A DNA stretch of 41,657 bases, taken from a virus. The notes under the pieces are model-generated. The model was not told where the DNA came from, did not search any database, and was given only the letters and a program-made list of their open reading frames with translations. Numbering within the stretch: the first letter of the stretch is position 1; each line of letters begins with the position of its first letter. Below, piece by piece: positions 1 to 41,657 of this stretch. The stretch is taken from positions 1 to 41,657 of IMG/VR virus record IMGVR_UViG_3300034198_009363, one strand, 5' to 3'. Made by a program: the position numbers and the translations under genes.

Positions 1-87
1 CAAGCCGCTTGGCGTCGGGATCGCGGGCAGCAAAGTCAGAGAAGGCGCCCGTTGCCGCGACCTTGCCGAACCCTTCCAGAGTGATGC
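1..87. repeat. terminal direct repeat (contig overlap), left copy
   Basis: These 87 bases are identical to the last 87 bases of the window. Merging the two copies lets one long minus-strand reading frame run through the join with no frame change. The simplest reading is that the contig is circular and the repeat is an assembly overlap. It lies inside a coding region, which argues against a fixed physical end. Confidence 0.9.
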
Positions 88-790
88 CGGCGCCCTTCAG
101 CAGCTTGCCGCCCATGGCCATGCCGGTCAGGAACTGCGCCACGTCATGCACGACACCGCCCGTCACGGTATCCGGTTCGGCCGAGCCAAGCGCACTACCG
201 GCCGCTTTGCCTACCTTGGCCGCGCTCTTAGCCGGGTTGGCCAGCGTGTTGTCGATGGCGTCCACGCCAGTCTTGGGGACTGGGACGGTTAGGTCGGCCA
301 CATGTTCATTGAGCCAGGTGGCAAGGCTGTCGGCTGCGCTGAATACCTCGTAAACGGCCTGCCCTGCCCCCTGCACCACGGCTCGCGGGGCCTGCATGAC
401 GCCGCGCCCTACGTCCATGGCAACGTCGCCCGCCCCCGACAGGACGCGGGTGGCAAGGCTGCGCGTCACGGCACCGGCCGGAGTGCCCGGCTCGGGGATA
501 CCGGGGCCTGCAGCCGCTCCCGAACTCGACCGGGAGGCGGTGCTGGTCTCCCCAGCGGTCAGGCGTTCCAACGCTTCGCGGGCGGCCCTGCCCTGCTGTA
601 GCTGCGCCATACGCAAATACGCATCGCCAAAGCTGCCCTGCTGCTCTCCTTCGGCCTGCCCGGGGTCCTGACCGAACTCGCGGGGCGGGGCCGCGGCCGG
701 GCCTTCGCTGGCAATGTCCGGTGCAAAGCCGCCCGGCTTGGGGGTGATCGTGATCTCGAGCGGCTGCGCGCCCTGGTTCGGATCGGCCAT
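1..790 (-). CDS. very large internal virion (ejection) protein, N-terminal part
   Basis: This is the first 263 codons of a 1227-residue protein whose remainder is at 38677-41570, across the circular join. The ATG is followed by a Gly/Ala/Pro-rich, low-complexity stretch of roughly 110 residues, then Ala/Gly-rich helical sequence (for example ARVLSGAGD-like and GMAMGGKLLKGAG). The gene lies 6 bp after the lysozyme-like internal protein gene, matching the place of the largest internal core protein (T7 gp16) in podovirus clusters. Very large size and position support a role in the capsid core and DNA ejection; I see no enzyme motif in this part. The gene looks truncated only because the contig was opened here. 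Confidence 0.8.
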   Translation of the reverse strand, partial: MADPNQGAQPLEITITPKPGGFAPDIASEGPAAAPPREFGQDPGQAEGEQQGSFGDAYLRMAQLQQGRAAREALERLTAGETSTASRSSSGAAAGPGIPEPGTPAGAVTRSLATRVLSGAGDVAMDVGRGVMQAPRAVVQGAGQAVYEVFSAADSLATWLNEHVADLTVPVPKTGVDAIDNTLANPAKSAAKVGKAAGSALGSAEPDTVTGGVVHDVAQFLTGMAMGGKLLKGAGITLEGFGKVAATGAFSDFAARDPDAKRL

Positions 791-796
791 GGTGGT

Positions 797-3211
797 TTAC
801 TTCTTCGGCGCTGGGGTTTCGGGACGCGACTGGACGAAGTTCCGCCAATCCTCCAAGGCGATGGCATCGCGGTTGAATTGGTCCTCGGTGATCTGCCCAG
901 CTTCAAACTTGCGCGACAGTTCTCCGTAGGCGCCGATGATCCGCTTGGTCGCCTCACTCTTTGGAAGGCTGGTCATTTCGCCGCGATTGAATGGCGTGTT
1001 TACCGGGACAGGCTTACTGACCGCCATCTCTTGGGTGTTGATGATCTGGTGTCGCTTGATGGTGTCCTCGGCAAAGTCGCTGATGCGCTTGCTGAACTGC
1101 TCGGGGGTCTCTCCTTCACGGCCCGGATTGGCGGCGACGTACTGGTCGAACTCCTTGACCGCCCGGCCATAAATCTCCCGGCTGATGCCGGTGCCCATGA
1201 GGCCCGGATCCAGCGATCGGGTGATGCGGTCGTGGTTGACCTTGTAGGGAGTGGCCGGCGCATTCTGCTTCAGAAAGTCGTCATTCTTGGCCAACAGTGC
1301 CGCGCGAGTTCCTTTGCTCAAGTCGCCCGCATTGAACGCTGAGAAGATGTCGTCGCGCATATCGCGGATGCCGATGCCGCGCTGGATGCGCTCATAGGTG
1401 GCGGAATCATCCATGCGATCTTCGCCTGACGCGATTTTCTGCCAGTTCCGATATTCGCTTGCCGGCAGGTACGGCTGCGCCTTCTTCACGTCCTCGGTGG
1501 TCAACTGGCCCGCCACCTCCAGGTCGGTAAGTCCCTTTGCGGCCGTTTCGGCATTATCCTTTTTGCGCTTCTCCAGCACCTTGTCCTCGTACTGCCGCAC
1601 CTTCGCCAAGCCGTCCGAGTCGAGAGCGCCCCGGATTTCCGGCGGCAAGTTTTCCATGCCACCACCCGCGTCGATGTGGCCGAAGGCAGCCCGCTCAACG
1701 GTCGCAATCTGCTGCTGATACAGTGCATACCGGGTCGCATACTCCGACTTGATGCGGGCTGACACCTTATCCTGCAGGTCTAGGTCGCCGCCTGCCAGCG
1801 CGATACCGTTGGCCAGCATGGCGTCGAGGTTTGGCTTTTGGGGTGTACCGGAACGGGACAGGTCCAGCGGAGCGCCGATGCGCTGGGCAAGTAGCGCCTT
1901 GAGATCGCCAACCGTGTCTACCTTGGCCAGAAACGGGTTTGCCGCATAAACCTTTGCCGTGAAACCCTCATCCCCGCCATGGGCCTGCACTAGCCCCTGT
2001 TTGAGCGGGGTGTTGTCCGGCAGTTTCAGCAGTGCGGGACCGGCGCCCACACCAAGGAAGTGCGTCGTGTAGAGCGTGAGGTCATTAACTGGAACGTTAG
2101 CCGACTGCAGGGCGCGGACGCTGTTGTCGTCATACATCCGCTTGAGTTCGTCCTGCTTGGCTTCGCCGCCATCGGGCGACAAGAGCATCTGCCGGACCTC
2201 TGCCTGCGACTTGCCTTTGCCCCACTCGGTCTGCTGGGCCAACCCGGTATAGGTCTGTGGGATGAACTGGTACTTGCCCAGCGCGCCAATGCTGTTCTCA
2301 ACCGTTGGCGTCCCACCCTCGGCCCGAACCACCCGGGCATTATAGTCGGCGGACACCCCCCCAGTGGCCACGGCAATCCGGGAGATCTGCTGGGCGCGGC
2401 GGTTCTCTACCGCATCCTTGATTTCCCGCTCCAGCTTGATGTTGTCGTCGCCTTGGAACTTGGTGATGTTGGCCTGGTAGTACCTCTGGGCACCTACCGG
2501 ATCATCGGTGCTGATGTACCGACGCACGACACGCGAATTGAACTCGCTGTCATAGTCCTTGAGGCGGCGGGTCACGACCTCGGGCGGCTCGCCCTTGGCC
2601 TGCGCGTCCTCCATCAGCGAGTTGCGGCCCCTGAAATACTCTTGATCGCGCAGTTTATCTTCGTTGAAGTAAGTGGCGCCGGCTTCCTTGGCATCATCGA
2701 TCACCGCCTTCTGGGCAGAGTCAATCCACGCCAATCGCTGCACAGACGAATGCCGGGCAATGCCGTCAGACACGCCATCAATGCGGGCCTGCAGGACGCG
2801 CCCCAGCATAGCCTGCATTTGCTTGTTGTTACCGGCCCGTCCGAGATATTCGCCACGCAATTCGTCAATGGCCTTGAGGGTAGGCACCGTCGAGTCGTAG
2901 GCGTCTTTCCCGCGCTTGGCGTAGTACCCATTTTGGGGATCGTACAGCACGCCACGCAAAGCCGTGTTGAACTCGGTGTCGATCTCGCGGGCCTTAGTTT
3001 CGTTATCCTCCGCCTGCATACGCAGGGCGATGTTGCCGAGGCTGTCGGACGCCTTGTCGAGATAGGCGCCGGCCACCTGTAGGTCGCGAGCCTGGTTGCC
3101 GCCGAAAGCCGTGAGGTCGCCAATAGCCGGGATCGTGAGCGGCGTGAGGTTGATGTCGGCGGCCGGCCGGGCGACAGCCTCGCCGATCGGGTTGGTGCGG
3201 ATAACGGCCAT
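797..3211 (-). CDS. internal virion protein with lysozyme-like (transglycosylase) domain
   Basis: The protein has 804 residues. A lytic transglycosylase-like segment lies at about residues 280-410, with RAEGG (candidate catalytic Glu298) followed by GALGKYQFIPQTY, which resembles the SLT/lysozyme core. The rest is mostly charged, helical sequence. In T7-type phages such a protein sits in the capsid core and opens the peptidoglycan during DNA ejection; that role is inferred here. The start is the ATG at 3211, which overlaps the stop of the gp14-like gene by one base (TGATG). A longer in-frame start to 3262 would run into that gene and is not needed. It lies between the gp14-like gene and the giant internal protein gene. 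Confidence 0.8.
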   Translation of the reverse strand: MAVIRTNPIGEAVARPAADINLTPLTIPAIGDLTAFGGNQARDLQVAGAYLDKASDSLGNIALRMQAEDNETKAREIDTEFNTALRGVLYDPQNGYYAKRGKDAYDSTVPTLKAIDELRGEYLGRAGNNKQMQAMLGRVLQARIDGVSDGIARHSSVQRLAWIDSAQKAVIDDAKEAGATYFNEDKLRDQEYFRGRNSLMEDAQAKGEPPEVVTRRLKDYDSEFNSRVVRRYISTDDPVGAQRYYQANITKFQGDDNIKLEREIKDAVENRRAQQISRIAVATGGVSADYNARVVRAEGGTPTVENSIGALGKYQFIPQTYTGLAQQTEWGKGKSQAEVRQMLLSPDGGEAKQDELKRMYDDNSVRALQSANVPVNDLTLYTTHFLGVGAGPALLKLPDNTPLKQGLVQAHGGDEGFTAKVYAANPFLAKVDTVGDLKALLAQRIGAPLDLSRSGTPQKPNLDAMLANGIALAGGDLDLQDKVSARIKSEYATRYALYQQQIATVERAAFGHIDAGGGMENLPPEIRGALDSDGLAKVRQYEDKVLEKRKKDNAETAAKGLTDLEVAGQLTTEDVKKAQPYLPASEYRNWQKIASGEDRMDDSATYERIQRGIGIRDMRDDIFSAFNAGDLSKGTRAALLAKNDDFLKQNAPATPYKVNHDRITRSLDPGLMGTGISREIYGRAVKEFDQYVAANPGREGETPEQFSKRISDFAEDTIKRHQIINTQEMAVSKPVPVNTPFNRGEMTSLPKSEATKRIIGAYGELSRKFEAGQITEDQFNRDAIALEDWRNFVQSRPETPAPKK

Positions 3212-3858
3212 CAGACGGTCACCGTTCCATACTTGCCGACTGCACCCGCAGCAGACGCCCAAGTGCTGTTGGAGTAAGCATCACCGCCGCCACCGCCCAG
3301 CGCGCCCACGTCCTGAAAGCGCGACCACTTGTCGGCGAGGCTTGAGGCACCGGCCAGCAGCGAGGCGCCCGCACCGATGTAGGACGGCTGGAACGAACTC
3401 TTGAAGGCCGCCTCGGTGCCGTAGTTGTTCGCCCCGACGCGAGCGTTCCAGGCCTTCGTGTCGTAGCCCCACGCCTCGCGGACGGCGTTGTTGCGGACGG
3501 TGAGCGCGTCGAACTCACCGGCCCTCGAGGTATCGGCCAGGATGTCGGTCGGGCTGCCCGACAGGTCGGTCCCCTGGGCAGCCAGGCGTGCCTCCTGCTG
3601 CCCCAGCATCTGCGAGGTCTTGGTGCGCTGTTGCTGCTCGGCGACCTTGCCGCGCTCGATGGCGTCGTTCTTCTGCCATTCCGCCTGCTTGGCGTTGGCC
3701 TCCATGATCTGCTGGTTCTGCCGGGCGACCTGCGCTTGGTAGTTGGCCTGCGCGGATGCAGCCTGCTGTTGCTGCATTTGCCCCATGAAGCCGAGGCCGG
3801 CGCTGGCCGCGGTGGCCACGAGGCTCATGGTGGCGACAGCGGCGGCGGGGAGACACAT
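3211..3858 (-). CDS. internal virion protein, T7 gp14-like
   Basis: This is a 215-residue protein. An N-terminal hydrophobic Ala/Gly-rich segment (about residues 8-28) is followed by a long Gln/Ala-rich helical region (about 28-95) and a Gly-rich C-terminal part. Small virion core proteins of the T7 gp14 family have this layout and help form the trans-envelope channel during DNA ejection. The position between the gp13-like and lysozyme-like core protein genes fits the usual cluster order. The ATG at 3858 follows a GAGGA-containing ribosome site. Assignment rests on composition, length and context. Confidence 0.8.
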   Translation of the reverse strand: MCLPAAAVATMSLVATAASAGLGFMGQMQQQQAASAQANYQAQVARQNQQIMEANAKQAEWQKNDAIERGKVAEQQQRTKTSQMLGQQEARLAAQGTDLSGSPTDILADTSRAGEFDALTVRNNAVREAWGYDTKAWNARVGANNYGTEAAFKSSFQPSYIGAGASLLAGASSLADKWSRFQDVGALGGGGGDAYSNSTWASAAGAVGKYGTVTV

Positions 3859-3860
3859 GT

Positions 3861-4346
3861 TCAGGTCCTCATCTCAAAAGGGTGAAACGGCAGGCCGGCA
3901 AAGCCCATCGGGCGGGCATCGCCGATCGTGAAGCCCAGCCACCGCAGCCACCGGATAGATCGATGGTGCCGCGCGTCGACCATGTTGCGGAGGACCGGGT
4001 ACATGCCGCGCCACCGATCGACGATCAGGCGGGACTGCCTGAGCAGGGTCGAGGCATTGGCAGCCACGGCCTCGCTGCCCAGCATCCACGGGACGCCAGT
4101 CCAGCCCAGCACGTCGGCCTGCCGCACGCCCCACATGCAGGCCACCTCGCCGTCGATCCGGGCCGTCCAGGTCTCGGCCGACCAGACCAGCCCCTCCATC
4201 AGGGCCATGCGCGGATCGAGATTGCTCATGGCCTCAACCTCCCGCCGGTCCTCCGGCGTCAGCCGCGGCCCGAGCTCGAGCGCATCGGTGGGCAGCGACG
4301 GCCTGAAATCCAGCGTCCGCAGGCGCCTACGAACCAGCCGAGACAT
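3861..4346 (-). CDS. T7 gp13-like internal virion protein A (DUF2833/GNAT-like)
   Basis: This 161-residue protein resembles the DUF2833 family, which includes T7 gp13 and has a GNAT acetyltransferase-like fold. Matching features are the MWGVRQADVLGWTGVPWMLG region near the middle and the RWLRWLGFTIGDARP stretch near the end, as in GNAT C-terminal strands. No acetylation role is established for phage members; they act in virion assembly. The gene starts inside the end of the nozzle gene (20-bp overlap) and stops 2 bp before the gp14-like gene, so translation is probably coupled. Confidence 0.75.
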   Translation of the reverse strand: MSRLVRRRLRTLDFRPSLPTDALELGPRLTPEDRREVEAMSNLDPRMALMEGLVWSAETWTARIDGEVACMWGVRQADVLGWTGVPWMLGSEAVAANASTLLRQSRLIVDRWRGMYPVLRNMVDARHHRSIRWLRWLGFTIGDARPMGFAGLPFHPFEMRT

Positions 4347-6597
4347 CGGGCATGATCGCGGTGACGGTGATGGGGAGCGGGTTGATCTGGCGCACCAGCA
4401 CCGTGCCCGTCCAGTCGATCGAGGGCGCCGGGATGACCTGCATGTCCTCGGTGATCAGCAATGGATTGGTGGACGGGGCCGTGGCCAGGGGGTTCACGAG
4501 GTCCTTGGACTTCGCGAAGTAGAGAAGGATCGACCCCTGCCCGCCCGTTGGGCCGATATAGACGCCCTGGTTGGCGCTGTTCTTCAGGCGCACCTTGACG
4601 TGGTCGATGCGCTTCTTGCGGCCCTGCATCGTGCCCTCGCCGTCCTGCCACTCGATCGGCAGGGTCTCGAGGTCGCAGGCGGGGAATATCTTGCCGACAA
4701 TCTTGTAGGCGGCCGATGCCGGCAGGGTGATCTGGCCCGTGGCACTCACGGTGTAGGGGCCGCGCACGATGCCATCGGCCAGGGCGTAGACCTCCTCGCC
4801 GATCAGGTGCCACAGGCCATCGACCGTCGCACCCGCCGTGTTGATCTCCTTGGCGCAGTCGAGGAACCACGCCCGGTCGATGCCGGAAAAGGTCCGGGTA
4901 TGCAGGCGCTCGACGTACCGCCTTGTCTGGCCATTGATGGTCCGCTTCACGATGAAGTAGACCGCGCTCTCGATGCCCTCGCGCACGACACAGACATCCT
5001 CGAACGTGCCATTGGTGGTCGTATGCCGGTGCCAGGCGTAGACATCCTGCTCCTGCAGGTAGGTGAAGCCCAGCAGCGTGCCGTCCGCGCGGATGCCCCA
5101 GATGATCGAGTGCGGGTCTTTGGCGTACTGCATGTTCGTAAGCTGGTAGGTCTCGAACAGGTGCGACGACAGCAGCGACACGTCGGCACCCGTCCACACA
5201 TCGGCCGCCCACTCGTACTGCATCGTCCGCAACTTCTGGCGCGATGCCGGGACGTAGAGCAACGTCGAGTTGACGACGATCGGCCGTATGTCGGACGAGC
5301 CGTTGTAGGACTGCGGACGGGCCACGAACTGGGCCGGGGTCACCACGTCGGCGGCACCGGCAGAGACCTTCCACTCGGCCCCCGTGGTCAGCACGATCAT
5401 GTTGGTCAGGCCGACAATGTGATTGATGGCGTTGACCTGCCGTGACGCCAGCGTGCGGGTGATGGCGTCGTTGTCCTTGGCAGGCTGGCTGACGCTCATG
5501 TTCGTGAAGGCGGCAGAGGCAGACCCCCACAGGGTTTGCGGGTTGTTGGTCGTGTTGCCGAACCACTGCCGCCCGTCGAAGTAGGATGTGCAGCTTGGAT
5601 AGTTGTTTGCACCGCTGAACGGGTTGCGGGCGCTGGGCGGCGTGATCGAGAAATCCGGCGTGATGCTCGCGTCGGTGAAGCCGGCCGTGCCGGAACCACT
5701 GCGCCCGATAAACCCCCAGGTCCCGTTTTGTGACGTGTAGACGTAGTAGAGCGAGCAGCCCGCCACATCTGTCCAGGTGATCTGCGACGTGCGGGTTGCG
5801 GAGCTCCCTGTCAGGGGCAGGCTTTCTTCACCAGTCGTGTCGTTGATGGCCGAGATGCCGTAGACGTAGGTGGCGCCGACCGCCGTCGTCGCAAAGCTGG
5901 TGGGCGCTGCCGTGGTCGGCGTGAACGAGATGGTCGAGAATGTCCATGAGGCGTGGCCAGAGCGTGTCAACGATCGGGGCGCATAACTCGGATGCGTGAG
6001 GGTCATCGTGTCGGCAGACTGTTCGTACTTGAGCGTACTGAGGTCTGCCAGGGCGAACGGCGACACCACCGTGTAGACCCGCGCCACCGACCCCGCCGAC
6101 GAGTAGGCCGTGTAGCCGGTCGAGTTGACGCCCGACAATTCAAACGTGTTGGCTGCCACGTTGGCCACGGTGAAGTACCGGCCGTTGAGTTGGGTCATGC
6201 CCAGCACGCCAGTGATGTAGACCCGGTCGCCGTTGGAGTATCCATGCCCGGCGCAGGTCACGACACAGGGGTTGGCCTGCGTGGCACCCGTGATGTTCTG
6301 CGAGCCCTCGAGGACGTAGCCCCCCTCCTTGATGACCCGCATCTTCACGTCACCGAACTCGAGGACGTAGGTCTGGACGGTCGAGAACTCGAACGGGATC
6401 AGCCGGCCGAGCGAGGCGCTGTCGATCACCTCGCCGATCCACTCGGTGCCGGAACGGTTCGACGCGCCGCCCTGCGGATGCACGAAGAAATTGAGCATCG
6501 TCTTCAGGCCGACGCGGTACTTCGCAAGATCGACGCGGCCGTACAGGAGCGGCGAGACCTCACCCGCGGCAAAGGACGGCTGGATGGTGTTGGGCAT
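4327..6597 (-). CDS. tail tubular protein B / nozzle protein (T7 gp12-like)
   Basis: The protein has 756 residues. Its N-terminus, AAGEVSPLLYGRVDLAKY followed by LNFFVHPQGGASNRSGTE, is the hallmark opening of the podovirus nozzle family, which forms the tail tube tip beneath the gp11-like adaptor ring. The rest is mostly beta-rich and Thr/Ser/Gly-rich, as expected for beta-propeller and beta-barrel domains. The family length is typically 600-800 residues. The ATG at 6597 overlaps the stop of the gp11-like gene by one base, so the pair is translationally coupled. Confidence 0.88.
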   Translation of the reverse strand: MPNTIQPSFAAGEVSPLLYGRVDLAKYRVGLKTMLNFFVHPQGGASNRSGTEWIGEVIDSASLGRLIPFEFSTVQTYVLEFGDVKMRVIKEGGYVLEGSQNITGATQANPCVVTCAGHGYSNGDRVYITGVLGMTQLNGRYFTVANVAANTFELSGVNSTGYTAYSSAGSVARVYTVVSPFALADLSTLKYEQSADTMTLTHPSYAPRSLTRSGHASWTFSTISFTPTTAAPTSFATTAVGATYVYGISAINDTTGEESLPLTGSSATRTSQITWTDVAGCSLYYVYTSQNGTWGFIGRSGSGTAGFTDASITPDFSITPPSARNPFSGANNYPSCTSYFDGRQWFGNTTNNPQTLWGSASAAFTNMSVSQPAKDNDAITRTLASRQVNAINHIVGLTNMIVLTTGAEWKVSAGAADVVTPAQFVARPQSYNGSSDIRPIVVNSTLLYVPASRQKLRTMQYEWAADVWTGADVSLLSSHLFETYQLTNMQYAKDPHSIIWGIRADGTLLGFTYLQEQDVYAWHRHTTTNGTFEDVCVVREGIESAVYFIVKRTINGQTRRYVERLHTRTFSGIDRAWFLDCAKEINTAGATVDGLWHLIGEEVYALADGIVRGPYTVSATGQITLPASAAYKIVGKIFPACDLETLPIEWQDGEGTMQGRKKRIDHVKVRLKNSANQGVYIGPTGGQGSILLYFAKSKDLVNPLATAPSTNPLLITEDMQVIPAPSIDWTGTVLVRQINPLPITVTAIMPDVSAGS

Positions 6598-7289
6598 CAG
6601 GGCGTGTTCGGGTACGGGATCTGGTAGGGATCAAGCATGCCGCGCACCAGCAGGCTCTCGGCCGGAGACTGGTCCATGCTAAGGGGCGAACGCTGGTTGC
6701 CGTTGGTGGCCATGGCGCGTTGGCGGGCAATCTCAGCCCCCTGGTCGGCGCGCTGGATCGCTCGGGCGCTGGCGCCGATCGCCGGGCCGATCGCCGAGGC
6801 CAGCCCCCACTCGACCGCGTTCTTGAAACCGTCGTCAAACGTGGCGTCCAGTGTCCCCGTGGCGCTGTCATAGACGTAGTGCGAGTAGACCAGCACCGGG
6901 GCGCTGTCGGTGACCGGCGTCTCGTTCATCCAGATCACGCGGCCGGCGGTGCTGTCGTAGCCCTCCTCGTAGGGGACTTCGTTGTAGGGGAAGTAGCGAA
7001 CAGGGACGCCGAAATCGAAGCCCCGGATAGCCACGCAGCCGGTCGGGTAGGTGTATGTGTAGACCCAGCTTTGGGGCTGCATGGCGACCGTGCCGGGCTG
7101 GGTCAGCACCACGCGACGCCGGCAGAAGTTCCAGTCGGCCGAGCGGATCAACTCCATGACCGTGTCGGCGTAGTTCATCGCGCAGGCCGCGGCCTCGGCC
7201 GACTGCTCGGTAAGTGACGCAACGTTGGACTTGGCGCCGACGTTGGTCAGCGCCTTCTGCCAGATAGACAGGATGTCAGAAACGGCCAT
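6597..7289 (-). CDS. tail tubular protein A / adaptor (T7 gp11-like)
   Basis: A 230-residue protein of the gp11-like adaptor family, which joins the portal to the nozzle. The N-terminus (DILSIWQKALTNVGAK, then NYADTVMELIRSADWNFCRR) is the recognisable helical part of this family. The middle and C-terminal parts have the usual short beta-rich insertion and a final helical segment rich in Arg, Ala and Gln. Length matches the family. The ATG overlaps the TAA stop of the Rz1-like gene (TAATG), which links tail and lysis genes in one late transcript. Confidence 0.88.
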   Translation of the reverse strand: MAVSDILSIWQKALTNVGAKSNVASLTEQSAEAAACAMNYADTVMELIRSADWNFCRRRVVLTQPGTVAMQPQSWVYTYTYPTGCVAIRGFDFGVPVRYFPYNEVPYEEGYDSTAGRVIWMNETPVTDSAPVLVYSHYVYDSATGTLDATFDDGFKNAVEWGLASAIGPAIGASARAIQRADQGAEIARQRAMATNGNQRSPLSMDQSPAESLLVRGMLDPYQIPYPNTP

Positions 7290-7555
7290 TACTTCACTCC
7301 GTCAGCGTCGAGGCGCTCGACCAGCGCGGCATGCCGATCGCGGCAATCCACGAAGGCCTGCGCCTGTCGGATCAGATAGGCGCCGATGTCGTTATCGTTG
7401 AGCACTTCCGGCAGCGGGGCCGGCGCCCGGCAGGGCAACTTGAGGCTGGCGTCGATCGCCGGCCGGTAGAGGGTTGGCGTAGATGTCCCGCAGCCCGCCA
7501 AGGGAAGCGCGAATAGCAGGCTGCTCAACGCAAGCCGTAGTCCTCGGTGCGGCAT
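7289..7555 (-). CDS. Rz1: o-spanin (Rz1-like lipoprotein)
   Basis: An 88-residue protein with a basic N-terminus, a hydrophobic stretch and the lipobox LAGC, with Cys22 as the lipidated residue. After processing it would be a short, Pro-containing outer-membrane lipoprotein. Its reading frame starts inside the Rz-like gene and extends past its end, the overlapped arrangement typical of two-component spanins. With Rz it would bridge inner and outer membranes and complete lysis of a Gram-negative host. Both the lipobox and the out-of-frame overlap are visible, so the call is firm. Confidence 0.85.
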   Translation of the reverse strand: MPHRGLRLALSSLLFALPLAGCGTSTPTLYRPAIDASLKLPCRAPAPLPEVLNDNDIGAYLIRQAQAFVDCRDRHAALVERLDADGVK

Positions 7556-7793
7556 AGATTTTCTCCGTTACCGTCACGACCTTGGTCTCGGTGTCGGCCA
7601 GCTTCTGGGCCAGTTGCGCCACCGCCTTGGCGTTCTCCTTGGCGTCTTTCTCGCGTTGGTCGATCACGGCCTTGGCCGATGCCAACTGCGTCTCGAGCGC
7701 GCCGTTGTCCGACCACGCCTTCTTCAGCAGGGTGCCGGTCAGGGCGAGTGCGAGGGCCAGCACGGCGCAGCCAATTCCAAGGTACGGGTTCAC
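7392..7793 (-). CDS. Rz: i-spanin (Rz-like)
   Basis: The protein has 133 residues, with one N-terminal membrane segment (about residues 5-25) and then a long Lys/Ala/Glu-rich helical periplasmic region suited to coiled coil. The C-terminal third overlaps the Rz1-like frame and is Pro/Gly-rich. The start is GTG at 7793, sharing bases with the TGA of the lysozyme gene (GTGA). It would anchor in the inner membrane and pair with the Rz1-like lipoprotein in the last step of lysis. Confidence 0.85.
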   Translation of the reverse strand: MNPYLGIGCAVLALALALTGTLLKKAWSDNGALETQLASAKAVIDQREKDAKENAKAVAQLAQKLADTETKVVTVTEKIYAAPRTTACVEQPAIRASLGGLRDIYANPLPAGDRRQPQVALPGAGPAAGSAQR

Positions 7794-8251
7794 GGGTAGC
7801 GCGCCTGGAAGTGCCGACCGGCGAACTGCTCACGTTCCGCGGCCCGGCGGGTCCGAACCTCGGGGTCCCGCATCCAGTTGTTGAAGGCCACCGTGGCGCC
7901 CTCGTAGTCGCCCGCGTTCAGCGCCCGCAGGATGCTCGAGGGCGGCCCGCCAACCACGCCACTGTGCGGCAGTGCCATCTCACCGCAGTTGAAGGCAAAA
8001 CTGACCAGCGCGTCGAACTGGTGCTGCTCGAGCGACACGGTCACGCAATCGTTTACCGATCGCTCAAACCGGGCCACGTCCTTCAGGAACACCTCGCGGC
8101 ACTGTTCCTCGGTCCAATACAGGCCGTCGTAGACCTCGGGGCCGGTGTGGCCGACGCCGATCGTCCAGATACCCTTGGTGTCCGTGTAGGCGCGCTTCTT
8201 CATTCCCTCCCGTTCGATCAGGAGGGTCACGCCTTGCTCGCTCAGTTTCAC
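7790..8251 (-). CDS. endolysin, glycoside hydrolase family 24 lysozyme
   Basis: A 153-residue muramidase. The GH24 catalytic triad pattern Glu-x8-Asp-x5-Thr is present as E15, D24 and T30 in EREGMKKRAYTDTKGIWTIG. The conserved QHQFDALVSFAFNCG helix and a C-terminal RRAAEREQF segment also match phage lysozymes. I chose GTG at 8251 because GAGAGG lies 7 bases upstream. A GTG at 8308 would add 19 residues but lacks a good ribosome site. I see no clear signal peptide or signal-anchor, so export probably depends on a holin. It sits between a membrane protein gene and the spanins. Confidence 0.88.
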   Translation of the reverse strand: MKLSEQGVTLLIEREGMKKRAYTDTKGIWTIGVGHTGPEVYDGLYWTEEQCREVFLKDVARFERSVNDCVTVSLEQHQFDALVSFAFNCGEMALPHSGVVGGPPSSILRALNAGDYEGATVAFNNWMRDPEVRTRRAAEREQFAGRHFQARYP

Positions 8252-8309
8252 AGCAGGTCCTCTCGCTTCATTGGCCGGTAGGGGCCACACAGCCAGCGCA
8301 GCAACCACC

Positions 8310-8654
8310 TCACGGCGGCAGCACCGCAGCGAACAGCAGGGCCGCCATCAGGGCGCCCAGCCACACCCATTCGCCGCATCGCTGCAGCGTCACCGCCCGC
8401 AGGAACAGCAGGGCGCCGACGATCTGCACGTCTCGGGCAACGGACGACAGGATCAAGGCCCAGTGCCCCCACACATCAACGCCATAAACGTAGACCGTCA
8501 CCTCACGCAGGAGCGTGCCAAGCAGCATCAGCGCAAAGGCTACCAAGTGCGCCGGAAAGTCTGACTTCCGCAGGCGGGCAAGGCAGACCATCAACCCAGA
8601 GAACGACAGGAAAGCCAGTGCCTGCGAGGCGTTGACCAGGTGCCACTTGTCCAT
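8310..8654 (-). CDS. multi-pass membrane protein, candidate holin
   Basis: A protein of 114 residues with about three to four hydrophobic segments (roughly residues 10-27, 37-57, 65-90 and 94-112). It is encoded just upstream of the lysozyme, where a holin would be expected. The ATG at 8654 has a strong GGAGGG site and overlaps the previous stop (TGATG). I recognise no holin family signature, and two other small membrane proteins lie next to it, so the specific role is inferred from topology and place only. Confidence 0.6.
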   Translation of the reverse strand: MDKWHLVNASQALAFLSFSGLMVCLARLRKSDFPAHLVAFALMLLGTLLREVTVYVYGVDVWGHWALILSSVARDVQIVGALLFLRAVTLQRCGEWVWLGALMAALLFAAVLPP

Positions 8655-8848
8655 CAATGCCCTCCCTCTGGTGTCCGGGCGAGGTCGTCGCCGATCTTCA
8701 CCAAGCCATCATCCAGCGGGATTTCGTCCAGCTTGCGGACCAGTTCACGCAAGGCATTCCGCCTTTTCTCGCGAACCACGCTCAATTTCTGGACGGTTTC
8801 ATCGACGGCCACCTTTTCAGGGCTGGGCGCCCGCCGAAGCCAGTTCAT
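8654..8848 (-). CDS. small charged protein in lysis region
   Basis: A protein of 64 residues, highly charged, with an N-terminal MNWLRR and a central amphipathic helix (KLSVVREKRRNALRELVRK). No membrane segment and no known family that I recognise. Its ATG overlaps the stop of the preceding small membrane protein gene (ATGA) and its stop overlaps the ATG of the next, so it is translated within the lysis cluster. A longer in-frame start would run over the preceding gene and is unlikely. Confidence 0.6.
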   Translation of the reverse strand: MNWLRRAPSPEKVAVDETVQKLSVVREKRRNALRELVRKLDEIPLDDGLVKIGDDLARTPEGGH

Positions 8849-9054
8849 TTTGCTACCTTGGCGCTCAGGATGTTGATGGCCGCAGTCATCTCTTTCTCGC
8901 TCTCGATCTGATCCACGGTCAGCTTGATGACCTGCGCGGACAGTTCCCGCCGTTCGCTGCGCTCCTGCCAGTAAAGCCACACCATCAGACCGATGACCGG
9001 AGATGCCGTACCGAACCCGGCGACCAGGTCCATCAATGGCTTGATCGTTTCCAT
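8845..9054 (-). CDS. small single-span membrane protein, holin/antiholin candidate
   Basis: A 69-residue protein: one hydrophobic segment near the N-terminus (about residues 8-28, ending in GLMVWLYW) followed by a charged amphipathic helix (RSERRELSAQVIKLTVDQ). The arrangement resembles small phage proteins of the lysis region, either an accessory holin or an antiholin. It starts directly after the stop of the upstream membrane protein gene and ends in an ATGA overlap. The function is inferred from topology and neighbourhood. Confidence 0.6.
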   Translation of the reverse strand: METIKPLMDLVAGFGTASPVIGLMVWLYWQERSERRELSAQVIKLTVDQIESEKEMTAAINILSAKVAK

Positions 9055-9312
9055 TCATCGGTCCCTGCACGCTTGCAATGCGATGGCCATCACGGCCAAC
9101 CCATAGCCGGCTTGGGCCAGCAGGATGCCCGGCAGAGCCTCATGGGGAACCTGTCCACCTGACAGCACCACGCCGCCGCCGTAGCCGAGCCAGCCCACGC
9201 CCGAGATCACCCGGCTCCATGTCACCAGCGCGAGGCCTGCGGCAGGCAACAGTCCGGGTACCGCGGTCAGGATGCCGAAGGCGATCGCCAGGATCAGCGA
9301 GATGTCGGCCAT
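9055..9312 (-). CDS. small membrane protein, second holin candidate
   Basis: This 85-residue, mostly hydrophobic protein has two or three membrane segments (about residues 4-30, 33-50 and 60-80) and a short basic C-terminal tail (ACRDR). Size, topology and position upstream of the lysozyme make it as good a holin candidate as the 114-residue neighbour. No family signature is recognised. Confidence 0.55.
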   Translation of the reverse strand: MADISLILAIAFGILTAVPGLLPAAGLALVTWSRVISGVGWLGYGGGVVLSGGQVPHEALPGILLAQAGYGLAVMAIALQACRDR

Positions 9313-9326
9313 GGCGTCGCCCTACG

Positions 9327-9629
9327 TCACTTGACGCTGGCGGGGTCGAGGACTTCCCAGACCCGCATGACGGTGAGCGGCGGGTAGGCCTTGCCCACTG
9401 TCTTCTTGCAAAGCGCGATGTCCTCGGCCGTGAGTTCGACCGGGCCGGCGTGGATACGCATGGCCAGCACGGCGCGGTGCACCTTCTCCTCGCCCGCCAG
9501 GTTGCGCTCGTCGTCGTAGGGCAGCATCAGGGCCGTCTCGACAAGGCTTCCGATCGTGACGACCTTGCCAGCCGGGTCCTTCATCGGCTCGCCGTCGAGG
9601 TCGTGCACTGCGTGACTGAAGTCGATCAT
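9327..9629 (-). CDS. conserved phage protein of unknown function
   Basis: A 100-residue soluble protein. It opens with IDFSHAVHDLDGEPMKD, has a central helix around LVETALMLPYDDERNLAGEE and ends in TVMRVWEVLDP. Similar small acidic proteins occur near the tail or lysis genes of many phages, but I know no function. The ATG at 9629 is preceded by a GAGGA site; the longer frame to 9677 overlaps the fibre gene and lacks support. Confidence 0.6.
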   Translation of the reverse strand: MIDFSHAVHDLDGEPMKDPAGKVVTIGSLVETALMLPYDDERNLAGEEKVHRAVLAMRIHAGPVELTAEDIALCKKTVGKAYPPLTVMRVWEVLDPASVK

Positions 9630-9636
9630 GGGTTCC

Positions 9637-10704
9637 TCAGGTTGCCGTCGTGATCGAGGTCCAGGCCGTGCTTCCATCGGTGTTGATGTAGGAGCGCGTG
9701 CTGGTGCTGGACCCGTCGGAGCGGAGGTAAAGCGATCCCTTCGCGGCAGACAGCGTGGGCGCCCCGCTCCCGAAGAAGATGCCGAAGTTGGCCGTGCTGC
9801 TGAACTTGTACCCCGCTCCCGCGGTGCCGCCGGCCGGGATGGCCGTGGCGCTGAGAGCCGAGATGTTGCCCGTTCCGGTCACAGCAAAGCCGGTGCTGGC
9901 AAAGGCGGTGGTCAGGGTGGCCGAGGTGAAATCGACGCCGGTCGTGTGGGTGCCGACACCGCAAAGGACAATCGGCGAATTGCTGGTGTCGTAGAAGCCA
10001 GAGAAGGCAACAGCACCACTGGCCGCAAAGGCGTATTGCCAGCCCGCCCCGGGAATGCCCGCCGACCAGAAAGCCGCCGTGCCCTTGTAGGTGCCGCCAA
10101 TCGCGACGGCATATCCGTAGACGCCGGACGGGTCACCCAGCGACGTTGCATGGGCGCCGAGGTTGTTCACGTCGATCTCGCAGCCAACCAGCAGGTTGCC
10201 GCCCGTGCCGCCGTAGCCGTGCACCACGAAGTTGATGCCGTAGAGGTCAGCGGAGTTCCCGGCCGCAACCGAGTCGTCGATTGTGAGGCCGCCCAGCCCG
10301 ATCTTGTAGGCCGTCGCCCGGTTGGCGTACCCGACAGTCGAATGGAACTCGATGTAGTGGGCAATCTCGGGCAGCGTGGCGCTTGCCGCGGTCGGCTTGA
10401 CGTACATGGCCGACTTGCCCGGATAGGCCGTAACGAAATTGACCGAGACGCTGGGCGTGACGCCATCAATCGACAGCGAGGGGCCATTGAGCGGCAGGCG
10501 TCGGTAGCGGCCTGCCTCGCCCCGCGTGGGCTGTATGACCTGGTTGTCATCGGCCGTCGTGGTGTCGCCAGGATACCAGTAGAAGTCGCCGCCCCATCCG
10601 TCATTGATGGATGTCCTGCCCTTGGACACGACCATGTTGGGGCGGATGTTCAGGGCCTTGAACTCGGCCAGTGTAGCGACAATCACGTTGTCTACGGAGA
10701 ACAT
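9637..10704 (-). CDS. tail fibre / tailspike-like protein
   Basis: The protein has 355 residues. Its N-terminal part contains GGDFYWYPGDTTTADDN followed by an RYRRL strand, a motif that recurs in phage tailspike N-terminal parts. The middle is Gly/Ala/Thr-rich and beta-predicted. The C-terminal end (GSLYLRSDGSSTSTRSYIN, then STAWTSITTAT) matches a tail-fibre ending common in phages. It is probably a receptor-binding appendage. Unlike BPP-1, there is no adjacent reverse transcriptase or template repeat. At 355 residues it is short for a complete spike with an enzymatic domain, so it may bind rather than degrade. Confidence 0.75.
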   Translation of the reverse strand: MFSVDNVIVATLAEFKALNIRPNMVVSKGRTSINDGWGGDFYWYPGDTTTADDNQVIQPTRGEAGRYRRLPLNGPSLSIDGVTPSVSVNFVTAYPGKSAMYVKPTAASATLPEIAHYIEFHSTVGYANRATAYKIGLGGLTIDDSVAAGNSADLYGINFVVHGYGGTGGNLLVGCEIDVNNLGAHATSLGDPSGVYGYAVAIGGTYKGTAAFWSAGIPGAGWQYAFAASGAVAFSGFYDTSNSPIVLCGVGTHTTGVDFTSATLTTAFASTGFAVTGTGNISALSATAIPAGGTAGAGYKFSSTANFGIFFGSGAPTLSAAKGSLYLRSDGSSTSTRSYINTDGSTAWTSITTAT

Positions 10705-10724
10705 GCGCGACCCCTTCCGCAGAC

Positions 10725-11114
10725 CTAGTTGATCTCAAACCAGCCGCTGAACACGACCGAACCGCCGTTGGCTACCGGAAAGGCTGCCGCCGCGGTGTAG
10801 ACGGTGATGCCGTTGGCATTGGCCGGCGCGTAGCCGTACAGGATGTTTCCCGACAGCGTGCCCTCTCGAGCCGCGATGACCTGCGGGCCGTTGGCCGTGT
10901 AGCCGTTCGGGAACGTGATATTCAGGCCGCCGGTACCCGTGCCGATGTTGGTGATGGCGACGCTGCCCGAGATGAACAGCCACTTGCCGTTCAGCTTGAA
11001 GCGACAGGACACAGCGCCAACCGTGGTCAGAGACCCGGACACCGCCGTCACGGTCGGGGTGTAGGGCTGCCCGGCACCGTTCTGGAAGGCCGTGCCTACC
11101 ATCCGCGCGGGCAT
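10725..11114 (-). CDS. fibre-associated structural protein
   Basis: A 129-residue beta-rich protein (Thr, Gly, Val and Asn-rich; few charged residues) with repeated strand-like patterns such as LNGKWLFISGSVAIT. Similar small proteins sit next to phage tail fibres and probably form part of the adsorption apparatus. The ATG shares one base with the stop of the upstream gene (TGATG). No catalytic motif is visible. Confidence 0.55.
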   Translation of the reverse strand: MPARMVGTAFQNGAGQPYTPTVTAVSGSLTTVGAVSCRFKLNGKWLFISGSVAITNIGTGTGGLNITFPNGYTANGPQVIAAREGTLSGNILYGYAPANANGITVYTAAAAFPVANGGSVVFSGWFEIN

Positions 11115-11614
11115 CAGTTACCCTCCACCAGCAACTCGACCGTCAGGACGGAGGCGCTCTTAGGGGTGTAGGTGCCGCGGGCTTCCAGCAGGCCGTACAC
11201 CAGCGCGCCCTGAAGGCAGTTGCAGGGGGCTACGAGGCCCTCCGTCGGCGCCATGATGCCGGACACGCCAGCCGCGTCGATCGCCTGCAGGGTGGCGTCG
11301 AACGAGGCCAGCCACGAGGCATATCCGGTCGCCACGACCGTCGAGAAGGCGCTGTTATCGCCACCCGTCACGAACGTCGGGGTGGCCGTATAGAGGTGCA
11401 AGCGGAACGAGGCGCTGGTCACATCGGACTTGTCGATGCGAAGGCGGGCGCCCGTGATCCAGCCGCCGGCCCGGACGGGGAACGGCGACCACGACATGGC
11501 CACGACCGATCCGGCCGTGGTGGAGTTGGCAACCAGGTCGCCGACCGCGTACTGGGTGGTATCGGCCGGTCGCGTGAAGTTGGCTGTAGGAACCGAGATC
11601 AGGGTCTGCTGCAT
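11114..11614 (-). CDS. virion-associated beta-rich protein, function unknown
   Basis: A 166-residue protein with alternating hydrophobic/polar patterns typical of jelly-roll folds (for example GWITGARLRIDKSDVTS, ASFRLHLYT). It lies in a run of four beta-rich genes between the capsid cement gene and the fibre, so a structural or host-binding role is likely but not shown. Length and pattern resemble phage proteins that are annotated only as hypothetical. Confidence 0.55.
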   Translation of the reverse strand: MQQTLISVPTANFTRPADTTQYAVGDLVANSTTAGSVVAMSWSPFPVRAGGWITGARLRIDKSDVTSASFRLHLYTATPTFVTGGDNSAFSTVVATGYASWLASFDATLQAIDAAGVSGIMAPTEGLVAPCNCLQGALVYGLLEARGTYTPKSASVLTVELLVEGN

Positions 11615-11620
11615 GGCGCC

Positions 11621-11926
11621 CTACTCCTCCATCTTGGATTTCGGGAACATGGACTTGGCGCTGGCCGCCTCTGGCCGCACCTCGAGGTCGGTGATCTGCA
11701 GCGACATGCCGTCTGCCTTCTCGCCTTCCATGTCGAGGGACGAGGCGGTCACGCAGGCCACGCCCATCAGGCGCACCATCGTGCCGGGCTTCATGGGGTC
11801 GGTGATGCCCATGGCCTCGAGGGCCTCCTTCGACAGGTAGGTCTCGCAGACCGCCCAGCGCTGCGTGTACGGCTCAGGCGCCATCGCCTCCGCTGCCTGC
11901 TCGGCAGTGAGTTCCATGCTGGCCAT
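11621..11926 (-). CDS. small virion protein, capsid-staple-like
   Basis: A 101-residue protein. The region YLSKEALEAMGITD followed by MKPGTMVRLMGVACVT and then GMSLQITDLEV resembles a small family found beside podovirus and siphovirus capsid genes, sometimes annotated as a capsid staple protein. The acidic N-terminus and strand pattern are consistent. The start has a GGAG site 6 bases upstream. Assignment rests on remembered pattern, so treat it as likely family rather than proven role. Confidence 0.55.
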   Translation of the reverse strand: MASMELTAEQAAEAMAPEPYTQRWAVCETYLSKEALEAMGITDPMKPGTMVRLMGVACVTASSLDMEGEKADGMSLQITDLEVRPEAASAKSMFPKSKMEE

Positions 11927-11934
11927 GTCGGCTC

Positions 11935-12471
11935 CTAGTAGAGGCTGGCGATCGGCCCGAGGGCCGTCGTGAAGGTCGTGGGGACGGTCACCTTGTTGAA
12001 GGTGCCGTAGGTGCCACCCGTGATCTTGCCGGCGCCGAACTTGCCCAGCGTATGGGTGTTGAAGCGCGCCGTGGTGTTGTCGATCTGCACGCCGACATAG
12101 TAGGTGCCGGCGGGGATCGATACCGTCGATGACAGGGCCACGCTCTGATAGGCGTCGGTGCCCGACATAGCCGTGCTGGCGGTCGTGCCCAGCAGGTAGC
12201 CGTTGACATCGAACAGGCCGATCTGGATGTTGCCGGATGCCACCGACCCGTTGAACACGGCAATGCCGGTCACGGTCGTCAGGAACGGCACGGCCACCTC
12301 GGCCATATACATTTCGGTCACGACTGGCGTGGCGTCGGTGCCATCGGTCGAGACCGAGGCCGGGTTCGCGCCGGTGTGGCAGTTGCGCGGGCTGGCCGCG
12401 ATGCTGGGGTCACGCTCCACAACGGGGATGCGCTGACCGTCGATGTAGACGTTGCGGGTGATAGCGGTCAT
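11935..12471 (-). CDS. beta-rich virion protein (decoration or fibre-like)
   Basis: A 178-residue protein. After an N-terminal tail (VYIDGQRIPVVERD) it has a Cys-His pair and then a beta-sandwich-like region with regular strands (IAVFNGSVASGNIQIGLFD, SIPAGTYYVGVQID). The latter resembles carbohydrate-binding or decoration folds in which IPAGTYYVG-like strands recur. It is the first gene after the terminator at 12486-12520. No enzyme motif is seen; binding to the capsid surface or host glycans are both possible. Confidence 0.5.
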   Translation of the reverse strand: MTAITRNVYIDGQRIPVVERDPSIAASPRNCHTGANPASVSTDGTDATPVVTEMYMAEVAVPFLTTVTGIAVFNGSVASGNIQIGLFDVNGYLLGTTASTAMSGTDAYQSVALSSTVSIPAGTYYVGVQIDNTTARFNTHTLGKFGAGKITGGTYGTFNKVTVPTTFTTALGPIASLY

Positions 12472-12485
12472 GGGGCGCTCCCAAG

Positions 12486-12520
12486 AAAATGGACGGGGCC
12501 GATCGTGAGACCGGCCCCGT
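12486..12520 (-). terminator. rho-independent terminator behind the capsid genes
   Basis: On the minus strand, ACGGGGCCG pairs perfectly with CGGCCCCGT over 9 bp with a 10-base loop, and a T-rich tract (CCATTTTCTT) follows. It lies in the gap between the 94-residue protein gene and the next structural gene. It would reduce or partly attenuate transcription passing from the head genes to the fibre and tail genes. Confidence 0.7.
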
Positions 12521-12525
12521 GAGGG

Positions 12526-12810
12526 TTAGACAGCCTGAGCTGCGACGTAGGGGAGGCCCGTCCGGGGGTCGATGTAACCCTCCGGCGGACGGCCATCGGT
12601 CATGGCGGGAGCGTCGAGCGGCGTCTCCTTCTCGTGCGCGAAGCACGCCTGCTCAACGGTCGGCGGCGTCTCGAGGGTCCAGACGATTTCCTCGCCGGCC
12701 TCGAAACGCTGGATGCCATCCCACAGGGGAAGAAGCAGGCGTACCCGGTCGCCTTTCTTGATGGCGAGGCGGGGGTCCTTCTCGCCGACAGTCTTGATCG
12801 GGGCAGCCAT
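12526..12810 (-). CDS. small structural-region protein of unknown function
   Basis: A 94-residue acidic protein. An N-terminal basic segment (DPRLAIKKGDRVRLLLP) looks like a small beta-barrel start, and GYIDPRTGLPYV closes the protein. It lies downstream of the cement gene and ends at a terminator. No family recognised. The ATG has a good AGGAGA site 7 bases upstream. Confidence 0.55.
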   Translation of the reverse strand: MAAPIKTVGEKDPRLAIKKGDRVRLLLPLWDGIQRFEAGEEIVWTLETPPTVEQACFAHEKETPLDAPAMTDGRPPEGYIDPRTGLPYVAAQAV

Positions 12811-12828
12811 ACTTCAATCTCCTGCTGG

Positions 12829-13254
12829 TTAGACGGTGAAGCCGCTCGGGCGAGCGACATTGTCCTGACGATCCTCGGTCAGGTACGCGGTGAACGCGCC
12901 GGCCGTGAGCGGGCCGGTCGCCACCGTGTAGTTGACCTGGATGTAACGCTGCAGCGTGCGCGGCAGCGTGATGCGCAGCGCCTCGTAGCCCGCCACAAGG
13001 GTCGCCTTGGCGATGGCCGGCGTGACGACCACGTCGGTGAACGACGAGTTGTCCGCGCTGTCCTGCAGCGCGAACGTCACGGTGGCAGCACCGGCCGCCG
13101 TGCAGGTCGTGGTGGTCGTGATGACCAGGTCGATCTCGTTGCCCGAGCCGATGTTGCGAAGGGCCGTGGCAGCGTCATACGACTTGGTCGAGGCGGCGGT
13201 CGAAGTGACCGCCTGGGCGTCCGAAAGGACCGCGTTGTTGTCGAGGTAAGCCAT
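12829..13254 (-). CDS. Bbp16-like capsid cement protein
   Basis: A 141-residue protein. The N-terminal VLSDAQAVTSTAASTKSYD, the central AAGAATVTFALQDSADNS and the C-terminal strand YIQVNYTVATGPLTAGAF match the Bbp16 family. In Bordetella phage BPP-1 this protein is the cement protein that decorates and clamps the major capsid shell. The gene follows the major capsid gene, as in BPP-1. Confidence 0.82.
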   Translation of the reverse strand: MAYLDNNAVLSDAQAVTSTAASTKSYDAATALRNIGSGNEIDLVITTTTTCTAAGAATVTFALQDSADNSSFTDVVVTPAIAKATLVAGYEALRITLPRTLQRYIQVNYTVATGPLTAGAFTAYLTEDRQDNVARPSGFTV

Positions 13255-13278
13255 AGGGATGTTCCTTTCCGCGATCCG

Positions 13279-14325
13279 TTAGCTGATCGTCGATTCGGTG
13301 TTGAGGATCTGGTCCACGATCTTGATCGGGATGCCGTCGTAGTCCTCGAAGCGCTGGATCACGCCACGCTGGCTGCCGCTGTCGGCACGGCGGATCGTGG
13401 TCAGGTTCACGGTGCTGGACGCGGCAACGCCGTAGTTGCGCTGCTTGTTCAGGTACCGCTTCGCCTTGCGGTTCATGTAGAGAACCGGGCGGCAGGCCGA
13501 GAGGTTCGGGATCTTCGCGATCGCCTGGTCGAGGCAGTCGACGATGTCCACCGGGGCCGAGGACGTGAAGCCGGCGGTGCCGGAACCCGTCTCGAGGTTG
13601 GCGACGCGGACGACGTAGCGCCAGTCGCGGACGTGCAGGCCCGCCTTCCACACGTAGCGCGTCATGTAGGCCCGGTAGCGCTTGGAGTTCGGGTCGAACG
13701 CCCAGTCCTCGCCGAGGTCCTGGTCCTGCAGGCCGGCCTTGCTGCCCTTCGGGAAGATGCCGGTGACCTTGTCCGGCGACCAGCCGACCAGCCAGATCGA
13801 GGTCGAGGTCGAGGACGCCGAGGAGCCGCCGTTGACGACGTTGTTCGCGGTCTGCGACGTGCCGGTCGTCAACGTGTTGTAGCGCGGCGTGAAGCCCATC
13901 ATCTTTTCCGGGCTGGTCGCGCTGTTGCCGTACATGATCTGGCCGGCCATGTCCTGCGTCATGCCTTCGATGAAGGCCTTGTTCTCCTGCAGGCGCCACG
14001 CGGCGCTGTTGCCGTTCAGGTCGGCCAGGGCCACGTCGACGATCGCGAGGGCTTCCTGCATGCCGCACACGTCGGTGACCTGCGCGGAGGTGCTCTTGGC
14101 CGGGTCGATACCCTGGTTGATGCGGCGCCACGTCGGCGTCGGCAGCGAGGTGCGGACCGAGCCGCGGTGGCCGGTCGGCAGGTTGCCTTCGATGAACGGC
14201 ATGTCCTCGATGATCTGGTTCATCTGGGACAGGAGTTCGGCGACCTGGGCGATCGAGCCGTCCGGGTCCTGCAGCTTGGCCCAGTCGGCCAAGGTCGAGT
14301 AGGTGGTGGGAAGTGCGGTTGCCAT
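13279..14325 (-). CDS. major capsid protein
   Basis: A 348-residue protein, expected to have an HK97-type fold. Recognisable segments are IIEDMPFIEGNLPTGHRGSV, PTWRRINQGIDPAKSTSAQV and the helix with ENKAFIEGMTQDMAGQIMYG, seen in the major capsid proteins of many podoviruses and siphoviruses. The order scaffold, capsid, cement matches BPP-1. Rare-codon or composition shifts are not evident by eye. Confidence 0.88.
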   Translation of the reverse strand: MATALPTTYSTLADWAKLQDPDGSIAQVAELLSQMNQIIEDMPFIEGNLPTGHRGSVRTSLPTPTWRRINQGIDPAKSTSAQVTDVCGMQEALAIVDVALADLNGNSAAWRLQENKAFIEGMTQDMAGQIMYGNSATSPEKMMGFTPRYNTLTTGTSQTANNVVNGGSSASSTSTSIWLVGWSPDKVTGIFPKGSKAGLQDQDLGEDWAFDPNSKRYRAYMTRYVWKAGLHVRDWRYVVRVANLETGSGTAGFTSSAPVDIVDCLDQAIAKIPNLSACRPVLYMNRKAKRYLNKQRNYGVAASSTVNLTTIRRADSGSQRGVIQRFEDYDGIPIKIVDQILNTESTIS

Positions 14326-14335
14326 TTAAGGCCTC

Positions 14336-15028
14336 CTACGGATTCATATTGCTGTTGGGGAAGAAGCCGCGTGCATCACCGTTGACCTTCGAGGCGCCGC
14401 CTCGAGCAAAGGTGTCGTCCGCGACGAACTCGTGAAACTTGGCCAGGTCCTTCAGGAGGGGACCGAAATTGGTCATTCCGTATCCCTCGAGCAGTTCCCG
14501 GCTTTCCTTGCTCAACACGCCGAAGACGGTCTTGGCCTCGGCCTTGAGTTCTGGGGTGATCGCGGTGTCCGCGTTCGCCTCGGACTTCCACTTCTCCTGC
14601 AGGTCGGTCCACGCCTTCACCGTGTTCTGCGCGGCGGCGACCTGCTGGGAGACGTAGAAGTCGGTGAGTTCCTTGACGGCATCCGGAGACAGGCCGTGCT
14701 TACCGAACAGGTCGACGGCGACCTTGCTGGTGGCCTCGTCGAGGGTCATGCCCTCGGGCAGCTTCACCTCGGACAGCACCTTGCCGTAGTCGACCGACTC
14801 GGCAGCCTTCTTGTCGTCGGTCGGAGACTTGGCGGCCTTGTCGTCGTTTGCAGACGCGGCAGCCTTGTCGTCGGTCTTCGGCGCGGCACCCTCGGCCGGG
14901 GGCGTGGTGCCCTCACCGGCCGGGGCGGCGCCAGCACCATTCGGCGCGCTGCCGGTCGCAGCAGCCTCACCATTCGGCGCAGCACCTTCGGCGCCGGGGT
15001 TGCCCCCAGCGTTGCTTTCGTCAGCCAT
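14336..15028 (-). CDS. capsid scaffolding protein
   Basis: A 230-residue protein. The first ~75 residues are Ala/Gly/Pro/Asn low-complexity sequence with Lys/Asp patches; the rest is charged and helical (DEATSKVAVDLFGKHG, ELTDFYVSQQVAAAQNTVKA). Such acidic, coiled-coil-forming proteins directly upstream of the capsid gene act as internal scaffolds during procapsid assembly. The start at 15028 has AAGGAG 7 bases upstream; the extended frame to 15091 lacks this and overlaps the Bbp19-like gene. Confidence 0.78.
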   Translation of the reverse strand: MADESNAGGNPGAEGAAPNGEAAATGSAPNGAGAAPAGEGTTPPAEGAAPKTDDKAAASANDDKAAKSPTDDKKAAESVDYGKVLSEVKLPEGMTLDEATSKVAVDLFGKHGLSPDAVKELTDFYVSQQVAAAQNTVKAWTDLQEKWKSEANADTAITPELKAEAKTVFGVLSKESRELLEGYGMTNFGPLLKDLAKFHEFVADDTFARGGASKVNGDARGFFPNSNMNP

Positions 15029-15041
15029 CGTTGCTCCTTGT

Positions 15042-15392
15042 TCAACCCTCGGAGGGGTCCATGTCCTCGGCCGCCTGCGCGGCCTTCTCATGCGCCTTCT
15101 CGCCGCTTGCTTCGGCGATCATCATCGCGGTCTCGAGGGGCGCAGCCGCCTCGACCTCCGCGAACATCCGCAGCCCCATGTTCCGCTCGCCCTCGTTGAA
15201 GGCGGTCGTGTACGGATCTGGACTGAAGCTGGGCGTCCAGATGTGGCAGGCCACAAGCCTCGCGTGGATGAAGCGGCGGAACCGCTCGTCCTTCATCAAC
15301 TCCGTCAGGTCGTCCGACGCCCGCTTGCGCTTCAGCGTTTCACGTCGTGACCGGCGCTCGACCTTGCCCTTGTCGTTGGGGTCATACGCCAC
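15042..15392 (-). CDS. Bbp19-like conserved phage protein
   Basis: A 116-residue protein. The segment FRRFIHARLVACHIWTPSF followed by TTAFNEGERNMGLRMFAEV matches the Bbp19-type family found between portal and scaffold genes of BPP-1-like and related phages. The function is unknown to me; the position suggests head assembly. The N-terminus is strongly basic. Its start lies inside the end of the 52-residue gene (11-bp overlap). Confidence 0.72.
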   Translation of the reverse strand: MAYDPNDKGKVERRSRRETLKRKRASDDLTELMKDERFRRFIHARLVACHIWTPSFSPDPYTTAFNEGERNMGLRMFAEVEAAAPLETAMMIAEASGEKAHEKAAQAAEDMDPSEG

Positions 15393-15540
15393 GATTGCGT
15401 TCCCGCTCGGCCTCTACTTCCTGGTCCAGCGGCTTGCGCCCGGCCTGCTCGGCCAGGAACCGCTGGGCCGCGGCAGCCGTCTCCATCGACCGCACCAGCC
15501 GCTCGAACAGGGCCAGCGCCTTGGTCTCGAACTCGGTCAT
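15382..15540 (-). CDS. small helical protein between portal and scaffold genes
   Basis: A 52-residue protein, mostly helical and charged (FERLVRSMETAAAAQRF). Its ATG shares one base with the stop of the HNH gene (TGATG) and its stop overlaps the Bbp19-like gene, so it is translated in the packaging operon. A longer in-frame start to 15750 would lie inside the HNH gene and is rejected. No family recognised. Confidence 0.55.
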   Translation of the reverse strand: MTEFETKALALFERLVRSMETAAAAQRFLAEQAGRKPLDQEVEAERERNRGV

Positions 15541-16169
15541 CAGATGCTCTGCAGGTCCCGCTGACGAACGTAGTAGTCCACGGCCTCTTGGGCCGTCTGA
15601 CCGTGCTTTTTCATTCGCCAAGAGATCGTGCCGCGGCCCAGACCAAGCGCCAATGTCACATGGTGAGCGGGCACTCTCTGGCCCCGAAACTCCACCCACT
15701 GCACTTTGCGAGTGTTCTGCGACTGCTGGGCTTTGGTGGCCCACCGGCAATTGCCCGGCTCGTAGTTTCCATCGCTGTCGATGCGATCCAAAGACATGCC
15801 CTCTGGGCGCGGCCCCATGTCCGCATAGAACGCCTCAAAATTCATCCAGCGGTCACATACCTTGATGCCGCGACCGCCGTAGTACGAGTAGGCAACCGCG
15901 TTCGGATTGGTGCATCGCTGGATCATACTTCCGCAGCAGATGTACTCAGGCGAAAACGACATACGATGCGTGGCCGTGCGCTGCCGCAGCTTCTCGCTGG
16001 TCAGGCAACCGCACGACCGAACGCGCCCTCGCGTTATGCCGTCTTCCCGGGCCGTCCACGGTCCTGTCCCACAGTCGCACTTCAGCACCCAGCGACGGCG
16101 GCTATAGTCATCGTTCGGAGCGCGAGCCAACACAGTGACACGCTCGATCCTTTGGCCTTCCTGTAGCAT
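15540..16169 (-). CDS. HNH/AP2-type homing endonuclease-like protein
   Basis: A 209-residue free-standing nuclease candidate. The N-terminal part has Cys residues (CDCGTG, SCGCLTSEK) that could bind zinc. The core YSYYGGRGIKVCDRWM followed by MSLDRIDSDGNYEPGNCRWA is characteristic of phage HNH/AP2-like proteins. The C-terminus is helical and may bind DNA (ALGLGRGTISWRMKKHG). It sits between the portal and the small head protein, overlapping both by one base, which looks like a clean insertion into the packaging operon. Confidence 0.78.
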   Translation of the reverse strand: MLQEGQRIERVTVLARAPNDDYSRRRWVLKCDCGTGPWTAREDGITRGRVRSCGCLTSEKLRQRTATHRMSFSPEYICCGSMIQRCTNPNAVAYSYYGGRGIKVCDRWMNFEAFYADMGPRPEGMSLDRIDSDGNYEPGNCRWATKAQQSQNTRKVQWVEFRGQRVPAHHVTLALGLGRGTISWRMKKHGQTAQEAVDYYVRQRDLQSI

Positions 16170-17845
16170 CAGATACCCGTGATTGCTTGGAGTGCCGACC
16201 TACCGCCCCCGATTGGCGTATCCGCAAGAGTCTTTGCTCCCTGTGCGATAGCCATGCCGTTTTGCATGGCCTGCTGCTGGGCCATCTGCTGGGCGCGCTT
16301 GGCCCTGATCTTGGCTACCTCGTCGTCGCCACGTACCACGCCGACCGGCGCACCCATGGCGTCGGCCATCAGGTCGATGCTCTCGTCCATGTCCAGCTTG
16401 TCGAGGACTTCCGGGTTGGCGCCGGCAAGGCTGCCCACGAACGATGCCACGCGCTCGATCGACCCGATGCGGGCGGCCTTCTGGGCCTGCGCCAGAACAC
16501 TGATAAGTTCGACCTCGAGGGCGTAGCCTTCAGCCTCGGGCGGCGGGGCGTGCGCGCCGAACAGGCGGTGCTTCACCATCGTCTCGTAGGTGTAGTCGAC
16601 CAGGGGCTTCAGCAGTTCAGAGCGCAGGCTGTCGAGGACAGGCCCGAGCATCATCAGCTTCTCTTCCTTGCGCGCGATGATCTCGATCTGGTTACGCGGC
16701 TGGATGCCATCCATTTGCGAGATCATCAGGAACAGATCGGCGTAGTAGGTCCGGCTGATGATGTCGCGGGTGTCCTGGATCAGCGCCTGCAGCGGCTGGA
16801 ACGATGACGGATTTGTCTGATACAGCGGGCGCATCATCTTGGCGCCGAGGTCGCCCGCGAAGTAGTTGATGTGGCCCGGCACGGTGCCCGAGGGCTGGCC
16901 CTGCAGTTCGACCGGCGCGGCCATGGGCGGATTGACGTGCTTGTCGACCGCGTTGTGCCGGCGCTTGGCGAGAACTTGCAGGCTCCGCACGTCGGGCTGC
17001 GCCTGATGCCCCGGCCCCGTGCCGTAGGCGTCGTTGCTCACGGTCTCCCAGCGCGGCGAGAGCACAGGCCATACCGAGTAGCCACGGTCGGAGAGGTAGT
17101 GCCCTTCCCTGCCCTGCTCGAGCCAGTAGACGCTGCGGTACTTCTTGCCCCGCGGGCCCAGCGCGCCCTTTTTGTAGTCCTTGCGCGGCTCGATCAGTTG
17201 CCACACCGGGACCTGCTGTTCCTTGATGTTGTCCTTCACCTTGCGGGCGATCTCCTCGCCGCAGGCCGCCTCGCCCCAGCGTTGCACACACTGGCGGGCC
17301 GAGAAGATGAACCGGCGGGCCATCGTGTCGACCTTGCCGCGGTCGTTGATCGACAGGTAGTACTCGCCGATCGTCATCGGGTAGGCGCGGATCACGTCGT
17401 CGAAGTCTTCCTCGAGGATCGCGCAGGCCGTGCCGAACACGCCCAGTTCCTGGTACATCAGCAGCAACACCTCGTAGATGTTGCTGTCCGAGAAAATCAT
17501 CATCATTCCTTCGCTGACCTGGTCGAGCCAGGCGCGAACGGAAGTGATCTGTGAAACCTGCTGGTCAGGCAGCGTGAGGCGGAACCACGGCCGGGCCGGG
17601 CTGGTCAGGCCACCCATGAGGCCCGCCTTCAGGGTGCGGATGGCGAACGTGGTCTGCGTGTCGAGGATCGCCTGAGTCTTCTGGTCGCCGCGGTTGGACT
17701 GGTTCGGCGCACGCCAGAACTCGCCCCTTTGCGGCAACTGATACTTGGCGATGTCGCGCCACTGGGCTTCCCACGACGTGCGCTGGAACTTCAACTCCTG
17801 AACACGATCGGTGCAGTAGTCGCGAAGTTCTCGGCTGATGGGCAT
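16169..17845 (-). CDS. portal protein (head-tail connector)
   Basis: A 558-residue protein of the podovirus portal family, forming the dodecameric ring through which DNA is packed. Typical features are the N-terminal TSWEAQWRDIAKYQLPQRG, TFAIRTLKAGLMGGLTSPAR, and FYADLF-type motif YYADLFLMISQ, then the basic RKEEKLMMLGPVLDSL helix. The C-terminus has a Gln/Met-rich helix (RAQQMAQQQAMQNGM). The gene overlaps the HNH gene downstream by one base. Length matches the family. Confidence 0.9.
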   Translation of the reverse strand: MPISRELRDYCTDRVQELKFQRTSWEAQWRDIAKYQLPQRGEFWRAPNQSNRGDQKTQAILDTQTTFAIRTLKAGLMGGLTSPARPWFRLTLPDQQVSQITSVRAWLDQVSEGMMMIFSDSNIYEVLLLMYQELGVFGTACAILEEDFDDVIRAYPMTIGEYYLSINDRGKVDTMARRFIFSARQCVQRWGEAACGEEIARKVKDNIKEQQVPVWQLIEPRKDYKKGALGPRGKKYRSVYWLEQGREGHYLSDRGYSVWPVLSPRWETVSNDAYGTGPGHQAQPDVRSLQVLAKRRHNAVDKHVNPPMAAPVELQGQPSGTVPGHINYFAGDLGAKMMRPLYQTNPSSFQPLQALIQDTRDIISRTYYADLFLMISQMDGIQPRNQIEIIARKEEKLMMLGPVLDSLRSELLKPLVDYTYETMVKHRLFGAHAPPPEAEGYALEVELISVLAQAQKAARIGSIERVASFVGSLAGANPEVLDKLDMDESIDLMADAMGAPVGVVRGDDEVAKIRAKRAQQMAQQQAMQNGMAIAQGAKTLADTPIGGGRSALQAITGI

Positions 17846-17848
17846 GGA

Positions 17849-18322
17849 TTACGCCGCCTTCAGGTGTGACCAGCGTTCACCGCGCCGAACGCGGTAGACG
17901 TGGGCAACAGTGATGCCGAAGGCCTCGGCCAGTTCGTTCGCCTTCTTCAGCCGCAGCGGGCGCTGCTCTGACAGGATCGTCACTGCCTGCTCGTGCGTCA
18001 GCTTGTGACTGCCCTGCAGTTCACCCATGGGTCGGTGCTGCCGGCCCTTGCGCCCACGATCGGCCATGTTGTCCTTGGGCGTGCCGAGGAACAGGTGGTC
18101 GGGGTTCACGCACGACGGCACGTCGCACTTGTGACAAACCTGCAGGCCGGTCGGGATCGGCCCATTGCTCAATTCCCACGACAGCCGATGCGCGCCCATG
18201 ACACGGTGAGTGCGGGGATGCTTGGTCTGCCCGTAGCCATTGTAGAAGCACGACATCGCCCAGAGCGCGCATCCTGTATTCGGTTCGGGAATGGCGCGCT
18301 CGGCGATGAAGGGGTGCATCAT
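17849..18322 (-). CDS. HNH homing endonuclease (HNH_3 type) with C-terminal helix-turn-helix
   Basis: A 157-residue protein. The N-terminal PNTGCALW, AHRLSWELSNGPIP, VCHKCDVPSCVNPDHLFLG and DNMADRGRKGR segments are the standard HNH_3 core, with His and Cys residues for metal binding. The C-terminal ELAEAFGITVAHVYRVRRG is a DNA-binding HTH. It is a paralogue of the HNH protein at 27497-27958. It lies between the Pro-rich small protein and the portal, overlapping the former by a few bases, so it looks like an inserted mobile nuclease gene. The ATG at 18322 shares bases with the preceding stop. Confidence 0.85.
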   Translation of the reverse strand: MMHPFIAERAIPEPNTGCALWAMSCFYNGYGQTKHPRTHRVMGAHRLSWELSNGPIPTGLQVCHKCDVPSCVNPDHLFLGTPKDNMADRGRKGRQHRPMGELQGSHKLTHEQAVTILSEQRPLRLKKANELAEAFGITVAHVYRVRRGERWSHLKAA

Positions 18323-18564
18323 CAACTCCCGAGAAGGGATTTCCCGAAGTTCTGCGTCGTGAAGGCCGGCGTGGTCAGGCCCTGCCCTCCCGTCGCAATC
18401 GTGCCCGCATATCCCGCGCTACCGGCTGCGCGCTTGCGCTGCTCGTTCACGCCGCTGACCACTGCGGCGTCAACCGGCGTAGGGGCAGGCGGCGGCGGTG
18501 CAGGCGTCGGCGGCATCTGCGGCATGGGCGGCGGCGCCGAGTATCCCCCTCCTCCAAAGCACAT
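18322..18564 (-). CDS. small Gly/Pro-rich protein upstream of portal
   Basis: An 80-residue protein. The N-terminus is MCFGGGGYSAPPPMPQMPP, then a Pro-rich run, then a short helix (VNEQRKRAAGSAG). Similar short Pro-rich proteins occur next to portal genes in several podovirus-like phages; their function is unknown. Stop shared with the HNH start. Confidence 0.55.
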   Translation of the reverse strand: MCFGGGGYSAPPPMPQMPPTPAPPPPAPTPVDAAVVSGVNEQRKRAAGSAGYAGTIATGGQGLTTPAFTTQNFGKSLLGS

Positions 18565-18566
18565 GA

Positions 18567-21092
18567 TCAGGCCTCCAGGGGGTCGTATTCGGTGATGTGG
18601 CTGCCGCGGCGATCGTCGGCGCCGGCAAGGCGCGCAGCCACGGGCACGGCAAACGTCAGCGCCAGCGCATCGGCAATGTCAGGGGATGCGAGGCCGCGCT
18701 TCTTCATGTCGTCCTTCTTCTCCAACTGGAGAGCATTCTTCGCGTCGTAGCCGTACTCTCGGCCGGTCAGGTCGGCCGCCATCTCTGGCGTGTTCGGGAT
18801 CGCCCCGCCCTTCAGCCACTCACGCATGCGGCCCCACATCTCGGCCGCGCGGTTGTTGAACAGCGGCAGGCCACCTTCCGGCGTCCACCCCTGGGGCTTC
18901 TCGCCGAAGCCGACCTCGTAGACGTTCGGCACCCGCAACTGGCGCAGCCGATCGATCACGCCGCCGCCGGCACCGGCATCGACGCAGATGGCGTCGGCCT
19001 TCATCTCGACCGCGATCTCGGCCACCTTGCCGGCCAAGGTCATGTTGTCGACCTCGCGCAGGATGACCGGCGGCCAGGTGCGACCGTCGCGCCCGCGGCG
19101 GATGTAGATCACGCTGCGGTCGTCGCCGAACCGGGCCGGATCGACGCCCAGCACCACCGGGTCGGTGATGTTGCAGACCGCGTCCCGCTTCTGCGCGGCC
19201 TCGACAATGTCGGTGCCGATGAACTGCATGCTGCCGGCTCGAGGGAATGCGCCCCGCACGCGGACGCGGATGAAGTCGCTGTCCTCGCCGTAGTCGTTCA
19301 CCCACTGCTCGATCTGGGCCTTGTTGGTCATGCTGACCGACCGGCTGTCGATCTGGTTGTTCGACCAACGGTGGCTGAACCGGCCGCCGCTGAAGCATTC
19401 TCTGAAGCGCCCCGTGTTCTTCGTCGGGTTGCCAAAGGCGCACCAGAACAGTTCGGTGTCCGCGTCCGTCAACGCGCCCTCGATCGTCTCCCAGACAATG
19501 TCGGGGATGGCCGAGGCCTCATCAAAGATCGCGAAGGCCCGCTTGCCCTTGTTGTGCAGGCCGGCGATGGCCTCTGTGTTGTTCTCCGACCAGGTGATGG
19601 CATCCACCCGCCATGTCCTGTCGTGCCCACGCAGCGCGCTGTAGAGGGCCGTGGCCGTGCAGGCGAACCACGCCTTGTTGATGGCCAGCGCCCACCACTT
19701 GGTGAGTTCCGGCCACGTCTTCGTGCGAAGCTGCCCCTCTGTGTTCGCCGTCACCACGCCGCGCGCGTCGGGGTAGGTCGACATCGCCCACATGATGATC
19801 CAGGAGACCAGGGCCGAGTTGTGCGTCACGATGTGGTCGCGCGTCACGAACAGCCGCGACGGATGCTCCACCGCGATGCAGACCGCCTCGCCCTCCCCCG
19901 CCGGCTCGACCGACTGAATGAACCGCTCCAGCGTGCGCGCCCTGTTCGGATGATCCGCAGGACGCCACCGCTCTGCCTTGGCCCCATTCCTGAACGGGGC
20001 AATCTCGTTCGGCAGCGCCAAGGACAGCGTCCAAGCCTGCCGGCCTTCCAGCGTCTCGCCATCGGCGCCGCGATAGCGCGGGCGCCGGCATCCCGTCATC
20101 CGGGCCACGCCGCCCAGCGAGCGGACCAACTCTGCCACCCCGTCCGCCAGCCTCTTGCTGGTGGTCGTGTACGACAGGTTGCCGTTGCTGGTCGTGCCGT
20201 CCGTATCCAGCAGCCCCTGCAGCACAGCCGACCGTTGGGCGATCGAACCGTGCAGGTAGGGGCGCGGGATGAACTTCTCCCACGACCGCACGCCAACCAG
20301 GCCGAGGGCCACCAGCGCGGGCTTGATGCCCAGCAGGCGGATGCCGCCGATCTTCTCGGGCTTGTCGGGGATGGCCGACACTTCCACGCCCGCTGCCATC
20401 GCTGCCGCAAGCTGCGGCTCCCGCTTGGTGGCGGGGCCTGTCAGCACGCTCTCGCAGCCATCGCCCAGCCAGCACCCCAGCAGGTACGGGTCGAGCGGCA
20501 CCGTTGCCTCCGGGTGCTGGATAGGCTCCAGCCTCGGCAGGCGGTGGTTCAGGCCGTCGCGCGCCCCGTTCGGGAACGTCAGGGACGCGGCGATCTCCGC
20601 TGTCGTGCGGACTGATCCCGGTCGCCCACGCTTCCGTTCGCTTCGCGTGCTCGTCAGCCACCGATGCTCGGCATCGGCCAGCACTGAGCAGCCATCGTCC
20701 AGCATGACGCGGTACAGCGGGCGCCGCCCTTGCGGGAAGACACCCGTGATCCGAGTGAACGTGCCGTCGACCGTGGCAACCAGATCGCCCACGGCCATGT
20801 CTCCGATCCGGCGCCACCCCGTGGGGGTCAGCACCGGCTCATCGACGTGTTCCGCTTTGCCGATGCCGTGGCCCGAGGCGATGGCCTCGCGGACAGCCTC
20901 GGCCGGCGTCACCAGCCCCTTGCCCAGCCGCTCGAGCAGGTCGCGCTGCCAGGGCTCAGGCCCCTTCTCGTGCTCAAGCACCGTGCCCTTGGCGCCCCAC
21001 GGGAAGGCGAACAGGACGTAGCCCAGCGGGTCGTGCCGGAAGCCCATCACTGCGTCGTGTAGCGCCTGGACCTCGTCTACGGCTTGCCTCAT
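18567..21092 (-). CDS. terL: terminase large subunit interrupted by an intein
   Basis: An 841-residue precursor. The extein parts are residues 1-79 and 426-841, giving a mature protein of about 495 residues. Walker A is SGHGIG then K79, with the partner Ser426 supplied only after splicing. Walker B is AIFDEAS; the nuclease domain has VLGVDPARFGDD, CVDAGAGGGVIDRL and DIADALALTFA. It would power DNA packaging and cut the concatemer. The ATG overlaps the stop of the small subunit gene (ATGA). With the Walker A split, ATPase activity should be impossible before splicing. Confidence 0.92.
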   Translation of the reverse strand: MRQAVDEVQALHDAVMGFRHDPLGYVLFAFPWGAKGTVLEHEKGPEPWQRDLLERLGKGLVTPAEAVREAIASGHGIGKAEHVDEPVLTPTGWRRIGDMAVGDLVATVDGTFTRITGVFPQGRRPLYRVMLDDGCSVLADAEHRWLTSTRSERKRGRPGSVRTTAEIAASLTFPNGARDGLNHRLPRLEPIQHPEATVPLDPYLLGCWLGDGCESVLTGPATKREPQLAAAMAAGVEVSAIPDKPEKIGGIRLLGIKPALVALGLVGVRSWEKFIPRPYLHGSIAQRSAVLQGLLDTDGTTSNGNLSYTTTSKRLADGVAELVRSLGGVARMTGCRRPRYRGADGETLEGRQAWTLSLALPNEIAPFRNGAKAERWRPADHPNRARTLERFIQSVEPAGEGEAVCIAVEHPSRLFVTRDHIVTHNSALVSWIIMWAMSTYPDARGVVTANTEGQLRTKTWPELTKWWALAINKAWFACTATALYSALRGHDRTWRVDAITWSENNTEAIAGLHNKGKRAFAIFDEASAIPDIVWETIEGALTDADTELFWCAFGNPTKNTGRFRECFSGGRFSHRWSNNQIDSRSVSMTNKAQIEQWVNDYGEDSDFIRVRVRGAFPRAGSMQFIGTDIVEAAQKRDAVCNITDPVVLGVDPARFGDDRSVIYIRRGRDGRTWPPVILREVDNMTLAGKVAEIAVEMKADAICVDAGAGGGVIDRLRQLRVPNVYEVGFGEKPQGWTPEGGLPLFNNRAAEMWGRMREWLKGGAIPNTPEMAADLTGREYGYDAKNALQLEKKDDMKKRGLASPDIADALALTFAVPVAARLAGADDRRGSHITEYDPLEA
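19818..20855 (-). mobile_element. class 3-type intein with LAGLIDADG endonuclease domain in TerL
   Basis: A 346-residue intein (precursor residues 80-425) lies between Lys79 and Ser426 of the Walker A motif. Its first residue is Ala, not Cys or Ser. The class 3 triplet is visible: Trp145 in AEHRW (block B), Cys405 in AVCIAVEHPS (block F) and Thr423 in IVTHN (block G), with terminal Asn425 and Ser+1. The endonuclease has two LAGLIDADG motifs, LLGCWLGDG and LQGLLDTDG, both with acidic residues (Asp211, Asp298), so it may still be active. Class 3 inteins start splicing through the block F Cys. Homing is inferred, not seen. Confidence 0.88.
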
Positions 21093-21364
21093 CGCTTGCC
21101 GGACCTCGAGAGGCCTTGCTCGATCAAGGCGAGCAGCCGGTCATTCGCGCCGAGCTCGACATCGTGGCTCTGGTTGGGCTTGCCATCCAGCCGATCGGCC
21201 ACTTCCTTGATGGCCGTGATGTCGCCGCTCTCTGCAGCCTCGACCAGCTTGTTTGCGATCACGCGCAGGCGGTGCTGCTTGTCTTTGCGCTTCTCATTGA
21301 CGGCGAGGTTCAGCGCATCGCGGAAGCGCTTCTCGCTCCAGGCGCCGCGCGGGCGGCCACTCAT
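21089..21364 (-). CDS. terminase small subunit-like protein
   Basis: A 91-residue protein directly upstream of the large subunit, overlapping it by ATGA. GRPRGAWSEKRFRDALNLAV and ITAIKEVADRLDGKPNQ resemble a small DNA-binding protein family that sits in this position in many phages and is often annotated as small terminase. It would recognise the packaging site. Length is short, as in other members. The assignment is mostly contextual. Confidence 0.65.
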   Translation of the reverse strand: MSGRPRGAWSEKRFRDALNLAVNEKRKDKQHRLRVIANKLVEAAESGDITAIKEVADRLDGKPNQSHDVELGANDRLLALIEQGLSRSGKR

Positions 21365-21876
21365 ATAAAAACCCCCAAGCTTTTGACGCTGTTGGCAAAA
21401 TCAGGGTCGCGCTGCACGGAGTCCTTAAGCTTTTCCAGCATCCTGAGACGCAGGCGCTCCTGTGCCTCCGGCGGCAGAGACCTCTGGTACTTGGCGAACA
21501 TAATCTTGATGGTCCGCAGCCTTCTGGCGATGGCCGAAAGGTTTGCTGGCCGGGGCTCAGGCCTTCCGCCGGTGCCCCCGGCAGAAATGTTGAGCAGCTT
21601 CCCGCTGTTGCGATGCGCCGCAATCAGCCTTCGCTCTGCCTGCTCCCAGTCGGTATCCGGCACCCACTCCAGCACGGTGAAGTTGACCGTCCGCCCGGCG
21701 TCCAGTTCCCGGTACAACCAGTGCTGCACTGGATAGCGCCGCCTATGCCGGTCGGCCCTGTGTTGGAACCAGCGCTTGCGCGGGTTGTTGGCTTTTCCGA
21801 TGTAGCGGACCACGCCTGAGCAATCCGAGATGGCGTAGATCGCCGTCTGTCCCGGTCTGCCCTTTTCGATGGTCAC
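21361..21876 (-). CDS. GIY-YIG homing endonuclease-like protein
   Basis: A 171-residue protein. The N-terminus has AIYAISDCSGVVRYIGKANN, the GIY-YIG core, with RKRWFQH (candidate catalytic Arg) next and a short zinc-free C-terminal helical region. The start is GTG at 21876 after a GGGG site. It is the first gene after the early terminator and overlaps the small terminase start by ATGA, so it is carried at the front of the packaging operon. Free-standing GIY-YIG genes are mobile in phages. Confidence 0.8.
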   Translation of the reverse strand: MTIEKGRPGQTAIYAISDCSGVVRYIGKANNPRKRWFQHRADRHRRRYPVQHWLYRELDAGRTVNFTVLEWVPDTDWEQAERRLIAAHRNSGKLLNISAGGTGGRPEPRPANLSAIARRLRTIKIMFAKYQRSLPPEAQERLRLRMLEKLKDSVQRDPDFANSVKSLGVFI

Positions 21877-21884
21877 GGGTCCCC

Positions 21885-21926
21885 AAAATAAAAGCGCCCG
21901 CCGAGAGGGTCACTCTGGACGGGCGC
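21885..21926 (-). terminator. strong terminator at the end of the early leftward operon
   Basis: On the minus strand, GCGCCCG pairs with CGGGCGC, with an inner AGAG/CTCT stem, and a T-rich tract TTTTATTTT follows. It lies between the last early gene (stop at 21983) and the GIY-YIG gene. About 20-30 bases upstream (TGTCAA at 21947-21952 read on the other strand, TTGACA) is a perfect -35 hexamer, but I see no clear -10, so a late promoter here is only possible. Confidence 0.75.
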
Positions 21927-21982
21927 GTTGCTAATGCTGGGAATCATGTCAATCAACTGGGGAGGCGGCTACCAGATGTTGT

Positions 21983-22234
21983 TCACAGTCGAAGCACTTT
22001 GCATATCGGGCTGATCCACTGTTCTTCGGGAAGCGGCGCTTCCAGCAGTGCTTCGACGTGCACCCGGCCCTTGGCGGTGATGATGCCCAATTCGTCCGGG
22101 CGATCTATCAGGCCCCGGAAATGCAGATATTTCCTGCAGTCTTTTATAAAGCCTGGGCTTCCCTTGTAGGGGTACGGCTCCTCGGGCGGGGAGTGGTACA
22201 TGTGCACCAGCATCCCAAGCGTTGCTGCATTCAT
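21983..22234 (-). CDS. small winged-helix-like protein
   Basis: An 83-residue protein. Predicted helices and a wing-like hairpin (CRKYLHFRGLIDRPDELG, then IITAKGRVHVEALLEAP) resemble small phage DNA-binding proteins with a winged-helix layout. The ATG overlaps the previous stop by ATGA. The last gene of the early operon, it sits between a regulator cluster and the terminator. The longer in-frame start is rejected because it overlaps the previous gene. Confidence 0.5.
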   Translation of the reverse strand: MNAATLGMLVHMYHSPPEEPYPYKGSPGFIKDCRKYLHFRGLIDRPDELGIITAKGRVHVEALLEAPLPEEQWISPICKVLRL

Positions 22235-22692
22235 GCGACCTCGACCTCCTGTTCCCGCTCGGCGCGGCGCGCGTCGTCGTAGGCTGTTGCCTCCTTGTCC
22301 CACTGGCGGGCGGCGCCGCGGAGGACGTGCTTGGCCCAGCTATCGATCGGCGCCTCGTCCTCGGCCCATGCCACGATCAGGCCGGGGCGCACGGTGTAGG
22401 CGCCAGGCGTGAAGCGGCCACCCCATGCACGGTAGACCGCCCAGAGGCGCTCCTGGCCGGGGGACATGCTGCCGTTGCCCTTCCCGCCTTCCCGCATGTA
22501 GTCGACCGGCTTGTGGCCGACCGCGCCCGTGATCAGCTTGTAGGCGCTGACAATCTGCAGCACCGATTCAAACTCTTGGGCGTCGAGGTCGCCGGCCTCG
22601 AGGAGGCCTCGCAGCGCCCACGGCTTGAGCTTGGCGAGGGTCTCGGGGGTCGGGCCTACCCGCTCCTCGCGGAGAACGCGGCGGCGGGTCAT
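22231..22692 (-). CDS. conserved phage protein of unknown function
   Basis: A 153-residue soluble protein, basic at the N-terminus. LKPWALRGLLEAGDLDAQEF and LQIVSAYKLITGAVG are helical; then there is a low-complexity GGKGNGS linker. A C-terminal acidic/basic helix ends the protein. I recognise no family. Overlaps on both sides by ATGA link it tightly to its neighbours. Confidence 0.55.
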   Translation of the reverse strand: MTRRRVLREERVGPTPETLAKLKPWALRGLLEAGDLDAQEFESVLQIVSAYKLITGAVGHKPVDYMREGGKGNGSMSPGQERLWAVYRAWGGRFTPGAYTVRPGLIVAWAEDEAPIDSWAKHVLRGAARQWDKEATAYDDARRAEREQEVEVA

Positions 22693-22841
22693 CGCGGCGC
22701 CTTCCAGTAGTCCATAGGCGTCGGCGTGTAGTCCTGCCGGTGGGGGACGCCAGTCGGCGTGTTCTCACGGACTAGCTGACGCAGCCACATCCGCAGCCAT
22801 CGATGCTCCCACTTGCTTTCGATGATCTCGGCGTCGGTCAT
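22689..22841 (-). CDS. 50-residue protein in the early operon
   Basis: A 50-residue frame reading [20 protein letters not shown] and ending in DYWKAPR. It starts with an ATG overlapping the stop of the sigma-like regulator gene (ATGA) and stops in an ATGA overlap with the next gene. This double coupling is why I call it real despite its size. It is Trp/Arg-rich, with an acidic N-terminus. Function unknown. Confidence 0.55.
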   Translation of the reverse strand: MTDAEIIESKWEHRWLRMWLRQLVRENTPTGVPHRQDYTPTPMDYWKAPR

Positions 22842-23407
22842 GCTGCATCCCCATCGATCACGTCTGTGAACCTGATGCCCTTCCTGGCCGCTGCGCGCTT
22901 CATCTTCAGCAGCGCCCGCTTGGTGATCTGCCGGGCGCGTTCGCGGGTGACATCGCCACCGTGCTGCCCTACCCCTTCGCCGACATGGCCGAGGGTCTCG
23001 CCCCTCGCGAAGGCGGCTATTGCCTTCACCTCGGCCGGGCGCAGGGACTTCATCAACTCCTGCAGCGCCAGCCGATCGACGTGGCCCGGCGCGCTGATTT
23101 TCGCAGCCTCGTCCAAGGTCAGGGTGAACTCACCCGAGGCCTGCGATAGCGCCACGGCACGCATCTCTGCGGGCCACAGTTCCTCGGGCTCCATGTGGAC
23201 GGCGCTCGACACGGCATAGGCGGTCGGCGTCCAGTCACCTGTGTAGGTGTTGAACGCTCGCGCCCGCATCGACAGCAGCGCAGACAGGTGGTTCGGGTTG
23301 AGGTGGTTCTTGCGGCAGAACTCGGCGTAGGTGTTGGCGCCGGTCGCCAGGATCGCGCGCTTCAGGCGAGCGTTCTTCACCCGGAACTCGATGGCGATGT
23401 CGCTCAT
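22838..23407 (-). CDS. transcription regulator: XRE-like N-terminus and sigma-70 region-4-like C-terminus
   Basis: A 189-residue protein. Residues about 15-50 ([19 protein letters not shown]) look like a helix-turn-helix of the XRE type. The C-terminal part [16 protein letters not shown] then [20 protein letters not shown] matches sigma-70 region 4, which contacts the -35 box. The rest links the two. A protein with this layout at the end of the early operon, just before the late genes, could be a late-gene activator; that is inference. The start is the ATG at 23407, overlapping the stop of the DUF1376 gene. Confidence 0.72.
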
Positions 23408-24267
23408 GCCGCCTCCGTCGCGCTGTAGCGCGGGCTGTTGTCGAGGAACGCCGCCGGCACGCGGCAGCCCGGTTCGCCGGGGCGCGGCCCTGCGGAGTGC
23501 GTGTTCCAAAAGCCGTCCTTCCGCCAGTCGGCCATACGCTTCTCCCAGGGTTCAGCGGGCGGCAGATCCGCCTTGGCCGGTTTCTCCCAAGGCTTACGCT
23601 TGCCCGGCGCTCGAGCGGACACGGCCCGCTCCATGAAGCCCATAGGGTCCATCGCTCCCTCGCGCTGCCCTGCCCCCAACGCCTCGATCAATGCGGCATC
23701 GCCGATCGCCTTGCGCCACTTGCCAAGCTGTGACCGGCAGTAGCTTTCAGGGCGTGCGGACTTGGCAAGCAGCCATCTTAGTCCTTCATTGAAAATCACC
23801 GACGCGGCGTCAGCCGTGTCCGTATCTTTAGATACGGAAGGTGACGGTGACGGTAGGCAACGGGAAGGCAACGGCGTTTCAACATGTGTTGGATTGCCGT
23901 TGAGTTCCCGTTGGTCTTCCGTTGAAGTTTCGTTGGCCTTCCGTTGACGCTTTGCTGCGCTAGCCTTGCCCGCCTTACTGCGCTGACCAGTCACGGCAGA
24001 AGCGATTGCCAGTTCCTTCACGACCCGTTCGTGCGTGCAGTCGTCGTTGAAGAAGGCGACCACGGCAGGCCCCTCGACCTCCCACTCGGCCGGTGTCATG
24101 CGGGCAATCGCGGCCTGCTGGGCGGGCGCGTCCGGTATCCGGCCCTCGCTGCGCCAGGAGTGCATCAGCAGCAGTAGATAGGCACCGTGCTGGCGCGTGG
24201 TCAGGTGCATCGTGTCCGCGAGGTAGTCCCCGACGTACAGCGGCATCCATTTTTCATGGGCCGCCAT
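23404..24267 (-). CDS. DUF1376 (YdaU-like) replication protein
   Basis: A 287-residue protein. The N-terminal [20 protein letters not shown] is the DUF1376/YdaU signature, usually found in phage replication-initiation proteins. A Lys/Arg-rich linker (about residues 120-145) leads to a Ser/Pro-rich stretch and a helical C-terminal region with an [18 protein letters not shown] tail. No helicase or primase motif is present, so it may recruit host replication proteins. Start overlaps the HNH stop (TAATG). Confidence 0.78.
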
Positions 24268-24773
24268 TAGTCGATCCTCTGGGTAACGGCATCCATCACT
24301 TTCGCGAAGTGTTCGCGCCAGCGCGGGTACGAAACGTGCCGCCAATCAGTCGCCTCGGTCCCCTTCCCCGCATTGCAACGCGCACATATCGGCTGGAGAT
24401 TTTCCAACGCATCGCTGCCGTCCTGATGTAGCGGCACGATGTGGTCCTTTTCCAGATTGCACTCGTCGGCCCCACAACGGACGCAGCGACCGAAGATTTC
24501 GCGCAGCACTTGCCATTCAAGTGCGGTGTGCGTCCCGCGTGCTTTAGCTGCTTCCAGGCGTTGCCGGCGCCGCTCGCGATACATCCGCTTATTAGGGCCG
24601 GGCTTGGCGAGCACCGATTGCCGAACGGATTGGGTGTCTGGTAAAGTCTTGTCAGCCAACACGGCCTCCTTCCAGGTCGTTGTGGTTAGAGCCGGGACAG
24701 GCGTTTGCAGCGCCGCCCGGCTCATATCTTTTGAGATAACTCCAAAGCCTTGTGGAAAGCGCGCGGAGTTCAT
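24267..24773 (-). CDS. HNH endonuclease
   Basis: A 168-residue protein. The C-terminal half is a classic zinc HNH module: [19 protein letters not shown], then [15 protein letters not shown], with two CxxC pairs and His in DHIVPLH. The N-terminal ~60 residues are basic and lack a known domain, except for a Lys/Arg-rich segment likely to bind DNA. I chose ATG 24773 because it overlaps the preceding stop. It sits among replication genes, so it may be an inserted homing nuclease or a phage function in DNA processing. Confidence 0.8.
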
Positions 24774-25120
24774 CACGCGGCATTCCCCATCAGTGGCCCG
24801 GACCACTCGGGCATGTAGTCAAAGAACACTTCGTCTTTGTGCTCTAACCAAATGCCGTTGAACCCGCCGCTGTTCCGAATGCAGATCACCTTTAGCCGCC
24901 GGCCCATATCGACATAGTCCGGGCCTCTCTGCATAGTCGGCGTCAGTCGGAAGATGACGTGATAATCATGCTGTGAATTGCTGTCGCACCACACTGACTT
25001 GACCAGCGCGCGTTCCCACGGCGCCAGCGCCCAGATCCACTCGCGCATGTTGCGTTCTTCGGCCGGATCGTCGTGGCGCGACATGAACGGAACGTCTTTT
25101 AAGACGTGCCTATAGTTCAT
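24773..25120 (-). CDS. hypothetical protein, early operon
   Basis: A 115-residue protein. Starting MNYRHVLKDVPFMSRHDDP, it has an aromatic-rich core (WIWALAPWERALVKSVWCD) and a mostly beta C-terminal half. I recognise no family. It starts 14 bp after the VRR-NUC gene. An upstream in-frame extension would overlap that gene and is dismissed. Confidence 0.5.
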   Translation of the reverse strand: MNYRHVLKDVPFMSRHDDPAEERNMREWIWALAPWERALVKSVWCDSNSQHDYHVIFRLTPTMQRGPDYVDMGRRLKVICIRNSGGFNGIWLEHKDEVFFDYMPEWSGPLMGNAA

Positions 25121-25134
25121 TCCATCGACGCGCC

Positions 25135-25512
25135 TCACGCCGCCCTCCCCTTCACCGTCGCCTTCAACGGCATGCCGAGCGTCTCGAGGAACGCTTCGAC
25201 CTCCTCGACCGAGCGGGCGATCGGCAGCACGACAGCGCCGGCCAGCGTCAGCCGTTCGTGCATGGCGCGCTGGTCGGGCGACAGGCTGCCGCCCTTGGCC
25301 TTGAGCTCGATGTAGATCGACCGGCCGCGCCATGTGATGCACACGTCGGGCACGCCGGCCTTCGCTCCCTGCCACTTCAGCTTGGCGGCCACGGCCTTGT
25401 GCCGGTGGCCACCGTTGGGGGGATGGAACCAGACGGCATCGGCCGGCAGCGCGCGGTCGAGGAACGCGGCGCAGGCGGCCTGGATCTGCTCCTCGGTGGG
25501 GTGAAGCCTCAC
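25135..25512 (-). CDS. VRR-NUC family nuclease
   Basis: A 125-residue protein. The VRR-NUC core is visible: PNGGHRHKAVAAKLKWQGAK, GVPDVCITWRGRSIYIELKA (the PD...ExK nuclease motif) and SPDQRAMHERLTLAG. These Mg-dependent nucleases act on branched DNA or in restriction-like processes; in phage early operons they often belong to replication or recombination modules. The start is GTG at 25512, overlapping the previous stop (GTGA). The longer frame to 25875 is mostly shadow of the neighbouring genes. Confidence 0.82.
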   Translation of the reverse strand: MRLHPTEEQIQAACAAFLDRALPADAVWFHPPNGGHRHKAVAAKLKWQGAKAGVPDVCITWRGRSIYIELKAKGGSLSPDQRAMHERLTLAGAVVLPIARSVEEVEAFLETLGMPLKATVKGRAA

Positions 25513-25817
25513 GCTGCGCGCCACACGATCGCGTTGCGGCCGCTGTCGTTCTGCCGGCGCTCTCCGGTGTCGGTGATCTGGTTGAGGGCGCGGAGCTCGG
25601 AGAACCGCGGGCGGATCGCCAGCACGCTCTCGCTCAGGGCATAAGCGCACTCGTCCGCGGTCATAGCGTTGGCGCGCAGGCAGGCCAGCACCCTGCCCCG
25701 CAGGATACCGGCGCGGGGGCGAATGTCCTCGGCAGCAAGGCGCGACGTGCCGTCTACCTTGTGGCCGGGGGACAGGGGATAGGGTGGCGTCCAGGCCAGC
25801 AGGTCCATCTGGGTCAT
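25509..25817 (-). CDS. winged-helix-like small protein
   Basis: A 102-residue protein. After a basic tail it has RGRVLACLRANAMTADECAY and RPRFSELRALNQITDTG, which look like a winged-helix DNA-binding domain of the type seen in phage early genes. The C-terminal GRNAIVWRAA hairpin would form the wing. Function unknown; regulation or replication. Start and stop both overlap neighbours (ATGA, GTGA). Confidence 0.55.
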   Translation of the reverse strand: MTQMDLLAWTPPYPLSPGHKVDGTSRLAAEDIRPRAGILRGRVLACLRANAMTADECAYALSESVLAIRPRFSELRALNQITDTGERRQNDSGRNAIVWRAA

Positions 25818-26296
25818 GCCCGCCTCCGCGCTTCCATGGACGCCTGAAACTCCGCATGGGCGCGGTCGGCATCATCCCATGCCGTGTCCTGCGGCTGGGT
25901 GTTCACGGTGTTCACGGTTTGATGAACAATGAACGCCGTCGCCAGCACCTTCAGCTTGTGCGCCTTACCGACGCTGACCTTCAGTTCGTCCGCGATCTGC
26001 CGCACGCTCGCCTTGTCGCGGAGCATGGCGATGGCCGTCGCCAGTTCTCCCTCGGTCGGCTCGGGTGGGGCCTCGGCCACTTCCCCAGCAAGGAAGCGGT
26101 ACTGCTCATCGATCAACTCTTTCTGGACCCGCGCGGCTGTGTCCTGTCGCATCCACGACACCAGCCGGCGCAAGCCAGCAGGATCAATCTCGGCCTTCTT
26201 CACGTCCTCCATGACCGACTCGACATCCGCCTTGTAGGCATCGTGCAGCCGGCGCAGCCGATCGGCGAACAGCGCAACCTTGTGGCGGTTGGTCAT
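25814..26296 (-). CDS. GapR/DUF2312-like N-terminus joined to a helix-turn-helix
   Basis: A 160-residue protein. Residues about 10-55 (ADRLRRLHDAYKADVESVM and KKAEIDPAGLRRLVSWMRQD) resemble the GapR/DUF2312 family, a nucleoid-associated coiled coil typical of Alphaproteobacteria. A linker with Glu/Pro repeats leads to a helix-turn-helix-like segment (LATAIAMLRDKASVRQIADE). The pairing suggests a DNA-binding regulator or architectural protein. The GapR link is from pattern only and needs a profile search. Confidence 0.5.
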   Translation of the reverse strand: MTNRHKVALFADRLRRLHDAYKADVESVMEDVKKAEIDPAGLRRLVSWMRQDTAARVQKELIDEQYRFLAGEVAEAPPEPTEGELATAIAMLRDKASVRQIADELKVSVGKAHKLKVLATAFIVHQTVNTVNTQPQDTAWDDADRAHAEFQASMEARRRA

Positions 26297-26769
26297 GCAG
26301 TCCTCCCGGTCAACAGCGGGTCGCGGTCATACCGGAACCGCTCAAAGCAGACCTCTGCTTCGACCCGGTTGATCGGGTGAGAAGCGGCGCGCTTTGTCCA
26401 CTCACGCAGTTCCCACCACTCCTCCAGCCGGAACGGCACCCGCTGGTCGTAGGACAGCATCTTCGTCACGAAGGCGACGACCGACCTGGACGCCGGATAC
26501 AGTTCGCCCGTGTCTGCCACTCTGTTGAGGCGCAAAGGCTTCAGGATGCGGTGGATGGTCTGCTCCACCCGATGCGTTCCTGGCGTCGTGCCGATCAAGC
26601 TGAAGGGCGCAAAAACGGGGTATGCGCTGTTCAGCTTCTCGACCCGTTCGGGTACTGGCTTGGAGGTAAACCCGACCTTGATCCAGTCGCAGTACCGGGA
26701 ATAGGCGGCGTAGATCATGCCGTCGCTGTAGAGCATCCGCAGGCGCGCTTCAGATTGGGCCTTGCTCAT
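26293..26769 (-). CDS. GIY-YIG nuclease (T5orf172/MUG113-like)
   Basis: A 158-residue protein. The N-terminal core IYAAYSRYCDWIKVGFTSKP then RVEKLNSAYPVFAPFSLI and THRVEQTIHRIL matches the T5orf172/MUG113 branch of GIY-YIG nucleases, with the conserved Tyr, Gly and His-like residues. A basic C-terminal region may contact DNA. The ATG at 26769 is the first codon compatible with the previous stop; upstream extension overlaps it. A second GIY-YIG gene in this genome besides 21361. Confidence 0.72.
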   Translation of the reverse strand: MSKAQSEARLRMLYSDGMIYAAYSRYCDWIKVGFTSKPVPERVEKLNSAYPVFAPFSLIGTTPGTHRVEQTIHRILKPLRLNRVADTGELYPASRSVVAFVTKMLSYDQRVPFRLEEWWELREWTKRAASHPINRVEAEVCFERFRYDRDPLLTGRTA

Positions 26770-27296
26770 GCCGACAGCCCCGCCAGGCGCCGCTCGCGCT
26801 CGGCCTTCGCCACGATGTCGTGGGCGGTGACCAGCGCGTTGCCGACGCGGTATCCGCCGATCTCGCGGTGGATCGCGAAGCCCCGGCGCCGCAGCCACTT
26901 CACGTCTTCCACGATGCCGCCGTAGATCATCGTGTCGGTCTCGACCGCGGGCCTGCTTTCTTGGCTGCGAAATGTGGGCATGCGGAAATATCCCTGCCGC
27001 TTGCCGGTAGCCTCCTTGGCAGGCCTCGGCTTCCGTTCCTTCGGCACTGTCGCCATGTCAATCTCGGGAATGTAGACAACCGGCACGCGGCCCGTGTGCC
27101 GCTCGCGCCAGACGATCAGGCCGTCGCGCTCTATGGCATTCAGCCAGCGCGTCAGGCACTTGTGATCACGGCCGACCAGTTCGCCGAGGTCGCGTAGCGA
27201 GGGGCAGTGTGCGCTCTGCCGGGCGGCGCTTTTCAGGACGCCGTAGAGCCGTTCCTTCAGGGCTACCCGCTCGGCGGGCGTCATGTTGCGTGCCAT
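26766..27296 (-). CDS. helix-turn-helix protein, early operon
   Basis: A 176-residue protein. The N-terminal RVALKERLYGVLKSAAR and LRDLGELVGRDHKCLTRWLN form a clear winged-helix/HTH region, followed by GLIVWRERHTGRVPVVYIP, a wing-like hairpin. The middle is basic (KPRPAKEATGKRQ), and the C-terminus has another predicted helical domain (VKWLRRRGFAIHREI). It may act in replication or regulation; I recognise no exact family. Confidence 0.62.
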   Translation of the reverse strand: MARNMTPAERVALKERLYGVLKSAARQSAHCPSLRDLGELVGRDHKCLTRWLNAIERDGLIVWRERHTGRVPVVYIPEIDMATVPKERKPRPAKEATGKRQGYFRMPTFRSQESRPAVETDTMIYGGIVEDVKWLRRRGFAIHREIGGYRVGNALVTAHDIVAKAERERRLAGLSA

Positions 27297-27500
27297 CTAG
27301 CGTCCCTCCTCGGCTTGCTCCGACTGCCACACGGCTGCTTGCATCGTGTCCTTGAGCCGCCGGTATCCGGTCAGCAGGCATCGCTTGCAGACGTAGATGG
27401 TGCAGAAGCCCAACCGGAACACGACGTGGAACAGGTCAGGCTCGGCATTGGTCAGCGCAAAGCCGTTCCAGCGATGAAAGCTGATGTAGAGCGCGCTCAC
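27297..27500 (-). CDS. small protein of unknown function
   Basis: A 67-residue protein rich in aromatic and hydrophobic residues with two Cys (TIYVCKRCLL). It could be membrane-associated or zinc-binding; no family recognised. It starts with GTG overlapping the HNH stop, so the frame looks real but the case is weak. Confidence 0.45.
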   Translation of the reverse strand: MSALYISFHRWNGFALTNAEPDLFHVVFRLGFCTIYVCKRCLLTGYRRLKDTMQAAVWQSEQAEEGR

Positions 27501-27958
27501 GAAACGTGCCCCCAGCTGCGGCCGTTTTTGATGCGGCTGATAACGCTTTGCGTGACGCCGTGGTCTCGGGCGATTTGAGATTGAGACCTGTCGTCCGCCA
27601 GAATGGCGCGCACTTTGTCGTTGTTGAGTTTTGCCTTGTGGCTATTCTCTCCTCGGCGCTTATGCGATCCAGATCGCCCCCGAGTGTCGCGATCTCGCGC
27701 ATTATCCGCAGCGGTCCCCAGATACAGGTGATCGGGGTTCACGCACTCGCGGACGTCGCACTTGTGGCAAACGTAAAGACCAATAGGGATAGGCCCCTTG
27801 AACGCCAGATAAGAAAGGCGATGCGCGTACACTTGCTCGCCCATGCTGCTTATCTGTCCATATCCCTTCCGGCCACTTACTGCGTTCGCCCATAGCCAGC
27901 AGCCAGAGTTCGGCTCTGGCACAGATCCATCTTCAATACGCTTCTGCATTTCTCTCAT
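27497..27958 (-). CDS. HNH homing endonuclease (HNH_3 type), paralogue of the portal-side gene
   Basis: A 153-residue protein. PNSGCWLW, AHRLSYLAFKGPIP, VCHKCDVRECVNPDHLYLG and a C-terminal HTH (SQSQIARDHGVTQSVISRI) repeat the layout of the protein at 17849-18322. DNA identity is high across the VCHKCDV...CVNPDHL stretch. The gene sits in the early operon between the small CII-like protein and a 67-residue gene, overlapping both. A mobile insertion is likely. ATG at 27958 overlaps the next stop by ATGA. Confidence 0.85.
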   Translation of the reverse strand: MREMQKRIEDGSVPEPNSGCWLWANAVSGRKGYGQISSMGEQVYAHRLSYLAFKGPIPIGLYVCHKCDVRECVNPDHLYLGTAADNARDRDTRGRSGSHKRRGENSHKAKLNNDKVRAILADDRSQSQIARDHGVTQSVISRIKNGRSWGHVS

Positions 27959-28242
27959 TTGCCCTCCGCGACCAGGGCGGCCTTTAGCGCCGCGATTGTT
28001 TCAGCAGACCGAGCAAGGTCGCCGCGGCCGGCCGCCTCAAGCAGGCACGCGCACAGCTCGTCGTCATTCAGCATGGCGACCGTGTGCTTCCATGCGGGGC
28101 CGTTCTCCCCAGATAGCCAGTTCTCGGCAGTGCGCGGCGACGCGCCCCCTGCCCGTCGCGCCAGTACCTTTGCGCCAAAGCCCCTTAGCTTCTCCGCCAG
28201 ACTTTCGTTGGCGGCGAAGGTAGTCACTGCAATCGCGCTCAT
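27955..28242 (-). CDS. small regulatory protein, CII-like position
   Basis: A 95-residue protein. VLARRAGGASPRTAENWLSG is a helix-turn-helix-like segment, followed by WKHTVAMLNDDELCACLLEA. It is encoded after the Cro-like region, where CII-type regulators are found in lambdoid phages; the equivalence is by place only. The ATG at 28242 has GGAG 9 bases upstream. In front of it lie a palindrome (28304-28318) and a highly structured stretch. Confidence 0.55.
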   Translation of the reverse strand: MSAIAVTTFAANESLAEKLRGFGAKVLARRAGGASPRTAENWLSGENGPAWKHTVAMLNDDELCACLLEAAGRGDLARSAETIAALKAALVAEGK

Positions 28243-28677
28243 GTGACGTACTCCGCGAACTTTTCGGGTTCTCCTTAGCGAGGAAAGTTTCATTGCATCG
28301 CTCCATGTTTGAGACATGAAGCGCGACACATGGCAGCCCTTGGCACAGGTCGTTCGCCGCATTGCTTGCAGGCTGATGGCGGACGACCTGGTAAAGAAAA
28401 TGGACCGCAGCCACGCGCGTCCCCCTCAAGGTTGCGTGGCAGGATTGCCTGTGGCTGCGGCCAAGGTGCCGGCCCGCAAGGGAGGAGCCAGGCCGGGAGA
28501 AAGTGCGGCCGACCCGAAGGGGAAGCAGGTCGGCCGCGGCGCTGGGGGTGCCGTTGGGGAGGCAAGCGTCAGCGCAAACGAGATTGAGGAAGCAGCCGGC
28601 GCCCCCGCCGGCAGCGAGGCGGGCCGGGACAGAAAGCCCCACTACCCGGCCCGCCGTCTTGCCCCCTCGGCTATTCA
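28243..28677. other. 435-bp stretch without a convincing gene, rich in inverted repeats
   Basis: No frame here has good start context. It holds a 10-bp perfect inverted repeat (28505-28514 with 28528-28537, 13-base loop), a 7-bp one (28410-28416 with 28434-28440), several GC-rich stems, and the palindrome CATGT-TTGAG-ACATG (28304-28318), a candidate operator. Read on the minus strand, T-rich tracts follow the first two stems, so either could terminate or attenuate the early transcript. An RNA element is possible. I see no tRNA. Confidence 0.55.
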
Positions 28678-28968
28678 TCAGACGGCACCGTTGAACACGG
28701 CCTGCAGCGCGGCCTCGCGCCCCAGTACCTCACGGATCAGCCGGTACTTGCCCCACCTCTTTGCCGGGTCGGGCAGGTATCCCCTCGGCTGGATCGGCGG
28801 CTGGGTGATCTCGCCCACGGGAACGCGGACTTGATCCATGCCGGCCAGCCAGACGCCCGGCCAGACCTTGCCGACTTCGCGCAGCACCAGCTTGCCGTCA
28901 GGCCGGCGGCCGGTGATCTCGCAGTCGGTCCATTCAGAGCCGCGGTTACGGCGGAACAGGGCGCGCAT
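28678..28968 (-). CDS. small protein of unknown function next to the Cro-like gene
   Basis: A 96-residue protein. A basic N-terminus (MRALFRRNRGSEWTD) and a beta-rich middle (GRRPDGKLVLREVGK, then VWLAGMDQVRVPVGEI) suggest a small DNA- or protein-binding fold. Located directly downstream of the Cro-like gene. No family recognised. The stop of the Cro-like gene is immediately before its ATG. Confidence 0.5.
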   Translation of the reverse strand: MRALFRRNRGSEWTDCEITGRRPDGKLVLREVGKVWPGVWLAGMDQVRVPVGEITQPPIQPRGYLPDPAKRWGKYRLIREVLGREAALQAVFNGAV

Positions 28969-29178
28969 CTAGGCGGCCTTCCGGCGCTTGGGGGAGCGGT
29001 TGGCGGCGATATAGGCGCGGACACGCTCCACGGTTTTAAGAGTGAAGTTGTCGCCCTTCTCCAGCCGCCGAACGAACGTCCCGTCGTTCAGTGCCCGCAG
29101 TCCGAAGGTCGTCTTTTTCATGTTCGCTTCGGCGAGGAACGCTTCGATCTCGCGAAGCAGGCTGTTCAGGGTTGTCAT
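28969..29178 (-). CDS. Cro-like helix-turn-helix protein
   Basis: A 69-residue protein. LLREIEAFLAEANMKKTTF, then GLRALNDGTFVRRLEKGDN and FTLKTVERVRAYI have an HTH-type helical pattern; small proteins of this kind sit opposite CI-type repressors. The gene is divergent from the repressor gene, with the operator pair in between. Its promoter -10 (TATCGT on the minus strand) ends only about 9 bases before the ATG at 29178, and there is no ribosome site, so the message may be nearly leaderless. This is inference. Confidence 0.68.
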   Translation of the reverse strand: MTTLNSLLREIEAFLAEANMKKTTFGLRALNDGTFVRRLEKGDNFTLKTVERVRAYIAANRSPKRRKAA

Positions 29179-29186
29179 GGGAAGAG

Positions 29187-29236
29187 ACGATAAATGGGAA
29201 GTTTCCACCCGTCAATGGGAGACTTCCCATTATTCT
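29187..29236. promoter_or_regulatory. immunity control region: leftward early promoter with two operators
   Basis: Two 14-bp sites lie 21 bp apart, centre to centre: TGGGAAGTTTCCAC (29195-29208) and TGGGAGACTTCCCA (29216-29229). They share the half-site TGGGAA and its inverse. Read on the minus strand, a TTGACG -35 box (29210-29215) falls between them, with TATCGT (29187-29192) as -10 and a 17-bp spacer. A repressor bound to these sites would cover the promoter. A third half-site (29178-29183) covers the Cro-like start. A TATTCT at 29231-29236 may serve the repressor gene on the plus strand. Confidence 0.75.
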
Positions 29237-29265
29237 TTCGGACAGCCTCTCGGCACGCTCAAGCG

Positions 29266-29946
29266 ATGACTTCGACCCTCGCAAAGCAGATCGAGCGGCG
29301 CATGCTGGCGCTCAATCTCAATCGCAAAAGCCTGTCCAAAAGGGCGGGACTGAATGAGACTGCTGTCCGCGACATCATCGAGGGCCGGTCACAGAACCCC
29401 CGGCATGACACCGTTGCCAAGATCGCGAAGGCGCTGGGATGCACGGCCGCCGACCTGATGGGCGAGCGTGTCCAAGCGGCCCGACCGGCTCGCGAGAACG
29501 GCGACATCGTGTCGATCAACGAGCTGGACGTGCATGTCGCGGCTGGCGCTGGTGTTCTAGACGACGGCGCCGACGTGATGGCAGCGCACGAGGCAAGCGC
29601 GGTCGTCGGCGTCCACACCTACCCCGCCAGCAGCTTCCGCGAAGCCTACGGGATCAACCCCGGCCGGGTCCGTATTATCCCGGTGCGCGGGACTTCGATG
29701 GAACCAGAGCTATGGGCTGGTCAGCGAGTGATGGTCGACATCGAAGACAAGACCCCCTCCCCGCCCGGCATCTTCGTGGTTTGGGATGGCCTCGGCCTGG
29801 TGCTGAAGTACGTGGAAGTGGTCGCCGGGAGCGACCCGATCCGAGTGCGGATTTCATCGGCGCACAAGGCGTTCCAGCCCTACGAGCGGAACCTTGAGGA
29901 AGCCCACATAAACGGGCGCGTCATCGGGGTCTGGAAGCGAATGTGA
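29266..29946 (+). CDS. CI-type repressor, XRE helix-turn-helix plus S24 peptidase domain
   Basis: A 226-residue protein. The N-terminal HTH is SLSKRAGLNETAVRDIIEGR, with DTVAKIAKALGCTAADL after it. The C-terminal S24 domain has Ser144 in RGTSMEPE and Lys181 in LVLKYVEV, the catalytic pair for RecA-stimulated self-cleavage; the Ala-Gly region near residues 93-96 (VAAGAG) is the likely cleavage site. It would maintain lysogeny and be lost on SOS induction. Start: ATG 29266 near the HTH; an upstream start at 29194 would translate the operator region. Confidence 0.9.
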   Translation: MTSTLAKQIERRMLALNLNRKSLSKRAGLNETAVRDIIEGRSQNPRHDTVAKIAKALGCTAADLMGERVQAARPARENGDIVSINELDVHVAAGAGVLDDGADVMAAHEASAVVGVHTYPASSFREAYGINPGRVRIIPVRGTSMEPELWAGQRVMVDIEDKTPSPPGIFVVWDGLGLVLKYVEVVAGSDPIRVRISSAHKAFQPYERNLEEAHINGRVIGVWKRM

Positions 29947-29971
29947 TCGAGTGGGTCAAGCCGAGGGAGAT

Positions 29972-30226
29972 ATGATGGAAAAGGTCGAGGCGAACCCGGA
30001 TCTACTGCGCGGTCTGGGCATTGTCGGCTACGAGGTCGCCTTTGCGCTACTTGGTATGCTGACCAACAAAGGCATCCTGACCTCGCGAGAGGGACTGGAG
30101 ATTATCGAGACTGCACTTTCTTCCGTCGAGGCGAAGCAGGGCGAGACGCCGGACGCCTCTTTGCAACAGGCAATCGACATTCTCGGCATTCATCAGGCGA
30201 TGTTTGTCGAGCGGCGCGAAGGTTGA
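29972..30226 (+). CDS. small acidic protein downstream of the repressor
   Basis: An 84-residue helical, acidic protein (LRGLGIVGYEVAFALLGMLT, then EGLEIIETALSSVEAKQG). It follows the repressor by 25 bp on the same strand, so it is probably co-expressed in the lysogen. No family recognised. GAGGGAG precedes the ATG. It could be a moron or immunity accessory gene. Confidence 0.5.
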   Translation: MMEKVEANPDLLRGLGIVGYEVAFALLGMLTNKGILTSREGLEIIETALSSVEAKQGETPDASLQQAIDILGIHQAMFVERREG

Positions 30227-30325
30227 TCTCGCGCCATTCGGCTCGGGTCAGGGATGTGCGCGGCATCCCCAGTTTATAGCACAATCACGCCCGCTTGTCG
30301 GGTGGAGGGGGAGTGAATCCCCCGC

Positions 30326-30568
30326 CTAAAATGGCCCCTTTGATGGCGGGGTCCTGCCTCGTCGACGGCGCGCTGCCGAGTGGAACATCCACGCCACCAT
30401 GCCAACCGCGATAATCAATGAGATGGCCCAAGCCAGCAGGCCAATGTGGAATATCCAGGCGCCGAAGTGATTGCTGAAAAAGGCAATCGCACCCGCATTC
30501 GCAAGAATCCACAGCATTGCATAGAACACCGCAAGCGGCTGTTCGTACCATCTGAGATCAGGGTCCAT
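30326..30568 (-). CDS. small two-span membrane protein in the immunity region
   Basis: An 80-residue protein with two hydrophobic segments (about residues 15-33 and 42-62) and a basic C-terminal tail (ARRRRGRTP). It lies alone on the minus strand between the repressor pair and the rightward promoter. A position like this is used by superinfection-exclusion proteins in other temperate phages, but I see no family signature; that is inference. It would sit in the inner membrane. Confidence 0.55.
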   Translation of the reverse strand: MDPDLRWYEQPLAVFYAMLWILANAGAIAFFSNHFGAWIFHIGLLAWAISLIIAVGMVAWMFHSAARRRRGRTPPSKGPF

Positions 30569-30618
30569 TGCTAAACCCTAGCACGGCGCGGCTGGCGCGC
30601 AGCCCATAACCCACGAAC

Positions 30619-30674
30619 GAATACTGGGAACTTTCCCATTGACTGGTGGGATGTTTCCCACCATTGTTCTCCCA
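30619..30674 (+). promoter_or_regulatory. rightward early promoter with two operators, twin of the leftward control region
   Basis: TGGGAACTTTCCCA (30625-30638, perfect half-sites) and TGGGATGTTTCCCA (30647-30660, within GGTGGGA...TCCCACC) are 22 bp apart. A TTGACT -35 box (30639-30644) lies between them; a weak -10, CATTGT, is at 30662-30667 with 17-bp spacing. The block matches the minus strand of 29187-29234 closely, with the same -35 placement. The repressor would thus control both early operons. Confidence 0.75.
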
Positions 30675-30691
30675 TCGCAAGGGAGACACCA

Positions 30692-31015
30692 ATGCCCGAC
30701 ATCAGCCTCAACCCCTACAGCTACCGCGACAAGGCGGCCATCATCGAGCGCGCCCGCCTGCGCGGCCTCGCCACCGAGGCCCGCGAGGCCCGGCAGGAAC
30801 TGGCCCTCGCCACGGTCGATCTGGTTCACGCGCTGAACTGCCTGATCGATGCCGGCCTGCCGAAGGCCGACGCGCTCGACGCCGCCGCCGGCCTGCGTGA
30901 CGCCATCTCCGACGCTGACTGGAAGCACTGCCTGACGCTGGACGAGGCCGGCGAGATGTACGCCGAGGTCGATCTGTCGGAACTCGACGCCGTCATCGAG
31001 GAGTGCCGCAAGTGA
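30692..31015 (+). CDS. first gene of the rightward operon, unknown function
   Basis: A 107-residue acidic helical protein (ARLRGLATEAREARQELALA, then VDLVHALNCLIDAGLPKADA). No known family. GGGAGACACCA precedes the ATG. As the first gene after the repressed promoter it may act early after induction. Stop overlaps the next GTG (GTGA). Confidence 0.5.
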   Translation: MPDISLNPYSYRDKAAIIERARLRGLATEAREARQELALATVDLVHALNCLIDAGLPKADALDAAAGLRDAISDADWKHCLTLDEAGEMYAEVDLSELDAVIEECRK

Positions 31016-31356
31016 GCACCAGCACCCACAAGATCACCGCGACCCGCAGCGGCACCAACTACCGCAGCGAGGACTGGGACGTCGAGTACGAGATCACCTT
31101 CACGTTCTGGCCGACCGAGCGGGCCACCCTGACCTACCCCGGTGCCGAACCTGGTGTCGAGTTCGTCTCGGCGCGCTGGCTGGATGGCACCGAGCCGCTC
31201 CGCGAGGACGAGCTGGAGTGGTGCGCCGAGTGGCTGGACGACCACTACGACGAGGCCGTTGCCGCCGCCCAGTACGACCTCGATGCCGATGCCGACGACC
31301 ACGCTGACTTCGTGCGCCGGCAGCGTCGCGACGACGCCATGACGGGAGACCTGTGA
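31012..31356 (+). CDS. acidic protein of unknown function
   Basis: A 114-residue, very acidic protein. The N-terminal half is beta-rich (WDVEYEITFTFWPTERATL), the C-terminal half helical and Asp/Glu-rich (DDHYDEAVAAAQYDLDADAD). GTG start at 31012 overlaps the preceding stop. Possibly a DNA mimic by charge alone, but this is a guess; no family recognised. Confidence 0.45.
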   Translation: MSTSTHKITATRSGTNYRSEDWDVEYEITFTFWPTERATLTYPGAEPGVEFVSARWLDGTEPLREDELEWCAEWLDDHYDEAVAAAQYDLDADADDHADFVRRQRRDDAMTGDL

Positions 31357-31601
31357 TGGCCGCGCCCCTCAACCTCACGGTGCAGGCCGCCAATGGCAGC
31401 CTGATCATCGCCGCCTGGTACGTCCTGCCGAATGGCAACCAGATCAGCCAGTCGCTCTCGATCCGACCGGAGCAGGCGCGCGAATTGATCCGTCTTCTGC
31501 AAGCTGAGACGCCCAGGGCTGAGGTGTTCCGCGCCGTCCGCCAGCCGGGCTACACGGTCGAGCAGATGACGGTCGCCGAGGCCGAGGCCTTCATCCGATG
31601 A
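31356..31601 (+). CDS. small protein of unknown function
   Basis: An 81-residue beta/helix protein (NGSLIIAAWYVLPNGNQIS, then PEQARELIRLLQAETP) ending in VEQMTVAEAEAFIR. It starts in a TGATG overlap and ends in an ATGA overlap. No family recognised; a small accessory protein of the recombination operon. Confidence 0.45.
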   Translation: MAAPLNLTVQAANGSLIIAAWYVLPNGNQISQSLSIRPEQARELIRLLQAETPRAEVFRAVRQPGYTVEQMTVAEAEAFIR

Positions 31602-31876
31602 CCGGCCCGACCCGCACCTCCCAGATCGTCGGCCGCTCTGTGCTGGCGATGGTGATCCTCGGGCTGGGCCTGACGATGTGCGCCAGCCCGCGCGCCGCCG
31701 AGGTCACCCCGCCGATCGCATGGGTGCTGTGGGACGAAACCCGCAACACCGCCTGGACCTCGCCCAAGGGCCACGAAGCCCGCACCACCACAGCCACGGC
31801 ATGCGCGATAGCGACGGTCGAGGCTGCCAAGTACGTCGCCAGCGGAACGAAGCTGGCCTGCCGCAAGACCAAGTAG
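31598..31876 (+). CDS. exported small protein inside the recombination operon
   Basis: A 92-residue protein with an N-terminal hydrophobic segment (about residues 13-28, VLAMVILGLGLTMCASP) and a likely signal-peptidase site near PRAA-E. The mature part is small, with Cys residues and basic patches. A Cys lies in the membrane segment, but I see no proper lipobox. It is odd to find a secreted protein between early DNA genes; it may act on the cell envelope or exclude other phages. Confidence 0.5.
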   Translation: MTGPTRTSQIVGRSVLAMVILGLGLTMCASPRAAEVTPPIAWVLWDETRNTAWTSPKGHEARTTTATACAIATVEAAKYVASGTKLACRKTK

Positions 31877-31885
31877 GAGACACCC

Positions 31886-32656
31886 ATGGACGCCATGACC
31901 GTAACGCTGGAAACCAGCCCCACCACCGCCGCCCTGGACGAGGCCCTCGCCAAGGCGCAGGGCGAGATCCAGACCGCCAGCAAGGACAAGAACAACCCCG
32001 CCTTCCGGTCGAAGTACGCCGACCTGACCAGCGTGTGGGAAGCCTGCCGCCCGGCGCTGTCCAAGAACGGCATCGCCCTGACGCAGTGGCCGCTCGCCAC
32101 CGCCGACAGCCGCCTGCACATCATCACCCGCATCGCCCACAAGGGCGAGTGGATGCAGGCCCGGTTCTGCCTGCCAGTCGATAAGGCCAACGCCCACGGC
32201 TTCGGCAGCGCGATCACCTACGCAAAGCGGTTCACGCTGTCCGCTGCGCTGGGTGTCGTGGCCGACGACGACGACGACGGGAACAAGGCCAGCGAGCGCG
32301 CCCCGGCCAACGATCCTCCCGGCCCCCGCAACAGCAGCGCCCACGGTCGCGATCTGGCGTCCGCTGATCCCCACCTGATCGACCACAACCGGACCAAGGG
32401 CACCCTGCCGGCCAGCCAGAAGGCGGCCCCGACCGACAAGGTCGCCGCGGCGAAGAAGAACGCCGCCGAGTGGGTCACCGACCAAGTGATCAAGATGAAC
32501 GAGAGCGAACTCACGATCGACGCCCTGCGCGAGATCGAGGAGGAGAACCGGGTCAAGCTGGACTGGATGCAGGGCAACATGCCCGAGCAGTTCGACAAGT
32601 TCTACGGCGCCTTCAGCAACGCGCTGGAGCGGGCCACGAAGCGGGAGGCCGCGTGA
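31886..32656 (+). CDS. erf: Erf-family single-strand annealing recombinase
   Basis: A 256-residue protein. The N-terminal region with NNPAFRSKYADLTSVWEACR, GIALTQWPLATAD and GSAITYAKRFTLSAALGV is the Erf family hallmark: a ring-forming ssDNA-annealing protein that recombines phage DNA. A Pro/Asn/Lys-rich linker (about 130-180) leads to a helical C-terminal domain. It is the anchor of the rightward operon and probably supports circularisation or repair after induction. GGAGACACCC precedes the ATG. Confidence 0.85.
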   Translation: MDAMTVTLETSPTTAALDEALAKAQGEIQTASKDKNNPAFRSKYADLTSVWEACRPALSKNGIALTQWPLATADSRLHIITRIAHKGEWMQARFCLPVDKANAHGFGSAITYAKRFTLSAALGVVADDDDDGNKASERAPANDPPGPRNSSAHGRDLASADPHLIDHNRTKGTLPASQKAAPTDKVAAAKKNAAEWVTDQVIKMNESELTIDALREIEEENRVKLDWMQGNMPEQFDKFYGAFSNALERATKREAA

Positions 32657-33297
32657 TGTTGAGCAATAATCCCCCCTTGGCCGACCGGCTCGAGATCGAC
32701 CACGCCGCACTGGCCGCGCACGTTGCCGACGTGCTGGCCCTCGATGCCCTGCCGCCGATCTTTGGGGACGATGACCTCGTCCCCTACTCGGAGCGTGCCA
32801 AGCTGCTGAAGCAGGCGGCCGGCGTGGTGGAGAAAGCCCGCAAGCAAGAGAAGGACAGCATCCTGCAAGCCGGCCGCACGGTGGACGACTGGTTTGCCCG
32901 GCTGGCCGCGCCGCTCAAGGCCGCCGCCGACACGGTCGTCGCCGCCATCAATGCCCACCAGCGCAAGATGCTGGAGGAGAAGCGCAAGGCCGACGAGGCC
33001 GCCAGGCGCGAGGCCGAGGAGCGGGCCAAGGCCCAGGCCACCCCGTTCGACGATCCCACCCCGGAGCCGGTCGTGATGCCGGTCAAGGCGGCCGAGGCCG
33101 TGCGCGTGGTGTCGAGCACCGGCCGCGTTGCCGCGACCGCCTCGACGGTCTGGCGCCACGAGGTCACTGACCCTGCCGCCGTGCCGCGGCAGTTTTTGAT
33201 GGTCAACGAAACGGCCATCAAGGCGGCGATCGCCGGCGGCATGCGCGAGATACCAGGCTGCCGCATCTACGAAGACCTCAAAACCGTGGTTCGCTAG
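32656..33297 (+). CDS. Erf-adjacent coiled-coil protein
   Basis: A 213-residue protein. The first half is helical with a Lys/Arg/Glu-rich coiled coil (MLEEKRKADEAARREAEERA). The C-terminal part WRHEVTDPAAVPRQFLMVN then GMREIPGCRIYEDLKTVVR resembles the end of DUF1351-like phage proteins that sit beside ssDNA-annealing recombinases. It may assist Erf. Start overlaps the Erf stop (TGATG). Confidence 0.6.
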   Translation: MLSNNPPLADRLEIDHAALAAHVADVLALDALPPIFGDDDLVPYSERAKLLKQAAGVVEKARKQEKDSILQAGRTVDDWFARLAAPLKAAADTVVAAINAHQRKMLEEKRKADEAARREAEERAKAQATPFDDPTPEPVVMPVKAAEAVRVVSSTGRVAATASTVWRHEVTDPAAVPRQFLMVNETAIKAAIAGGMREIPGCRIYEDLKTVVR

Positions 33298-33299
33298 GC

Positions 33300-33710
33300 A
33301 TGAACGCGCCAGCCATCCCGCCCCTTTTGCGTATGGCGAACCGCGCCGTGCGCGACCGGGCCAAGGCGGTGATCGACGCCCTGCCCGAGGGGTGGCTGGT
33401 CCGGTTCTCCCCGCCCACCCGCACGCTCGACCAGTCGGCCAAGTTCCACGCCATGCTGGCCGACATCGTCAAGGCGGGCTTCCAGCACGACGGCCGGCAG
33501 TTCGACCTCGAGGATCTGAAGACCCTGATGGTCTCGGCCTGGATGATCGAGACCGGCCGCCGGTCGGATGTCGTGAAGGGCTTTGCCGGCGAGGCGGTCC
33601 AGCTGCGCCGATCGACCACGACGTTCAGCCGGCAGGAGATGGGCGAGCTCATCGACATGGTCGAGGCGTTTGCCGCCCAGCATGGGATCAGGCTGGGGGA
33701 TCGCCAGTGA
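33300..33710 (+). CDS. ninB: NinB-like recombination protein
   Basis: A 136-residue protein. The WLVRFSPPTRTLDQSAKFHA motif and DLEDLKTLMVSAWMIETGR match the NinB family, recombination mediators of lambdoid phages that work with annealing proteins. Length fits the family (about 140 residues). The position downstream of Erf supports a recombination module. Confidence 0.82.
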   Translation: MNAPAIPPLLRMANRAVRDRAKAVIDALPEGWLVRFSPPTRTLDQSAKFHAMLADIVKAGFQHDGRQFDLEDLKTLMVSAWMIETGRRSDVVKGFAGEAVQLRRSTTTFSRQEMGELIDMVEAFAAQHGIRLGDRQ

Positions 33711-34060
33711 CCCGGCAGGAGTTCCCAGCCCGCGTGAAGGTCGCCGCCTTTGAGCGCGCCGATGGCCACTGCGAGGCCTGCAAGGCGCCGCTGCGGGTCG
33801 GCAAAACGCATTACGACCACGTCATCCCCGACGCACTGGGCGGCTCGCCGACGATCGAGAACTGCGCCGTGCTGTGCGCCAGTTGCCACAGCGCCAAGAC
33901 CACCCGCCAGGATGTGCCGAGCATCGCCCGCGCGAAACGGTTGCAGGCCAAGCATGTAGGGGCCAAGGGGCCGAGCCGGTGGCGGCAGCCGCCCGCCGAC
34001 ATGCGGTTTGATTGGAAGCGCGGGCGATATGTCCGACAGGAGGCACGCGATGGCGAGTGA
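33707..34060 (+). CDS. HNH endonuclease
   Basis: A 117-residue protein. CEACKAPL, THYDHVIPDALGGSP and CASCHSAKT form the zinc-bound HNH fold. Basic residues dominate the rest (RAKRLQAKHVGAKGPSRW). It may be an inserted nuclease or take the place NinG or RusA-like resolvases hold in similar operons; that is inference. The start is GTG at 33707, overlapping the NinB stop (GTGA). Confidence 0.8.
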   Translation: MTRQEFPARVKVAAFERADGHCEACKAPLRVGKTHYDHVIPDALGGSPTIENCAVLCASCHSAKTTRQDVPSIARAKRLQAKHVGAKGPSRWRQPPADMRFDWKRGRYVRQEARDGE

Positions 34061-34313
34061 TCTGGTAGACAGGCTGCGACAAGCGGCGTGGAAGAACCCG
34101 CACTCAGACGCCGGTAAGCGTCAGTCGGAAGCCGCAGACCGCATCACCGCACAGGCCGACAGGATCGAGGCTCTTGAGGCGGCGCTGCGTAGGCTGGGCA
34201 GCAATGAGGCTTTTTCATATGCCCGCGCCGTCGATCCAAAGCGCGACGAGGAATTGATCCTACGTATCGACTTTGCCCGCCGCGTACTGGAGGCGACCGA
34301 TGACCGAGCGTGA
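34050..34313 (+). CDS. small coiled-coil protein
   Basis: An 87-residue helical protein (QSEAADRITAQADRIEALEA, then EALEAALRRLGS). Similar short coiled-coil proteins occur in phage recombination operons without known role. AGGAGG, 7 bases before the ATG at 34050, decides this start over the longer upstream frame. It overlaps the HNH end by 11 bases and the Lar-like gene by 14. Confidence 0.55.
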   Translation: MASDLVDRLRQAAWKNPHSDAGKRQSEAADRITAQADRIEALEAALRRLGSNEAFSYARAVDPKRDEELILRIDFARRVLEATDDRA

Positions 34314-34512
34314 CCTGAAGCCTCTGCCCTGTCCGTTCTGCGGCACTGCCGGGCAAGTCCGCCGCGAACGGCTGGGCCAGCGCCTCCAATTCTGCGTTCG
34401 GTGTCCTGCGGATGACACGGATTGTTTTGTTAGCCCTGAAACTCAGTGGTTTGACACTGTTGTTGACGCCGCTGCCGTTTGGGATCGCCGAGCAGGAGAC
34501 AGCCATGACTGA
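34300..34512 (+). CDS. lar: Lar-like restriction alleviation protein (zinc ribbon)
   Basis: A 70-residue protein. LKPLPCPFCGTAGQV and LQFCVRCPADDTDCFV give two CxxC pairs and an additional Cys, matching the Lar zinc-ribbon family. Lar proteins relieve host type I restriction. The ATG overlaps the previous gene by 14 bases. Confidence is moderate because the family is short and easily matched by other ribbons. Confidence 0.62.
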   Translation: MTERDLKPLPCPFCGTAGQVRRERLGQRLQFCVRCPADDTDCFVSPETQWFDTVVDAAAVWDRRAGDSHD

Positions 34513-34807
34513 CGACGCACGCGTGGAGCGGGTGGCGAGGGCTATCTGGCAAGCAAGCGGCGGGCTGGGCGACGGTTCGCCCGACCAGCGCGTGCATGGT
34601 CGATACATCAGAATGGCGGAAGCAGCCATCGCCGCTGCGGAGCCGCCGGGATGGAAGCTGGTGCCGGTCAAGCCGACTGAGGCGATGCTGATAGCGGGCA
34701 GCGACAACACCGACACCAACGCCAACAGGCGGGAAGTGAGGTTGTCTTGGTCCGCTATGCTGAACGCCGCGCCGCTCCAGCCACCGCCGGGAGCCGACAA
34801 TGAGTGA
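34505..34807 (+). CDS. small protein common in phage early regions
   Basis: A 100-residue protein. WKLVPVKPTEAMLIAG and a final LSWSAMLNAAP match a short phage protein pattern (WKLVPVEPT...MLNAAP) often annotated as hypothetical or DUF551-like. The N-terminal part (DARVERVARAIWQASGG) is helical. Function unknown. Overlaps the Lar-like gene by 8 bases. Confidence 0.55.
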   Translation: MTDDARVERVARAIWQASGGLGDGSPDQRVHGRYIRMAEAAIAAAEPPGWKLVPVKPTEAMLIAGSDNTDTNANRREVRLSWSAMLNAAPLQPPPGADNE

Positions 34808-35159
34808 CAGGGCCCTCTCCCTCTCCGAAGCCGCCGACCGGCTGGGATGGTCGCGGCGGTCGGTGCGCCGCGCCTTGGACCGTGCCTTGATCGTCCCGAT
34901 CGGCAGGGGCAGGCTGGCCCGTATCACCGAGGCGGATTTCTCCCGACTGATCGAGGCCTTGCGATGCGTCTCCCATACCAACTCATCGGTCCCGGCCAGC
35001 GCCGTGGAAACCGTTTCTGGATCGTCCGCGGCCGGCGCCCGGACGGCAGGGAGTTTGAGATCAGCACGCGCAGCCCAGACGCGGCGGATGCTCGACGGAT
35101 TGCGGCCATCGCCTACGCGCGCATCATCGCAGAAGGTCCAGCCCCTGCCAGGCCGGTAG
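34800..35159 (+). CDS. excisionase-like helix-turn-helix protein, overlapping integrase
   Basis: A 119-residue frame. The first ~60 residues have a winged-helix signature: LSLSEAADRLGWSRRSVRR and RLARITEADFSRLIEAL, resembling excisionase/MerR-type HTH of Xis and AlpA proteins. It lies immediately upstream of the integrase, as expected. The C-terminal half is translated from the integrase gene in another frame (196-base overlap); it is Ser/Ala/Arg-rich and probably a disordered tail or not functional. Confidence 0.6.
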   Translation: MSDRALSLSEAADRLGWSRRSVRRALDRALIVPIGRGRLARITEADFSRLIEALRCVSHTNSSVPASAVETVSGSSAAGARTAGSLRSARAAQTRRMLDGLRPSPTRASSQKVQPLPGR

Positions 35160-35944
35160 AGCCGACATTTCAGGACGCCGCGGACGCCTACATCCGGTGG
35201 CGCAAGCCGGGCCGCATCGACCTCGCCCGGATCAACCGCCTGACCCGCCGGCTGGGGACGCTCCCGGCTGCTGCCGTGACGCAAGACGACCTGGTGCGCG
35301 CCGCCAATCAACACGACAAGCCGGTGTCCGGCGCGACCCTCAACAGGGAATACACCCGTCCCTTTGCCGCCATCCTGCATTATGCTCGAGATGCCGGCAT
35401 GCGCGGCGACATCCGCGTCCGCGCCTTCCCCGAGCGCGCCCCGGTTGTCCGCGTGGCCGACCGGGCCAGCGTTGATCTGCTGATCGCCAACGCCAAAACC
35501 GATGCCCAGCGCCTACTGCTGCTGTGGCTGTGGGACCTTGGCACCCGCATCACCGATACCGTCTCCGTCGTATGGGATGACGTCGATCTGGAGGCCGCTG
35601 TGGTGCGTCTGCGCGTCGGGAAGGCCGGCGGCGCCGTCCGGCCGCTTCCCCTTCCTACGGCCCTCCTAGCGGCTCTGGCGAACGTCCCAGAGAAGCGCGG
35701 CCGGGTGTTCCCGTGGACCACGAAGTCCGGCGTCTACAAGTGGCTTGGTCCGCTCTGCACCAAGTTGGGCATCCGGTTCCGCCCGCACGACGCCCGCCGC
35801 GCGTTGGCCACCGAACACTTCGATGCCGGCGCCGACGCCCGCGTGGTGCAGGAACTGATGGCGCACGGCAGCCTGAAGTCGACCATGCGCTACCGGCACG
35901 TCGGGATGAAGCAGCTTACCGCGGCCCAGCGCAAACGCGGGTAG
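34964..35944 (+). CDS. int: tyrosine integrase
   Basis: A 326-residue site-specific recombinase. Catalytic residues are visible: Arg195 in DLGTRITDTV, His275/Arg278 in RFRPHDARRA, His301 in QELMAHGSLK and the nucleophile Tyr310 in KSTMRYRHVG. An arm- or core-binding domain (about residues 65-145) precedes it. It would join attP at 35991-36038 to a host tRNA-Thr gene. The ATG at 34964 is the first codon consistent with family length and lies within the excisionase-like frame. No promoter of its own is visible, so it may be read from the rightward operon. Confidence 0.88.
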   Translation: MRLPYQLIGPGQRRGNRFWIVRGRRPDGREFEISTRSPDAADARRIAAIAYARIIAEGPAPARPVEPTFQDAADAYIRWRKPGRIDLARINRLTRRLGTLPAAAVTQDDLVRAANQHDKPVSGATLNREYTRPFAAILHYARDAGMRGDIRVRAFPERAPVVRVADRASVDLLIANAKTDAQRLLLLWLWDLGTRITDTVSVVWDDVDLEAAVVRLRVGKAGGAVRPLPLPTALLAALANVPEKRGRVFPWTTKSGVYKWLGPLCTKLGIRFRPHDARRALATEHFDAGADARVVQELMAHGSLKSTMRYRHVGMKQLTAAQRKRG

Positions 35945-35990
35945 TTTTGCGGGGTGTTCTAAAAATCCCAATGAAATCAGCCGGTGCCCC

Positions 35991-36038
35991 CCCTTGGTAA
36001 GGGAGAGGTCGACAGTTCAATCCTGTCCGGCAGCACCA
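35991..36038 (+). other. attP core matching the 3' half of a tRNA-Thr(GGT) gene
   Basis: The 48 bases contain the end of an anticodon arm (TTGGTAA loop, with GGT anticodon), a variable region, a T arm with stem GACAG/CTGTC and loop TTCAATC, and the 3' acceptor end CGGCAGC-A-CCA. No D arm or 5' half is present, so it is not a complete tRNA. It starts 46 bp after the integrase stop. On integration it would rebuild the 3' end of the host tRNA-Thr gene. Confidence 0.85.
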
Positions 36039-36113
36039 TCAAACCCCAATAAAACAGGCGTTTCTGCGAGGGCGCCAATCCCCAGCACCTGTGCGTAACC
36101 TGCCAGAGCGGTC

Positions 36114-36356
36114 TTAAATTGACCGTAGATGCGGGTAGTCTGCGGGGATTCTGTTCGCCCCCCGTTCCAGTTCCCGCTTCCGCCGCATCACCTCGTCAGC
36201 AAGGTCGGCAAATAGCCGATCCACCTCGGTCGGGTTGAGTTGGTAAGCAACGTCATGGATGCCGGTCCAGAACTTCACCGCGAACGGTTCGCCGGGAACC
36301 TGGTAGGTGCGAGGCAGGTAGCCGCGTTCGGGCCGGGGGACGATCACTGAGGACAT
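36114..36356 (-). CDS. small protein beside attP, function unknown
   Basis: An 80-residue protein (MSSVIVPRPERGYLPRTYQV, then NPTEVDRLFADLADEVM). No family recognised. There is no ribosome site before the ATG; instead a perfect TATAAT hexamer overlaps it (TATAATG on the minus strand), within an inverted repeat TATAC-N8-GTATA (36357-36374). It might be expressed from its own promoter, perhaps in the lysogen. Confidence 0.5.
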   Translation of the reverse strand: MSSVIVPRPERGYLPRTYQVPGEPFAVKFWTGIHDVAYQLNPTEVDRLFADLADEVMRRKRELERGANRIPADYPHLRSI

Positions 36357-36375
36357 TATACAAGTTCCCGTATAT

Positions 36376-36720
36376 TCACTGCCGGCCGTCGAGCACGTTC
36401 ACCAGCCGCTCGATCGCGCGGTGCTCCTCCCGTGCAACGTCCCTATGGTCGATGTTGGCGCGCAGGACCGCGGCCTCGAGGGTTTCCACCAGCAGAACGT
36501 GCAGGCATTCATGCAGCGCCAGCCGCTCCGGTGAGTAGTCGTGCTGGCCCCTGGTGTAGAACGTGAAGATCGCCTCCCGCGCGTCGTGGTCCATGTTGAC
36601 CTCGGCATGCTTGGTCGAGTCGCCCTTGATGGCCTCAAACCGAAAGGACCAGTCTAGGAGACCGAGTTTGGTCTGCCACTCCCGGCAAGCCTTCTCGAAA
36701 CGCGCAGCGCCCTCGCTCAT
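36376..36720 (-). CDS. small HExxH-motif protein, putative metallopeptidase
   Basis: A 114-residue protein. LALHECLHVLLVETLEA contains His70-Glu71-x-x-His74, the zinc-binding signature of metallopeptidases; a third ligand may be in the acidic helix VAREEHRAIERLVNVLDG. N-terminal: KLGLLDWSFRFEAIKGDS. Whether it is enzymatic is unclear because it is short. The ATG overlaps the stop of the phosphoesterase gene (ATGA), so the two are coupled. Confidence 0.65.
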   Translation of the reverse strand: MSEGAARFEKACREWQTKLGLLDWSFRFEAIKGDSTKHAEVNMDHDAREAIFTFYTRGQHDYSPERLALHECLHVLLVETLEAAVLRANIDHRDVAREEHRAIERLVNVLDGRQ

Positions 36721-37964
36721 GCCGCCACCTCGAGCATTGCCGCGTTGACAGTATGCCGCTCCTGCTCGCCGTGCTGCTTGTGGAACACCAAGGCTTTCAT
36801 CGATCGTTGGGACCTGTAGCCGCCGGCCGCGGCGTAGGCGTCCAACGGGGCCAGCACGCCAAAACTCTCGACGTGGCAGCCCGGATACTCCTTCCGGCTG
36901 TCGTGGTGCACATGCCCCGTCAACCAGACGCGGTGCTGGGTGCGGCCCCAGGCCTCGTGCCGGTCGCTGGCCATGACCGCCGGCAGCTTGTCCATCTTCA
37001 CCCGGTCGCCGTGGTGGACGCCCAACAGGACCCTGCCCCATTCGTAATAGTGGAACCGGGAGGGCGTGCGATCGACCGTGACCCGCGGCTCCTTTTCGTA
37101 GAGCGCCGCCAGCATGATCCGCATGAAGGCGCTGGTGGCTATGTCGTGGTTGCCGGTGCTGAAAATGATGTGCACCCGCTTGTGCCGGGTCAGGGCGGCG
37201 GCGACCATCGACCGGATCATCCGCACGCCCACGTCGATCATCTTGGGAAACCTCCCATCGGCATCCAACAGGTGGCCGTGGGTCGGGGTGACGGCCGAGA
37301 ACGAGTCGTAGTGCAGGAAGTCCCCGAGGAAGCAGAGCACCGCCTGGTCGCAAGGCGGGCACGTCTCGATCAGCCGCTCGGACGCCGCGGCCAGCAGTTC
37401 CTCGGCAATCCGCAGGTCATAGTTGGCGTCGCCGGTCTCGTCGGCCCACGCCAGCATGCCGACATGGTGATCGCCTACCGGGTAGCAGGCCAGCAAGTCG
37501 GCGTTCGTCTTGGTCGGCGCCTTGGTCGGTTTCTGACGCGGCAGGGCCTTAGCCAACCCCTCGGCGAACTGCGTCCACAGCGCCTCGCGGGCTACGTCCT
37601 CGGGCTTCTCGGACACCCACTGCGCGGCGACGTTGCCCTGCTGGTCGTAGTAGGTGGCGACGCGCGTGATCTTTTTGGGATCGGGGACATGCGTGGCCTC
37701 GGCATCGTCCCTGCCCTTCAGCTTGGTCTTGTCCCAGCGGGCGACTTCCTCGCCCGCCTGGTTGCGAAGGATGCTCTGCCCCTTCATCACGAACTCGGGC
37801 AGCTTGCTCGAGGTGAAACCCTGCCGTCTGGCCTCACGCAACCGCCCTTCAAACGTGGCGCGGTTGAGGTTCAGGGCAGTGGAGGCCCGGGAAATGCTGC
37901 CGTACTCGGACAGCGCGTCCACGGTCTCCTGCATCTTCTCCTTGGGTAGGCCGGGATTAGGCAT
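36717..37964 (-). CDS. metallophosphoesterase with N-terminal helix-turn-helix
   Basis: A 415-residue protein. Residues about 1-50 look like a helix-turn-helix (SEYGSISRASTALNLNRATF). The phosphoesterase domain has DHH at 165-167, GDFLHYD at 214-220, GNHD at 271-274, HHGD at 317-320 and GHVHH at 350-354, the five metal-binding motifs of calcineurin-like enzymes. Substrates could be nucleic acid or nucleotides. It lies in the accessory end of the late operon, downstream of a secreted protein. TGGGAA-N2-CTCCCA, resembling the repressor sites, occurs inside the gene (37244-37257). Confidence 0.85.
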   Translation of the reverse strand: MPNPGLPKEKMQETVDALSEYGSISRASTALNLNRATFEGRLREARRQGFTSSKLPEFVMKGQSILRNQAGEEVARWDKTKLKGRDDAEATHVPDPKKITRVATYYDQQGNVAAQWVSEKPEDVAREALWTQFAEGLAKALPRQKPTKAPTKTNADLLACYPVGDHHVGMLAWADETGDANYDLRIAEELLAAASERLIETCPPCDQAVLCFLGDFLHYDSFSAVTPTHGHLLDADGRFPKMIDVGVRMIRSMVAAALTRHKRVHIIFSTGNHDIATSAFMRIMLAALYEKEPRVTVDRTPSRFHYYEWGRVLLGVHHGDRVKMDKLPAVMASDRHEAWGRTQHRVWLTGHVHHDSRKEYPGCHVESFGVLAPLDAYAAAGGYRSQRSMKALVFHKQHGEQERHTVNAAMLEVAA

Positions 37965-38347
37965 CAGCCACCTGTATCCGGGCCGACGAAACAGATGACG
38001 CCACGCAAGGGCGTCCAGCAGAGGTGCGCGTCCTGGCCATTGGGGTTGCGCTCGCGCAGTACCTTGCTGTCAGGGATGGCAAGCCACTCGCGCTTCTGGC
38101 GCACCCAAGCGAACCACTGGCCGTTGCGGACCTCGGCCTGCGTCGGCTCGCAGTCTCCAACCTCCATTCCGTCCGGCCCCTCGACGCGGGCATTGCAACA
38201 ACTCAGCGAGGGGTTCGCCGGGTCGCGCCAGTGCTGGTAGAAATCTTTATGCAGTGGGTGGTGATGGTCCTGCGCCCCTGCCCCGTAGGACAGCGCGCAA
38301 ACAAAAACGCCCGGCACAAGGCCGAGCGCTATGGGTAGCCGCCGCAT
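37964..38347 (-). CDS. secreted conserved protein of unknown function
   Basis: A 127-residue protein. An N-terminal signal peptide (about residues 1-25, LGLVPGVFVCALSYGAGA) is followed by QDHHHPLHKDFYQHWRDP, SCCNARVEG and CFVGPDTGG. Similar exported proteins occur widely in Alphaproteobacteria and their phages; I know no function. The Cys pattern suggests disulphides or metal binding in the periplasm. It shares one base with the phosphoesterase start. Role in lysogenic conversion is possible. Confidence 0.65.
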   Translation of the reverse strand: MRRLPIALGLVPGVFVCALSYGAGAQDHHHPLHKDFYQHWRDPANPSLSCCNARVEGPDGMEVGDCEPTQAEVRNGQWFAWVRQKREWLAIPDSKVLRERNPNGQDAHLCWTPLRGVICFVGPDTGG

Positions 38348-38412
38348 GAATTGCTCCTGTGGCCGGACGCGCAGCCGCGCGCCCTATGGCAGTACCCCCT
38401 TGGTTGCTTGTC

Positions 38413-38619
38413 TTATTTTAGCCGGGTGAACCCGTTGCGCTCGTACTTCTGCGCGCAGTCTTCCTGCCAGCGCGCCGTGTCCCAACTCCATATTTTCATC
38501 GGGTCGGCCTTGCACTCCACGACCTGTTGCGTCTGCGGATCGCGTAGCTTGATGCTCTGGTCCATGCTGCTGCAGGCGCCCAGCGCCAGCAGGGACGCCA
38601 TGATCGGAAGTCGCTTCAT
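38413..38619 (-). CDS. small lipoprotein
   Basis: A 68-residue protein with a short signal sequence and lipobox LALGAC (Cys16). The mature part is small, charged, and contains three more Cys (VVECKADP, WQEDCAQKYE). It has an AGGAGGACAGG site before ATG. Located after the giant internal protein gene, it may alter the outer membrane, for example to exclude other phages. Function inferred only. Confidence 0.6.
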   Translation of the reverse strand: MKRLPIMASLLALGACSSMDQSIKLRDPQTQQVVECKADPMKIWSWDTARWQEDCAQKYERNGFTRLK

Positions 38620-38676
38620 CCTGTCCTCCTGCCCAGCGGCAAGGTTACAGGCCGGGCAAGTGACGCCGCAACCCCA

Positions 38677-41657
38677 TCACTGCAACCCAATCCGGGGCGG
38701 GATCATTGGCGCAACCTCACGCTCTGGCACGGTCGGCGCCCTCTTGATCGCCATCTCGGTCTGCTGCTGGGCAAGGTACTGCCGGAACTCGGGGAACGCC
38801 GGGTCCGTCTCAATGGCTCGCCGGGCGGCCTTGCGATAGTCGTCGATAGCCTTCTCGATGAACCGCGCCCTACCGCCGTCCTTTCCGTCCGTCAGGATCT
38901 TCCAATAGGCGTCATAGCTAGACTTCCCCTCTACTAGCGCATTCAGGAAGTCCATGGCGCCCATGTTGTCGTACTGCGGCAACTGTAGCTCGTTGCCCGC
39001 CAGCTTGGCGTACTTGGCATACACCTCGGGGTAGTCCGTGAACTCGACTGGGGCGCCGTCCCACGTTCCCCGCTTCTTGATCCGCTCGGGAAAAAAGTTG
39101 AGCCGCACCAGTTCCTCGTCGATCGGGTTCGGTCGGCTGCTCTCGACTTTGACGGGGGAGATCACATCAAACACCCGGCCGGCACCGCTCTCGGCCAGTC
39201 GGATGTTGCGGCCCCACAGGTCCATACGCGGAATGAGGGTCTGCGACAGGACAGCAATACGGGCCTCGATCGCCTGGATCGCGTCGAAGGTTTCCCGCTG
39301 AGTGGGGTCCACGAGGTCGGACACGGTCTTGGATACGGCAGGCGTGAGAAAACTGGCGAGCGTCTGCTTCATGTACTGGTCGGCCCGCTGCTCCGGGTCC
39401 TCGATTGCAGCAATCAGGCCCGCCGTGCCCTGCATAAATGAGCGGTCCAGCGCAGCCTTGGCCGTGCCGGAAATGGCCGCAGCCATAATCTCGCGCACGC
39501 TGTCCAGCTTGTCCGGCTCGACCTCAAATCGCCGTGCCAGTTCGGCCATGTTGGCGGCCACGGCCATCGGCATCGCAATGGGGTCCAGTTTGTTATAGGA
39601 TACCCACTTGTCGCCAATCTTGACAGAATACGGCGGAATACCTTGCCGCTGCCGCGCCTCTTTGGCACCCGCATCTCGAGCAATGTTGCCGGTGATGAGG
39701 CCCTGATCGGCAAGGTCCGCGGCCACCAGCATGATCGTGGTGCCGGCTGCCATCCGAGCCAGTGCGAGGTCGGCACGCGCCCCACCCGCCGCAATGTCCG
39801 ACCGGAATTGATTAGTCAGGTAGGCCAGCGGCGACCGTTCAACCGAGGCCGAAAACACGTTGACGGGGGTGCGGAAGAACGGGAGGACAAACTGCATGGC
39901 ACGGCCAAACGCATCGTCCTTGCCGCGTGCCTGCCCGATCTTTTCAAGGGCGCCTGTCAGTTCCCGGTTGTAGGTGGACGCCAACGCGAAGTCCTCGGCC
40001 GCCAAACGTACTGCCTCGGGCGGGTTATCGATCACCTGCTTCATGCGCCGCGACGCCGCCTCGCCCACCAGTCCCTCGTTCTGAGCCACACGCTGCGCCT
40101 GGGCGTGCAGTTCCATCCGGTAGGTCATAGTCTTGAAGAACTCGTCTTCAGCCGTCAGGAACCGGAACGGGATATTGAACCCCTTGCCGATGTAGTCGAC
40201 CGAGTTGCCCCACACGTTGTCGGGCAGACCGAGGGCCTCGCGGGAAATCGCCCGCTGGGGCGTGAGATCGGCCTTTCCAGCCGCCCGGCCAAACTGACTA
40301 TCGCCGGTCTTTAGAGCCATCCATGCCATACGCAGCGCGTCCTTGCTGCTTTCTATGAGGCCGTGCGCCAAGGCATTTGCCTCGCCCGCCGCAACGCCCT
40401 CGGTCGTGCCCCGGAAGTCGCTGATGGCCTGCGCTAACCGCCGCTCAGGTAGGGCAATACCCATGGTCAGGAAGTTGCTGAAAATGTTGGATAGGTGGGT
40501 GGTCGGCCCCGACAGCATGGCCGACTTCCATGCCTCCATTGCGGCGTCCACCGTGCGGGCCGTGACGCTCTTGCGGATGAAATCAGACATGGGGCCGAGC
40601 GAGTTATTGCGGGCCTGCGAAATCTGAGTCAGCCGCAACGCCAGTTCTTGCGTGGTTGCCGAGCCGCCTGCCGCGTTGAGCGTCTCCTGCACGGCCTTGG
40701 CTGCCTCGATGCCGCCGCCGGCCGGGATGCGCCATGAGGCCAAGGCTCGGGCAGTCTCGGTGCGGGCTGCGATCACCTCGGCCTGGATGGCCGCATGAAC
40801 CGCCATCTGCCGGCGGAACGCGAACTCCATAGCTGGCCCGCCGGCTCCCGAGGCGATGCGGTTGGCCATCACCGTCAGATTGGTGGCCGAGGCTGCCAGC
40901 AACTCACGCGCGGCGATAGCCTCGGCCGCGCCCATGGGCTGGCCAGAACGGCGGGCCAGCAGGTCCGTCACGTCCATATTGAGGTCGCGGGCAAGTTCCT
41001 CCATCTGCGCGAAGGTCTGTTTGGCCCCGCCCCGCTTGGCATTGATCTTGTCCTTACCGGCGTCGGCCATGAGGCCGATCACCTTCTTCACGTCGTCGGC
41101 CGCTTCGATCCGGGCGAAATTGACGTAAATCTCCTGCCCGCCCGCGTCCGTGGTTTTCACCAGACCGCCCACCAGCGCGTCGGTATTGATGTCGCCCGGA
41201 AGTTCCTTACCAGCCGCGTCGATCTTCTTGGCCGCCACGGACCCCTTCTGGCCAGGCGTGAGGGTCTTAACCAGCGGCGCCTTGGGGTCGCCCAGGATCG
41301 CCATGGCTTCCTCGGACAGTCGGCCATACTTGGCCGCCGCATCCTCCTCCATCTTCTGTATCAACTGGCCGTGTTCACTGACGGCCTGCCCAGCCCGCAT
41401 ACGGGACCGCAGGAACGAGACGCCGCGAATAAAGCCCTCGGTAGCCGCCCCCAGCCCGACACCCTCTGCTGCCGCCTTGAGGCGCTTCACAGCCTCATTG
41501 TCGTCAGCCTTGGCCTGCAGGAACTCCGTCACCGGGTTTTTAAGATCGGGGTACTTCTGGACAAGATCAGCAAGCCGCTTGGCGTCGGGATCGCGGGCAG
41601 CAAAGTCAGAGAAGGCGCCCGTTGCCGCGACCTTGCCGAACCCTTCCAGAGTGATGC
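38677..41657 (-). CDS. very large internal virion (ejection) protein, remaining part
   Basis: This is the rest of the 1227-residue protein that starts at 790, joined in frame through the circle (790 + 2894 bases = 1228 codons). It is Ala-rich and helical, with motifs typical of giant podovirus ejection proteins: LSGPTTHLSNIFSN, the region around AEDEFFKTMTYRMELHAQAQ and FVLPFFRTPVNVFSASVERS. Such proteins fill the capsid core and may form a channel across the inner membrane. I see no enzymatic motif. The last 87 bases duplicate 1-87. Confidence 0.82.
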   Translation of the reverse strand, partial: ITLEGFGKVAATGAFSDFAARDPDAKRLADLVQKYPDLKNPVTEFLQAKADDNEAVKRLKAAAEGVGLGAATEGFIRGVSFLRSRMRAGQAVSEHGQLIQKMEEDAAAKYGRLSEEAMAILGDPKAPLVKTLTPGQKGSVAAKKIDAAGKELPGDINTDALVGGLVKTTDAGGQEIYVNFARIEAADDVKKVIGLMADAGKDKINAKRGGAKQTFAQMEELARDLNMDVTDLLARRSGQPMGAAEAIAARELLAASATNLTVMANRIASGAGGPAMEFAFRRQMAVHAAIQAEVIAARTETARALASWRIPAGGGIEAAKAVQETLNAAGGSATTQELALRLTQISQARNNSLGPMSDFIRKSVTARTVDAAMEAWKSAMLSGPTTHLSNIFSNFLTMGIALPERRLAQAISDFRGTTEGVAAGEANALAHGLIESSKDALRMAWMALKTGDSQFGRAAGKADLTPQRAISREALGLPDNVWGNSVDYIGKGFNIPFRFLTAEDEFFKTMTYRMELHAQAQRVAQNEGLVGEAASRRMKQVIDNPPEAVRLAAEDFALASTYNRELTGALEKIGQARGKDDAFGRAMQFVLPFFRTPVNVFSASVERSPLAYLTNQFRSDIAAGGARADLALARMAAGTTIMLVAADLADQGLITGNIARDAGAKEARQRQGIPPYSVKIGDKWVSYNKLDPIAMPMAVAANMAELARRFEVEPDKLDSVREIMAAAISGTAKAALDRSFMQGTAGLIAAIEDPEQRADQYMKQTLASFLTPAVSKTVSDLVDPTQRETFDAIQAIEARIAVLSQTLIPRMDLWGRNIRLAESGAGRVFDVISPVKVESSRPNPIDEELVRLNFFPERIKKRGTWDGAPVEFTDYPEVYAKYAKLAGNELQLPQYDNMGAMDFLNALVEGKSSYDAYWKILTDGKDGGRARFIEKAIDDYRKAARRAIETDPAFPEFRQYLAQQQTEMAIKRAPTVPEREVAPMIPPRIGLQ
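41571..41657. repeat. terminal direct repeat (contig overlap), right copy
   Basis: Exact copy of positions 1-87, marking where the circular map was opened. See the left copy. Confidence 0.9.

Follow-up and report, generated by a model that had tools for sequence, protein, structure and literature searches.

Inteins of phage large terminases include those of mycobacteriophage TerL1, for which Kelley et al. (2016; PMC5050341) describe five insertion sites, a to e, all within the ATPase domain of TerL; at site a the insertion falls between the invariant Lys and the Thr of the P-loop. In the same study, several of these inteins (c, d and e) are class 3, the examples tested from the five sites splice, and two of them cleave alleles that lack the intein. 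An intein in the TerL of Salmonella phages 66FD, 65FD and PAT1, proteins annotated solely as terminase large subunit, lies at the site SGHGIGK/SA and has class 3 residues and LAGLIDADG motifs. Solved class 3 structures come from Mycobacterium DnaB mini-inteins, which have no endonuclease (Msm DnaBi1, 6bs8, likewise in a P-loop; MchDnaB1, 6rix and 6riy). The yeast VMA intein PI-SceI joins a splicing domain to a two-motif LAGLIDADG endonuclease and uses class 1 chemistry.

The window analysed here is an entire virus record of 41657 bases (GC 65%), and its terL gene carries an insert with the following features.

18567-21092, minus strand: terL, a single 841-aa frame
20856..21092, minus strand: N-extein of terL, 79 aa, ending ...SGHGIGK, from alignment to the intein-free TerLs of epsilon15 and PfDIW6
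19818..20855, minus strand: assigned class 3 intein of 346 residues, inserted after Lys79 and before Ser426, from translation, orthologue borders, fold and alignment
20664-20666, minus strand: His143 (intein H64, block B, B:10)
20658..20660, minus strand: Trp145 (intein W66, block B:12)
20460..20462, minus strand: Asp211 (intein D132), predicted catalytic acid of the first LAGLIDADG motif, LLGCWLGDG; Asp in 49 of 53 aligned inteins
20199..20201, minus strand: Asp298 (intein D219), predicted catalytic acid of the second LAGLIDADG motif, LQGLLDTDG; Asp in 53 of 53; PF14528
19878..19880, minus strand: Cys405 (intein C326, block F:4), presumed to start splicing as the nucleophile
19818..19826, minus strand: Thr423-His424-Asn425 (intein T344-H345-N346, block G:5-7), from alignment
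18567..19817, minus strand: C-extein of terL, from the +1 Ser426 to the stop, from alignment to intein-free TerLs and the PHROG terminase large subunit

Insertion point and class of the intein

The terL product is a large terminase by PHROGs (phrog_2, 1.5e-39), with a C-extein 46-53% identical to the TerLs of the listed epsilon15-like phages, and the capsid protein of the window belongs to the GP7 family. Known phages gave no DNA-level match to window positions 16000-24400. As the closest prophage TerLs lie mostly in Rhodospirillales/Reyranella genomes, an alphaproteobacterial host is likely.

Translation places 346 uninterrupted codons (TerL residues 80-425) within the terL frame, where they split the Walker A motif as SGHGIGK/S; the TerLs of epsilon15 and Pseudomonas phage PfDIW6 align through SGHGIGK-SA without a gap and without the 346 residues. 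A survey of 80 viral TerL relatives included two that were truncated, and 76 of the 78 with a readable site are intein-free at this point, the other two having THN/S there (L162 and L116, the latter in a record that ends within the gene, at the contig end). Prophage TerLs are intein-free in 78 of 80 cases, with THN/S again in the remaining two. Because these more than 150 intein-free orthologues, ~97% of comparable TerLs, read straight through the point and few are occupied, the insertion can be taken as real, with exact borders and a sporadic distribution. Chance is ruled out for the segment itself, which matches 772 phage records, 721 of them covering 80% or more of it, these being counts of segment matches in which the class 3 residues were not part of the criterion. 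An earlier note on this DNA had placed the insert at 19818-20855, with 346 residues interrupting SGHGIGK/S, and had proposed looking for intein-free alleles in related phages; its position is accurate to the base, its residue numbers (Trp145, Cys405, Thr423-His424-Asn425 and Ser426) are all correct, and such alleles are those just counted.

With the border set by the intein-free orthologues, position 1 of the intein is Ala80, leaving no Cys, Ser or Thr nucleophile there, and the +1 residue is Ser426. H64, W66, C326 and T344-H345-N346 align with the corresponding residues of the solved class 3 DnaB inteins, and W66, C326 and T344 supply the WCT triplet at B:12, F:4 and G:5. Across 53 aligned inteins the block B His, the Trp, the Cys and the last Asn are invariant, the Thr is found in 51 and the penultimate His in 52. 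An AlphaFold2 model of the intein, built with 35 relatives (mean pLDDT 87.1), has the HINT splicing fold of solved class 3 inteins: it matches 6bs8_C, a class 3 DnaB intein, with Z 19.6 and 1.3 Å over 123 of 125 residues, and matches PI-SceI with Z 25.8 over 328 residues. The earlier assignment to class 3 is thus upheld by both alignment and predicted fold. Taken together, these comparisons argue for a class 3 intein of full length, carrying a LAGLIDADG homing endonuclease with two motifs, between the Walker A Lys and Ser of an epsilon15-type large terminase, a reading to which we attach a probability of about 0.95, and nothing found contradicts a class 3 intein as the explanation of the terL insert.

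Endonuclease and transfer

The intein segment matches PF14528 LAGLIDADG_3 at 1.8e-8, and both motifs keep their acids, D132 and D219, as the earlier note had read them, in a predicted fold that matches PI-SceI. That note's suggestion that homing may be active fits the comparison with the nearest relative, L009, an IMG/VR contig that carries the same intein. DNA identity to L009 jumps at the intein edges: it is 96.7% within the intein, against 85.2% for the N-extein and 87.7% for the C-extein (34 differences in 1038 positions against 189 in 1486; p = 4e-18). The change falls at or close to the intein borders, with ~75 bases upstream of the insertion also little altered. As identity is higher and dS lower inside (0.11, versus 0.49-0.53 in the exteins), the two intein copies split later than the genes that carry them. 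This pattern of transfer, visible in the alignment itself, points to recent movement of the intein, as by homing, with cutting as the presumed step; the window and L009 may each have got the intein from a third source. Empty sites are available among viral and prophage intein-free alleles, with as few as 2 mismatches in 48 positions to the joined site (L093 and the Rhodospirillales prophage L179), and such near-identical sites together with the L009 signature are consistent with homing. In such homing, the endonuclease would cleave terL alleles without an intein at their P-loop codons, and repair from the intein-bearing copy would spread the intein. Both the window and L009 encode the Lys just before the insertion (20856-20858) with AAA, and among the intein-free alleles listed 14 of the closest 15 use AAG; the AAA is possibly a trace of co-conversion.

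Two free-standing genes resembling homing endonucleases flank the terminase genes of the window.

17849-18325, minus strand: HNH_3 homing-endonuclease-like gene, between a small gene after terL and a portal-like gene
21089-21364: putative small terminase gene (DUF5681)
21361-21876, minus strand: GIY-YIG homing-endonuclease-like gene, immediately upstream of that putative small terminase gene

With the LAGLIDADG intein within terL, the packaging locus therefore has three endonuclease families. L009 has neither flanking gene at these places, where it has 20 bp and ~41 bp instead.

Splicing and alternative readings

By analogy with its class, the TerL-intein precursor would fold first, after which Cys326 of block F would attack the Lys79-Ala80 bond and the N-extein would move to Ser+1; Asn346 would then cyclise as the exteins are joined, restoring a TerL with GHGIGKS in which a peptide across the joined site would span GHGIGKSALVSW. 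Because the intein sits between the Walker A Lys and Ser, and following published reasoning for TerL and DnaB (PMC5050341, PMC6195587), we infer on sound grounds that TerL is likely to be without proper ATP binding until splicing occurs, and that packaging would have to wait for it.

It is improbable, though not without precedent, that splicing is also conditional, with oxidation or Zn2+ at Cys326 acting as a switch on packaging. In the M. smegmatis DnaBi1 intein, class 3 and in a P-loop, oxidation stops splicing through Cys48-Cys118, and zinc does so at Cys118 (PMC6195587, PMC7360933), and Cys326 is a residue of the same kind as Cys118. However, the partner Cys48 aligns with Leu47 in the window intein, in a column with Cys in just 4 of 53 aligned inteins, and a DnaBi1-type disulfide switch is rejected on that account; published TerL inteins spliced readily with ligated exteins as the main product (PMC5050341), and nearly all comparable TerLs do without an intein. 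The idea of redox or metal sensitivity raised in the earlier note thus keeps its precedent in DnaBi1 and loses the known redox partner. Somewhat less probable again is a role for the intein beyond that of a parasite, in which its splicing, started by the Cys, would sense the condition of the infected cell and set when this phage assembles its packaging motor.

We consider it very unlikely that the intein has decayed and lost its splicing, which would make the terminase non-functional and the phage or prophage inviable. The literature does include a class 3 intein that is a pseudogene (PMC3196547), and conservation could outlast a recent inactivation for a while, but the frame is open, every splicing residue is intact, and relative to L009 the C-terminal splicing segment is unchanged in amino acids while its N-terminal counterpart has a single change, with an intein dN/dS of ~0.07. 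Judged by these substitutions, the window and L009 copies are under purifying selection. The least probable reading, a class 1 or class 2 intein mistaken for class 3, would draw on the lack of a position-1 nucleophile, which class 2 inteins share, and on class 1 PI-SceI being the top full-length fold match, but PI-SceI ranks there because it also contains an endonuclease, and the reading is rejected by the presence of W, C and T, co-conserved in the aligned inteins, by class 3 DnaB inteins being the nearest solved inteins by sequence, and by the 1.3 Å superposition of the splicing domain on 6bs8.

Relatives and comparison with known systems

Because single-sequence scans with the class 3 intein found no relative in genome contigs and only two in viral contigs, an alignment was used to search for relatives. 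The next closest intein after L009 is 53% identical (L011; its insertion site was left out, as its N-extein is in another frame). L162 carries a full class 3 intein (1942-3000) at the same TerL site as the window, with Asn replacing the first LAGLIDADG acid (LLGNG), and its endonuclease is probably dead. The two occupied prophage-like TerLs, from a Patescibacteria MAG contig (L219) and Pseudescherichia vulneris (L248, which resembles 66FD), have the intein C-terminus C..V...THN/S at that site. A TerL of another family (L010, 2452-6399) has a class 3 intein at GPGK/S and a second, class 1-like intein near its C-terminus (CLAYGTVV...IVKN/C). Five same-site inteins of the epsilon15-like TerL family fall in three places on the intein tree, so the site was probably filled more than once; a single origin is unsupported by this tree, which is a quick one with L162 on a long branch.

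Set against the mycobacteriophage TerL1 inteins, with which it shares residence in the TerL ATPase domain, the P-loop location of site a and class 3 chemistry in several examples, the window intein belongs to a different TerL family (epsilon15-like) and has Ser rather than Thr at +1. The Salmonella 66FD-type intein (L002) shares the TerL family and the site with the window intein, but identity between the two inteins is 33%, and the tree places them in distinct groups, both well supported. Identity to the DnaB inteins is 34% over the splicing domain (1.3-2.1 Å), and to PI-SceI 19%. The earlier note had called class 3 inteins a minority class; they are not rare in phages, and the P-loop (GK/S or GK/T by pattern) is the usual location, in 58 of the 80 viral intein loci examined (see also PMC5050341). 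Published precedents exist for the intein class, for the host protein and for the site, and the general view is unchanged. What the window adds to the epsilon15-like terminases is a class 3 intein with clean borders and a seemingly intact endonuclease, together with a transfer signature against a close relative and intein-free alleles with a nearly identical site; it would be well suited to tests of homing into a P-loop.
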